In this document: positions 1-64,000 of the stretch, in pieces
How positions within the stretch are numbered: the first letter of the stretch is position 1
Layout of the letters: the number at the start of each line of letters is the position of its first letter
NCBI GenBank assembly: GCA_022605425.2
Contig: CM061247.1
Location: forward strand, 1,103,501 to 1,167,500
Reading direction: 5' to 3'
Source: Hamiltosporidium tvaerminnensis
Taxonomy: Eukaryota; Microsporidia; Dubosqiidae
DNA length: 64,000 nucleotides
The notes under the pieces: model-generated
What the model was told of the DNA's origin: nothing
Databases searched by the model: none
Seen by the model: only the letters and a program-made list of their open reading frames with translations
Program-made: the position numbers and the translations under genes

Positions 1-199
1 GGTGTTATGATTAGTAGTTGTTTTAAGGTTAAGATTGGGTTTATGAGTTGTATTAAAGGGGTGTTGTTTAATATTAGTGTTGTTAACCCCCTGTTGTAGA
101 TTAGTAGTATTATTAACACCCTCTTGTTTAATAGTAGTGTTGTTAACACCCTTTATATTAATACTCTTATCATTAACACCCTTTATATTACTACTCCTT
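1..199 (-). CDS. Continuation of the PIKK gene in a shifted frame, running off the window
   Basis: Downstream of the apparent stop at 191, the minus strand is open to the window edge in another frame. It encodes more of the same units (S-S-N-I-K-G-V-N-D-K, then Q-Q-G-V-N-N and H-P-F-N). The switch coincides with a one-base insertion at about 198 relative to neighbouring units. The rest of the gene, including any kinase domain, should be in the adjoining sequence. Confidence 0.55.
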
Positions 200-3100
200 A
201 TCGTTAACACCCTTTATATTACTACTCTTATCGTTAACACCCTTTATATTACTACTCTTATTACTAACACCCTTTATATTACTACCTTTACCATTAACGC
301 CCTCTAATCCAATCTCTTTATTATTAACACCCTCTAATCCTATCCCATTATTATTAACACCCTCTAATCCTATCCCTTTATTATTAACACCCTCCAACAT
401 ATCCTCTCCCTTTACACCCTTAACACACCTGTTAATTATATTTTCCCTTTTTAATTTCCCAATACTTACAAAATACTTACTTAACACCCCAACATCATAT
501 AAAACCTTTTTACATAAAGAATTAACACCCTTTAATATACTATCTATTCTCTTCCTAACATCAGTGTTAGTAGAATTAATAGAAATAAGAGTGTTATAAG
601 TACATTTATAAGGTAAATTATTGAGCATTCTTGTTAGTAATAAGGATATGTTGTTAACAATAGAAATATCTGTGTGTGATAGTTTAGAAAGTATTTGGGA
701 ATAAAAAGGTAAGAAATAAGATATAGGAGTGTCAGTAAAGAAGGTGTAAAGGGTCGATGTAGTAGTATTAAGAGGGTGTTGTTTATTAGGGTTATTATTA
801 ACACCCTTTAGGTTACTAGTATTATTATTAACACCCTGTTGTTTATATGTACTATTATTAACACACTTTAGGTTACTGGTATTATTACTAACACCCTTTA
901 GGTTACTAGTGGTTGTATTAACACCCTGTTGTTTATATGTACTATTATTAACACCCTTTAGGTTAGAGGCGGTCGTTTTAACACCCTTTATCCCTATACT
1001 ACTGTCACTAACACCCCCTACCCCTAGCATATCACCCCCTGTTAATATCTCACAGTATATATGTAAAATAACAGGTATTGTCTCATAAACATACTTATTT
1101 CCATACTTAACACTTTCTATATATGACTGTAGTGATATAAAGGGTGATATTATATAAAAATATTTACCTTTTAAATAAAACATCTTTTCACTGTTTAACA
1201 TACGTTTATGTATGTTATTCCATAGAATTGTATCTTGTTTTATTTTTGTCTGTAATAACACAGATTTATTATAATAAATATAAGAGGTGTTATTATTGTT
1301 AGTTATAGTATTGTCGTTAAAGGGGTGATAAGTATTAGTACTGTTGTTAATAGGGTGATAAGTATTAGTACTTATATTAACAGGGTCTTGTTTATAGGTA
1401 CTGTTATTAACAGGGTCTTGTTTATTAGTACTTATATTAACACCCTGTTGTTTAGTATCCCTATAATTAACACCCTGTTGTTTAGTATCCCTATAATTAT
1501 CACCCATATAATTACTATCCTTATAATTAACACCCTCTAATATACTTATAAGTCTATTTATACATTCTAATGCTTTTCTTTTTCTATTAATAGTTAAATA
1601 ATACTTACTTTGTTCATATAACACTATAAAGTTATTATTAAGTAATTCTTCTACAATTTCTTCATTAAATAAGTCATATTGTTTATTTAAACGTAAATGT
1701 TTTAATCTAAGAACTTTTAAATATGAAAGATAAGAGGTAAGAAGGTAGGGGGGTGTTATATTACTAGATAGATTGTTAAAGGGGTGTTGTTCATAAAGTG
1801 TGTTATTAAGAGGGTTTTGTTCATAGAGTGTGTTTTTAAGAGGGTGTTGTTCATAAAGTGTCTTATTAAGAGGGTTTTGATTACTAGACTGATAGTTAAA
1901 GGGGTGATAATTATTGGTATTGTTATTAAAGGGGTGTTGATTACTACTCATATTACTAACACCCTTTAAATTACTACTAATATTACTAACACCCTTTAAA
2001 TTGCTACTAATATTACTAACACCCTTTAGATTACAACTCATATTACTAACACCCCCTATATTACTTATATAACTATTTATAAGGTTAATACTATAATCTA
2101 TAAGAATGGGGTTATTATTATCTAAACTTCTTCTAATAATTAAAGGGGTTATATTATTAGTCTCTTTAAGTATATGAATATCACCTATTAAATGTAATAA
2201 TTCTTTAGAATAAAGGGTGTTAGTATTAAGAGTATCTATAGTACTGTTAATAAAGGGGTGATGGGTATTATTGTTAATAAAGGGGTGATGAGTGTTTGTA
2301 TTGTTAAAGGGGTTATAATTGCTAGTATTGTTGTTAAAGGGGTTATAATTACTACCTCTGGCATTAACACCCTTTATATTACTATCATTATATTTAACAC
2401 CCTTTAATATACTACCTTTGTTACTAACACCCCCTTTATTACTCCACTTTTCTAATTCCTTACTTATCTCCTCAATATCACCTTGTAAATTACTATCTTT
2501 AACATACTTTAAAACCTTATAAGCATATAAATATTTCCTTTCTAAACATAAATCATAAAACATTTTCATATTTATATTTATCATATTACTAACACCCTTT
2601 AAACTATAATAGTCTTGTATTTTAAAATATAGAAAAGCTAATTTATCATAAAAGGGTGATAAAGAAGAAGAAGGGGTGTTAATATGGTTATAATTACCAG
2701 GTGTGTTGTTAAAGGGGTGATAATTATATGGTGTATTGTTAAAGGGGTGTTGTTTATATGAAGTATTATTAACACCTTTTAAATTACTACCCATAACATT
2801 AACACCCTTTAAATTACAGTCCATATTATTAACACCCTCTAACATACTCTTATTAACACCCTCTAAAGTACTCTTATTATTAACACCCTTTATATTACTA
2901 CAACATTCCCTCTCTAATATAACACCCTTTATATTACTATCCTCATTACCCTTATAATCATTACCCTCTCTTATTATAATCTCTACTATACGTATAACAC
3001 CATATACATCATTAATAGTATTATAACACCTATAAACTATATTATCATCTATAATCTTAACACCTAACACATAATTCATTAAACCTATATATTTAACAAC

Positions 3101-4276
3101 CTTTCTATCTAATGAAAAAGACATATTATAAAGTAAGTCAATAAGGGTATTAAGAGTAGGGTTAATAGTATTGTTAACGGGGTGAATAGTATTAGTAGTG
3201 TTAAGACCCTTTATATTACTATCTCTATTATTAACACCCTTATAACTACTATCCTTATTATTAACACCCCCTACCATACTCTTATCCCTAACACCCTTAT
3301 AATCATCACTATTATTATTAACACCCCCTACACCCTTTAACATACTCTTATCCTTAACACCCTTATAACTAGTATCCTTATTATTAACACCCCCTACTCT
3401 GTCTAATCCATTACCACCCCCTCCATTACCCTTTAATAACCCACTGTTATATAACACCTTTATTCCTATATAAGTATAAAACATAGAAATATTAGGGTTA
3501 AGTAGAGTACCATAAGAAAGTAAATTATAATAAGAATATAGGGTGTTATTATATAGTAAAGATAATATAATATTTAAAAGGTTAGGAATTATATTATTAA
3601 AGGGTATTTTAGCTATGTCCCTACTATAACACCCTTTAGTATCAGTATTATAAGACCCTTTACTATTACTATAATAACACCCTTTGGTATCAGTACGATA
3701 ACACCCTTTAGTATCAGTATTATAAGACCCTTTACTATTACTATTATAACACCCTTTAATAATCTCTTTACAATAACACCTACTATCCTTACATTTACTC
3801 TCCCTTCTATTATAACACCCTCTTCTACTATCATTACTAGGAATAAAGTAATGTGTATCTTTAAAATGTATAATTCTATTAATAACACCCTTTTCTAATA
3901 CATTTATATCTGTCATAGTTTTAAGTGTCTGTTGTATTACAAAGAATAGAATATCTTGTTCTTTATAATTTTGTAGAAGTAAAATATTTTCTAATAAGTA
4001 TTTACAGGTGTTATTTATAGAACAGTCTTTAGGAAGAGAAATTGGAGAATTAGAGTGATTAAGAGGGTTATAAGTAGTAGTAAAGTTAAAGGGGTGACAT
4101 TTATATGGTATGTTGTTAACACCCTGTTGTTTATTAGTAGTGGTATTAACAGGGTGTAAGGTATCAGATAGATCGTTAACACCCTGTTGTTTATTAGTAG
4201 TGGTATTAACAGGGTGTAAGGTATCAGATAGATCGTTAACACCCTGTTGTTTATTAGTAGTGTTATTAACACCCTT
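191..4276 (-). CDS. FAT-region part of the PIKK (ATR/Mec1-type) gene, with in-frame 30-bp repeats
   Basis: The frame is open from 4276 to 191. The ATG at 3916 is internal, since coding-like sequence continues upstream of it without a stop. Unique segments alternate with K-G-V-N-N, Q-G-V-N and H-P-F-N-N decapeptide arrays. Two C-terminal segments resemble the ATR/Mec1 FAT domain as I know it. The first (about 1045-1185) has S-V-K-Y-G-N-K-Y-V-Y-E-T-I-P and a Leu-rich follow-on, like the conserved segment after the TPR-like FAT repeats. The second (about 560-755) has a Q-I-L-S-K-L-S-H-T motif, a long helix, and then an R-K-R-I-D-S-I-L tail. Mec1/ATR initiates the DNA-damage and replication checkpoint in the nucleus with an Ddc2/ATRIP partner. 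The kinase and FATC domains should lie left of position 1. Tel1/ATM, Tra1 and TOR are less likely alternatives. The frame stops at 191 because of one extra base (CTCCTTA versus CTCTTA in adjacent units). Confidence 0.7.
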   Translation of the reverse strand, partial: KGVNNTTNKQQGVNDLSDTLHPVNTTTNKQQGVNDLSDTLHPVNTTTNKQQGVNNIPYKCHPFNFTTTYNPLNHSNSPISLPKDCSINNTCKYLLENILLLQNYKEQDILFFVIQQTLKTMTDINVLEKGVINRIIHFKDTHYFIPSNDSRRGCYNRRESKCKDSRCYCKEIIKGCYNSNSKGSYNTDTKGCYRTDTKGCYYSNSKGSYNTDTKGCYSRDIAKIPFNNIIPNLLNIILSLLYNNTLYSYYNLLSYGTLLNPNISMFYTYIGIKVLYNSGLLKGNGGGGNGLDRVGGVNNKDTSYKGVKDKSMLKGVGGVNNNSDDYKGVRDKSMVGGVNNKDSSYKGVNNRDSNIKGLNTTNTIHPVNNTINPTLNTLIDLLYNMSFSLDRKVVKYIGLMNYVLGVKIIDDNIVYRCYNTINDVYGVIRIVEIIIREGNDYKGNEDSNIKGVILERECCSNIKGVNNKSTLEGVNKSMLEGVNNMDCNLKGVNVMGSNLKGVNNTSYKQHPFNNTPYNYHPFNNTPGNYNHINTPSSSLSPFYDKLAFLYFKIQDYYSLKGVSNMININMKMFYDLCLERKYLYAYKVLKYVKDSNLQGDIEEISKELEKWSNKGGVSNKGSILKGVKYNDSNIKGVNARGSNYNPFNNNTSNYNPFNNTNTHHPFINNNTHHPFINSTIDTLNTNTLYSKELLHLIGDIHILKETNNITPLIIRRSLDNNNPILIDYSINLINSYISNIGGVSNMSCNLKGVSNISSNLKGVSNISSNLKGVSNMSSNQHPFNNNTNNYHPFNYQSSNQNPLNKTLYEQHPLKNTLYEQNPLNNTLYEQHPFNNLSSNITPPYLLTSYLSYLKVLRLKHLRLNKQYDLFNEEIVEELLNNNFIVLYEQSKYYLTINRKRKALECINRLISILEGVNYKDSNYMGDNYRDTKQQGVNYRDTKQQGVNISTNKQDPVNNSTYKQDPVNISTNTYHPINNSTNTYHPFNDNTITNNNNTSYIYYNKSVLLQTKIKQDTILWNNIHKRMLNSEKMFYLKGKYFYIISPFISLQSYIESVKYGNKYVYETIPVILHIYCEILTGGDMLGVGGVSDSSIGIKGVKTTASNLKGVNNSTYKQQGVNTTTSNLKGVSNNTSNLKCVNNSTYKQQGVNNNTSNLKGVNNNPNKQHPLNTTTSTLYTFFTDTPISYFLPFYSQILSKLSHTDISIVNNISLLLTRMLNNLPYKCTYNTLISINSTNTDVRKRIDSILKGVNSLCKKVLYDVGVLSKYFVSIGKLKRENIINRCVKGVKGEDMLEGVNNKGIGLEGVNNNGIGLEGVNNKEIGLEGVNGKGSNIKGVSNKSSNIKGVNDKSSNIKGVNDKE
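4116..4265. repeat. 60-bp higher-order repeat alternating CCC-core and GGG-core units
   Basis: Two nearly identical 60-bp blocks (4116-4175 and 4176-4235) and a half block follow each other. Each block is one TTAACACCCTG unit followed by one TTAACAGGGTG unit, so opposite-polarity cores can be amplified together as a dimer. Confidence 0.9.
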
Positions 4277-4289
4277 TTATATTACTATC

Positions 4290-4645
4290 CTAATCATTAA
4301 CACCCTTTATATTACTATCCTTAACATTAACACCCCCTAACATATCCCTACTATACTTAACACCCCCTTCATCCATACTACTACCTCTAACACCCTTTAT
4401 TCCTATACTACCCATTATTACTAACATATAAGAACAATCTATATTTTTATAAATATTATATACTTCTAACACCCTTATATATATTTTATAAATAGTCTTT
4501 TGTAAAGGGGTGTTATTATTATAAAGAGAAATAAATCTAATTATAAGGGAACTAACACTATCCTTGTTTAAAGGGGTGTTATTATCAGTAGTATTATCTA
4601 ACGGGGTGTTATTATCAGTAGTATTATCTAATGGGGTGTTATTAT
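4290..4645 (-). CDS. Middle fragment of the same PIKK gene
   Basis: In this frame the repeat pattern (N-N-T-P-L-D-N-T-T) carries on from the upstream part. It is followed by a unique helical segment (about 4440-4560) and then more K-G-V units. It ends at TAG (4290-4292), where neighbouring units have AAG, so a single substitution makes the stop. About 15 bp further on there is also one extra T in the CCC-TTT stretch (near 4275), shifting the frame into the last part of the gene. It has no plausible start of its own. I read it as the link between the two large open frames rather than a separate gene. Confidence 0.55.
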
Positions 4646-7600
4646 AGTGCTTTTATAATAAGAGGTGTTATTATCAGTACTTTTATAATAAGAGGTGTTA
4701 TTATCACTAGTATTATAATAACAACTATCACCATTACTACCCTTACCTAACCTTATATCACTACCACCCCTCTTATAATAACAACCATCCCTATTGTTAA
4801 GCACCATTAAAAATATACTTTTAACTTTACTCATAACAACACCTACTGTCTTACTTTCTATACCTTTAAGTAATTCATATATTATAATTATACATTCATT
4901 AACACTATTCTTATTACTTATTAAGTATTTAATATCTAAATAAGGATATATATTCTTTAAAGTGTAAGGTGCATACTTATAACACTGTGTGTATAACCAA
5001 CCAAAGAAAAGGGATTTACATGTAGTATTATTAAAGGGGTGTTGTTTATTAGTACTGTTGTTAAAGGGGTGTTGTTCATTAGTACTGTTGTTAAAGGGTG
5101 TTTGTTGAGTAGTACTGTTGTTAAAGGGGTGTTGTTTATTAGTACTGTCGTTAAAGGGGTGTTGTTTACAAGTACTATAGTTAACACCCTGTTGCTTATT
5201 ACTACTATAGTTAACACCCTGTTGTTCACTACTACTATAGTTAACACCCTGTTGTTTATTACTACTATAGTTAACACCCTGTTGTTCACTACTACTATAG
5301 TTAACACCCTGTTGTTTATTACTACTATAGTTAACACCCTGTTGTTCACTACTACTATAGTTAACACCCTTTAATATATCACTACTATTACCCTCCTCTA
5401 CCTCCCTACTATTATTATCACCCTCCTCATAATACCCTTTATAATACATCCTATAATAACACCCCCTTTCATTACTATAACATTCCAAATAAGGAAAAAT
5501 CTGATTAAAAAGTAAATCTAACCTATAAACAACATGTCCTAATATAACACGTATAAGACAATAAATACAAATATTTTTATTACAATACATTTTACTTTTA
5601 AATAATATAACACTTATATTTCTATAAATAATATTTGATATATCAATATAATTATAAAGAATGTAATAATCTGTATTGTTAGATATTAAAAGTAATAAAA
5701 TATCTATTTTATGGTTTTTTATTATTTTTGATATGTGTGTGTTAAGTATATATGTTGTATGTATGTTGTTTGTTATGTAATATGACAGTATAAAGTGTAT
5801 GTTATTATAAAGTAGGTTGTATAGAGGTAAGGTAGTATTGTTGGATAGAGATGGGGATAGGGTGTTAGTAATAGTAGTGTTATTAAGAGGGTGTTGTTGT
5901 ATATTGTTATTAAGAGGGTGTTGTTCTATATTGTTGTTATTAACAGGATGTTGTTTATCAGTAGTGTGATTAAGAGGGTGTTGTTTATTTGTAGTATAGT
6001 TAACAGGGTGTTGTTTATCAGTAGTGTTGTTAACAGGGTTATAATTATTTTTTATATCATTAACAGGGTTATAATTACTACCCTTATTATTAACACCCTC
6101 TAATCTACCCTTATAATTAATACCCCCTGATATATCACTACTGTTACTAATGGGTGTTATTATATGTCTATAAATAACAGGTGCTATTATATACATATAT
6201 TCCTTATTAAATTCTTCTACTGTTATATCAAGTAAATAACATATTTTAATAAATATATTATCAATATTATATAAAGGGGTGTTAATTATAAGGATATATT
6301 CTAATATCATATTAAGTATTTTTATAAAATAAGTTTTTCTTTTAGAAAATGTATATTTAACAATGAGTGATAGGTAGGTGGTATTAGAGGGGTGATAATT
6401 AGTAGTATTGTTGTTAAAGGGGTGATAATTACTAGTATCCTTGGTAGAGGGGTGATAATTACTAGTATTATCATTAACACCCTGTTGTTTATTAGTATTG
6501 TTACTAACACCCTGTTGTTTAGTAGTATTGTTACTAACACCCTGTTGTTTATTAGTATTGTTGTTAACACCCTGTTGTTTACTATTATTATTACTAACAC
6601 CCTTTATATCCCTATACCAATCACTACTGTCATTAATACCCTCTAATATATCCTCTTCCTTGAATAACCCATACTTACTTATTCCATTATAAATAACAAC
6701 AAAACTAGAAAAAGCTATTTTATCTGTAAAAGGTAAATTATTAACAATACGAAGTGTTGTTATAAACATATTAATATTATAATTACTATCTATATACTTT
6801 AAAACCCCTATAATTAACTGTTCAATTTCTATATTTATTTTTATATTTTTATATATATTTAAAAGGGTGTTATATTTATAAGTAGATTGTAATATTTTAG
6901 TAAGAGTAACAGGTGTTATTGTAGTGTGTAATATTGTATGTAGGATATATGGGGTGTTAATATCAGTACTTATATTTAAAGGGTGTTGTTTATCAGAATT
7001 GTTATATAAAGGGTGTTGTTTATCAGGGATATGGTTAACAGGGTGTTGTTTATCAATATTGTCAATAATACCCTTTAATCTACTACTTTTACTAATACCC
7101 TTTAATCTACTACCTTTATCATTAACACCCTGTTGTTTACTAGTACTGTCAATAACACCCTTTAATCTACTACCGTTATCATTAACACCCCCTATAATAT
7201 CCCTATTAATAACACCCCCTTTACTACCACTATTAATAACACCCTCCCCCACAATTCCTCTACCTATATCACCCCCTATCTTATTCTTATAATAAGTGTT
7301 ATGTGTATTAAAAAACAATATAAGGTTATTTAAAGGGGTGTTACACTTTATACAATAAGTATAAGAATATGATATACTATAACATATAAATAAAGGGGTG
7401 TAATTAAGTAAATTAGGATTTACTATCTGTAAAGGGTTTATATAAGGAAGTAAAGGACTAAAAGGTATAGTAGTATTGTTTATGCAAGAATTTAGGGTTA
7501 CAGTAGGGTTACCATTATTACTATTATCACTGCTACTGTTATTACTATTATCACAGTTACTGTTAATTAAAGTATTATTACTGTTATTACTTATATTACT

Positions 7601-9094
7601 GTTATTACTAATATTACTGATATAACTATTATTACTCTTACTACTAATCATACTCTTATTACTATTCAAACTATTATTACTAATCAAACTGTTATCAACC
7701 CCATCATTCTTGTTACCACATATATTCAAATGTAAAGGTTTATTGTTAAATTCCTTAAAAAAAGAATCTTTAGAGAAATACAAATCACAATATAAAATAT
7801 AAGAATTTACTTCTTCTTGTGTAACAGTATACGTAGAACATATTATAGACAATAATATATTTCTATATGGTAAGGTAGTGTTAGTATGTAAATATTTAAG
7901 AATTTCTTTATTATAGGAGTTATTAGAATTTTCTATGTCATTTTTAAAGGTTATTACTAGTTTTGTTAGAAGGTGTGTTATTAAAGGGAGAGAAGTGGTA
8001 GTAATTAAAGGTAGAGGTGGTAGAGGGGTGTTAATGATAGTATTGATGTTTAGAGGGGTGTTAATATCAAGGTTGGTGTTTAGAGGGGTGTTAATGATAG
8101 TATTATTATTAACAGGGTTATAACTATCAGTATTATAATTAACAGGGTTATAAGTATTAGTACTGTTATTAACAGGGTTATAAGTATTAGTACTGTTATT
8201 AACAGGGTTATAAGTATGAGTACTGTCATTAACAGGGTTATAAGTATGAGTATTATAATTAACAGGGTTATAACTATCAGTATTATAATTAACAGGGTTA
8301 TAACTATCAGTATTATAATTAACAGGGTTATAAGTATGAGTACTGTCATTAACAGGGTTATAACTATCAGTATTATAATTAACAGGGTTATAACTATCAG
8401 TATTATAATTAACAGGGTTATAAGTATTAGTACTGTTATTAACAGGGTTATAACTATCAATACTGTTATTAACACGGTTATAACTATCAATACTATAATT
8501 AACCCTTAAATAAGGATTATGAAGTATTAAGTTTGTAAAAATATAAAAATTATAAAAATGTAAAGAAATAAACGAATTAAAAGAAGAATCAAGGGGTGAG
8601 AGGTAAGAGAGTTGGATGTATGGTAGTAAAGGGTGGAGGTATGTGTATATATAAGGTGTTATTTCTATATTTGTAAGTATATATGTTAGTGTGTATTGTA
8701 AGGGAAATTTCTTAAAGAAAAGTGGGTTTTCTATATTTTTAGAGACAATGAGAAGTGTATTAACAAGGGGTGTGTTACTATGTATGTCAGTAGATATGTT
8801 AGTAGGTATGGTATTATGTATGTCATTAGGTGTGTTAGTAGATAGTGTATTATGTATGGTATTGGATAGGCTATTAGATATATTCTCGTTGATATTAGAT
8901 ATTCTATTACTTGTATTCTCATTGGTTTTATAAGGTTTTTGTTCGTTATTTCTGTTGGTAAGAATTTTCTTTAAAATTATTTTATAAACTTTTTTAGAAT
9001 GAAAGTTCTTTTCAATACAAAGTGATAGTACTGTTAATGGGTTGGTATGAGAAAGAAGATAAATTTTTAAGTTTTTAATGTAGGATCTGTTCAT
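4628..9094 (-). CDS. N-terminal part of a giant PIKK (ATR/Mec1-type) gene inflated by 30-bp repeats
   Basis: This open frame of about 1,490 codons has no recognisable catalytic domain. Between low-complexity blocks it has many short amphipathic helical segments rich in Leu, Ile and Tyr, as expected of HEAT-type alpha-solenoid. The blocks are decapeptide repeats of types N-P-V-N-Y-N-T-D-S-Y, Q-Q-G-V-N-Y-S-S and H-P-F-N-N-S-T-N-K-Q, plus an Asn/Ser stretch at about 7490-7700. I start it at the ATG at 9094, not at the in-frame TTG at 9115, because a CCC sits 12 nt upstream of that ATG. The frame ends early at 4628. One base appears to be missing at about 4645 relative to neighbouring 30-bp units, and restoring phase leads into the next fragment. 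I therefore read it as the 5' part of the gene whose 3' part covers 191-4276. The PIKK identity comes from the downstream FAT-like region. Alone, this part could only be called a repeat-rich helical protein. Confidence 0.7.
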   Translation of the reverse strand: MNRSYIKNLKIYLLSHTNPLTVLSLCIEKNFHSKKVYKIILKKILTNRNNEQKPYKTNENTSNRISNINENISNSLSNTIHNTLSTNTPNDIHNTIPTNISTDIHSNTPLVNTLLIVSKNIENPLFFKKFPLQYTLTYILTNIEITPYIYTYLHPLLPYIQLSYLSPLDSSFNSFISLHFYNFYIFTNLILHNPYLRVNYSIDSYNRVNNSIDSYNPVNNSTNTYNPVNYNTDSYNPVNYNTDSYNPVNDSTHTYNPVNYNTDSYNPVNYNTDSYNPVNYNTHTYNPVNDSTHTYNPVNNSTNTYNPVNNSTNTYNPVNYNTDSYNPVNNNTIINTPLNTNLDINTPLNINTIINTPLPPLPLITTTSLPLITHLLTKLVITFKNDIENSNNSYNKEILKYLHTNTTLPYRNILLSIICSTYTVTQEEVNSYILYCDLYFSKDSFFKEFNNKPLHLNICGNKNDGVDNSLISNNSLNSNKSMISSKSNNSYISNISNNSNISNNSNNTLINSNCDNSNNSSSDNSNNGNPTVTLNSCINNTTIPFSPLLPYINPLQIVNPNLLNYTPLFICYSISYSYTYCIKCNTPLNNLILFFNTHNTYYKNKIGGDIGRGIVGEGVINSGSKGGVINRDIIGGVNDNGSRLKGVIDSTSKQQGVNDKGSRLKGISKSSRLKGIIDNIDKQHPVNHIPDKQHPLYNNSDKQHPLNISTDINTPYILHTILHTTITPVTLTKILQSTYKYNTLLNIYKNIKINIEIEQLIIGVLKYIDSNYNINMFITTLRIVNNLPFTDKIAFSSFVVIYNGISKYGLFKEEDILEGINDSSDWYRDIKGVSNNNSKQQGVNNNTNKQQGVSNNTTKQQGVSNNTNKQQGVNDNTSNYHPSTKDTSNYHPFNNNTTNYHPSNTTYLSLIVKYTFSKRKTYFIKILNMILEYILIINTPLYNIDNIFIKICYLLDITVEEFNKEYMYIIAPVIYRHIITPISNSSDISGGINYKGRLEGVNNKGSNYNPVNDIKNNYNPVNNTTDKQHPVNYTTNKQHPLNHTTDKQHPVNNNNIEQHPLNNNIQQHPLNNTTITNTLSPSLSNNTTLPLYNLLYNNIHFILSYYITNNIHTTYILNTHISKIIKNHKIDILLLLISNNTDYYILYNYIDISNIIYRNISVILFKSKMYCNKNICIYCLIRVILGHVVYRLDLLFNQIFPYLECYSNERGCYYRMYYKGYYEEGDNNSREVEEGNSSDILKGVNYSSSEQQGVNYSSNKQQGVNYSSSEQQGVNYSSNKQQGVNYSSSEQQGVNYSSNKQQGVNYSTCKQHPFNDSTNKQHPFNNSTTQQTPFNNSTNEQHPFNNSTNKQHPFNNTTCKSLFFGWLYTQCYKYAPYTLKNIYPYLDIKYLISNKNSVNECIIIIYELLKGIESKTVGVVMSKVKSIFLMVLNNRDGCYYKRGGSDIRLGKGSNGDSCYYNTSDNNTSYYKSTDNNTSYYKSTIITPH
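5031..5390. repeat. 30-bp array with a switch of core polarity at 5181
   Basis: Units at 5031, 5061, 5091, 5121 and 5151 begin TTAAAGGGGTGTTG (TTAAAGGGTGTTTG at 5091). Units at 5181 through 5361 begin TTAACACCCTGTTG. The 30-bp phase does not change at the switch, and the tail (GTTTATTAGTACTGTTG-like) is shared. On the coding strand the decapeptide changes from Q-H-P-F-N-N to Q-Q-G-V-N-Y. Confidence 0.93.
8111..8500. repeat. Cleanest tandem array: 13 phase-perfect 30-bp units (GGG core)
   Basis: AACAGGGTTATAA recurs at 8111, 8141, 8171 and every 30 bp to 8471 (AACACGG in the last unit), with variants only in the tail (ACTATCAGTATTATAATT, AGTATTAGTACTGTTATT, AGTATGAGTACTGTCATT). The minus strand reads N-P-V-N-Y-N-T-D-S-Y and variants. 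The array is free of stops in several frames on both strands. Confidence 0.95.
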
Positions 9095-9106
9095 TGTATT
9101 TGTAGT

Positions 9107-9109
9107 GGG
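9107..9109 (-). promoter_or_regulatory. CCC motif 12 nt upstream of the PIKK start
   Basis: Minus strand reads AACCCACTACAAATACAATG. Short C-runs just upstream of start codons are a known microsporidian expression signal and recur at most intact genes in this window. This one favours the ATG at 9094. Confidence 0.5.
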
Positions 9110-9115
9110 TTTCAA

Positions 9116-9474
9116 GAAAAAGATTTAAATAATTTTTATATTTTATTATTTATATGGTAATGTGGTGTTATTGTGTAGTGGGTATGAAAAGATAAAAAAA
9201 TATTTTTATAGGCTGATGAGAGGGAGGGTGTTATTCATCAGTACTTTTGTTAAGAGATGGTATTTTAAGTGTAAAGAGATAAAGAAATTTTATAAAAATG
9301 AAAAGGTGTAATATAATTAAGAGAGTGGTGGTAGTATACATGTAAATAAAAGGATAAAGAAATATATAAAGATATGATTTGGCTGTAGTAGAATAAAATA
9401 AATAAATTTATTAGTTGTAAAAGAGGTGAGATGAAAATATGAGAAGAACAAACTAATTTCAAGAGTTGAGACAC
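9116..9474. other. AT-rich upstream region of the PIKK gene
   Basis: I see no gene here. The minus-strand open frame at 9265-9474 has no supporting features. One stray 30-bp-type unit (GAGGGTGTTATTCATCAGTA) sits at about 9226-9257, outside the coding sequence. Confidence 0.5.
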
Positions 9475-10350
9475 TTTGTCACACTAGATTAAATGCAAAA
9501 AAATATTTATTTTAAGAAAAAATTTTGAAGTTTGATAAGAATATATTATATAAGAGTACTTTGATGATAAACTAGTATATAGGAGTGCTTCGATAATGAA
9601 CTATTTGCTTTATTTAAAGTATCACATCTTTTTAAAACAGTGGAAAGTGTTATATTTGTTTTCATGTCATTAACGCAGTTCTAGGTTTAACATAAATGAC
9701 TGCTACCCCAAAACTCCATCAGTAACCCCTGCGATACCTACATCCCGAAGCCTTTCATTTACCAGGTGTGTAAAACCCAATTACTTGGCGAGGCAGTTGC
9801 CCGGTGTTCGTCAATGTCCGTTGCATGGAGTGTGATCGAAGGCCGAAGCCCCTCCTGGGCTCCCCCAAGACTATGCTGCATTCCCACTTACTCTACACAT
9901 TTCGAACCCAATAAACATCATGCTAAGATATATTTCAGAGGCTTACATAAGGTCCACCTAGACAATGCAATGTCATACCAACAGGTATAACCTGTTACTT
10001 AGCTCTCCCGGCTTTTAATGGGTCTTATTTTTATATCTCCCGGGCGCTAAGTCTTCTAACCCGAGTGAGCAAGGCTAGGTTCCCATGCTTTTAAATGGAA
10101 ATTACCTACATTTTCATCGGCGGTCTGCAATCTGGTTACGTAAAAAACTACAAATAAATCGTAGAAAAAGTTTCTCCATTTCTTAGACCTCTCCTCCTCA
10201 TAACAACTCCCATGGAACAACCAAAGATGTGTGGTTTTATTCCCACAAAAAATCCAAACAATGATCTCACACCAGTTTCACGCACTCATTGCCAAGCAGA
10301 AAGTTTTTTATGTGGTTATCCTCCCTCCACGTATAAAATGAATATATAAA
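9475..10350 (+). repeat. Dispersed repeat family R1, copy A
   Basis: From about 9600 to 10350 this matches, in the opposite orientation, 59395-60250. Shared blocks include AAGTGTTATATTTGTTTTCATG, GCATGGAGTGTGATCGAAG-type sequence, CATACCAACAGGTATAACCTG and a terminal ATGTGGTTATCCTCC-type block. The core (9680-10330) is visibly richer in G+C than its surroundings. A 74-codon frame inside is not conserved as a frame between copies. The first 130 bp (ACTAGATTAAATGCAAAAAA) also match 15185-15290. It is probably a non-autonomous or decayed mobile element; I do not recognise the family. Confidence 0.75.
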
Positions 10351-12560
10351 TATAATGGATAATTTAAAAAGCCGGGTGTAAATTAAAGGTTATGAACAAA
10401 TTTGAAATTTGTGTTAAGTTATATTTTTTAACATGTTTCATGTTACGTTTGTTCTTGTTTTTATTTATGTCTTCATAATACTCTACTCAAATCTTAACAT
10501 TTTTCCTTTTCTGTGCTTGAAATTATATCGTTTTATATTTTCAGTCTAAATCTCGCATCATTATAAATTAAATATGATTCCTTATTTATGTGTAAGCTAG
10601 ATTTTGTAATATTATTGTCTTTTAGTTTGTAGTTCATTGATTGAATCTTTTTAAAATGAAATTTTATTTTAAAAAAATTTATTACTCAATGTCGATAATA
10701 AGAAACAACAACGATTGATTAATAAGCATCTGATGCTTATCTTAATACATCCGTGTTTTCATTTCCTAAATTCCCTATGATACCCTATGGTATTTAGTAT
10801 CAATATAATTAGAAATTATTACATAATAAATATCTGCTGCTTAATATTGATGAATATGATATAAATCATATGATTTAATTTCTATAACAGTGGGTTTGAA
10901 AATTTAAACAAAGTTGTGAAGTAATCAAATTACAGCAGAGCTTCAGCAGATTTAATTTCCGTTCTTTTAAAAAAACATTAATTATTATTTTTTAGCAAAA
11001 ATCCTTTTCATCGAACTGACTTCAATAGTCTCTTTATACAGCAATTTAATTTTTTTTAAACAAAGTTAAACTCATTTACATTGTATATAAAGTTGTGTTT
11101 CTTTAAAAATATTCTTCCATAAATCGCTATTATTTTGTAATTAAATTTGCTATAACAGGGTTTTTTGCATCGTAGATGTTAGCTTGACTTTCTGCTAATT
11201 TTACAATATTTACATATTTACTCGGCGCTCAAAATATATTCCTATCTAAATACATCAGAAAACTGCTTGCTCAAATTGAGTTGTTTTTACTTTAAGTACA
11301 AAAAACGTTAATTTTACATATTAGCTCTAGTTCCCACGCATTATATAATTTTATCTGTTTTTTTCTATCAAATGCGAAGGTATTTTATTATGAGATTTTC
11401 ATCTTAATATGTTTTTTTCTAAAATTATCTTTGCAAATAAAATTTCGCAATGTAAAGATTAGGTTTGTGGTTTGAATTGGCTGGGAAATCTAATCCTGTA
11501 GTTTCATTTCTGTATTGTTTTTCAGACAATTAAAGATTTTCGAAAGCACAATTTTTCTTGTAATTTTACATAATATGCACATAAATATTTTAGTTTTCGA
11601 GAGATAGTGAATGTTTAAATATCCTCGTTAAAATGATTCTTTTTTCTTGCATTACATTCACAACACCATATTTCAGAAATATAACTTGGGTAAAAAGAGC
11701 TTATAGATTGTATATAAAAATTAATTCCTTTCCTGAATATTTCCTAATGAATGAAATATATTTTGTACCTGATATTCGCTTCAACCCGTTAAAAAATATT
11801 AAAATAACATTCTATTTCTTTTTTGCAGCCAAGCGCGTGTTTCAATTTTATCTTCTTTTAGGAAGCAATTATTCAGTTTTATTTTTCAAAATTCAAATAA
11901 CTTTAATGATGTATTTTAGTTACATATTGATTTAAAACCATCTATATCTATTTAGATATGAAAATTTTCTCTCACTCATCTGTTTTATTGTATTTGATGA
12001 ATAATAGTACAACCCTGAGATTATCGATAAAAAGGCAGTATAGAATTCTACCGAAACATGTTTCGTATTTATTATCATTATATCTATTTCACTGGAAAAG
12101 AAACTCATAATCTCTCAAAGTAGTTATGAATAAGCATCAATCTATATTTAAAGCCAATCTTTATAAAAATTCTCTTACTTTTCTTTCTAATATATTCTGC
12201 CTCATAATTTTTATTTTGTATCGAAATTTTTATCAAATTAGACACGAGATAGAAAGTTTACACTTATATGCATTTAATTAACTGCTAGAAATCATTGTAT
12301 CATTAGATTTTGGATTCCATAAGTATAATTTTCTAATGGCATTAAGAATTTTCATTAATCCATCTTTATTGTCGTAGCAATAACTCCCTTTATCCAAAAT
12401 AAACTAAAAAAATAAAGAAAAAATGAGAATCGTGATACCTAATGTAGTCTACAAATTTTTTATGAGTCAAAAAAACAATTTATAAATTCAAAAATTGGCG
12501 GTTAAACATATTAAATAGGTCGAAGCCGATTTCTAAAAATTTTTCTGCAAATGAAAGCAG
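10351..12560. other. AT-rich intergenic DNA
   Basis: No gene is supported. A 100-codon plus-strand frame (11633-11935) lacks a CCC signal, domains or normal composition. A perfect 9-bp inverted repeat, ATAAGCATC-T-GATGCTTAT, lies at 10722-10740. Confidence 0.6.
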
Positions 12561-15500
12561 ATTAACAGTGATTGTAAGTACTAGGCTGGACGGAGGAACG
12601 CGATCAATTTAATACTGCGATAAACTCATATAAACATAAGTATTTTTATAAAAAAATATTAGATTCTGTAGTTCATTGTAACGAAATTGTGTCTCTCCCT
12701 TAAGATCTTATAATTTTCTAAAGAGCTTTGTTATAAAGCAAATACAAAGAAGACGAAAGTTGGAACGTTTTTCGAGGTTGGTATTCGGACTATCTCTAAG
12801 CATGTTGGTTATCATTTTTTTGCATTAAACTATATGAAGAAGAGCGCATTGTGAAAAAAATATCTTACTGAGGTATCAAATATAGAATCAATTATATTTG
12901 AGAATGTTTAATTTCTCATATTTCTATTTTATTTTGTTCTATTGTAAATTATATATCTAAATCTGTTGCAAAAAAAGTTAAGACAAAAAATCAAAAAATA
13001 AAGACTTTTAACAACCAGGAAACTGATTTATAAAAGAAAAAATTGTTTCGTGATGATGTAAGCAATATCGGTAATTTTATCACCCCTACCATCAAGCGAT
13101 ACTTGCTAGGTTACCTCAGTCTGCTCGATTAGAATCATACCTTCATTTCCCGTCCCGATTTCTCAGCTAACAGATAAGCCAGCATCATGGAAAACCTCAA
13201 CACTACTTCTATTTTAGAAGGTAACCGACCATTGGTTTGCATTCAATACTTGACTCTGTCACCGTCACAGTCGTAGAGAAGAAATTGCCTGAATCTGCTA
13301 TTCTAGCAGCGCAAAATAAATTTGAAAGAATGACCTAACTGGCTGATCTGCAATTCTTAGTAGTATAATGTGAAATTTGGTCGTATTATTGATATTAGAT
13401 GTGTTTTAAAAATTAACACCAAATGAGGCAGGAAATGGAATAAGGCAAGAAAAGAACGAAGAGCGATGTAGAATTGCTCATTGTCTCGGGAGCTTTTTTT
13501 TCCAACAGAACAGTGAACTCTTTATTAACCCGAGTGAGAAGTTTTTGTATAAAATCAAGAAACATATAGCGAAGTAAATCGGAGATGTCGTGGTCAAAAC
13601 TAGAAAACTTCCAATGAATTAGTTGAATGTAAACTTTGGGATCCATTAATCAACCACGGCAAATGTGCTGAATCTCATGTACCTAAGACCTTTACTACAG
13701 CAGCTTGAATCACCAGGCATCCCGGGAATTTTACAGCAAGTTGGCAGCAAAGTAAACAAAAAACAGCCTTTAACAAAATAGAGAATGTAAAGTTTCTATG
13801 CTATGTCTTGCCAAAGATCTTCTCGTGAAAACTTGAAGTGAAAAAGCTCTCCGATCAAGAAGCGAAAAGTTTCAAACAAATCTTGCGATGGTTATATCCA
13901 TATCTGGGTACCGTAACTGATCTTTCCGAGGTTTTAATAAAGAAGAATGACGATTTTAATGTCTACAGAAAAAATTACGATCTGAAAGTAGAAAACATTT
14001 TCTTAAAAAGAATCTTGTTTGTGTTATTCCGAAGTTGATCTATTTGGGTTGTCAAACGCGTTAAATCAGAGTTTGTGGTGAAAAAACACGAATTGGCCAG
14101 GATTTTAGTCTACATCGTGGTGCAAAAATATAGAAAAGCTAAAAATGAAGACTATTTGATATTTTCATCTGGAAAACTCATCTGATCACGTTTTCTTCGC
14201 CTAAAGTGTCAGTAGATATCATCATTTTGATGCCGACCCGGAAAGCAGCTTTAAATGATTGTATTACGAATTAACTCATCAAAAAACTTCCGAGTCTTCA
14301 GAAATATCCCTATTATATTGTGAAAGTCAAGAGTTTGGGGGAAAGCTCAAAACAGCTGGTATTATTACATGATAGCTTACCTAATACCTTAAGTCTCCTT
14401 ATATATTTGTTCTGGTTTCAAGCCAATTATCTGTATGTAAAACCTATACAGGCTTACAACAAAATGTGTTACGAAAGTTTTACGGCTTGAGGTAGAAAGA
14501 AGAGGTTTGCTTTATGATAATCGGTCGGGAGAGAGGCGTGCAGAAAGAAATAAAGCAAGCTCTACTAATGCTATTAATAGAGAGTATCAGAACAATCTAA
14601 GGCAACGTGAATTTGCTAAAATAGATTATGGTTGCATAGATCCCACATACTTTCCCCAATACATCGAAAATCGTAATTTTTTTTTGAAAAAAGCGCGATC
14701 AATTTAAAGCAATAATATCAAAATGCGAAATTTCTGCGTTATTAGGGTTAAAATCCGAACAAGAATAAGGCTAAAGAGATTCTATTGAGATATAGTGTAT
14801 GATTTTTGTTTTTGTTTCATGTTTGGGTCACTTGAGCCGCAGACTCAATAAAAAAATACAAAAAAGTGACAATATATAATGGCGCAGTTTCTTACTTATC
14901 GATCATTGTATGTTAAAGGATTATATCAAGCGCCTTCCAAAAGATGAAGAACCATTAGAACAGATTAACGAGTAGCTGAAAAGGTTTATGAACAACATAG
15001 AATTGAAGACTAACAAGTATAAGTCGGCTACAAATAATCCGATCTGTGAAGAAATTGCTACTTTCTGCGAGGAACCTGTGTTTACAAATGCCTTGGTAGA
15101 ATAAAAGTTGGCAGAGGTTTTGTAACGCGTAAGTCCGTTGTATCGGTAAAGATTAAACCAATAGAATAGGGAAGGTGACTGGTTCGAACTAGATTAAATG
15201 CAAAAAAAAATATTTACAACCATCAATTAACATGTAACATCTTTAAATAAATATCATATAGGTGTACTTCGACTATAACTGGCCGACTTCTCTAAGTTAA
15301 ATGATGCAGTATGTGTGGTGATGGTAAAGAATAAGATCGAATTCAGGCCAGGGTGTAAAGAGGCTCTATATCTTCTAGATAAAGAACCCGAGGTGATTTA
15401 TATAATGTTGAGTGATAAAGCGAATATATATATGTTTTTTAACTCTTGGATTTTTTGGAAAAATTAATGATACATCTGCCAGAAAAGCAACTGTCTTAAC

Positions 15501-16620
15501 GTTTGAGAACAACCTAAAAATTCACGCACAAAAAGACCAACTTTTTAAAATAAATTAACAGTCAGAAAATAAAGCCTCAAATAAAAATTGGATAAACGCA
15601 ACTTGCCAACTTTACAACAAAATAGAAGACTGAGAACTGCATTCAATGTTTTAAATCTAGAAGTAACGAGATGGCAAGTGTAAATAGCTCCTCGATATGG
15701 TAAGTTTAAATTAACCTCGAGATGGTGAAATTAATGTGGTTCAGGACCACTTGATATAGTAGTATTCTGCCAATCTAAGATAGAAACGTATTCTGGGGTG
15801 GAAGATGTGTGTCAACACTGCAACACATCCAGGGAATCAGTAGAGCATTTAGCAACGAGATGTATAACAATGCCGTGTTATGACCATACTAAAAGATACA
15901 ATAATTTGTATGATGCATACATTTACTCTTATCGAAGTGATATAATTTTAAGCTTTCAAAACGAATTGTATCACTCAATTCAAAAAATTCTTGATAACAA
16001 GTAAACAGATACCATAGTTGACAGTATAACAAAAAAATGATGTCAAAATTGAAATAATAGACTAGATATATTTATTTATAACAAGATGCAGAGTAAAAAA
16101 TAACTCTTATTGAAGTGGGAATTTATTCCTAATATTCTCTTTAAATAAGTGAAACAGATAAGCCAAGACAGTATGAGGTATTAGAAAATTTATTAGGTCT
16201 AATTTATAAATGTACTGTGGTGATAATTCCTTATGGGATTAATTGGAACGGTATTGTAACAAATTACCAAAGAAGTATACGCAATGACTGAAAATACTCT
16301 GAATGTAAATGAATACTTTCTTTTACAATACACAAGAATACAGTCGAAACAACGTTGATCGACGAAGAAGCTTGAGTCTCGCCTCAAAGGATAGAGAAAT
16401 TTCAAAAAAAGTTCCAGGTATTATTGAAAGAGGTGTGTGGCCAGGAAAAAAAGATTTTTATGAACAACTGAAGAGCAAAAAAATTGGTCACAAACAAGTA
16501 AATTTAAAAAATATTTTTGCGCTTATTCTGGAGGGGTGCCTTCTTCGCCAAGAATGCAAATATACTTTGGAGTTACGTCAGATTAGAAAACAGAATGAAG
16601 TAGGTCAAAGGGCTTAAGGA
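12560..16620 (+). mobile_element. Decayed non-LTR retrotransposon (RLE type, R4/Dong-like) and other TE debris
   Basis: Coding-like fragments on the plus strand are broken by many stops and shifts (13840-14038, 14507-14707, 14905-15110, 15310-15430, 15798-16004, 16060-16420). The diagnostic piece is at 15798-16004: C-x2-C-x8-H-x4-C (in C-Q-H-C-N-T-S-R-E-S-V-E-H-L-A-T-R-C), the zinc-binding motif after the reverse transcriptase in LINEs with a restriction-like endonuclease. At about 16055-16090 follows N-R-L-D-I-F-I-Y, matching the R-P-D-I part of the endonuclease core, and the tail to 16420 matches the copy at 22050-22740. I did not find an intact catalytic reverse-transcriptase motif. Upstream fragments may belong to other elements. 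Confidence 0.6.
15185..15290 (+). repeat. Short dispersed repeat shared with 9478-9610
   Basis: Both places share ACTAGATTAAATGCAAAAAA followed by a T-rich stretch, then an ATATAGGxGTxCTTCGA block. It may be a terminal sequence of an element; it interrupts the retrotransposon debris here. Confidence 0.5.
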
Positions 16621-18340
16621 TCTATTTAAAAAGAAAATGTTTTTTCAATCCAGAATTAAATATAAAAATTACCTAATTTCTTTTTTAGTGAGATAGGAAG
16701 TGGAGAATGAATAACTAATCGCGAAACTAGCCGTAGGATAATTTCTTTCAAATTGATGCAAAAATCATAAATTATTCTGATAAAATACCCTAGATAATAG
16801 TTTCTGTTGGTTTATTCAAATTTATATTTAAAGAAGGTGGTAACAAAACAATGAATTTTTTCATGCACTATATTAGAAACCACTGTAGGAGTTGAGTAAT
16901 GGCCACTAAAGGTATAAGAAACCAACCTTATTCACTCGAATTAAAAACTAAAAGCCTGATAGGTACAAAAAACACTAACAAAGGAGACAGGTATGTTAAG
17001 TTGCAGGTGATACATGTTATTCTGTTATCGCGATGTCTAAATCAAACCGTTGTAACTTACCCGTATATATCTTTGAAGTGAAATATGAGTTCGGAAACTT
17101 AAGACTATGTTTGTAGTTTCTAACTTTAAGATAGCCAAAGTCGGGTTTTGAGTTGTAATCACACCCCAGAAATGCATATTAAGAACAATTTAACCCAAAT
17201 TCGTGCATAAAATGGGTTTAATACATTATTTAGATGATGAACTTTTGAATTTATGCATCGAAAAGAAACGGCATGTAAGCAAAAGCTATTTATGAAAGCC
17301 TAAAACAGCATTGGTGTATAAAATAAAATAACTCGTGCCACTATTCTAAAGATCTGATTTTTTATGCAGAGACATATCAAATCAATACAAATGAATAATA
17401 ATACATATTTGAGCAATATAAAAGTACATGTTTTCGGCTTTTTTCTATGCTTATACTATATTGTATCTTATATAAATACAAATTCGGAACCTCTTCTTGT
17501 TACAAATTTGTGAGTTTTATTATCTGATATCGATGAAAATAATTTTGAAAATGTTGATAGCTTTGATCCTCACAGTAAGCCTTTTTTTGTTAAAATATTT
17601 ACCAAAGCAGTAATAAATTTTCAATTATAAATATCTGCTGCATTTAATAAATTTATAGTCACATACTAGGGACTTGTTTTCTAAAGAATTAGATATTCGA
17701 AAATATTTTATTAGTCTAGAATTCGTAAATTTACTATAACATTAAGATTAATCATTGCAAATGATTATTAAAGCAAATTTGCGAAATTGTAAAATGTTAA
17801 ATTAAATTTTAAAACATTATAATGTAAAAAGCAACCGAAGGCGAATTAAAAATTTAAGGTCCGATGGTTAAAATGTTCAATATGAGAAATCATCACTCAT
17901 TGCTCATTTTAGAACTACTGCTTTCATTTATCCATATAAAAATAATTGCGGTGTTTTTCTTTTTATTTCAATAATTTGCTTTTAATTAGCATATTTCGTT
18001 TTTTTTATATAGAAAGCAAACAAATTAAAACAGAATCGAGGAAATCTGGTTCGGAACAAAGATCAAATCTATTTTCTGGATCGAAATATAATCTATTATA
18101 ATATTCGAAATTTCTTAAAATTTTTAAAAAAATACTCTTCAAATTCAAGTATTTCATTAAAAAGAATTATTTGAATTTTTACTAAAATCATCTTTTTTCG
18201 ATTTCTTTCTATTTTTTTGTTCGAATAATTAATTTAATAGAATTTAATTACATATGGATTAGTTATTAATTAAAAATTCAAAACCATTTTTTAATTAAAT
18301 TTTATAAAGCAATTTAATGTACAATCAATATATATGAAGG
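16621..18340. other. AT-rich intergenic DNA upstream of the first LRR gene
   Basis: I see no supported gene. A 60-codon frame at 16899-17081 is unconvincing. Confidence 0.6.
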
Positions 18341-18343
18341 CCC
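18341..18343 (+). promoter_or_regulatory. CCC motif upstream of the LRR gene start
   Basis: GGCCCAAAATATAAACCATG places CCC 12 nt before the ATG at 18356, as expected for a microsporidian start. Confidence 0.5.
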
Positions 18344-18355
18344 AAAATATAAACC

Positions 18356-20986
18356 ATGGGCTATATGAAATTGTTTTTTTCATCTAAGAATTTATGTTTT
18401 GAAAACAGAACAAAAAAAATACACAGAATAAAGAAGACATCGATTGTTTTAACTAATTTTTTGAAATACTTACTACTCGGTTTTTATATTTTTTGGGTTT
18501 TCAGAGTAATTCATTGTGTGCGTATCCGTATTAGTTTTTATAGTGAGGATTGCTTAAATGGCTTTATGCCAAATTCATCTGATTCATATCCTTTAGAGTC
18601 AAATATAAAAGAAAATTCTGGTAATAATGATCAAAAATTAATTTTTCAATCGACTCATTATACATTAGATCTTAATAATGTTCAAATTTTCGAAAATGAA
18701 CAAAATGAAGATCGAAATATGGAGAAAAGATATCCAAGATTGTACACATATCCAAAATTATTAAAAAACACCAGTGATAATTCTTTGGATGAAATTTCAA
18801 GCACAGTACATTTTGATAGTCACATTTCGCACGATACGTTACAGAATTATAAAGAATCATATGATTTTAAACTAGATTGTAATTTAGATGATTCTAAAAG
18901 TGAAAGTAAATCATCACAAATAAAACATGATTTCATAATATTTGATTATTCAGAAAAATGTATTATTCGATCCAAGTATTTTGATAAAGTGAGTCAGTCC
19001 GGTCTAACTGAAATAAATCTTAACATTAAAAATATAACAAAAAGTAATATTGATTGCTGTATGTGTAGAGAATGTTTACAGGTTTTATGTTATGGTTGGA
19101 CTACAAATTTTTTCAATATGAAAAACGAACAATTTTTAGATTATATTTGGTTTATATATGATCTTTCTTGCTATTCTACATCAATCGCTCTTTACAAATT
19201 ATATGAAAATTTAATTCCATTTTTAATATCTTATTTAGAAAGCGAATCAGGTTTTTATGAATTATATTCGGAGACTATTCAATTATCAGAATATAGAAAT
19301 TTATTTTTACCTTTCTTACCATCACTTTATAATTCCGTTTTTGTTTTCTTTAATTCAAGTACCAAGGAACTGCTATTAATTGATAAAAAACAAAATGATG
19401 CAAGGAATAGATTTGAAAACAACTTAACAGAAAAAATGAGTATTAGAACTACGACAAAAACCCTCGATATTATAAATGAAGATACATTTAAAGAAAAGAC
19501 AAAATTTTTGTGCAAATTGATATTTTCATTTGAAATAAATGAATTAAAAATATCATATGATGATAATTATTTTACGGAATGTAAAGATTCAAATACCGCA
19601 GATAGTTTTAATGAAAAAAATGCAGAAATCAGTAAAATAGAAACATGTTTTTCAAGCGTTTTTAACTACATAGAACCTTTACAGAGTCGAAAAATAGAAT
19701 CTATTGAGTTTGAAAGAATATGCTTGTCGACCAGTGATGCCGGTTTTTTGTTCTCTTTGAATAATTTACAAAGTTTGATTCTTGTAAAATGTCAATTTGA
19801 AAACCATTCGAAATACCTATGCACTTTATCAGCTTTTTTTCTAAATTTGAAAACTTTACGAATCATTGGATTTAGATTACGGAATAGTTTCTTTAACAAT
19901 CTAAATAAGTTAAAAAACTTAACGGTTTTAGATCTTTCCTGGTGTATCTATTCGGATAGTTCCAATAAATTATTCATGAATCCACTGCCAAATTTAAAAG
20001 AATCAAGGATCGATTATTCAAATTTCAATTATAAAATCATAAATTGTTTGATTAAAAATAATAAATTGAATGTATTAAGTCTGCGAGGAATGAACTTTTC
20101 CCGATTAAGAAGATTCGAAGACTGTGCGGGTTGGTCAAAATCCTATCATTCTTTAGATCTTTCAAAATGTAAATTGAATGAAACTCTATCAAATTTCTTT
20201 TCAACAAATATAAAATGTAAAAGGCTTTTTTTAGAGCATTTTCTTGACCCGATTCATTCTAAAAAAATTTTGAATCAAGAATCATTATATTCAAGTACAA
20301 CATATATAAGCTTATCGGGAGGTTTACTCTCTGCTGATTTGTTTGTTTGCTTAAATAACTTCTATAAACTTAAATATTTGAACCTTTCCAATTTCTCAGA
20401 AGGTTTTTTAGAATATTCTTATGAAAATCAGAAGTTTGAATATAATTCAATTACTTCAGAATCTTCAGAAAATAGAGATTCGAATGTTCCAGCTGTTTTA
20501 TCGAATAAAAAGGCGTCTAACAAGGAACTAAGTCTTAAAACGAAATTCTTCGAATGCTTATGTGCTACTGATCTAACAATTTCGCTTGAAAAAATCAACC
20601 TAGCTGGAAACAATTTATCTGAATCAGATATCTACCAAATAGAATTATTCGTTAATCTTAAGTACATTATTATTTCGTTTGACGATAAAGTATTTTCTAG
20701 AGCTCTTCTAACATATGGTGCAATAAAATGCCCAAAGGTCGAAACAATGATTATAATTTCTACAAATATCAATTCTGATATTTATAATTTTATTATGAAA
20801 TTACCTTCACTAAGAAATCTAGAATTACAAGAATGCGAAATTTTTATGGGAGTATTAACAAGTTACTTAAGTTCATATCCGATTTTTTTAGAGAAAGTAA
20901 TTCTTACGAATACGAATCTGTCTGCAGAAGATAAAGCGGTTTTGGAATTATTAAATGTCAATGGAGTTGAAGTTACAATCGAATAA
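18356..20986 (+). CDS. Membrane-anchored leucine-rich-repeat protein (876 aa)
   Basis: The frame is intact and long. Residues 29-54 form a hydrophobic segment after a Lys/Arg-rich N-terminus, so the protein is probably a signal-anchored membrane protein or enters the secretory pathway. Residues about 60-230 are polar and low in complexity. A Cys cluster (C-C-M-C-R-E-C-L-Q-V-L-C, near residue 240) comes next. From about residue 445 to the end, irregular LRRs can be read (L-x-x-L-x-x-L-x-L-x-x-C/N), for example K-N-L-T-V-L-D-L-S-W-C and K-L-K-Y-L-N-L-S-N-F. LRR proteins of this kind are expanded in microsporidia and are suspected of acting at the host interface; that role is not shown here. The two LRR genes to the right belong to a different subfamily, whereas the dead gene at 41.6-45.5 kb looks closer to this one. 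The exact function is unknown. Confidence 0.85.
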   Translation: MGYMKLFFSSKNLCFENRTKKIHRIKKTSIVLTNFLKYLLLGFYIFWVFRVIHCVRIRISFYSEDCLNGFMPNSSDSYPLESNIKENSGNNDQKLIFQSTHYTLDLNNVQIFENEQNEDRNMEKRYPRLYTYPKLLKNTSDNSLDEISSTVHFDSHISHDTLQNYKESYDFKLDCNLDDSKSESKSSQIKHDFIIFDYSEKCIIRSKYFDKVSQSGLTEINLNIKNITKSNIDCCMCRECLQVLCYGWTTNFFNMKNEQFLDYIWFIYDLSCYSTSIALYKLYENLIPFLISYLESESGFYELYSETIQLSEYRNLFLPFLPSLYNSVFVFFNSSTKELLLIDKKQNDARNRFENNLTEKMSIRTTTKTLDIINEDTFKEKTKFLCKLIFSFEINELKISYDDNYFTECKDSNTADSFNEKNAEISKIETCFSSVFNYIEPLQSRKIESIEFERICLSTSDAGFLFSLNNLQSLILVKCQFENHSKYLCTLSAFFLNLKTLRIIGFRLRNSFFNNLNKLKNLTVLDLSWCIYSDSSNKLFMNPLPNLKESRIDYSNFNYKIINCLIKNNKLNVLSLRGMNFSRLRRFEDCAGWSKSYHSLDLSKCKLNETLSNFFSTNIKCKRLFLEHFLDPIHSKKILNQESLYSSTTYISLSGGLLSADLFVCLNNFYKLKYLNLSNFSEGFLEYSYENQKFEYNSITSESSENRDSNVPAVLSNKKASNKELSLKTKFFECLCATDLTISLEKINLAGNNLSESDIYQIELFVNLKYIIISFDDKVFSRALLTYGAIKCPKVETMIIISTNINSDIYNFIMKLPSLRNLELQECEIFMGVLTSYLSSYPIFLEKVILTNTNLSAEDKAVLELLNVNGVEVTIE

Positions 20987-21029
20987 AGTTATTTATATAT
21001 AAATTTAAACATGTGTCATTTATATAACG

Positions 21030-21960
21030 TAATCTTATTAACTAGACGCTAAGCTCGTAGAAACGAACTTTCTTTTACATTCCTAAGAAAAAAAATCCCA
21101 GAAATAATCCTAAACTTTACTATCTGAGCCATAGTTTCTTAAAATTTTCAATAAAAATTTTATACTTCCACCTAGTCTGTTCTTCGTATATTTTTGAGTC
21201 TTTCATTTTTGGATTATTTGCCGCCCTTAAGCAATTTCTCAATAAAATTTAGGATATTTTTGAATTAGAATATTCTCCTCGTTCTGTTTTATTTACTTTC
21301 AATTTTATAGAGCTTCAGCTCGGCATTTATTTTACATTTAAGTTCACTTTTCACCTATTTTTCTTAAATTCTGTTCTTTTTCTCAAAGAAATTTATTCAA
21401 ATGAAGAATTTTCTTGTCTGAAAAAATTGTTCATTTAACTATATGCTGTATTATTTAATTTATTTATTGTATAAATTCTTAGTCATTTTTATTAAAAATC
21501 AGTTGATTAATCAAGTATAAAGTTCCATGAAGCGATTCAAGCAATGTTTGTTTGTGCAATTATTATAGAATATAAATAAATTGCAGGGAAGAACGGCAAA
21601 AAAAGATCAGTTGTATCATAAAATTTTTTATGCAAGTGTAAATTCTTAGAAAATGAATCTTAACAAAGTGATTTAATTTTTTTTTAACAGAATACCATAG
21701 AAAAAGGCAAAAAATATATTTATTTGTGTTTCCTTCCATATTAATACAATCTAGAAAGAATTTTTACAATTTTATTGCTAATATTTTTTTGAACAAATAT
21801 AATCTTTTAAATTGTTTTATGTTCACTTCTACTCACTATTATTGGTTGCATAAGATTTATGAAAAAATAGAAAGAGAAATATCTTAATTGAAGCACTTTT
21901 ATTGGTGTATTATAGTTTTTTAACCAATTAAACATTTCGAGGTGAATCGTCGTCGGGACA
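21030..21960 (-). repeat. Dispersed repeat, inverted copy of 40376-41300
   Basis: Read on the minus strand, this matches 40376-41300 block by block. Examples are CACCTCGAAATGTTTAATTGG, GAACATAAAACAATT, TTAAATCACTTTGTTAAGAT and AAGTTCGTTT-CTACGAGCTTA. Divergence is moderate, with many small indels. I see no intact frame in either copy, though scattered coding-like stretches suggest an old mobile element. Confidence 0.75.
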
Positions 21961-22045
21961 TTACTGAATAATATAAATGTTTTTTATTTAATAAAATTCT
22001 GGGTTAAAATAGTTTTAAGATTTTTGTGCATTTTCTTCTACCTTT

Positions 22046-22740
22046 TTGACTACAGTTGTTTCTTCTTCCAAATCCAACTCTTCATTTATATTTTCGTCGG
22101 TTCCTCAAACGTGGTTCCTCCTTCTGAAAAATGGGGTGTATTATTTTTCGGTTTTAATTTTTTCACATTCTTCCTCTTTACTCGCTTGTTTTAAAGGGGG
22201 TGTTGGTTCCTTATGCATCTCTGTTCTCATAATAACACCCATTGACGTTTTCTCCCAGCTCTCTGTGGCATTTTGTTCTGACTCAAGTCCTTTTTGTCGA
22301 ACAAAGAAAATTGTTTCGACTGTCTTCTTAAGTACTATAGACTGGATATATGCCTCTACATTCATGGGTATTTCCAGTCTTTTAACATATGTCTTATGAT
22401 ATTTTGTCACAATACCGTTCCAGGTCATCACATAAGAGATTATCTCAACACATCACTTATAAATAGGACTCAACTCATTGGCTAGCATTTCATACTTTAT
22501 AAGTTTTTCAGTTTCAACATTTTGAAGTGAATTTTGGGAAGTGATTCATATTTCAATGAGTGTTATCTTATTCTTCTTCTTATCTAAAATAAAGATTTCG
22601 GGTCTGTTATTCGAATTTTAACATCGGTTTTTATTCTGGGGTCCACTCTTATCTCTCCCTACTCATTATCGAGAATTTCTTGAACTGAATGACTCCTAAT
22701 TCGTTTTGAGGACTTAAAGAATTAACAAAAAATCATATAG
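22046..22740 (-). mobile_element. Truncated RLE-type non-LTR retrotransposon tail (second copy)
   Basis: On the minus strand, at about 22740-22440, are decayed segments matching a restriction-like endonuclease core: R-P-E-I-F-I-L-D-K-K in a shifted frame, then I-T-L-I-E. An open frame (22431-22141) follows with W-N-G-I-V-T-K-Y-H-K-T-Y-V and N-V-E-A-Y-I-Q-S-I-V-L-K-K-T-V. The same tail is found decayed at 16210-16420. Only the 3' end is present, as is typical for 5'-truncated LINE insertions. Near its end lie one AAAGGGGGTGTT and one AACACCC sequence resembling the 30-bp unit core. Confidence 0.65.
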
Positions 22741-23478
22741 ATATTTAAAATAATTTCCAAATATAAAACCATAATGTATATAATGTTATTGGAAGCATCA
22801 TATAACAGCTTTGGAATTTTATTTTTATAAATGAAAGTGAAGAATATTTTTCATATATAAATTCAATAGAACTTACAGCGAGATTCTTCGTAAAAATTTG
22901 AACTCACGTTCTTTTATAATCTTTTATTTCCATGATATATATCTTGGACTTCAGAAAGATACCTCTATAAAAAACGAAATACTTCTTCAATTACCTCATA
23001 CACCTGGTATACACCCCACAGAACAATTTTAGCTTGATTAGAATCAATGAACATACTTTAAGTTTAGAAATAGAAGAGGAGCAAAACTCAAAAATATTTA
23101 ACTTGGAATGAAATTTAAGAAAAATTCAATAAAAAAGTACAGTTTTGGTAGCATAGACACAAAATGTTTTTTTTGAGGGAAATCCGAGCTTACCTTCTAT
23201 ATTCAATTCAATTATTTCGGAATTTCTAAAATTAAATATCTAAAATTTTTCCGAATCTTCACTCAAATCACAGAAAGACACTTTCACTACATATAAATAG
23301 AAAAGTTTAATAGTTTCTCAACGATAATATTGAGAAACCTAGATCTTAAAATTATATGGTGGTTATATATAAACATCCTTTTTTTTCGACAAATGTGGTT
23401 ATCTTTTGATAAAATAACTACTTTAAAACAATGTAAACTTCTGTATTTTAATTAAAAAAAAGCATTTTATTCATTACT
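22741..23478. other. AT-rich intergenic DNA
   Basis: No supported gene or recognisable repeat. Confidence 0.6.
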
Positions 23479-24240
23479 AGCTTACACGCCGCGCGTTGCT
23501 GCGATAATAAAAGAAAGTGGATTCAAGTATAATAAAAATAGGAACATACATCTTTTTATTAATTCAATTAGTATTTATTTATTTTTTTAAATTCTTTTAA
23601 TCATTAATCTCTTTTGATTTTGTTCTAGTGTTTATACAAAAAAAATTCGAAAGAGATTTCCACAAATGAAGAGCTGCATAGAGTTTTCATGTGAAAAGCA
23701 CTTTTAATCAAATCTATTCCAGACTCTGCAGCGTTTACTTCTGTGCGTTTTATTGTCTTTCTAAAAGTAAATCGTAAAGAAACTTACACTTTCAACTGGC
23801 TAATGCGTTGGAACCGTTGAAATGAGTGGAATCAGTAAATACCCTCTTTAATATTACATGTATATTGTTAACCTTTATTTCATTCCACTTTCAAATAACA
23901 CCCTTTCCTATTTACCCGTATTACTAACGTCCTTTGATAAACAACAATCTATGTTAACACCCCGTTAACCTAATATAATTTTTTTAACACCCTTTAATCC
24001 ACTATTTCACAGTAACACTCTTCAAGATACCACCCTTTATATTAACAAGTTTAAATTAACCCACTCATAGTAACATCTTTCAATAAAAATCAGCTAAGAA
24101 ACCGGTTAGATCTACTTTTATTTATAAAACAATACCCCTTTATTAAAAAAATTATTTACTCCTTTTTTATGAAAATAACACCCTTTATTTACAGTCTTTA
24201 AACACACACAGGCATTCGTTTTAATATATATAGATGAAAA
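23479..24240 (+). repeat. Dispersed repeat R2, copy 1 (direct copy at 39626-40345)
   Basis: Both copies start with CTAGCTTAC-C-CCGCG and share TAATAAAAG, GATTCAAGTATAATAAAAAT, TTGTTCTAGTGTTTATAC, CTGCAGCGTTTA and TTGAAATGAGTGGAATCAGT. Both then carry a decayed 30-bp-phased array and end in a TTTAAACACACA-type block. No frame is conserved. It may be a non-autonomous mobile element. Confidence 0.8.
23868..24045. repeat. Degenerate 30-bp array inside repeat R2 copy 1
   Basis: TAACACCC-like cores start at 23896, 23925, 23955, 23985 and 24013, giving spacings of 29, 30, 30 and 28 bp. Sequence and phase match the arrays in the PIKK gene, but here there is no reading frame. Confidence 0.8.
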
Positions 24241-24499
24241 TATTTGCCAGTATAGAAACAAAAGATTATGATTTTGACAAAAAAATGAATTTAATCAACA
24301 ATTCTGATCTTTAGCTACTAATGAACTATATTTATACAGTCTATGTCAAAGGGCAATCAAAATATGTCAAAGTGGCATATATATCCCAGTTTTTCTAATG
24401 AGAGCTGTTATATGCAGCAAATTTATGTTATATTAACGTATTATTTCCGTTTTTTTTTGCAAAAAAAAAATAAAAAGAATAATTTCTTATTTTGTTTAA

Positions 24500-25400
24500 A
24501 TGAAAAACTATAAATATTTTTTTCCAAGCAATTAATTAGTATTGATCAAAATACTTGCAAATTATTGTTTTTTTGTGGGATTTTATTGTTAGAAGTGGCA
24601 TTTATTGCATTTTGTGTGTCTAAAGCAAACAAATTCTGTAACAATTTTCTGGAGGAATTCAGTAAATTTGGAATTTCAAAGCAAGGATCTACAGTTTTAC
24701 ACAAGTGTATTGGCTGTAATGAAATAATAACAATACCCTGGGATCAAAACTCAACAAGAATCACTCCTTCAGTAAGTCTTTGCTTTAAAAATTTGTCATT
24801 CTGCGAATAAAACGAGAAGATAGTAAAAAATACAAAACTTGCAGATTTATCACAAAAAGAATTAATAAATATGCGAAAAGACTATCAAGATGTTGCTTTT
24901 TATGGTATGCCGTATTTTTTTGAGATGAAACGATTAAAAACATTTTTTAGCAAATATAATGCAGATATATTCACACGCATCGGATTATTTTTTAATAAAA
25001 ATAAAAAATTATAGAATTTCTGGCAAAATATGTAAAAATTTTAGAAAAAAGCATATCGAGACAAACAGATGATATAGGTGTGGGATCGTTGAAACAAAGC
25101 TTTGACAATACTTCCGTTAAATTTTATACTGGCAATTTATCAGGCAAATCATTGGATTCAATAGACAATTCTTTATTTCGTATGCAGGGAATACCAGAAA
25201 CCGTTATTAGATTTGAAAATAAGGACAAATTAAATATTGTTATGTTTCTATTTTATAAATCACACAAAGTAAATTTTGACGAAAATGATTTAATACTTTT
25301 TGATGATGCTTATACAACTGGGGGAGATAAATATATAGAAGCATTGGAACCTAGACTTAAATATTTTCATATGTCAGCTGAAAACGAAGATAAAGTATAA
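24500..25400 (+). pseudogene. Broken gene of unknown function
   Basis: An ATG at 24500 opens a short frame that can join, by a shift in a T-run at 24517-24523, a hydrophobic leader (L-L-F-F-C-G-I-L-L-L-E-V-A-F-I-A-F-C). The reading continues through a stop (TAA 24808-24810) in the same frame to about 25010. After a second shift in an A-rich run it stays open to 25400. The product would be about 290 residues with a signal-peptide-like start and a C-x2-C (C-I-G-C). No family is recognised. Two of the three defects sit in homopolymers, so either real decay or sequencing error is possible. Confidence 0.55.
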
Positions 25401-25779
25401 GAATTGAGTAGAATAGAAATATCACAGCAAGTATGATATAAAATTTCTAAATATCAATAGTAAACAAGAAATGTTTTTTATTTAAATTTAGATGTGTTTT
25501 TTATTTAAATTTAGATGTCTTTTTTATGATCTTTTATTAAAATAAAAAGTTTTATTCTCTTTATAATTTTATACTGGTTTAATTAATTTAATTAATTCAA
25601 AAAAATAATAAACTTTACTTTGATAATTGATTAAAATAGTATAATTTTCGCTTTGAATCTTAAATAAACAGATATAAATTGAAAAAATTAAGAAGTAGAC
25701 TTTTTAGATTAAAAAAGAGTGTTTTAAAATCGGAAAATTTTTAATTTATCTGAAAAAGTTACTAATTAGTTAGGCAAAA

Positions 25780-26042
25780 TGATGAGTTTAAGTTATGGTA
25801 ATGATTCAAATTTGTTTTGAATATATGAAATACTAAAAGAATATTTACAAAATCATAAAAATTATTATCAAAAAAAAGGAATCAAAATACTATCATGTTC
25901 ATACAAAAAATTATGGTATAAAGATTCTGTTTTGGCTCTTATAGGTTGCAACGATTATATATATAGTCTTTCTACAAAAAGCTAAAAACTTATAGTACAA
26001 AAATGTAGCTTCGATCCAAATGAATTGATTTTCAGCTGCTAA
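25780..26042 (+). pseudogene. Small decayed gene fragment, single frame with two stops
   Basis: From ATG at 25780 one frame reads coding-like for about 87 codons (Y-Y-Q-K-K-G-I-K-I-L-S-C-S-Y-K-K-L-W-Y-K) with TGA near 25819 and TAA near 25984. Amino-acid composition is normal. I do not recognise it. The 25401-25779 stretch before it shows nothing. Confidence 0.35.
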
Positions 26043-26171
26043 TTTCATGTATGATCAATGAATACTTATTTTTCATTCTATATTCTCGAAAATAAATACA
26101 TTGAAATAAATTATATCGTTTTTTTAATAAACTATTGCAAAAAGACAATTAATTTTATAATAAAGACTTTA

Positions 26172-26395
26172 AATGTTTATTTACTTATATTTTCCATTCC
26201 TATTTTATACCTCAGTCTCAAGGAGGAACAAATGGAAGTTCCCTAGGTGTTTCTTTTAATCTATTATAACTCGGGATTATAGGAGATTGGTTTATAGATC
26301 CAGTGTAGGTCATATCTCACTGTAATGTCAATAATGATTTTCACACATTCATTGCCATGATGATGGCTTTTAATGTGGTTATCTTCCTTCCAGAT
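26172..26395 (+). repeat. R1 dispersed repeat, partial copy C (3' end)
   Basis: It matches the end of R1 copy B read on its own strand: CATTCCT-TTTTA-CTC, then TTTCTTTTAATxTxTTxTAACTCGGGATTATA, GATCxAGTGTAG, and the terminal TTTTCACAC-CATT-TGTGGTTATCTTCC block. Confidence 0.7.
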
Positions 26396-26804
26396 TATAT
26401 ATTATATTTTTAGAAATATACTTTTTGTTCAAAATAGTATTTACATCTTTCATATTTTAAAATATGCACTTAATTAGTCAGTTTTATTAGAATTTATAAG
26501 AAAATTCACCTCATTCCCTATGTTTTCATTTATAACGTACGAAGTCTTTCGTTTGGTAAAAGATTTTGGGATGAATTCTATATCTTCTAGACACTGTTTT
26601 GGAGATTACTTCAAAATTGTTTATTTTCCGAAACTTAGCATACAAAAATTTGTCTTTTTTATAAGTTAGTACAAAATACTGGTTTTTAAGATCATATTTT
26701 TATTTGGTTCCTTAGCAAGGACTTTCGCAGTATGGCTTGTTTTTAATTTAAGAAATAATACATATAAGAACATTAAATTGTACCTAAAATAACTATCCTC
26801 AACA

Positions 26805-26855
26805 CCGAGAGATACAAAAGAACTGGAATTAATAAATAAGTAAAGATTACTGATT
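26805..26855 (-). repeat. R1 dispersed repeat, small inverted fragment E
   Basis: TCCTCAACACCGAGAGATAC and the following AATAAATAAGTAAAGAT match 59576-59630 (R1 copy B) in the same direction, so this fragment is inverted relative to copies A and C. Confidence 0.55.
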
Positions 26856-26859
26856 TTTT

Positions 26860-28810
26860 AGAATTTTCTGGATTCGGCGAACAAATTACGTTTTTGATAA
26901 TTTACTCAGATTAATTTTATTTTATATATTTGTTTGATTATTTCCTTTGTGAATTTAACTGATTAATATATTTATTTATACTTTTTGAATACTACTCGAT
27001 ATAGTTTCTATTAGATTACATTTTAAATTAAATAAGCCTTAAAATTTGTATCTCCTAATATGAGTAAATTAGAAAAAATAAGTTATAAAACTTTATAAAA
27101 TTCTATTCATTGAAATCAACTTTTTGTTTTGAGAGATAATCATAATGCCATGATTTGGAGCTTTTAGATCAAAAAAATATTAAAATTAAGCTTTTATATA
27201 ATTTAAATTCCCAATCAAATTAATACACAATTCATTTCTGTTTCTTATTACTTTTAATATTTTTAACGAGATAAATGATATTTGATTGAAATTAAATATG
27301 GTTATTTTCATTAATAATACAATGAATTTCCGTGATTGCAAAATATTATCAATAATATTCAATAAAGGTATATTTATAGTCTTCATATTTTGACCAAAAT
27401 CAATTTTTAATTTTTAAATGATTAAATATAATAAAATTAGACAGCAGAAAGGTATTATATATTCAAAAAAAGTGTTTTATTGAGTTAAAATAACAAAAAA
27501 AATGTTATTAACGAAGATAGTCATTCCGATCTGAATTTATGTTTTTACACAAAGCAAAATACCAAAAAGGAAGCTATATAGCCTTCAATAGATCAAAAAT
27601 ATACATTGTAAAATATTCAACTGAAGATAACATTATTTGTGTTATTTGTGATTTATTATATGATATATGTAAACTTGTAATTATCCTAATTTAGAAAAAG
27701 TGCAATTTAATAGAATCACATTAAAATTGACAAAATTTAATTTCTATGAATAACTTGAAAATTTTTGGTAACTAAACTAACATGAAAGAAAATCATCAGA
27801 AATATTTGAGTAAACCCGCTGGGGTGTTATACAATGATTCATTTGTCTAATTAATATTTACCTTCAAATCTTTATAGAAAAATTCAATAAGTTAACTAAA
27901 AAATCCAGAGTAAGAGTATAAAGCGGCGGAAACGTGTTAATTATATTACAAGAGCTTTTCTTCTTATTAACAACGATTTTTTGTATGGCTTTATAGAGCA
28001 TTAGCTGTAAATTTAGAATTATTTCTCGAACCCAGATACTACTAGACTGAACTCATATACAAAAGCCATTTACAGGTTAATTCCATCCATATGAAAAATA
28101 TAGAATGGTGTGCACCTCGCGTAATAAAAAGCCCTCACATATCATACAAGCAGCTATATATTAATTGTAATACTGTTTGTAAGAAAGGCGATATCATGCT
28201 TCTTAAAACGATGCAGACCGGGTAAACTGATTATGAATCGTTCTTTTTAATTTGTACTTAAGTCTAGAAGTGTGATGGTTAAAAAATTGAATTTATTTCC
28301 GATAAAACGGGTTGGATTCTATTGGTACACTCGTTATTCATTTAATAAGAAAATTTAACGTCACAATTGCTCTCTGGATAGTCAAAAGTAAGGGTGAGAA
28401 TTTGGAATCGCAATAATAAAATGCAAGCTTTAATTTACTCTTTAATTGTGCTCTAATCACTAGAAAAGAACAAGCTTAAAAATTGATTCATGGTTTGATT
28501 GGTACAAGTTTATTCCACCGTAAAATAAAAAAATAAACGAATGAATATTTTTCTATTATTAAATTAAAATGTTTGTGAAATCTCAAATATATATTTATAT
28601 ATTTATTCCTTTAATAAAGCCGATTTATTAATATTAAAAACTAACAATTTTAAAATATATTCATAGATTTTGATGGTATTGTTTTTTTTATCTGAATGGT
28701 TTACAGGTTTGTTCTTAAGAATATAAATGATTATTAGAAAACCATTTTTTTAATTTATCAATCGATAAAACAAATTTTGAATATTTAATTATTTTATTTA
28801 AGAAAATTAC
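26860..28810. other. AT-rich intergenic DNA with faint decayed coding remnants
   Basis: No intact gene. At about 27940-28440 several short plus-strand stretches in alternating frames look protein-like (for example A-F-L-L-I-N-N-D-F-L-Y-G-F-I-E), perhaps an old transposon. The minus-strand frame at 27186-27386 is unsupported. Confidence 0.4.
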
Positions 28811-28813
28811 ATT

Positions 28814-28816
28814 CCC
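28814..28816 (+). promoter_or_regulatory. CCC motif upstream of the second LRR gene
   Basis: ATTCCCACCTAATCAGATG places CCC 10 nt before the ATG at 28827. Confidence 0.5.
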
Positions 28817-28826
28817 ACCTAATCAG

Positions 28827-31177
28827 ATGAATATTTTAAAGAATTCTAGGAAGATGAACAACTTTGAGGATTTAAAGTTGTATTTCATGTTTAATATGTT
28901 GTATTATTTAATTTTATTTCAATTCATTATTGCAAATAACTTTACATATAGTTTCGAACGAAATGGAAATTTAGAGATTTTATTTTTCAGAATAAATAAA
29001 GAAGAAAGCGCTTTTAATACATTGGCACCTAACTTTTGTGATCTATATATAAGTTTTCATGAATCATTCGAGTCTAACCATGAAAAAACACGTGTTTTTA
29101 CGTACAAAAAAACAATTTCATCGGTTTTGAGATTTTGAATGATTTTATAACCTCCTCTAAATCTCTCCATAAGTACGAACGAGGAATAATTCAATGCAAT
29201 TTTGAACTATCATATATTCTTAGATTATCTAAAGATATAGCAGAAATTCCCTGTGTGTTAAATAATTATCAATTTAGTTGCATTCTGGCAGTCCTCAAAC
29301 GGTTAAAAGCCGTAGAAAATAAGAGACTATTTGAATTTATAAAATTTTTAATCATTACTGATTTTTTTTTATATAATAATTGTTTAAATATTCAGGAAAT
29401 ATTTGATTGGGCTTTGTCTCTTGAAATAAATGTTCAAAGTTCTAACATTATTTTATCAATAATTTTCAATTTTTTAATGCTTGCACATGTTTTTTATGAT
29501 GGAAATTTAATTATATTAGAGAATACAAGCGAAATATATGATTTAAAAGTTTTTGATACTCAAGTTTTGTATAAAAGTCTATTAGTTAATAATATAAAAG
29601 TATTCTATAGTTTAGAAAATGCTTTGAAAAATCCACAAATTTTAGAAACCTTTAAATCCATGTTTTTTATGCTTAATATAAGATCCATTATACTATATAA
29701 TAATCAAAGATCGAAAATTTTAGAATCGGATTTTGAATTTCCTATGTTCAAAATTGATGGTATAAAATCTATAACCATCATAGACTTTAGGGAATTTTCT
29801 TCTTCACTATTTTTAAAAAGACTTAGAAAGCATATTAGAAAAGATCTTGAAGTTTTAAAATTTCAAAATACATATATTGATATAAGTACTCTTACCACAA
29901 TTTTAAAAGATCAGCGGTTTAAAAAACTGGTACTGAATAATGGTGGCATACCCGTATTTTTTCATCTATCAAATAATTTTACAGGTTTGAATCAATCATT
30001 AAAATGTATTGATTTTAGAAATGTTACAGTAGATTTGGATTGGTGGAAAAAATTTTTTATGGAGGCAAATGTTGATAAAATAATTATTCATTTTTCAATT
30101 CAATTCGCACAAGACGCTTTTATAATGGCGTTTGGTTTCGTTCCGTTTCCATCATCCAACAATGTTACATACTTTAAAGTTATATTTGATAATCCTCAGA
30201 TACCTACAAGTTTTTTTGGATCACTATCATGTCTCAAGAATTTACGTACTTTGAAAATTTCTAAATATTTAGTGAGTGAAGCCATACATTCTCGTCTATT
30301 TGAGGTGATTGAAAATTTTAAAGTATTGAAATGTCTTGTCTTGCGCAAATATGGTTATTCAAAAAAATATTATATTTCCTTGTTTAAGAATCCTGCAATC
30401 GAAAATCTTCATTTGGAGAGTATTTTCCAAGATAGTGAAATTTTTATAGTAGATTTTCTTAATTATTATAGTTCTTTGACCAAGCTTGTTTTGATAAACA
30501 TTATGATCTGCCAATCTAGCTTTATAGAAATATTCGAACTAAAAAAATTGACAAGTTTAACATATAGATCATGCATTGTGGAACCCAAAATAAATTCTGA
30601 ATCACTTTGTTTAAAATCAAAAAATATCAGTTTATTAACAATTAACAGTAATAATTTAAATGATTTTAAGACCATAGACTTGTTAAGTAATCTCGAAACG
30701 ATAGAAAACTTGAATCTTTCCGTATGTAATTTACCATCTGGTTATTTATCGAAATTGAGTTTGTTATGCAATCTTAGTTTAAAAATACTTTCATATGAAT
30801 TCAACAGCTTAAATTTAAATGATTTGCAAAGAATGGGTAAACTTGAAACCTTAGAAGAATTAAATCTCCGTGGATGTAAATTCATACGGATTAATTTTTG
30901 CAAATTAAATTGCGAGTGTAAATTTTTATATTCTTTAAAGAAATTAGATATTTGGCTTGTTAGAATCAATAATGAAGATCTTAAATTTATATGTAATTTT
31001 AGAAATCTACGGAATTTAACTCTAGCTCTTTCCGGTTTAGATTTATATGCTTTAGAGGACTGTCTGATTCTTTTAAAAATCTATCAATTTTCTACTCATG
31101 TAAATATAGCCGATCGGGGGTTCATAAAACTATTCGGGTGTCTTAATGAAAAGGGTATTAGAGTAATAAGAATATGA
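28827..31177 (+). pseudogene. Secreted-type LRR protein gene with a one-base frameshift
   Basis: Two overlapping frames (28827-29138 and 29135-31177) together align throughout with the intact paralogue at 37001-39361. The N-terminus has a hydrophobic segment (residues about 19-36), then N-N-F-T-Y-S-F-E-R-N against K-F-T-Y-S-F-K-R-N in the paralogue. The shift is in a 7-A run (29106-29112), where the paralogue's codon pattern requires one more base. Beyond it, G-I-I-Q-C-N-F-E-L-S-Y matches the paralogue's G-I-I-E-C-N-F-E-L-S-Y. About ten irregular LRRs fill the C-terminal two thirds, ending with S-G-L-D-L-Y-A-L. All else is intact over about 780 codons, so the defect is recent or is an error in a homopolymer. 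A host-interface role is a guess. Confidence 0.8.
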
Positions 31178-31662
31178 GCATATGAAAAATTTAAGTCGCT
31201 CATTTTCTATCGAGGTAATTTGTTTTTCGAACAAGTCCATTCATTAAAGGCGCATTTATAATATTCAACCTTTTAAAACCAGCTACAATTTTTAGTTATA
31301 ATCCAACCAATCAAAGCTCTATAAAAACTATATGCTTATTTCCACTGGTATAATACGTTTCTTTGCTAGTTATTGTATTTAAATGCTAAGATAAAAAAAT
31401 TCTCGGTATATTAGAACAATAATTAAAGTTGTAAATGGATTTTATTTACTTAGATAGGCTGGAAATTAGGATTGTATAATTTTTACAATATCTTGATGTA
31501 TTTTTTAAAAAAATTATAGAAGTAAGGCAGTATTTGTAATTTAACCTCAACGGTTTTCTAGAGAAACCAATATAATTTTTGTCAGTGAAATGATTTCAAA
31601 TTATAATTACGCGTTCTAAATCATAAAAATTAGTAAATACCTATATATACGAGAATTATATA

Positions 31663-31875
31663 CCAAGTTTATCTTGTCGAACCCATTTAATATCATTTTT
31701 GATTAAAGCTATATCCTCTTCTTTTATAAATTTAAAATAATTAGATTCATATTGTACTTTAGTTTCAATTTTATAATACTTGCTTTTTTGCTTATGATTA
31801 TTAATGCTTAAGATTAAATAATTTTGAAAATTTTTTGCCGTATTGCGAAAATAGCTACAATGTTTATGTTTTCAT
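31663..31875 (-). pseudogene. Short coding-like fragment without a start
   Basis: The minus strand is open for about 70 codons ending at TAA near 31663, with a protein-like C-terminus (F-I-K-E-E-D-I-A-L-I-K-N-D-I-K-W-V-R-Q-D). There is no ATG and an upstream in-frame TGA. It may be the relic of an unidentified gene or transposon. The 31178-31660 stretch holds nothing visible. Confidence 0.3.
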
Positions 31876-31879
31876 TGTT

Positions 31880-34800
31880 AATAGATTCATTTGCATATTA
31901 AGAGCACAAAATGGTTTAATTTCGACTCTGATATAATTTCTTTATACGTTAATATTAATTAAAATCATAGAAATATTCTGCTTAAGCCCGATATAATGCC
32001 ATAGATTCAAGAAAGTATTATATATATGTTGCGGTAATTTAAATAATTAGGAATTATGAATAATGCCTAAAGCGAATGGCAAATTTGAGAAATTTTTTAT
32101 TTTATTTAAAAACTAGAAAATCAGACATATTAAAAATTAGAGGGATTTCAGCAAAATAATCTTAAAAACAAGCTAAAAAATTGCTTAAAACTCTAATTGG
32201 ATATACGCTACACATAAAAATGTTGCATTCTGTGAGTTTGAATCCTAGATGGCAATAAAGGCTGCACCAATGCAAGAAACATTATGACATTTGTTCTAAA
32301 AATAAAGGTGTCAATCTTTTTAATTTAATCACTAAACATAAAATCTTTAAACAGGTTTACCTGACGAACCAAGCTACAATATGTAATTAAAACTTTTTTT
32401 GCATTGAAAAAATTTCAAAGGTCGAGATTTCGTTAAGAAGATGTGCAAGAAAATCATTCAAAACAGGTACCAAGGTTATAATGATGTTGCTGTTAAGTTG
32501 GATTAATATCTGACAAATACAAGTGCCTTAATGTAAAAGGCATCGTAACTCACAATGCTTCGAAAAATGTAACTGCTCTAATTAATAAGAGCGCTTGGAT
32601 TAGACATATTTTATAAATTTCCATGTTTTTTAGTTATTAGTACTTTGTTCAATAGTTTTTTTTTACTTAAGTAATATTTTCTCTTATTTTTGTAGATTAT
32701 GAAATATTATAAAATTCCTCAAATTGCCGATTTTCTTTGGGCATTTATAATGCCCAAGTATCTAAAGTGCCTGCTTATATACAATATTTTTTTAAAAACC
32801 ATTCTATACATTATGATTCTGAAATAAATCGTTAAACATGCTATATTCTTATATTTTTAAAGTCATCAAAAGGAGATCTCATTCAAATACCTAGTAAAAA
32901 CCCGTTTCTTCCCGCATATTAAGGATCATTTAATTTGTTTTAAATCGTTAGTTCATTATATGCATTTATACGTAAATAGTTCTGAGGCGTTGCACAAAAT
33001 TCAAATGTATTATTTTGGCATATAAATCTAGATTTTAGAATGTTAATCCGAAATAACTTTTAGTTATAATTTCATTCGTTTTTAAGAGCAAATATAACGG
33101 CATCAAAAAAAATTTGGCCGCAATAAAAAAATTAAAATAAAAGCTGTAATTGAAGCCGATGGAATTAATAGACGTTAAGATCGACAAATTGCAAGAAATC
33201 ACTGTCGACCAAGTTCTTAGTTCCTTTCTCCGATAAAAAATTTATACATCAATCAAAACATATAACAAATGCAAATCCAGAGTATTGACACAAAACGTCG
33301 TTTATTACTCCAAGTTCCTTTTTGTCAAAATCTTTGCGGGTCAACTGCGTTCGAATGGCGAACCTCTGTATTTCATTCATTCACAAAATAGATAAGCTAT
33401 AGTCCCTGTACATAAAAAATCATTCCAAAACAGGCAAACTTAAAGAATAAAACCGAATTTTGTTAATTTACCGACGAATTTAGAAAATATTTCGATTTGT
33501 TATCAGGTTTTATCGTAAACTCATATGAAGTTTGTCTTACACGAATCTAGAATCTTTGGAAATCTTGGCCCGTGATAATGGAGAAACAGAAAAGGGTGCC
33601 AAAGGTATAAGAGCGCCTAAAATTTCGCACCTTTTAATCGAAACATAGTTCCTAGCCGAATCTGCAGAGCAATATCTTCTCTAAAATCAAGGAACTCACA
33701 AGGAAAGAAATAGAAAACAATAATTCGAACTCGAAACTATAAAGAATTTTTTCCAATACAAAACACCAGCAAATTTCTTCAAATGGGAGGATAAACCAAT
33801 CTTGTGTACCTGAGTAAATTAAAAGCGCCACGCATATCAAACAAGCAGAGTTGGCATGTTATGACCAAAAAATCACAAATAAAAGCCGAGATTTTTTGAA
33901 ATGACCCAAACACCAAAATTTTTTGTTTTTAAACGATAGACTTATCAAAAATTATGCAAGATTTAAATGTGAATTTAAGCAATATAAATTTTCCTTGGGG
34001 CTTTGTATATGCACAACTGGTCTAGAATTCTATTTTTACCCATCTAACATCTATGAAAGCAGGAAGCAGCTCTGAATTGAATTTTTCTCAAGTTGTTTCG
34101 AAATCGATTATATTTTGGGCTATTACGAGGGTAGAAACCCCTGGTATTCAGTTACGATAAATAAATATTGTTTTTAGTCCTCATTATTCAACAATAATAA
34201 TGTATAAGTTGAAAATGGTACGTATGTACTATTTTTATAGATATTTTTCTGAGGGTTTCTTACAAATAACTAGTTATAAATATGATAAATTGGCTCATAA
34301 ACAGAAAATCTGCTTATATTTAAGCAATATTGAATTTTATGAGAAAAAAAAACATGCAACAATTTACATATTTATCTATGATATTATATGGCCAGTTATG
34401 TTTAGCGAAAAATATTGAATCAATTGGTGTTATCATAGGCTAATTGAAGGATACGAAATTCTTTCACAAAAATTTGACACCAGACCAATAACCTATATGT
34501 ATAACCTTAAAAACCAATACAAGGTGTTTTATAAAATGCTTCTAGGTTAAATTGGATGTGGGATAGTTGCGGGCCGAAAATCTATAAAATACGCTGAGAA
34601 ATGTGTAAGGAGCAAAAGAGGCCTTAACATTGTTTCTCGTATATAGGATTTTGTAAAAATTCTAAGGCCAACTAATTTGAAGTTAATAAAGCATCAATTA
34701 TGTCGATTATTTGTATTTTGCTAAATGTTTCAAATGCAAAATTTACTCATTTGAATTTTATAATGTTAAAGTAAAAAAAATGCAAATTGTAAAAATTTTG

Positions 34801-35500
34801 TAGCAGCTGGCCGGAAAAAAATATAAACGAAAAAATTGTTTTGAAACCTCCGAAAGAAGTCTATACCGCTTTATAATTTTATAATGGTACACTAACGCAA
34901 CAGTTCAATGATTGATGCTTAAAAATTATAGTCTAGTATGAAACTACATATTGGATCATTAAAATCCTTTGTTTTTTTAATAATTTAACCTCCTAGCTAA
35001 AAACGAAACAAATATCGGAAAGTACATTAGGTGGTAAAAATGTTCTTAAAGTTTATAAAAGTGACAATAATGAAGAGATTTAAGCCAGAAATAATACATG
35101 TTGAAATACTGTTACACTTCTTGAACCATTCAGTGTTAAAAAATCCAAGAAAAACTTGCCGAAAAAAAGGTGTTTCAATATTTGTTAAATATGTAACGCC
35201 TAAACTAAACAAAAAAATCAAATGAGTTGTTTCTACAGGGCGAGGTGCAAGAAATATCTAAATATATTTTTTAATACGCAAATTAGGCAACGAACTATCA
35301 TTTTAAACCATTTCAGCATCTGTCTTATCACTTCTCAAAGCGAGATAATACAATTATTTTGTCTTAGTAAAGAACATAATATATTTCTGGCCAAGAATAC
35401 AAAGAAAGTCTATAGCTATTCGTAATTCACTTTGAAAAAATCTGATGGAATTTAATTTAAAGTAACAAATGCTTTACGCTTTAAATTTTTTTTAAAAAAA
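31880..35500. other. Decayed region with transposon-like coding remnants
   Basis: No intact gene. Coding-like plus-strand fragments with many stops occur at about 32440-33000, 33100-33870 (slightly richer in G+C) and 34200-34700 (for example R-P-I-T-Y-M-Y-N-L-K-N-Q-Y-K-V-F-Y). I cannot assign a family. Two complementary 64-codon frames at 35027-35225 are each other's shadows. Confidence 0.35.
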
Positions 35501-35839
35501 ACAATAAATATTAGCTTGAAGAGCCGCACCTCACCTAAACCGGCAACTGCTAATAAACGCATATTACAGACATAATAATCTTATGCTAAACAAAATGCGT
35601 ATAAATATGAGAAGAAAAGATTAAAGGATTAGAAATGCAAACCAGCTAACTTATTTAGCGAAATAGAACATAAAAATTGCATTCACTGATATATATGAAG
35701 GAATAAATTCGTTACGTGGTGTTGGTGACTTTACAAGCTGATTAATGAAGGAATTTTATGCAAAAATGAAACAATGCTCAGCAACTTCGGGATCAAATGT
35801 ATTCTGGGAAGAAGATGATTTACGTCAATATTGGGATTG

Positions 35840-35847
35840 GTCTAGAG
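35840..35847 (+). repeat. Left target-site duplication of the MITE
   Basis: GTCTAGAG, identical to 36037-36044. Confidence 0.9.
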
Positions 35848-36036
35848 CAGTGGTTCTTAACTTTTTAGGTGACCTGCACCCCTCCCCCAATTCAAAGGTG
35901 CTTTGGTTTTGTCCAAATTTGTTTTTTTTTTAAAAAATATACATATTGTCTATCTTTGTATGGGTTTAAGCCTTTGATAGGGGCTTATGTTGAATCCTTA
36001 AAAATACCTTCCCGCACCCCCGGTTAAGAACCGCTA
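35848..36036 (+). mobile_element. 189-bp hAT-type MITE with terminal inverted repeats
   Basis: The left end is CAGTGGTTCTTAAC and the right end, read inward, is TAGCGGTTCTTAAC: 12 of 14 match. Ends of the CAGTGGTTCTTAAC type are typical of hAT-superfamily elements in animals. The element is flanked by perfect 8-bp duplications, as hAT transposases make. It encodes no protein. Confidence 0.9.
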
Positions 36037-36044
36037 GTCTAGAG
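36037..36044 (+). repeat. Right target-site duplication of the MITE
   Basis: GTCTAGAG, identical to 35840-35847. Confidence 0.9.
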
Positions 36045-36978
36045 AGATGATAAATCACTTGGCGAAGAGATATGGGTAAATGCTTGGAGATGACTAGATT
36101 AAGCGTATAGCTAAAAGGTTTGAAGCATAAAGGCCGTCGATTGAGAATAGTTTAAATATATTTTTTAAAGAACTTTAGATTCACTCTTTTTAAGAAATTG
36201 TTGAAAACGAATATTCGAAGTTAGAGTGGACACCTGGATTGTTTCTGATATAAAACCTCAAAATAATACACAGGGAAAATATATTTTAGATAAGATAAAA
36301 AGCAAGAAATGCATATTGAAGCAGCATTCCCTTTGCGATATTTATAACCTAGTGACAACTAGAAATAAGAAGAAGTATAATATATTGGACAGAGAGTCGC
36401 TTCTTAGTAATAAATTTTCCAAGGATAAAATTTCTTATTTGATTGCCTAGAATGGTATTATGAAAATAGACTATAAGATCTATTTTAAAAGACTAAAGGT
36501 ATCAATGAACATAAAGACATACTTTTAGTTTAAAGAACATAAAAAGATAGTCAAAACATATTACTTTGAACGACGTAAAGCATTTGAATGTGAACTTAAT
36601 GACGAAGAATACCGAGGAAGGAACTTGTTATGTGATATTGAGGTAGAGGAATAGGTAGCCTATACCTCTTTTGAGGCGATTGGAGAATGAACAAAATGTT
36701 TTAAACAATTTATTATAAAATGTTTAAAAAAATATTTCAGAAGGTGTAATCATAGTAACCGTTTCGAAAATAAACACAATGTAACTTCTGATTTAGAAAA
36801 GGAATAAAAATGGTTAAAAAAAGTATCTAACGGCAGAATTATTATTAATCCAGATTTAAATAAATTAGAATATTTTCATTTTCTACTAGTTAATTTTGGT
36901 TATTGGTTAGTACAGCATGTCCTAGAAAATGAATTTTTAGAAATTTAATTTTTTTAAAAATATATTAAATGTCACATA

Positions 36979-36982
36979 CCCC
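36979..36982 (+). promoter_or_regulatory. CCCC motif upstream of the third LRR gene
   Basis: CCCC lies 18 nt before the ATG at 37001. Confidence 0.45.
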
Positions 36983-37000
36983 TTCGAAAATATAAGCAAT

Positions 37001-39361
37001 ATGTTTACAAGTGGCAAAAATAATCCGAATCTTAATATTAAATTGGCTTATATTCTAATTAGTAGATTGAATTTTTGTATTTTATTTGAGTCTTCTCTTG
37101 CACATAAATTTACATATAGTTTTAAACGAAATGAAAATTTTGAAATTTTATTCTTTCTAGAAGATACAAAGGAGATGAATATAAACACTGCGTTAGATTA
37201 CAAAGATAGTATAAAAATATTTTTTGATATTAATTATAAATTTAAAAACGAAAAAATGCATGTTTATACGTACAAAAAAGAAAATTTTATTTGCTTTGGG
37301 CTTTTTGACAACTTTCTATCTCCGAATTCATCAGAAAACGCTTTCAAAAATGGAATTATTGAATGCAACTTTGAATTATCGTATTTTTTACGAATATCTA
37401 ATGATATAATAGAAATTCCTTCTAAGTGGCCTAATTATGATTTTAAATCTTTTTTGCAAATTTTGACAAGTTTCAAGGTAATAGAAAATAAGAGACTACT
37501 TAAATATCTTCAAGTTATAATTTTTAATAATTTAATGCAAAGAAAGAATTCCGTATCTAATAACAGGGATTTCGAGTTAAAAGAAGTATTTGGATCATGT
37601 TTTTTTTCTAAAATAGATATTTCCATCAAAAAATTATTTATTATAGCATATTTAAATGTACTAATGATTGAATCTGCAATTAAAGACGGGAATTTAATTT
37701 TAATGAATAGCGTCAATGATTATGTCGATTCATATTTATTTAATGAACATATTCCATATGGAAATATATTAGTTAATGATTTTAAGATTTTTTGTGCCCT
37801 AGAAACAGTCCTAGAAAATGCATATATGTGCGATATATTTCATGTTCTATTGTCACAAATAAATATTAAATCATTAATATTCGACGCTTACCGAGGATTT
37901 GAAATTACGGATATCAAATTTAAATTTCATATTGTTTCTAGCATGGTTTTCAAATCGATTATCATTTCGAATTTTAAAAATATATCATTAGAATTTTTAA
38001 ATCAACTTTGTATGTATATTGAAGAACAGATAGAATTCTTTACCATAAAAGAGTCAACCATTTCTCAATGCACACTCGATTTATTCTTTAAGAAAAAAAA
38101 ACTTCTAGGTTTGAAATTAAACAATGTTACTTCAATCGAAAATACATATTTAATCGACGAACATATCCATTTGAGTTCGACATTAAAATATATTGATTTC
38201 AATTCTATTGATATAAGTCCTACCTGGTGGATGAATTTTTTTCAAAAAGCACAATTTTGTAAAATTATACTTACCTTCTGTACTGTTATAGCTCAAAAAA
38301 ACTTTCTAGATAAGTTATATCGATATAAATTGTATCAAAGTGTTTTGCATTTCGAAATTATGTTTTTTAAATATGAAATATCTTCGAACTTTTGTAATTC
38401 TTTAACATATTTTTTAAATTTGAAGACTTTGAAGCTCAGGGGTTATCAAACAGTGTATAGAACGGAAATTTTTCTTTTCAAGGCTATTGAAGGGCTAAAA
38501 GGATTGGAATTTTTAGACGTGCAAAAATTCAATTTTTATTTAGGATCGTATAATTTTCTGTTGAGAAATCATGAAATTAAAGTATTGCGACTAACTAAAA
38601 ATTTGTTATACAGCGAAAATAGAATCGTGTGTTCTTTTAATGGCCTTGAATCTCTAACCGAACTTCATCTGGTAAAAATGAATGTTTCCCGATCCAATTT
38701 GATAGGAATATTTAGGATTAAAAATCTAGAAAAATTGTGTATAAAATCATGTACATTTGAGACAAACACGAACGAAAATTTACTTGATTTTGTGTCAAAT
38801 AATATAAAACTATTAGATTTCGACGGATCAAGGTTGGAAAATATTAAAGACATAAATTTTTTGAGTAAAATCAAATTTATAGAATATCTGAATTTACCTG
38901 GTCATATGTTACCACCTGGATATTTGTCAGAATTAAGTTTTCATTGCAATTCAAGTCTTAAAACACTTCATTATGAGTTCGGAACACTTAATTCTAAAGA
39001 TTTAAGTAGAATAGAAAAACTTGAGATGTTGGAAGAATTAAATATTTCAGAATCTAAATTCTGTGAAAGTAATTTTTACAGAATAGGCAATGATTGCAAA
39101 TTTTTTAATTCATTAAAGGTCCTAAATTTATGGTTTGTTGAAATGCACATAGAAGATCTTAAATATTTAAAAAATTTTAGAAGACTGATAAAATTATCAT
39201 TGTCTATGTCTGGTTTAGATTTAATTGCTCTTCAAAGTTCTTTAAATTGTATTTCATTAAGAGATTTTTCAACTAGTACAAGCACTTTGGCACATAACCC
39301 TGAAAAAATAGTTAATTTTTTGAAGGAAAAGGCAATAAATTTGCAACTATCAAATTTTTAA
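37001..39361 (+). CDS. Secreted-type leucine-rich-repeat protein (786 aa)
   Basis: The frame is intact. Residues 15-33 are hydrophobic (I-K-L-A-Y-I-L-I-S-R-L-N-F-C-I-L-F-E), consistent with a signal peptide or anchor. The N-terminal third is shared with the paralogue at 28827-31177 (F-T-Y-S-F-K-R-N, V-Y-T-Y-K-K, C-N-F-E-L-S-Y). From about residue 300 to the end are irregular LRRs such as L-N-L-K-T-L-K-L-R-G-Y, L-E-F-L-D-V-Q-K-F and L-K-V-L-N-L-W-F-V. The two paralogues lie 6 kb apart on the same strand, with TE debris between them, which suggests an old tandem duplication. The likely role is a secreted or surface protein of an expanded microsporidian family; ligand and host target are unknown. 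Confidence 0.88.
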   Translation: MFTSGKNNPNLNIKLAYILISRLNFCILFESSLAHKFTYSFKRNENFEILFFLEDTKEMNINTALDYKDSIKIFFDINYKFKNEKMHVYTYKKENFICFGLFDNFLSPNSSENAFKNGIIECNFELSYFLRISNDIIEIPSKWPNYDFKSFLQILTSFKVIENKRLLKYLQVIIFNNLMQRKNSVSNNRDFELKEVFGSCFFSKIDISIKKLFIIAYLNVLMIESAIKDGNLILMNSVNDYVDSYLFNEHIPYGNILVNDFKIFCALETVLENAYMCDIFHVLLSQINIKSLIFDAYRGFEITDIKFKFHIVSSMVFKSIIISNFKNISLEFLNQLCMYIEEQIEFFTIKESTISQCTLDLFFKKKKLLGLKLNNVTSIENTYLIDEHIHLSSTLKYIDFNSIDISPTWWMNFFQKAQFCKIILTFCTVIAQKNFLDKLYRYKLYQSVLHFEIMFFKYEISSNFCNSLTYFLNLKTLKLRGYQTVYRTEIFLFKAIEGLKGLEFLDVQKFNFYLGSYNFLLRNHEIKVLRLTKNLLYSENRIVCSFNGLESLTELHLVKMNVSRSNLIGIFRIKNLEKLCIKSCTFETNTNENLLDFVSNNIKLLDFDGSRLENIKDINFLSKIKFIEYLNLPGHMLPPGYLSELSFHCNSSLKTLHYEFGTLNSKDLSRIEKLEMLEELNISESKFCESNFYRIGNDCKFFNSLKVLNLWFVEMHIEDLKYLKNFRRLIKLSLSMSGLDLIALQSSLNCISLRDFSTSTSTLAHNPEKIVNFLKEKAINLQLSNF

Positions 39362-39625
39362 AACAAAAAGTTTCTCATATCTTCATGTATAATAGTTTGT
39401 TCTAATGGTTATAAAAAAACTCAAATGATTTAATAAAAAAAATACCGTTTAGAACGACCAGCCAGTATATATTTTTATGGCCTTTGATTACATAATTGTT
39501 AATTTTCACATATCTCTAGGCAATTTTCATTTTTATTTTCATTATGATTTGGAGACTGTGATACTTGCTTAGAAATTTTTATAATATATTCTTTAACATA
39601 ATGAAATATATATTTTATAAAGAAC

Positions 39626-40345
39626 TAGCTTACTCACCGCGTTTCTGCAATAATAAAAGAGCGTAGATTCAAGTATAATAAAAATAGAAACATATAATAA
39701 TTTATTTACTTGAATAGTATTTATTTATTTATTTTTGAGTACTTTTGAACATTAATATCCTTTGCTTTGTTCTAGTGTTTATACGAAAAAATCAAAAAAG
39801 ATTTTCACGAATGAAGTGGCTACTTAGAGTAATGATGTGTAAAGCACATTTTAACAAAATATATTCTACACACTGCAGCGTTTATTCTTGTGCATTTTAT
39901 TGCCTTTCCAAGGGTGAGTCGTAAATAAACTTACACTTTTAACTGGTTAATACGTTGGAACAGTTGAAATGAGTGGAATCAGTAAACTCTCGCTTTAATA
40001 CATGTATATTAGCACCCTTTGATTCATTCCACTTTATAAATAACACCCTATTCTATTTCTCCGTATCACTAACCCCCTTTAATAATAAACAATCTATGTT
40101 AACACCCCGTTGACCTAATATAAATTTAGTAACACTCTTTGGTGCGTTACATTATCAAATAAAACCCACAAGACATTAGGCATTATATTAACACCATTTA
40201 ACATACTACGCTATATATTAGCACCTTTTAATAAAAATCCCATAATAAACCATTTAGTTAATCAACCTCACAATGAAAATAAACCCCTTTATCTATTTTC
40301 TTTAAACACACATGCGTGCATTTTCATATATTTTGATAAATAAAA
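39626..40345 (+). repeat. Dispersed repeat R2, copy 2
   Basis: This is the direct copy of 23479-24240: same start (CTAGCTTACTCACCGCG), same middle blocks and same decayed 30-bp array, with substitutions and small indels throughout. It lies immediately left of the repeat at 40376-41300. Confidence 0.8.
40010..40225. repeat. Degenerate 30-bp array inside repeat R2 copy 2
   Basis: TAACACCC-like cores begin at 40010, 40041, 40070, 40100, 40130, 40190 and 40219 (spacings 31, 29, 30, 30, 60, 29). The periodicity of the PIKK arrays is kept although the sequence has decayed. Confidence 0.8.
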
Positions 40346-40375
40346 GATGTTGTCATGAATATAATCCAGAAATGT

Positions 40376-41300
40376 CTCGAAAACGACGAAGACTCACCTC
40401 GAAATGTTTAATTGGTTAAAACACCACAAGAAACCAATAACAAGGCTCCAATTAAGAGATTTCTTTTTTTATTTATTAATAAAATTTGCACAATCAAAAA
40501 TAGGGAGTAGAACTGAACATAAAACAATTAAAAAGATTCTATTGGTTCAAAAAAATATTTAAGATAAAATTCGTAAATTTTTTTTATACATTATAATATG
40601 TAGAGAGAATAACATAAAATATGTTTTGTTTATTTTTCTTCTACTGTTATTATATAAAAAATTAAATCACTTTGTTAAGATTTCTTTTTAAGAACTTACA
40701 ATTACAAAAAAATGTATGATAAGATTGATGCTTTTCTACCGTTCTTCTATATAATATATTTATATTCTCAATAATAATTACACAACTCAATTTTGCTTGA
40801 ATAGCTTTAGTAAACTTTATACTCGATTAAATTAAAAATTTTGGGTAAAAATGTATACGAATTTATAAGATTAGATACCAATACAATATATCTTTAAAAA
40901 AACAAGTTTTTTCAGACAAAGAAAGTTCTTCGAATAGATGGATACCAACGATAAGCAGGCAAAATGGATGAAAATAAATGGTAATTTGGATTGTGCAAAA
41001 AAATAATTGGTTGAAACTCTATAAATTTAAAACTCATAAAAACATAATAGAGAAAAATGAGATAAGTAAAATATATTTTGAAATTTTATGTATAATTACC
41101 CAAGGACCGTCAAAAATACGGATTTAAAGGAATTAGAATCACCAGTAAACGAATTATAAATGGTTATAAAGGCCTGGATAATTTGATAAACTCTTATGGG
41201 CAAAATAATTATGTTTAAGAAGATAATTTACTGTGTTTTTATTTTTTTGTTAATTGTAAAATTAAGTTCGTTTTCACGAGCTTAACAGCTATTAATGTAT
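40376..41300 (+). repeat. Dispersed repeat, inverted partner of 21030-21960
   Basis: See 21030-21960. Here CACCTCGAAATGTTTAATTGG begins near 40397, and the match runs to AAGTTCGTTTTCACGAGCTTA near 41270. It contains short coding-like pieces but no intact frame. Confidence 0.75.
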
Positions 41301-41639
41301 AAAAGTGTATTGGAAATAAAGAGGTGCATTGTGGGCCATGAAATAAATTACCGGAATTAGATTTTTTGAAATATTTATTTTATTTAAAAAAAATGATTTT
41401 AATTTATCCTCAAAAAGGGCAAATTATTTGAAAAAAAAATTTGATAAATTTTTTAATGCTTTTTTGATAATATTTTAATAAATTAAGAATTTAAAAAACC
41501 TTACCATTTATTACTCATGAATTTTTTTTATTTTTTTACTTGTTCTGCATTCATCCGGTTGAATTTTTTAAGTGCCATAAATATTTAGAATATTCATTTA
41601 GATTTCATAAATATAAGATGTACGGAGGAAATCTCAATA

Positions 41640-41960
41640 GTTTTTGATTATGCGAAGAATAGACATCTTTTGGGGGTATTTAAATGAAAAAAAACCGAGT
41701 TAAGAAATGGCATGGTTGACCATCTTGGTGAACTAAAGTATGTTCACATACCAAATGAAAACATAATGCAAAAAATATATGTAGATGAAATAAATAAAGG
41801 AAAGGAAGATATCAATAAAAAAAGACACTAAAATGGAAGCTGAAAAATGAATCCAAAAAAGTAGATCAGGATCAAAATAAATCCAAAAAAGAAGAACCGG
41901 ATCAATATAAAAATGGGAATATAATAGAATCAAGCTTGTTTGTGCAATATAAAAGGGTTA
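41640..41960 (+). pseudogene. 5' remnant of a dead LRR-type gene
   Basis: Broken coding-like sequence (L-G-E-L-K-Y-V-H-I-P-N-E-N-I; later N-I-I-E-S-S-L-F-V-Q-Y) runs up to the left end of the transposon. Polar composition resembles the N-terminal region of the LRR protein at 18356-20986. Joining it with the part right of the transposon is inference. Confidence 0.35.
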
Positions 41961-41977
41961 TTATATTACATCGCGAA

Positions 41978-42152
41978 GGGTTTTTCGATCAATATCATAA
42001 TCCTTGCAATCGATATAAGAATTTTTCGATCAATATCAAAATTTGTCAATTAATATCATAATCCTTGCAATCAATATCATAATTGTTTCAATTAATATCA
42101 TAATCCTTGCAATCAATATAACAATTATTTTTAAAAAATAAAATTTTAAATA
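41978..42152 (+). repeat. Left terminal inverted repeat of the transposon
   Basis: It is built from near-copies of ATCAATATCATAATCCTTGCA in tandem (four here, with variants) and ends in TTTTTAAAAAATAAAA. Confidence 0.8.
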
Positions 42153-42229
42153 GTACATGAGATTTATTATTTTAAAATCACTTGCCCTACTTCAGCCTTT
42201 TGCAAATACCCTAACTTTTTACGGTAAAA

Positions 42230-43170
42230 AGAACTACAATGTTCTTCCTATCTCATTAAATTTTTCACAAATTGATATTCTCAACTGAGGCTCAGTACGA
42301 GCACCACCTCGAACTACTTTATTTTTCCTGACTGAAAATACATTCTCAATTGGATCAAGAAATGGAGATTAAGGTGGTAGATATTTTATTCGAATACGAA
42401 GCAATTTCCTCATCATCATTCAATCCACGATATTGATGAATTCTCGCATTGTCTATTACAAATATTGGAGTCAAAATTCCTTGCCGTTAACAACTTTCAT
42501 TAATCTCCTTAATGGATAATTCCAAATCCTCATCATTTACGGCCCTCTCATGAATCTTATGGTATATCATACCATATTTGTTCATTACCGCGACTACTGA
42601 AATATTTCTACTTCGGGCTTCTGTTACAGATAGATATGCAGACTCACCTCTCATATGACGACATCTGCTGGGACGTGTTACTAGGACAAACCTAACTTCA
42701 TCTAAAAAGACAAAGTTTTTGTCATCGTTATCAACCTCCAACTCACGAAAACAAGTTGCGTAATTGGTTCTTAAGTCAATTGTCGAAAGTTTATTTCTAC
42801 GCTCAGGCGCTAATGTTACGCGCTTTAGAGTTTAATGGAACTTTCTGGTGCGCGATCAATTGTACTAGTTGACACATTGACATTTAATGTACATTTGGCC
42901 TATTCTGCCAGCTCATACAGGGTTTTTGTACACTCCAAATCAACATAGGTTTGTAGGCTCTCTTTTATTTCCAAAGTTAACTTCGAGCGCCTATCACTAA
43001 CTCTTTTCTCGACAAATACTAAGCCGGTTGTTTAACTATCGTCTAACGATACTATTAACAGTCTGGTAATTTATTCGATACATCGAGGCAATTTCGGACA
43101 TAGAATAGCCTTCTAATGTCGTTTCAATTATGCGTTCTTGATCATTTATAGAAACTTTTTGTTTTCTCAG
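42230..43170 (-). pseudogene. Decayed DDE transposase (Tc1/mariner / IS630-like)
   Basis: Read from 43170 down, a helix-turn-helix-like region (decayed) leads to the open stretch 42741-42487 with F-V-F-L-D-E-V (first catalytic Asp) and R-S-R-N-I-S-V-V-A-V-M. Next come V-I-D-N-A-R-I-H (second Asp, near 42450), a frameshift, then Y-L-P-P-stop-S-P-F-L-D-P-I-E-N-V (catalytic Glu, near 42345). Spacing between the second Asp and the Glu is about 34 residues, as in the DD34E group. A stop replaces the Tyr expected in the L-P-P-Y-S-P motif, and the N-terminal half is heavily broken, so it is inactive. Confidence 0.8.
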
Positions 43171-43363
43171 AAAGGAATGGTAGTTAGAAGGAGATTTTCA
43201 TCATGTGATCCCGATGTTTCGCAAGACACTTTAAAACATTGCCATTTCTGCACTCTTTACATTCCGGGGTTTCACCTACATGAAGATCATATTTGTTCTC
43301 GTAGTATTTTTACTGGAAAAATATTTTGACGGGTGTGTTTATTTTATAATGAATGAATTATTT

Positions 43364-43515
43364 TTCAAATTTTTATTTTTTAAAAATAATTACTATATTG
43401 ATTGCAAGGATTATGATATTGATCGAAAAATTATTGTATTGATTGCAAGGATTATGATATCGATCAAATAATTATTATATTGATTGCAAGGATTATTATA
43501 TTGATCAAAAAACCC
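43364..43515 (-). repeat. Right terminal inverted repeat of the transposon
   Basis: Reverse complement of the left end, with three near-copies of ATCAATATAATAATCCTTGCA. Confidence 0.8.
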
Positions 43516-43529
43516 TATAATTACCAAAA

Positions 43530-45515
43530 CGATTTCAATGTGAAGTTTGAGTATTTCGATGTATATATAAAAAATGAAAATTTTTTGAATACACCGATTT
43601 ACTTCGAACAAAGAATTTTAATGGATTTTTTTTGTATTTTTAGACTCGGTAATATGTTTTGAACTCATAAAATTTATAAATGGTCTTAGCTATGCGGATT
43701 TAATAACTATTTATGATTTTTATAAATTTCTACGTTCTGAAAATGCACTTGACTTTTCATTCGTCATTAATTCTTTGCTGAAGTATGGAATATATGGAAA
43801 GGTAAGGATATATGATTTCATAGTATTATTTGAAACACGTGATAAAAGTTTTTAAACTATGTTTTTTGGATATCTTTATTAGAATCTATGTAAGACCAAA
43901 ATATATTATTGGTTTCTAAATATTATGATTTAAGACTAGAAGCAACTCTTTCAAACAATCAAACCCAAGAAATACCAAACAATTTACACGATTGTAATGA
44001 GGAAATACAAAATTTAGAGAAAATTTACTACTTTAATTTAATTCTTGATAGAATCGTTTTATTACTTTTGCTTCAATTTTTTAATGACGATTCCATGAAA
44101 GAGTTATTTCTTTTATTGGTGAGTTTAGGGAATATACTGCATATTAAGATAATAGAGAGTAATGATACAGAATATTCCCCTAAAGGCGTATCTCAAATGA
44201 ATTATTTAGTTTCTTCTGTAAAAAATTCTAGTTTAAATACTACGAGTAGTATCATAACCGTATTATCTTATATTTCGAAGATCGTATTAAAGCTGGGTAT
44301 TTAAAAAGGAGTATTATCTATAATATTGAAATCTCGGATGTGTTACTCAATTCATTGAGTAAGTACTTCATTATAAAATGTTGAAGAATTTTATTCATAT
44401 ATTTTTCGCAAGCACCTTTGGATATAAATTATGATGAAAAATACACCATTATTGATTTTCAAAATGATTTATTGAATTCGAAAAAACTAATTATAAAAAG
44501 ATTAATTCTTAATTTTGAAAACAAAAACGTATTTTTTATATCTAAAGCAGAGGAACTTACGTTTCAAAGTTGTGAGCTAGGTGGAGTTAAATATTTAAGT
44601 GACTATGATTATTATAGCGATATTTTTCGTAGCTGCAAAAAAAATTATATTTCGAACTGTACGTTTGTTTTAAATTCTTCAAGATATTAATGCAATTTCA
44701 TGTTTAGAATTTATTTCAATGCAGAGAAAATGTAGGAGTGTCTATCTTCATGTGCGCAAATACGAAATTATTCTCGATAATTTTTATAATTAAAATATCT
44801 TAGACTTTTGCATTCGGGAAATTCTATCTCGGGTTTTTCTAATAAATTTAAAGCATGCTATCCATCAAAGGCTTTTGGATATAACTCTTTATGAAAAATC
44901 CAAATATGCTTTATTAGAGGAGATTCAATCAAATATAAACAAAACTTTAGAAGAACTACAATTGCGCTATGCTTATGGTTTTAAAAATGTATTTACTAAG
45001 CTTTTGAATTTTGAAAAACTTAAAATTTTAGACTTGTTTAATTTTAAAATCCTAGCAGATTCTTTTTTACAATTTTATGAAGTAATCTTTCTAAAAGTAT
45101 TGAAATTTTAGGTATAAGTAAATATCCATTCACTTCGGTTGAATATGGTATTTTTAATAGAATTCCAAATCTAAAAAACTTGGGCTTTCGTTCTTTTTTA
45201 TTAAATTTGAATTTGCATTTAATCTTTGGTGCTATATATCCTGACAGTATTATAGATGGCATTTATATTTGTGATTCTGAAATAAGCGGAGAAGATATAA
45301 AATATATTTCTACTTTAAAAGTAAAAGCGTTGATCTTGATACATACAAAAAATGCACTATCTGAAGTATCTAATAATTTATGTGATGATGTGATAAAGCA
45401 AACCTTGGATGGATTAAAAATAAAAGTCAACGTGAAAAAATCCGAAGCAGATAATTTTGATAAGAATAAATTTTTACGTTTTTTTGGAGGTCTGAAATAC
45501 TTTGATGTGGAGTAA
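43530..45515 (+). pseudogene. Dead LRR-type gene, main part
   Basis: Coding-like sequence continues in alternating frames: 43536-43662, 43660-43853 (F-E-L-I-K-F-I-N-G-L-S-Y-A-D-L), 43909-44304, 44305-44690, 44875-45110 and 45115-45515. There are at least four frameshifts or stops. LRR-type pieces include E-E-L-Q-L-R-Y-A-Y-G-F and L-K-I-L-D-L-F-N-F. Overall order (polar N-terminus, helical middle, C-terminal LRRs) resembles the protein at 18356-20986. The transposon at 41978-43515 abuts its left side. Confidence 0.6.
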
Positions 45516-47760
45516 AGTAAATTTTATTTTTTTACTTGCATTTTCTTTGAATTTATCAATAAAATTATTTATGAAATATATAATTTTTTAGTTCCTATAC
45601 TCATTTAAACAGTTTTGTTTTGATTTTATTTCGTTATTTAATGTCTTAATTCTTCCAGTCTTCTTTATTTCTTTAGAATTAATTTTTTTTTAAAAAAAAT
45701 CATAGAGCAGTCATTAAAACATTTTTGCATTTTACAGATTTACTTTTAAGGTTTTTATGTTCAGATCTATTCTTCCCTTCTTTTTATATTCTTATTCTCT
45801 TATCTATTCTTCCCTCTTTTTTCTTGATATATATTTACAATCGTACAATTCTTTCTTGAAAGAATAAAAAAAAAATGCTAGAAATCTATAAATGTATAGT
45901 TTGATTCTGTAGTAATCATTTGAGTAAATATTTTGTTCATTACGTAGCTTTTTTTGTAGATCTGATTGTTGTTTTATTGGAATTTCAATCTTTTATACCT
46001 GACAAACGCAATTTAGAGAGCAAAAAAAGAGTAAATGCAACTAATTAGTCTATTAAAGAGTAAAAATACCTGATTAACCTAAAAATATCAAAAAATAGTT
46101 TTACCAGAGAAAATTTTTGTGAAACATTTTATAATTAAATTATTTTTCTCATTGTTGAGATTTCTAATTACAACATATTCAGAACAAAACCCAGTAATGA
46201 TTATTAAGGAATAATTCTAAAATAAAGAATTAAAAAAATAGATTTGGTTCTTGAATTTTTTGATTTTATTTTCAAATATTAAACATCTTTAAACCTTTTC
46301 AACAAAAAAATTCGGAAAGAATTGCAGTGGAAAAAAAAAAACAACTGAATGGTTTTTTTTATAAAACCTCTATAATACTGGTGTTACTTTAAGCGTATAA
46401 ATTATGATATCTCACAAAGCACATAGAAATAAAGGAAACTGGTGAAATTAGGGCAATAATAAAATTTAATTTCTAAATTAACTGGGTAAAGTGTTAGTGT
46501 CGAGTTTTTATATAACATGTTCAGCTTTATATGTATATACCAAATACTTTCGACAATCATTTATTTTCGTTTAAACCGAATTCTGTTTCAAAAAATACCG
46601 TTTATAATCCATTTTTGATCTAAATTTAAATTTTATTAGCATTAATGTTTGCGGTGATGGTAGATAATCATATTTGTTGTGAATGAGCATCACGAAGCTG
46701 AATAATCGGTCTATCCGTTACCTAATTACTTTATGATATGACCTATATTACTTAATTTTTATAATAGATAAGATCATCAGATGATTATTTATATCGATCG
46801 CTTCTGTAAAATAAAAATATACGTAAGTTTTAAATAAATATTTTCTTTTCATCCGATATTCTATTGTATATGAAAGAAACTAGTGATAAGGAATGCAAAT
46901 CCAATACTATCTACAAGAAAAATACATGTCATGCAGCCATAGAAAGAATAAAACAAACTTAAGTATTGTTCTCGTGTTCAACTTTAATATTCGAACAAAA
47001 CTTAAAAAATATATATTATTGTTGAGTTTCACATTTATTCTAACTAAAATGAATTATTTTTTCCGAACGATTTTACATTTATAATTGGGATTTGTCAGTC
47101 TATATAATCATTGGATTTGGTTGCTATAAAGAGAAACACTTTAATTAATAAAGTTTTAAGTCGTTTAATTTCAGCAGAATCGAAGAACATATTTCATTTG
47201 CTACTTAACAGATTTTATAACATTTATAAAATTAGAAAATTTGGTATTAAGTTTCAAAATTTATTTCAAGATAAAATTTTTAAGTTTATATGGAAGAAAA
47301 AATATTTTTTCAACGAAATTATATTTAAATCATTACATATCTCATTAAATTGGTTTTTTTTTTTTTAAAAAAAATGCTAGCAGTTTAAAAAAGAAGAAAA
47401 TCAGCAATAAATGCTTTCAATTGATTTTTATTTCTTCGATAAAATTTTACAAGGAAGATTACAATATTTTTTTCTTAAAGCATAGGTGTTATATTATACA
47501 AGAAGAAACCAAGATTACTAGAACAGAATAAACCCAAAACAAATGAAAACAGTTTATTTAATATTCACATAGAATATTATTCGCGAATATGTAAGCACAA
47601 AATTACTTAATTGAGCTGCTTTCAGAGTAACTATGACAATATTTCACTAGAAAGTGATCGAAAAAGTCTCATCATAAAGCAGGGGTTTAAAAAATACAAA
47701 AATATAAATATTAATGGAAACAAAGGGAAATAATCCATCCTTAAAATAATATTTAATGTA
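45516..47760. other. AT-rich intergenic DNA
   Basis: No supported gene. An 85-codon frame at 47111-47368 starts at TTG and has no domain; it may be a relic. The 63-codon frame at 46893-47084 is unconvincing. Confidence 0.5.
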
Positions 47761-47762
47761 CT

Positions 47763-47945
47763 TTATAATATATCGTGGTTATAAGTTGCAATTACATTCT
47801 CTTGAATAATCTTTAAGCTTTGTAAAATAACTGTAAGTTCTTCATCTGAATTTTTACTATTTTCTATGTTTATCATCATCTTTTTTGTTGCTATCATTGC
47901 ATCCTTTAGTTTGCAGACGGATTCATCAAAAGTTCTCTTGTCCAT
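47763..47945 (-). CDS. Small helical protein (60 aa), unknown function
   Basis: Minus strand reads AACCCATGG, with CCC directly before the ATG, the arrangement seen at well-expressed microsporidian genes. The 60-residue product is highly charged, Lys/Glu/Asp-rich and almost wholly helix-forming, with heptad-like hydrophobic spacing (V-C-K-L-K-D-A-M-I, L-T-V-I-L-Q-S-L-K-I-I), so a small coiled-coil subunit of a complex is plausible. Size and style recall DASH-type kinetochore subunits, but I see no decisive motif. It stands alone in a decayed region, which makes its intact frame more notable. Confidence 0.6.
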   Translation of the reverse strand: MDKRTFDESVCKLKDAMIATKKMMINIENSKNSDEELTVILQSLKIIQENVIATYNHDIL

Positions 47946-47948
47946 GGG
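47946..47948 (-). promoter_or_regulatory. CCC directly abutting the start of the 60-aa gene
   Basis: Supports the start at 47945 and the reality of this small gene. Confidence 0.5.
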
Positions 47949-47949
47949 T

Positions 47950-49380
47950 TAATACAAGTTATTAGATTAAAACTGTTTTAAAATTTCGAATAAATTATTT
48001 GCAAATTTATTTTTTAGTTTTTTTTTCATTTCATTAGTAAGCTTTTTAAAAATGTAAATGTCTACAAAATGGGCTAAAAAAAACAAATATCTGCTAAAAT
48101 ATCTCTTAATTGATATTATCCAATTTTTTTACATTATATGATTTCTTACTCTTGATTATAGAAATAATTGAACTCTATTGTAATATCAATAAACCTAGTA
48201 ATCAGAATATGAGAATTAAAACCAATGGTGTGTGAAATAAATTTTAGTATATTTCCAGAGAACCAAAGTGGTTATTATTATTGTCAAATAATAAATTAAA
48301 GCAAATCGGAAAGACCAATAATTTGTTGAATCGGGTCATAGATATTCTATATCCGAATTTAAGAAATAATTTTCATAAAATTAATAAATACTCACCATCC
48401 TTGGGTTAATATTCTATAAAAGTTTTGTAGATGAGACTGTCTAGTTTTTATACTTATTTGAAATGTGTTGTAGATTTGGATACAAGATATATAATATCTG
48501 CTTTTCGAAATAGGGATATGTATTTAGATTTGGGTCTAAAACAACTGTCTGTGGTAGATTTGTAAAATTTACACATACATTAATAAATCTTTGATTTTTG
48601 AGACTCAATGAAAAGATTTTGCTTTATCAGGCTGCACCTTTATATGTAGACAAAATAATGAATTAATTCTTTATTTATAAAACGTTTTTAATTAGTCTTA
48701 TATAAAGATGCTTGACTATAAAGTAATTGCTTGAAAAAGTAAACAAAGTTTCTCCAAATTACAAATATATAAAAGCAAAGCGTATTCTATGTTTTTTAAA
48801 TTTATTAACAAATATGAGTTAATATGAAGAATTAATTCAACTACTTAAAATAGAAATATTTAATTTTTAAGCAGTATTTTTGTTTATCATGCGTGATGAA
48901 ATTATTCTAAGAAACCGAAGATACGCGTTGAAATTATGAATGTTTTGATAACTTGATAAAGTATTTAACAATTAGTTTTTACAAAATATTTGAGGTGAAA
49001 TTTTCCGCATATAATCTAGTAGAATATATTCATATATAGTTTTTATGAATGAATGATTTCTGTTGTAGAAAATTCATGATTTCTGCATATAGAAAAGTCT
49101 TCAAAGGAATATTTTGATGTTGAACTCGTTTTTTATAAAAACAAATCTAAGAATTTACAATTACCCTCGTAGATATATTTTAAACCTTTAAATGTATTAG
49201 CTTAAAATTAAAATTTGAAGTCTTTGGGCATTCTTTCCAATTGTTTGAACCAAAAACGCTCCAAAAATCCTGGCTTATCTCTGATTAAAATAATCGTTTT
49301 TTTCTATTTAAGATTGAAAATATCATATGGTTTATAAATTTGATCGTTGTTAATCAAATTAATTCATCCTCTGCATTATA
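47950..49380. other. AT-rich DNA with decayed coding remnants
   Basis: Broken coding-like stretches appear on the plus strand at about 48440-48570 (S-F-Y-T-Y-L-K-C-V-V-D-L-D-T-R-Y) and 48580-48860. No family is recognised and there is no intact frame. Confidence 0.35.
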
Positions 49381-49620
49381 GACCTGTAAGCTTTGGCCAC
49401 TTTCCGTAATACCGCTCACCGGTCTTTTTCCAATGGGTTTGTTTATTTTTTCGGGTTTAGTGCCAAGGATGTTTTTAAGGATGGGTTGTTAGCCTTACGG
49501 CTAACCCAACCTGAAATACCAGCCTCTTTTAGTCGCCTCTTACAACAAGCAATGAATACTCAAAGTCAATTCTGATTCAAGCATGCTGGGGAAAAAACTA
49601 GGTATATATAACCAAATTAA
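49381..49620 (+). repeat. GC-richer island, probable fragment of a conserved mobile or structured element
   Basis: This segment is clearly richer in G+C than its surroundings. It contains a bulged hairpin (GGTTGTTAGCC-TTAC-GGCTAACCCAACC, about 49486-49513) and a plus-strand 60-codon frame with C-terminal P-A-S-F-S-R-L-L-Q-Q-A-M-N-T-Q-S-Q-F. I recall similar sequence (AGTCGCCTCTTACAACAAGC) recurring in unrelated eukaryotic genomes, but I cannot name the element. Composition suggests it is an insertion, perhaps acquired horizontally. Confidence 0.4.
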
Positions 49621-50559
49621 CCGAAAGGGTAGTAATTTTTCTACTTGTTTAAATCGAAACAAAAAATATAATATTTGGCAGCAAAGGTTCAAAATTTATG
49701 ATCAAAGTTATGATTGTGTATGAATAATTTCATAAAGATAATCTGGAATAGTTACCGATTTAGAAAATCTCAATGAATCGAAATCTCTCAACCTGTATAA
49801 TATATTTTATTTGAAATTATTCAGATTTTCTCAAACATATTTTGAATATTCATTCTATTTGAAAAAATTTATTTATATAATTACAATTTAATATGACATA
49901 ACCCAAAATGCCACACTTAAAGCATCTTAATGTTTTAAATATGATTTCACATAAGAGGTTGGGAATACTACCATTCAGTCAATGTATCATAATTTGAAGT
50001 ATTTTTGACATATAAATCTATTTCATACTTTCATTTTCCTATTTTATTTCTAAATCATTGCTTTATAAATATTAAATTTATGCAATTTACTAAAAAGAGT
50101 GTCTGAAAAAAAATTCAGTATTGAAGAAAAACAAATTTAAAAACTCGCACTCCACATTGATTGTGTCATAAAGTTTAATTGTGAGCAAAATTCCAGACAA
50201 GAATTATAATTAAATTTTCTACCTCAATTCTTTTTGATACAAACCACCGATTCGCCATTTAGGAAAAACCATACTAAAAACACAATTCCGGGCTATACCT
50301 ATAGTCTAATTTACACTCATACACAAGACATTATTTACTAAGTCAAATGCATAATAACATACGAACCTACACCCTAAACCTTACTTTGTTCAAGATAACC
50401 TCTTTTTAAGTTGAATTTTCTGGGAAAAATCATCGCATAACGTATTGAATTTCATTACTCTAACTCTACCCAACGAAACCGGCCAAGGACACTGCTGAAA
50501 ATGTTTGTTTATGTAACTTCTCACCAATATAAAGACCGGAGATTGTTATTTTTTAGGAA

Positions 50560-51300
50560 TGTATACAAAATAGAAGGTATATTATAAAATCTGGCGATTC
50601 TTCCTTGTTTCTTCAGGGAAACTTGATTTTGCCGTAAATCTCGATATGTTAGAAAAGGTGGAACGCGATAAGGTAGAAACTAAATAATGCATCAGATGAA
50701 ATAAGAGAGATCTGGAATTTCAATTGTCTTGCAGAGCCATAATTATTTCTTGATAACACAATATACACGGCCATACGAAATTATGATGTGAGTAACATAA
50801 AAATTATATGTCAAAGAATAAACGAGAAGGAGTTTTTGCTTTATAAACTTTCTAATAGAATGAATGATTCAAATTTTTTTCTTCTAAATAAAAAAGTATT
50901 TAAATATGCAGTTTTATGCATCTAGTTCAAAGCGAAAGTCGCGAAAATTATAAAGCTGCGCAAATTTACTAATTCAAAAAAATACACATAAAGGCCTGAA
51001 TTCGCCGTGAAGTAAAACATAAAAATTAAAGTTTTTCAAATATACTTTTAAAAATATTATTGAATGGGCAAGTGACGGATCGAACTTGTTCTTTCTCAAG
51101 AAAATCGTTTCGGGTAACTTACGTGAAAATTTAATTAAACTTGATTTAAAAAAATGATCTTTATGGGACTTTGGTGTAAAGAATTTGTCTTTGAATATTT
51201 TTTTTAAAAAGCTTATGCCGTATATAGGTATTAAGAAAGTCTGAAAAGCAACATATTTGAGATTTTTTGAAATAGACTTGATCAAGGGTCATTTTAATGT
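50560..51300 (+). pseudogene. Decayed gene of unknown function
   Basis: One plus-strand frame (about 50690-50920) is coding-like for 75-80 codons with one internal stop (S-N-I-K-I-I-C-Q-R-I-N-E-K-E-F-L-L-Y-K-L). Another from about 51025 to 51300 continues (S-D-G-S-N-L-F-F-L-K-K-I-V-S-G-N-L-R-E-N) with two stops. The minus-strand 103-codon frame at 50974-51285 is the antisense shadow of this. There is no recognised family. Confidence 0.35.
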
Positions 51301-54300
51301 ATAAAATCAGGTAATCGAAAGGAAAATACAGAATCATAACTTTTAATTTACAGTTGTAAACATCAATGATATCGTGATCATGCCGTATTTTTACATGTAT
51401 TTATATCAAATACTTAGTTTGCAATGTTTTTGATCTTTGATAGATGTAAATTTAAATGATTTTCTCCCTGGAGAAAAGCTTTTGGAATCGAGGTATTTGT
51501 AATTTATACCTTAGAATGACCCGACTCTTTGGAAATATATCTAAGATATTGTGATGGTACTATAACTTTAAGTAATATTTCAACTTGAGTTGTTTTGCTG
51601 TAAGCAACGTATTATATCTAGGCTTATTCTTGAATAGGCTCTGATGAAAGACAATCATTTATATTACAAACCTTACTATTTTTGTGAAAAAAAAACTTAT
51701 ATCAATGGTAATAAACCAAGAAATAAAGGACTAAAATACTAGAACAGAAACTTTTTGAGCTAAAGGGTTGGAAAGAGCAAAATATTGAGTCCTTTCAAAC
51801 CTTGTGCGATAGGTTAAGACAAAAAAATTAACGTAAAACTTTTTAATATTAAAATATCATATTCTATATTCATTATGTTTAGTTAAAAAAACGCATTACA
51901 AAACCGAAACTGTCTGGTTCTTTTTTATAATTCATCATGTCGCCAATATCAAAATTGAGAATTCAAATATCTGTAAATTTTAAAAAAATTAAAGCCAAAC
52001 AGTTTAACAAAGAATTTTGGGATTCAATAGTGTTTTTAGACTGATTTTTGTGTTATGAACTCATTTTTGAATTCTAAGTTCGAAACAAGAACTATGAAAT
52101 GAGTCAATATATACAGAAAGCGAATTTGAAGTTGCCTTTCTTAATGTTTATTGCACATTCTGATTCTTTTTATACGCGGGATAGACATGTATTAATAACA
52201 AATTGGGTATATTATTTCTTTTCGAAGGATTTTGCATAAGATTACAGCAGGATTTAGCTAGAATGATAATAGATGTGAAAGCACTGCAATTTTCTAGAAA
52301 GTCTTTATGTCAATAACTATTTAGAAATAATCGAATGTAGAAAGAAATACATGTATTGTTTTATTAATTCCCGTAAATGTAGTTATATTAGAATTTTGAA
52401 AACTTGTGAAACTAAAAATAATATGAAAATATAGTTAATGCACTTTATGAAAATGCCATATCGTCAATCAACTATAAATAGTAGTAGTTTGACTTGAACT
52501 GAATATTTTTTCAGTTGGAGGAATTAGAATGTGGAGATTGTAAGCAAAAAAAAGAAAGCCTATTAAGACTAGTGTGTAAAAGGCATCTCTATTTACTTGA
52601 GTTGGAACCATGAGTGGGACTTAAGCCTGTAAAGAAATAAGCTAGCAGAACAGGTGCTTGTGCAACTCATTAGTCGATTGGAATGAAATAAATGCATATC
52701 TATTCCAAGAGCAGCAATCTAACATAAAAAATTATAATAAAACACAACTTAGATTGTTAAAGGTCTTTTTTTAGATTAAACATAGGTAAAAAGTATGAAT
52801 TACAAGATATTATAAAAAAAAACTTTACTCGCAAGTTTTTATATTTCAATAGAACGAAGAAAATAATATTTAGAATTATTAATGGTTGATAGGATTTGCT
52901 CATAAGTTAAACCGATTCTTCAAAACACTATGCGAAAAAAGATAGGGTCACTGGTGAGACAAACTTTGTAATATTCAGGTCGAAATATAGTTTAGGGTAT
53001 GTAATGGAATTTTCAGAATTGTAAAAAACTTTATAAAAAAGTTAAACCACTCGGCTAGTTGATGTAGGGAAATACATAGGTAAACTAATTGTATGCATAA
53101 TGAAATTTATCGTGTATACATATATTTTCCAATAATAAATATAATTTTAAGTTTTGAAAACGAATAAAGAGTTAGGTATTATATGAAATCTTTCGGGATA
53201 AATGTTTAAAAATTAGTCTAAACAAGGATGGAACTTGATGCCTATAGATATTAAACGACAAAATAATTTATGACTGTAGAACTTACATAAATTTTTAAAG
53301 ATTGAGGGTTTTATTTCATAGAATTGATTGCTAATTGTTAAAGCAAAACATCTAAAAAACTACGAATATTCGTGGTTAAACTAGGTCTTTTATACAAGTA
53401 TAAAGGTAATGATTCTTGTGAATAGTTATCATGTTATTGTAAAAAAACAAAATGAAAATAAATTCAAGGAAGTTTAAATGGTTCTATAGATAGAAGTATA
53501 CGTTCAATCAATGGTACCCAACGACTTTATAAAACATTTCATCATCGATGAAGAGATTTATACACAATAAAAAAGCTGACGAGATCTGTTAAACAGCATA
53601 AAAGGTGATTATAGGCGACACTGTGAGAAAGATACATCTTATACCTTTCCATATTAAAAAACTAACGAAGAAGGCAATCTTTATTACCAATCATTAAAAT
53701 TTATTAGTCTAAAAATGTAAATAAAACAATATAAATCAAAGATGGACACAAAATATAGAAAAACAGTCCGATATAAGGGAATAATCAATTAAAACAAGAA
53801 GTGAGGTAAACTTTATTACGTAAAAGCAAAAGAAAAATTTTTTAATCGTTAGTATATTTTTTTTATTTTACAATATTCTATCATATAAACATATTTTAGA
53901 TTGTTGCTGAATTAATGTCATAAAACGAATGGTTTAATCTAGTTCTAGCATTTAAATTCTATATAATGGTACATTAAAATACATTTAAAAGCAAAGAATG
54001 CCTAATTGGCTTCTATAAAAACTAAGATTTTTATGATATTCTTTGGCAATTAAAAGTTTTAATTTGAAACTTTTTAGCAAAAATTATTAGTTCAGGTACT
54101 TTTTAGAAGACTAGGTCGTGTATAGAAAAGTATTCTTAACAAAAAATAACTATAGAGCTAGGATCTTATTTTTTTGCATAACAAATTCTATTTGATATTT
54201 TATAATCAATTAAACTTTAATTATTGCTGTCTATATATTAAAAGATAGTTATTTGTACTTTTTTATAGATTTTTTTTCATAACTCTAACATGATTATTGT

Positions 54301-55343
54301 GAATTTTGAATATATTGCTTAGGTTCATATATATATTATAGCTTATAATAAACTTAGAGCTAAATTCTTTTTCATTGCAAGCATAAAAAAAGCGATTTGT
54401 TTCAATAAATTATCGAAAAATAATATTTAATAATTGAATATAGTTCAAAGTATTTCAGATAAAAAAAGCTAATGTAATAATTTTTCACAGAAATAAAGTC
54501 TCATAATATAATAAAGCAATTTTATAAACTATGAGTTGGTAATATAATATACCGATGAATTGCTCAAGTTGTGACTCTTGTTTAGCATGGAGTTTAATGG
54601 AAAAGTGAATGTGATATAACATATAGAAAAAAAACAAGAAAAATCTAAATTTTTAAAAAACTACAGATAGATTCTGGGTATTATGATTATGAAATATCCG
54701 TAATATATTGAAAATTTAGATAATGTACTACCAGGGAAAAAATTTTTATCAAAATTCCCTGATTTGAAGTTAAGTATATTTCTAATAACTTTATAAATAA
54801 CTTTAATATTTTAGTAATATATATATTGAAATGTTTATTATATTCTGAATTATCAGCCAAAATCATCTAACTAGTGTTAAATCTGATGGAATAATATAAT
54901 AAAATATTTGTCTCGCGATGAGTTCGGTTATATTTGCCCTTAGAACAAATATCTATTGTTTGCAGCGAAGACTAAACTGAAACTTAAATTCAAGAATATA
55001 TAATAATCTAACATTTTTTTCTTAGCAAAGATGTGCATATTTTGAATAGATGATTTTTAAAAAACCCGCAGATATTCAAGCCAATCATTCGTAATTCCAA
55101 CTTTATATTTTTTAAAGAATCCAAAAGGAACAGAATGTATTTAATAACTAGAAATGAATTTGCACGAAACGCTTCTTTTTACTTTAAAAAAGAAAAATAA
55201 AAAGATTTTCTTAACATTATTTTACGTTTAATGTTATAAAAAACCCAATTAGAAATTATTTTATAATATCTATATTAGAATATAATACCTGATAAAAGAT
55301 TTACTTGGTAAAAAAAATAACCAAAACTTGTTCTTTAATTTTT
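51301..55343. other. AT-rich gene-poor region with small TE-like remnants
   Basis: I find no intact gene. At 52515-52710 a coding-like stretch (E-E-L-E-C-G-D-C-K-Q-K-K-E-S-L-L-R-L-V-C) looks like retroelement debris. Weaker pieces occur at about 52910-52960 and 53600-53680. Confidence 0.4.
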
Positions 55344-57263
55344 TTAAGTGGATTTTCTTTGAAGTTTCAAACGCATCTCCGGTCTTAAATATTGATTTAA
55401 AAGCACTATTGAAACAAAAATAATCGCAGCAGTTATTCCAAAAAATAAATAAGTCATTAGTTTTATATCAATCTCTTCTATTTCAAAAAAACCTCCTAAA
55501 ACGGATTTTAATTTATCTAAAGACCATGTTAAAGATGGAAAATATTTGCTATTTGAAAATATTTTTTTATCAATGGAATCAATACATTTCATTGAAAAAA
55601 TATATCTTATATCGTAAAAAGGCACTAATGCAAATATTCGAAATATTTTTATGTATTTAAATTTAGCAGTCTTTTTCAGATAAAAATGCATCAAAGCCAA
55701 TAGATGAGGTGAAATCGAAGTGCTTAGCGAAAATATCATGTTCAAAATTGATGGGAAAGCAGTATTATTTGCGATTGTACCAATTAAAAGTAACAACGGC
55801 AAAAAACTGAAATAAGATATTGAAGAGAATAAATAAAAGTGAGAATATAGAAAATCTCCAAAGTATAATTTAAATATACCAATAAAAAGTCCAGTACTTA
55901 GTATATTTAAAATAATTTGATAAAATAAAACTGAAGTATAATATGAGATGGTTGTAAAACTTCGCACGCTTATTTCTCGTTTAATACAATTTCTTTCATT
56001 CAGAAAAGAATGCGATACAGATCCATTAAAAACAGACGAAAAGACGGATTGAGCATTGATCAAAAGAACAGAAATGATTATTCTTTCGTATTCCCTTTTA
56101 ATGGCTAGTTCATTTGAATCGAAGTAAAAATCTCTAAGCTGTAATGCGTTTGTGTGATCTATTTGTAAAACGATACTTAGTAATGCTTGTACGCTGTATT
56201 CACGCCATTTAGCGTAAATACAATCAATGTTTATTATGCCAAATGCTAAAAGTGCGATGAAAAAATATAATAAATATTGCAAACTATTTGTACCGAAAAA
56301 ATATAATCTAAATCTCCTTTCGAGAAGAATTAATACGTGAAAAAAATTTGGGAAAAACCCGTTATAGAACATATTTCTTGTAGCTTCTTTTGTTATTTTA
56401 TATTCTTCTTGATTTCCCAATGTTTCTGTAATCATTTTATTAATAGAAGTAAGATTCTCAGGTATTTCTTTATATTCTTCTCTAAATTTAAGTATTTCAA
56501 TCGCGAATTCAGGTTCTGAACAAAATTCTCGTTTTATAAAACCAAATGATTCTGCCTTGGATTTGAACTCTAGCGCTGTATTATTATAAACTGTATTTCC
56601 GTTAAACAATAGAATTAATCGATCAAAAAGAAGAAACATTTCGTATGATGGTTGATGTATTGTAAATATAATCGTAACATTGTTTTTTTCGGCTATTTTT
56701 TTAAATAATTTTATTATATCTAATGCATATGACGAATCAAGCCCGCTGGTAGGTTCATCAAGTAAAATTATTTTAGGATCTGTAACAAGTTCAACTCCTA
56801 TCATTGTTCTCTTTCTTTCTCCACCTGAGATACTTTTTGTCCGATTATCGGCTACTTTCGTTAGATCTAAACTAGTTAGGATTGCATCAACTTTATCTTT
56901 TACTTTAATGTTCGTATTCTTGAGTCTAAATTTGGCTGAATATGTTATGGTTTGTCTAATAGTAAGATCGTCAAAACAACAGTCATCTTGATCTACAAAG
57001 GCAACATTATTGATCCAATCTGATTGTTTTCTTTCGGATTTATTACATGTAATCACTCCAGATGTTCTGCTGCCATCCGGAATTCTTCCTGCTAATGCTT
57101 TGAGTAAAGTAGTTTTTCCAGATCCACTTGGACCCATTATAGCGCACAATTCACCGACTTTAGCTTCTCCGTATGCATTTTGAACCAACTTTATATATTT
57201 CTTGTCTATACTTTTGTTTTTATTAATTAATTCAATATTTAAATTTTTCCATTCAACATTCAT
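55344..57263 (-). CDS. ABC transporter, ABCG (White) subfamily half-transporter (639 aa)
   Basis: The order is nucleotide-binding domain first, then membrane domain, as in ABCG. Visible motifs: Walker A G-P-S-G-S-G-K-T (44-51), Q-loop D-Q-D-D (91-94), signature S-G-G-E-R (146-150), Walker B I-I-L-L-D-E (165-170), D-loop S-G-L-D-S-S (173-178) and switch His (H203). Residues about 310-625 contain some six hydrophobic segments. A half-transporter must dimerise. Microsporidia keep several ABCG proteins, thought to move lipids or other hydrophobic compounds across the parasite or host-derived membrane; this protein's substrate is unknown. The length is normal for a half-transporter and all catalytic residues are present. 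The start is chosen at 57263 because CCCC lies 2 nt upstream. Flanking DNA on both sides is decayed. Confidence 0.97.
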   Translation of the reverse strand: MNVEWKNLNIELINKNKSIDKKYIKLVQNAYGEAKVGELCAIMGPSGSGKTTLLKALAGRIPDGSRTSGVITCNKSERKQSDWINNVAFVDQDDCCFDDLTIRQTITYSAKFRLKNTNIKVKDKVDAILTSLDLTKVADNRTKSISGGERKRTMIGVELVTDPKIILLDEPTSGLDSSYALDIIKLFKKIAEKNNVTIIFTIHQPSYEMFLLFDRLILLFNGNTVYNNTALEFKSKAESFGFIKREFCSEPEFAIEILKFREEYKEIPENLTSINKMITETLGNQEEYKITKEATRNMFYNGFFPNFFHVLILLERRFRLYFFGTNSLQYLLYFFIALLAFGIINIDCIYAKWREYSVQALLSIVLQIDHTNALQLRDFYFDSNELAIKREYERIIISVLLINAQSVFSSVFNGSVSHSFLNERNCIKREISVRSFTTISYYTSVLFYQIILNILSTGLFIGIFKLYFGDFLYSHFYLFSSISYFSFLPLLLLIGTIANNTAFPSILNMIFSLSTSISPHLLALMHFYLKKTAKFKYIKIFRIFALVPFYDIRYIFSMKCIDSIDKKIFSNSKYFPSLTWSLDKLKSVLGGFFEIEEIDIKLMTYLFFGITAAIIFVSIVLLNQYLRPEMRLKLQRKST

Positions 57264-57265
57264 AA

Positions 57266-57269
57266 GGGG
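57266..57269 (-). promoter_or_regulatory. CCCC motif upstream of the ABC transporter
   Basis: Minus strand reads TCCCCTTATG, putting CCCC 2 nt before the ATG at 57263. Confidence 0.5.
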
Positions 57270-58040
57270 ATTTCTCTTTTGACTATAAATATATTATTTT
57301 AGTAAAAAAAATATAAGCGTTATTATCTCACTATCTTCACTAAATTTTTTTATCGTACGGATATTTCCCTTTTATAGTAATTTAATTTTAATCAACCAAA
57401 AAAAGGATGATTTCATCAAATTGCAAATAGGTTATGTTATCTTAATCTAAAAAATCTCTGTATAAGCTTTTTGGAAATAAAACTTAATCTATATTTTAAA
57501 TAAACGATATAGAAAAAAATCTATTGTAATTAAGACTTTTATAAAAAAAATGCAATTCCCAATTCAATATTTTGCAATTAGATGTTTAGTCTGAGTTCTT
57601 TATTCGGCGTGTCTTTGCCTTTCCTTTCATTATATTTATTCTTGTGGTTCACATCAAACTTTTAATCTACGTTATTTTATAAATATTTTGTCGCTGATTA
57701 CTTATCGATCTCTTTGTATAATAATTTTTGTCGTTTCTATACATATGTAGTGGGTATATGTGTTCTAATATCTAGGCTTCTTTTATGGCTCTCTATGTGC
57801 TCATTCGTATTCTCATCGGCATTTAGCATGCTTTAATCTGCCTTTTTAAACGTAAGAATTAGACTCAGATATCTTTATGAAGCCAGAAGACTATTTGCAT
57901 GTTTTTATTCATAACCGTAGATTCGGTTTTATAAAAGCAAATTGGTATTCGTTGGCAAAATGGTAGCTGTAATATTCCACTACATAATTATAGGTTATTG
58001 AATTACCTTATAAAATATAAAATTATATTTATTAAAACTC
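57270..58040. other. Intergenic DNA between the ABC transporter and a small open frame
   Basis: No gene or repeat recognised. The sequence is AT-rich with T-rich tracts. Confidence 0.5.
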
Positions 58041-58042
58041 GA

Positions 58043-58225
58043 ATGGTGGAAGAAAGAAAAACCAAGAATCGGAATATAAAATTAAATAAATCTTTCGTCG
58101 ATCAAAACAACCCTTTGGTTACTCGGGTTAACAATCTCTTTAATTCGAATGGTATAGCCTGCCAGCATCAAAGATACCTTTTATCTAGGTGCCTCGAAAG
58201 AGGTCACGACAGTAGCGTATTCTAA
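58043..58225 (+). CDS. Possible small protein (60 aa) with a C-x9-C motif
   Basis: From ATG at 58043 the frame encodes a Lys/Arg/Asn-rich start and ends with G-I-A-C-Q-H-Q-R-Y-L-L-S-R-C-L-E-R-G-H-D. The base composition is less AT-rich than its surroundings and the codons look natural. Only one C-x9-C is present, whereas mitochondrial twin-CX9C proteins have two. There is no CCC upstream. It could equally be a fragment of a larger dead gene or mobile element. Confidence 0.35.
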   Translation: MVEERKTKNRNIKLNKSFVDQNNPLVTRVNNLFNSNGIACQHQRYLLSRCLERGHDSSVF

Positions 58226-59394
58226 ACATGCAAATTATTTTGAGAATTTTTAAATAAATTTGTTCTTTAGGCAGTTCAATTTTGTAATTTTTTTTTCTTT
58301 TTTTAGTAATATCTAGCCAGAAGATATAATTTTATTATAAGCATACAAAATATTACCTTTGATCTTATTATAAATAAGAAATTCATATGAATTTTCAAAC
58401 AATAAATACATTTAAACTTGTCTGATTACACTTTGAACACTGCTTAAGAATTCTAATATAGATGTGCCTTTTTTATCAGCGACATTTGAATAATTTTTAA
58501 AAGAATCGAATTGAAAGGCAAATAAAATATTTGAATTACCATGAAGCTAACATTATGCTTGTAATTTCGAAGTATTGGGTTTTTTGTAATTTAATAAGTA
58601 TTAAATGTATATTTTAAAAATCTTTTATTTGTTTTTTCTTTATACATTCTTATAACGGATTAGCAAATCATTTTATTGTTAATAGTTTTATTTATATATT
58701 TCAGGACGATCCGAAAGCATATTCAGACACCTAATTATATATTATTGGTCTACATATGATTTTTTTGCCTTTATTTTTGTTTTTGAGGTTGTTAGATCGT
58801 TTTGGGCTTTAATTTTTCCAGTTTAACATCTATCTTAGGGTCTTGGCTACTAATCGTTCTAAAAATGTTCAATAAGAAACATCATTAATATGTTTAGAAG
58901 TTCTACTTTTTGAAATTTTATTCTAATAGAAGATTAATTTAAGGCACTAACGAGATTTTATCCTGAAACCGAAAAAATTTGCACAAAATTTGAAATGAAA
59001 GCACATATATAAAAACAAATTTTATATTTGGGCTTAAATCATATATTTGTTAGTTCATTTGGGCTTATCGAATACTCCTTATGATAATCATTGGATTAAA
59101 GTCAATATTGTATAATATGAAAACACTTTGATTGATTTGAAGGCGTATACGTTATCGAAGACGATTTGCTCCGTTTTCAATAAGCGCTCGTTATTTTTTA
59201 AAAAATTTTTACTTTTTAAAATATCCTCTTTTTTTTAAAAAATCTCGTTTTTTTGGCATAGCCTTATTCTCTGTTCGTTTCCTGCTAATTTTATACTTCA
59301 CCTGGCGACATTATTTTCTGCGTATTTTAACTAACCATACGATCTGAATAATTATTTTGTAAAAAGTAAATTAAGACTTGATAAATATACACAG
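58226..59394. other. AT-rich intergenic DNA
   Basis: No supported gene. Confidence 0.55.
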
Positions 59395-60250
59395 GGTGGA
59401 GTGAAGATAGCCATATTAAAAACTATCAGATTGGGAACGAATGCGTATAATTGGTGTGAAAATCAATGTTGCAATTTTAATCTGATATAAACTACACTTG
59501 ATCTATATGAATATCTCGTATAATCCCGAGTTAAAACATATTAAAAGAAACAAATAGAAAAATTCTATTTAATCCTCCTCGACACCGGGAGGTAAAAGAG
59601 GAATGGAATAAGTAAGTAAAAATATACCCCATGAAATAATTTTGTTTATTTTCTTTCTTCTTTTAGGGTTTGTATGACGAGAAAGTCTACAAAATAAAAA
59701 ATTTTCTAAAAAGAAGTTTAGTTTTTTTTCATGTAACCAAACCGCTGATTACAGCTGAACTCGTAAGCATTTGACATGTAAATACATGAAAACTTTGCAT
59801 ATATCATTCGTAGAGAAGACTTGGCGCCAGGGGGATATAAAAATATAAACCTTTAAAGTCAGGAAAGTTAAGATGCAGGTTATACTCGTTGGTATGATAT
59901 TGCAATATTGAGATGAAATCCATATAATTCGGAAGATATATATTAGCCGGAAGTTTATGGGATCCGAATATGTAGAGTAGGTTAGTATGTTGAATTCTTT
60001 TGGAAAGCTCAGGTTGGTTTCGATCTACAATCACACTCCATGCAACTAACAAAATGAAGTTCGGACAACTGCCTCGTCGTTTAAGTCGGTATACACATTT
60101 TTTAGAAGAAAGGCCTTGGGATATAGGTATCGTAGGATGTACCAATGAAGTGGATGAGTAGCAGTTATTTAGAGAACTAGATGTGGGTTAAAGTCATGAA
60201 AACAATATAACACTTGCCACTGTTTTTCAAAAAGACTTGATATTTTTAAA
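59395..60250 (-). repeat. Dispersed repeat family R1, copy B (inverted)
   Basis: On the minus strand it starts with CAGTGGCAAGTGTTATATTG and follows copy A (9600-10350) through GCATGGAGTGTGAT, CATACCAACGAGTATAACCTG and TATATTTTTATATC, ending in a block shared with copy C (26172-26395). A 113-codon minus-strand frame (59804-60145) shares V-A-W-S-V-I with copy A but not a conserved product, so it is doubtful as a gene. Confidence 0.75.
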
Positions 60251-60259
60251 TAAGAATGT

Positions 60260-62370
60260 TATTTTCTTTAATATTTGAAAATTTCTTATCACATGTAAAA
60301 ACACTAATCTTTCTTAAAAAATACACGCGTTTTCACATGAATATTATGTTTCGGGGTTCTTTTTATCATTTAATATAATATTGTTTCGAAATTTTAATTA
60401 ACTCTCACAAAATTCAATTCAAAAAAGATAATTTCTCCATTGATGTAAATAAACAATGGTGATAACGGAAAAAATTTGGGGATGGCAGTAGAAATATAGA
60501 TGTATTTCTTAGGAAATTTTAATATTATTATTTGGCTATGATTCATTATATTCATAATATAAAAATATTACATCTCAATGTCTTTATTTTCGACTTCTTT
60601 TTTTGACTGATTCAAACATTTTAAAAACGAGTTATTATCTAGATCAAAAAAATATTAGGAACTTGAATATATGTGAATTGTATAGCCTGCTCTTTTAATT
60701 TTTTATAGATGAGTTTTACATGAATTATTTGATTCATTAATAATTTAAAAGAGAAATATAGACGCACCTAAACAGATACGGCTGCTAATTTCTTCGAATT
60801 TTATGCTGTATTCAGTAAGAACGGGTGTAAAATATCTTTGAAGTTAGGAAAGAACGTAAGTATGTTTTTTACGATATAATTTGCAAATAAAAAAATTTTA
60901 GACTTACATTTTTGTTGTGAGGATACTTCCAAATTTATAGAATAAAGAGATTGTGTAATATTTAGAAAATATGAAAAAAGACTAAAATAGAAGGATGAAT
61001 CTAATAGAATCATCAAATTGAAATTACCAGGTTAAAAACCTACTCTCTTCCACGAAAAATGCAAGAAAATATCTGAAAAATCTGTTGCTATATTGAATAA
61101 AATAATAAATATAAAATTTCCTGATATAAAAAAAGCATATTTATATTAAACTAACTAAGTCATAAGATTTAATTTATAAAAAAACTGTATTTGTTTAAAA
61201 CTAAAAGCACTTATAAAAATTCTATTACTTTGGTGAATCGGAATTTAAACACATGGTTTTACAAATATATAATAACTTTGAATATTGTCAAAAATCACCA
61301 GATAGTTTTTTTTAGTCGATTCCTAATCATACAGACTATTTATGGATTAAAATTGTTAAAAATGGATTTAACCAACACTTTGCAGACCTAGAAAAAATTC
61401 TCGGAAAAATTAGATTACATTTTACACTAATTATCGATAAATTTCTCTGGTTAATTATACAACAAATAATAAATTCAACCAAAGAGTTCAAATGGGTTTT
61501 CCAAATAATCATAAGCGATAGATACTAAAAATACTCAAATATACTTTTTGTCTGCTTGTTGCGGACATAAACTATCTTGGAGAATCTAAATATAAACCCT
61601 TAAATTTTAGATTCTTAAGTAATTATTGAAAGCGGCCTTCATATAAAATATATTCTAATTAAAAATATTCTTTACATAATTAAATCAGTAATAAAAGTAA
61701 GTTGAGGTGTAACAATTGTAATTTCGACTCTCTCAATTTCTAAAAATGTGTTGGTTTAAGTATCTTTTAATTTACAAGACTGAAGTAAACCATGGTAAAT
61801 TAATATTCAAACTATTTGAAACAATTTTTTACACTTTTAATTTTATATGAATAGTTTCCTATGTAAACTGCGAATTTTTAAATAATAATATGCAAAAAAA
61901 TATTTTATAATTTGAGCAATATCAAGATTGTTAAGTGTTAATTTCTAGGTGATTCATAGCTAATAACAAGAATCTTGAAGAATACGTGACATTGAAATCA
62001 AAATATCCATCATAGGTCCAATAAAAATAGAAGTTTTCCAAATATAATTCCCGAAAAAAGTAAAAATATATACTCTTAGATCACTTTAGATATTTTTTTA
62101 CTGAGTATAATGACAAAAAGTTTGGAATAAAAATATTTATACTCCTAGAAAACCAAATATACCAAATTAAACCCCTTAAAATATTTTCTTCTATTGCTGT
62201 AAAGATTCAATATACTCAATAAGTAGAATAGACAACCTCAATTGTGACTTATAAAACTAAAAACACCCAAAGTTTTTTTTAAAAAAAATAAAAAAAGATA
62301 AAAATATGATGAATAAAATATTAAAAGAATCAAGAAATTTCTCTATCAAAAAAACCTAAATTTAAATCTT
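60260..62370. other. AT-rich intergenic DNA
   Basis: No supported gene. Open frames at 60801-61016 (minus) and 61191-61391 (plus) have low-complexity composition and no start signal. Confidence 0.5.
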
Positions 62371-62374
62371 TATT

Positions 62375-62430
62375 TAAAAGTATCACATCATTTCAAAATA
62401 GGGAAGTGTTATATTTGTTTTCATGACATT
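62375..62430 (+). repeat. R1 dispersed repeat, 5' fragment D
   Basis: AAAGTATCACATCATTTC and GAAGTGTTATATTTGTTTTC followed by GACATTAACGCA match the start of R1 copy A (9615-9675). The match stops there, about 160 bp upstream of the zinc-knuckle gene. Confidence 0.65.
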
Positions 62431-62592
62431 AACGCAAAAAGACCTAAATTTAAATAAAATATCCCTCGTTATATTATATTGACTAATAAATACTTAAAGC
62501 ATTATTTTTTCTGTTTTTTTTAGTGGATATTTTATTAGAAAAATGCCCAAATATTTTAAAAAAATATAAAAAGATTTAAAATTTGTATACCG

Positions 62593-63297
62593 ATGGAAAA
62601 TAAAATAAAGCAAAAAACAGATATAAATGAAGATACATTTGTACAAAGAGAAGAGCCAACATTACTAGGATACCAGAAACTAAACAATTCAACTTATACA
62701 ATAGATTTGGATTCACCAGAGCTCAGAAATATTATAGATTTAGATTTAACAATATTAAATGAAGATCTAGAAAATAAAATATTTACGATGTTATACCATT
62801 CAAGAGAAATTGATTTACAAAAATGTGAACAAAGTAAAAATGAAGAGTTGGAATTGAAAAGGTATTTTTTGGACAGTCAACTTTGTTATTCGTGTGGGGA
62901 AACAGGACATACAGAAAGAAAATGTCCCAAAAGAAATACATTGGTGTGTATCCTTTGTAGTAGAACAGGGCATTACAAATATAATTGCCCAATGCTGGTT
63001 TGTATAAAGTGTCAAGAGTGTGGACATCGTGCCAATGCGTGTCAAGAAAGAACCGATAGGCGTAGATTTATGATGTGTAGACAATGTAGCGGTGAACATA
63101 ATATAACTGAGTGTCCAAGAAAATGGAGAAAATATTTTTATAACAGAAATTTAAATAATAATGTTCCTGTTAACAAAGCATGTCCTCTTTGTTGCGGTAA
63201 GAATCATTTTATTGATGATTGTAATGTCAAAAAAACCAAATTTTCTATTTTTACTTCTGATTTTAGAAGACAGACAACTTATTTTCCTAAAAAGTAA
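62593..63297 (+). CDS. CCHC zinc-knuckle protein, Air1/Air2-like (234 aa)
   Basis: Five zinc knuckles follow each other: C98-C101-H106-C111, C119-C122-H127-C132, C140-C143-H145-C150 (or C137-C140-H145-C150), C162-C165-H169-C174 (one residue shorter) and C197-C200-H205-C210. A gap precedes the last, as in fungal Air proteins. The N-terminus (1-90) is acidic and unfolded-looking. In fungi Air1/2 is the RNA-binding subunit of the nuclear TRAMP complex (with a Trf4/5 poly(A) polymerase and Mtr4 helicase), which tags RNA for the exosome. Five tandem knuckles and the length fit that family. A different CCHC protein, such as a CNBP-like or splicing factor, is possible. The nearest upstream CCC is 45 nt away (62546-62548), farther than at other genes. 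Confidence 0.8.
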   Translation: MENKIKQKTDINEDTFVQREEPTLLGYQKLNNSTYTIDLDSPELRNIIDLDLTILNEDLENKIFTMLYHSREIDLQKCEQSKNEELELKRYFLDSQLCYSCGETGHTERKCPKRNTLVCILCSRTGHYKYNCPMLVCIKCQECGHRANACQERTDRRRFMMCRQCSGEHNITECPRKWRKYFYNRNLNNNVPVNKACPLCCGKNHFIDDCNVKKTKFSIFTSDFRRQTTYFPKK

Positions 63298-64000
63298 AAT
63301 TTAAATCTTAATATTTATCTTAGCATTATTGTAAAAGAATCTTTTATAGGAAGTAAAATTTTGGTTTATTTTTACGAAAAGTCTACCGTATTAAATAAAA
63401 CTAGGCAATATTTTATACTGTTAGATGTTTGGTTTATTTTTTAATAGTTTATTGACATTATATGGTATATTAGCACTTTTTAAAATATTTTATGTTTGCT
63501 ACTATCATAAATAATACAAGGCATTGGATTGATTTTATAATAAAACAATTTCCTAAAACAAAGGATTTCTATTCTTAATATTGTCGTCTATTTTTTTTAT
63601 AAAATTCTTGATATTTAATCTCTTTTTCTATCTTTTTATTTGGTGTTAGAATTCCGTGATTTTTAGATAAAAAATCAGTCCTTTATATTTAGAGTCTTTA
63701 GTTTTTTAAAATAGTTTTCCAATTATCTTTCTGTGTGCTGCAATAGAATTACTTCTATATACACAGTCTTATTAAAAAGTTGACAAATTTTTAATTATTT
63801 CCTTTATTTATTATTGTCTTCGAATTTCATTCTTTGTATTGAACATAGTTACAAATAAAATTTTTGTACATCAAAACAAAGTATTTCTTTTTCGTGATAT
63901 GTATTAGGAAAAACTTCATGATGTTGCTATTGTTATATCTTACAAAAAAATATCATAATCTTTTTTTAAAGTTATTAGAGATTTTATTTGTATTCAGACA
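63298..64000. other. Right end of the window, no clear gene
   Basis: AT-rich. On the minus strand, about 63575-63690 contains a short Lys-rich coding-like tail (N-K-K-I-E-K-E-I-K-Y-Q-E-F-Y-K-K-N-R-R-Q-Y), but the frame closes upstream, so it is not called. Confidence 0.4.

What the first reader, a model, noticed from the sequence alone, without database searches (positions are those of the whole stretch)
1..9094. A checkpoint-kinase (ATR/Mec1-type) gene swollen by dozens of in-frame minisatellite units
Two unique segments near the 3' end (about 1045-1185 and 560-755) resemble the FAT domain of ATR/Mec1, while large blocks between helical segments are 30-bp repeats. An essential-type PIKK carrying arrays of Gly-Val and His-Pro decapeptides at some fifteen linker positions would be a striking case of repeat invasion of a conserved gene. 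The unit encodes exactly ten codons, which explains why expansions are tolerated. The N-terminal half is assigned by continuity, not by its own motifs.
Basis: partly seen in the sequence, partly recalled or inferred. Interest (0 to 1): 0.9.

Follow-up and report, generated by a model that had tools for sequence, protein, structure and literature searches.

The report
Checkpoint kinase gene packed with repeats
In a parasite of water fleas, the gene for a DNA-damage checkpoint kinase (ATR) is swollen by over a hundred copies of a short DNA repeat that keep the reading frame, and the same repeat sits at dozens of other places in its genome, other important genes among them, in a strikingly regular order.

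Summary
The finding holds and is part of something larger. The genome matches Hamiltosporidium tvaerminnensis (21.64 Mb, 17 contigs). The predicted PI3/PI4-kinase domain and FATC lie just left of the window on the minus strand. The kinase frame scores ATR 194 bits, Mec1 159, other PIKKs at most 134. Three FAT-region blocks align colinearly with another ATR; mostly arrays fill the gaps. By my anchor rule the gene carries 121 units in 20 arrays, at least 1254 of 3455 residues; 119 ATR homologues, mostly C-terminal pieces, have none. As assembled it is four open frames; all three breaks fall in arrays. The N-terminal half found no homologue and rests on continuity. The repeat is genome-wide: 720 core sites, 46 loci in one search, among them Pol I RPA2, Prp8, INO80, TAF2 and myosin genes, but not an ATM/Tel1 gene. 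New rules: the core is a two-state switch, AACA-GGG-TGTT or AACA-CCC-TGTT, making the Gly-Val and His-Pro decapeptides; mixed arrays run GV first, HP last (136 of 171, 1 reversed, overlapping sets). In-frame inserts were reported for this isolate in 2009, but not this repeat in what I read.

The parts
1..213 (-). start of the open frame (486 aa) that continues left of the window into the kinase and FATC domains; window part holds the last array
   Evidence: L001:2256-3713
194..4276 (-). open frame ORF1, 1361 aa: FAT region, 9 arrays by the rule
4293..4652 (-). short open frame, 120 aa, of which 72 array
4631..9094 (-). open frame ORF2, N-terminal half, first ATG at 9094; 8 arrays; assigned to the gene by continuity only
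440..715 (-). FAT-region block matching ATR protein P0002 250-341; Pfam PF23593 HEAT_ATR at 518-757
1049..1267 (-). FAT-region block matching P0002 145-217
1532..1708 (-). FAT-region block matching P0002 80-138
37..436 (-). array: 8 GV units in ORF1, then 4 GV and 1 HP units in the kinase frame; contains frame break 194-213
752..1042 (-). array, GV units then HP
1301..1534 (-). array, GV units then HP-type units
1760..2071 (-). array, 4 GV then 6 HP-type units
2234..2449 (-). array, 3 GV then 4 HP-type units
2693..2944 (-). array, 6 GV then 2 HP units
3215..3409 (-). array, 7 GV units
3622..3890 (-). 24-bp-period array, not counted by the anchor rule, in which the core is read in another frame (GGG TGT TAT, peptide KGCY) and its last base differs, so no stop
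4043..4412 (-). array with alternating GV and HP units (the one mixed-order array in this gene), spanning frame break 4277-4292
4557..4721 (-). array of NTPL-type units spanning frame break 4631-4652
5015..5386 (-). array, 7 GV then 4 HP-type units
5867..6115 (-). array, 1 GV then 7 HP-type units
6368..6619 (-). array, 5 GV then 2 HP units
6959..7261 (-). array, 5 GV then 3 HP-type units
8093..8503 (-). array, 12 NPVN or similar units by anchors (90% matches, period 30, 13.5 copies)

Best explanation
The locus is an ATR/Mec1-type checkpoint kinase gene of the microsporidian Hamiltosporidium tvaerminnensis, about 10.3 kb, interrupted at 14-20 linker positions by in-frame arrays of one minisatellite family that is spread over the genome. 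The family is defined by a short core with self-complementary arms, AACA-NNN-TGTT, whose loop is GGG or CCC; around it the spacer drifts from array to array. In coding DNA the unit is usually 30 bp, and the two loop states give Gly-Val (QQGVN) and His-Pro (QHPVN) decapeptides. Arrays grow and shrink by whole units through slippage or unequal exchange; steps of three bases, in frames without stops, at hydrophilic linkers between conserved blocks survive, so the kinase keeps its fold and carries long disordered loops. Shown: ATR identity of the C-terminal part, sharing of the family across genes, placement of arrays between conserved blocks, a two-state loop in register, GV-before-HP order, a one-unit difference from the sister species at one array. 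Inferred: that the four frames are one working gene, that the breaks are consensus errors of long-read assembly, that the N-terminal frame belongs to ATR, that the loops are disordered and tolerated, the slippage itself, and the route by which arrays reach new genes.
For: Kinase PF00454 8e-42 and FATC 1.4e-11 at the C-terminus, HEAT_ATR 27.7 bits over a cut-off of 27 in the FAT region. Solved structures: ATR 193.8 bits, Mec1 159.3, SMG1 133.9, TOR2 130.8, Tel1 129.7. Best named homologues: H. magnivora (96% identical), then proteins named ATR, M1 or rad3, among them Gurleya and Hepatospora. P0002 aligns in order with ORF1 857-915, 1004-1076, 1188-1279 and with the kinase frame from residue 78; its gaps of 6, 32 and 4 residues correspond to 88, 111 and, across the frame break, about 160 residues, of which 64, 91 and 135 are array. 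121 units; 0 arrays in 119 homologues. 40 of 40 other proteins found with ORF1 carry arrays and are named Hamiltosporidium. Loop triplets GGG 66, CCC 110, every other at most 2. Same-type spacing divisible by three in 478 of 515 cases inside open frames and 48 of 99 outside. Kinase frame outside the array 427 of 436 identical to H. magnivora while the array part covered differs by one ten-residue unit.
Against: The gene is broken into four frames as assembled, and breaks near cores are not clearly enriched: 21 of 36 frame transitions within 30 bp of a core against about 50% of carrier bases, so 3 of 3 in ATR does not prove assembly error. No homologue for N-terminal residues 713-845, no meaningful solved-structure match for ORF1, AlphaFold2 uninformative. 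No transcript or protein evidence for this gene was available. The inside/outside spacing test is partly circular because open frames were chosen for being open. Disorder of the arrays was not measured.
Confidence: 0.8

Rival explanations
1. The locus is a decaying ATR pseudogene: arrays expand freely because nothing depends on the gene, and the frame breaks are real.
For: Three frame breaks; breaks in the cluster loci are not clearly tied to arrays.
Against: 427 of 436 residues identical to H. magnivora in the kinase frame outside the array, GDRHGEN and HVDL motifs present by eye, FATC kept, long open frames. Genes such as Prp8, TAF2 and INO80 carry the same cores and are unlikely all to be dead (inference).
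Confidence: 0.1
2. The arrays are remnants of a mobile element with inverted ends (a MITE-like or Rickettsia-palindromic-element-like DNA) that carries G-type units at one end and C-type units at the other, which would explain the fixed order.
For: Order GV then HP in 9 of 10, 39 of 51 and 88 of 110 mixed arrays, reversed in 0, 0 and 1.
Against: C-type units are often in register with G-type units (26 of 61 G-to-C steps at exactly 26 bp, 9 at 56) and the loop is the part that flips; spacers are not clearly reverse complements (0.496 against 0.451 shuffled, versus 0.519 against 0.457 in the same orientation; the difference is small) and stay A-rich in both; RNA folding is only mildly stronger than shuffles (mean z -1.8 for 13 arrays against -0.44 for 11 unique parts); no array pair between different fetched genes reaches 95% identity over 60 bp. 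Target-site duplications were not tested.
Confidence: 0.15
3. Head-to-head growth: a telomerase-like or polymerase-theta-like activity extended both 3' ends of a break with a G-rich strand before joining, as in telomere fusions.
For: It predicts G units first and C units last on either strand, as seen.
Against: It predicts reverse-complement spacers in the C arm and a random register at the join; the first is not clearly seen, and 35 of 61 joins sit at two preferred distances. The reported telomere repeat is TTAGGG.
Confidence: 0.05

Closest known systems
ATR/Mec1 PIKK family (human ATR, yeast Mec1)
   Same: Kinase domain, FATC, FAT-region blocks, best score to ATR
   Different: At least 36% of residues are lineage-specific repeat arrays; N-terminal part unrecognised
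O. [quoted passage not shown] 2009, PMC2784321; section 10 read in full, other parts as passages)
   Same: Same isolate OER 3-3; in-frame inserts in conserved proteins, reported by RT-PCR (data not shown there) to stay in the mRNA
   Different: 14 other proteins, 15-57 aa; the parts read do not say that inserts share a repeat; the three tubulin loci here, gamma-tubulin being on their list, have no core
Jeffreys-type minisatellite families with a shared core (recalled, no paper read)
   Same: Many loci share a short core while the rest of the unit differs
   Different: Here most cores in the fetched loci lie in open frames, 787 against 165 outside, many of conserved genes; they keep frame, and the core has a two-state loop and a fixed order
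Rickettsia palindromic elements (recalled; review PMC10969869 seen only in the search listing)
   Same: One repeat family inserted in frame in many unrelated genes
   Different: Those are, as recalled, single palindromic elements of bacteria; here tandem arrays of a 30-bp unit in a eukaryote, and whole arrays are not clear palindromes

Membership tests
ATR/Mec1 PIKK | PI3/PI4-kinase catalytic domain | tested here: met
   PF00454 8e-42, motifs GDRHGEN and HVDL by eye
ATR/Mec1 PIKK | FATC at the extreme C-terminus | tested here: met
   PF02260 1.4e-11, residues 457-486 of 486
ATR/Mec1 PIKK | closer to ATR than to ATM, TOR, SMG1, DNA-PK | tested here: met
   193.8 and 159.3 bits against at most 133.9; no tree was built
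ATR/Mec1 PIKK | FAT region with ATR-type repeats before the kinase | tested here: met
   HEAT_ATR 27.7 bits over 27 and three colinear blocks; marginal on Pfam alone
ATR/Mec1 PIKK | N-terminal HEAT solenoid | tested here: inconclusive
   no homologue for residues 713-845, AlphaFold2 pLDDT 33 and 32
ATR/Mec1 PIKK | checkpoint kinase activity with a partner (ATRIP/Ddc2) | not testable with these tools
   needs experiment
minisatellite | tandem units of about 10-60 bp | tested here: met
minisatellite | unit number varies | tested here: met
   one-unit difference between H. tvaerminnensis and H. magnivora at one array; single comparison between species, none within
MITE or palindromic mobile element | inverted terminal repeats | tested here: inconclusive
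   G-to-C order fits, spacers not clearly reverse complementary
MITE or palindromic mobile element | target-site duplication | not tested
   no array-free ortholog DNA was at hand

The most novel reading that the evidence does not exclude
Hamiltosporidium has an unrecognised process that recognises the core AACA-(GGG/CCC)-TGTT and writes or rewrites polar arrays of it into coding exons across the genome: a two-state, invertible exonic element that has remodelled dozens of proteins, including the ATR kinase that normally guards against repeat instability, so that a weakened checkpoint may itself have let the repeats spread.
Probability: 0.15. Interest if true: 0.9.

Novelty: new variant of a known kind. 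Interest (0 to 1): 0.7.

Why it matters
Microsporidia are known (from general knowledge) for protein and genome shrinkage; here conserved proteins (ATR, Pol I RPA2, Prp8, INO80, TAF2, myosin) have been swollen by one repeat family kept in frame. It gives a natural experiment on which linkers of large conserved machines tolerate long insertions, and the two-state loop with fixed GV-to-HP order is a rule that any theory of minisatellite birth and spread must explain. If the checkpoint kinase is weakened by the arrays, it also links repeat instability to its own guardian (speculation).

Tried and rejected
Spliced-out introns or translational bypass: not favoured, because arrays in open frames mostly keep steps of three and inserts in other genes of this isolate were reported to stay in mRNA (PMC2784321); not tested for ATR. 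Strong mRNA hairpins: weak signal only (that call left out the array at 4557-4652). Head-to-head growth and a pure inverted repeat: disfavoured by register and spacers, though the spacer test is close to undecided. Recent copying between genes: no pair at 95% identity or more over 60 bp among the fetched loci; the longest hits there are long shared stretches that are not arrays, transposon-like by eye; the best array hit among the 40 rows printed is 86% over 253 bp (L022 and L024). Assembly error as sole cause of frame breaks: not proven. AlphaFold2 of the two halves of ORF2 gave unusable models; no fold search was run. Alignment A1 put arrays against kinase columns and was not used further. 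Linking the 2009 inserts to this repeat: no core in three tubulin loci (which one is gamma was not determined by a call); the other listed proteins were not checked one by one. Literature: searches. One search found 44 papers with Hamiltosporidium and listed 40; of these I opened PMC10542269, PMC12449221 and PMC7313128 (outline or passages). PMC2784321 came (section 10 and passages). None of what I saw describes this repeat; most subscription papers are not held.

Full report
Where it is. The window is C2:1103501-1167500 of a genome of 21,638,905 bases in 17 contigs. Size and contig number equal the published H. tvaerminnensis assembly, 21.64 Mb in 17 contigs (PMC10542269, abstract and passages); the closest protein is from H. 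magnivora.

The gene. On the minus strand four open frames follow one another: 9124-4631, 4652-4293, 4276-194, and 213 to 1244 bases left of the window. The last holds PF00454 (8e-42) and FATC (1.4e-11). Against solved structures it scores ATR 193.8, Mec1 159.3, SMG1 133.9, TOR2 130.8, Tel1 129.7 bits; no tree was built. ORF1 holds HEAT_ATR just over its cut-off (27.7 against 27). P0002, a 692-residue JGI protein named ATR by its source (organism not given; microsporidian by inference), aligns in order with ORF1 857-915, 1004-1076 and 1188-1279 and with the kinase frame 78-486. In P0002 these blocks are separated by 6, 32 and 4 residues; in the window by 88, 111 and about 160, of which 64, 91 and 135 are array by the rule. 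The last gap spans a frame break, which ties ORF1 to the kinase frame. Residues 713-845 of ORF2 found no relative, ORF1 no meaningful solved structure (one match at E 0.085, inside an array), and two single-sequence AlphaFold2 models of ORF2 had mean pLDDT 33.3 and 32.1. The N-terminal half is therefore by continuity. Other PI3/PI4-kinase hits in the genome were only partly identified, so I do not claim that this is the only ATR gene.

The arrays. With a stated anchor rule there are 121 units in 20 arrays, at least 1254 of 3455 residues (36%); the rule finds 68 single anchors and 0 arrays in 119 ATR homologues with 72,032 residues, which are mostly C-terminal pieces. At most about 2200 residues are then unique, near the size of Mec1 (2368). 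The kinase frame outside the array is 427 of 436 identical to H. magnivora, and the part of the array that both cover differs by one ten-residue unit.

Not only ATR. GGGTGTTAAYRAYA occurs 720 times in the genome, 0 in the backward control. A 60-residue piece of one array finds 118 matches (150 of 304 candidates scored); 113 have no stop inside, and they fall at 46 loci on 15 of 17 contigs when matches within 10 kb are merged. A search with ORF1 found 41 proteins (7998 candidates scored); the 40 other than the query's own are all named Hamiltosporidium and all have at least one array. From 14 loci I scanned 14 proteins: 13 contain cores and 10 of those 13 have Pfam matches: PI3/PI4-kinase, DEAD helicase, Prp8, TAF2, SNF2 with DBINO (INO80-type), myosin, RNA polymerase beta-type, DCB of Sec7/BIG (24.6 bits, below its cut-off of 25.6), UCH, histone deacetylase; 3 have none. 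The 14th, L004, is an ATM/Tel1-type PIKK of 2464 aa (209.8 bits) with no core: large PIKK size alone does not bring arrays. The polymerase protein P0126, whose Pfam families are among those of L025, is Pol I RPA2 (625 bits against 305 for Pol II), with most of its array sequence between aligned stretches. These loci were chosen because they had cores, so they say nothing on how common carriers are; in the rest of this window (beyond the gene) three small clusters of two or three cores were found.

Two rules. First, between the arms AACA and TGTT in the cluster loci the triplet is CCC 110 times and GGG 66 times, every other triplet at most twice. The arms are reverse complements, so inversion of the 11 bp turns one into the other; CAA CAG GGT GTT reads QQGV and CAA CAC CCT GTT reads QHPV. 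Changes often keep register: G-to-C steps of 26 bp (26 of 61) or 56 bp (9 of 61), C-to-G steps of 34 bp (11 of 27). Second, GV units come first and HP units last. Mixed arrays ordered G then H: ATR 9 of 10, genome open frames 39 of 51, database proteins 88 of 110; reversed 0, 0 and 1; the rest alternate. The most in 1000 shuffles was 4, 10 and 17. The database set includes orthologues of two species and overlaps the genome set, so counts are not independent. At DNA level, with exact seven-base cores, the bias is weaker: 39 G+C+, 9 C+G+, 11 other of 59 (L003, a near-copy of L002, left out). Arrays of one type only are frequent (ATR 6 of 16, genome 31 of 82, database 52 of 162).

Frame filter. 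Same-type steps are divisible by three in 478 of 515 cases inside open frames of 150 codons or more and 48 of 99 outside, where 28, 29, 38, 40 and 46 bp occur; this is partly by construction. The G core is read in all three frames: 550, 66 and 24 times; in the third, where GGG TGT TAA or TAG would stop, the next base is T 23 times and C once, which the choice of open frames enforces, while outside open frames A, G and T are about equal. A visible case is the KGCY array at 3622-3890.

Mechanism. Slippage or unequal exchange changes unit number; selection removes steps that shift frame and insertions that break conserved blocks (inference). How arrays reach new genes, and why the order is fixed, is open. 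Inverted-end mobile DNA and head-to-head growth both predict the order, but spacers stay A-rich and are not clearly reverse complements (a small difference), whole arrays fold only a little better than shuffles, and no two fetched genes share an array at 95% over 60 bp. Core flip within an array followed by directional growth is my preferred guess.

Frame breaks. All three in ATR lie in arrays; in the spacing lists two of them coincide with a step that is off by one. The assembly rests on R9.4.1 nanopore and PacBio CLR reads polished with short reads, which I expect to be weak in arrays. Yet across 21 cluster loci and the window 21 of 36 frame transitions lie within 30 bp of a core, against 50% of carrier bases (some of the 36 are simply neighbouring genes). 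Real frameshifts cannot be excluded.

What is known. Corradi et al. 2009 (PMC2784321, section 10 read) described in-frame inserts of 15-57 aa in 14 conserved proteins of the same isolate, gamma-tubulin among them, and reported them retained in mRNA. The three tubulin loci here have no core. The longer mean gene length of this species is noted in PMC12449221 (passages). I found no description of this repeat, its loop switch or its order in searches; I opened four papers in part.

Noticed in passing
L004, L005, L006 (G000:C1:1612901, 1645229, 1681403): Three PIKK genes of 2462-2464 aa on one strand, 32-36 kb apart, with near-equal kinase scores; the one scanned (L004) is ATM/Tel1-type; none has a core.
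   Followed up: partly
L002 and L003 (G000:C1:1169092 and 1269358): Two PI3/PI4-kinase genes in opposite orientation with near-equal scores and similar array patterns (36 and 38 cores); L002 has a PIK-domain match below the cut-off.
   Followed up: partly
L016:3112-4525, L018:4304-4614, L019:4371-5073, L027:6326-6925: Arrays of the same core outside long open frames with steps of mostly 28-46 bp, each with its own spacer.
   Followed up: partly
L033 (G000:C7:494000-497200): A TCP1/CCT-type chaperonin frame of 796 aa swollen by other low-complexity inserts (SKDSNKDN and poly-N), so this genome has more than one kind of in-frame insert.
   Followed up: no
L025:2793-3126: Array with strictly alternating G and C cores (GCGCGCGCGC, steps 38 and 34-35), an exception to the order rule.
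   Followed up: no
P0003: An ATR-like protein filed under the louse Menopon gallinae and flagged UNVERIFIED_CONTAM ranks third among the hits, next to microsporidian ATRs; probably a microsporidian contaminant.
   Followed up: no
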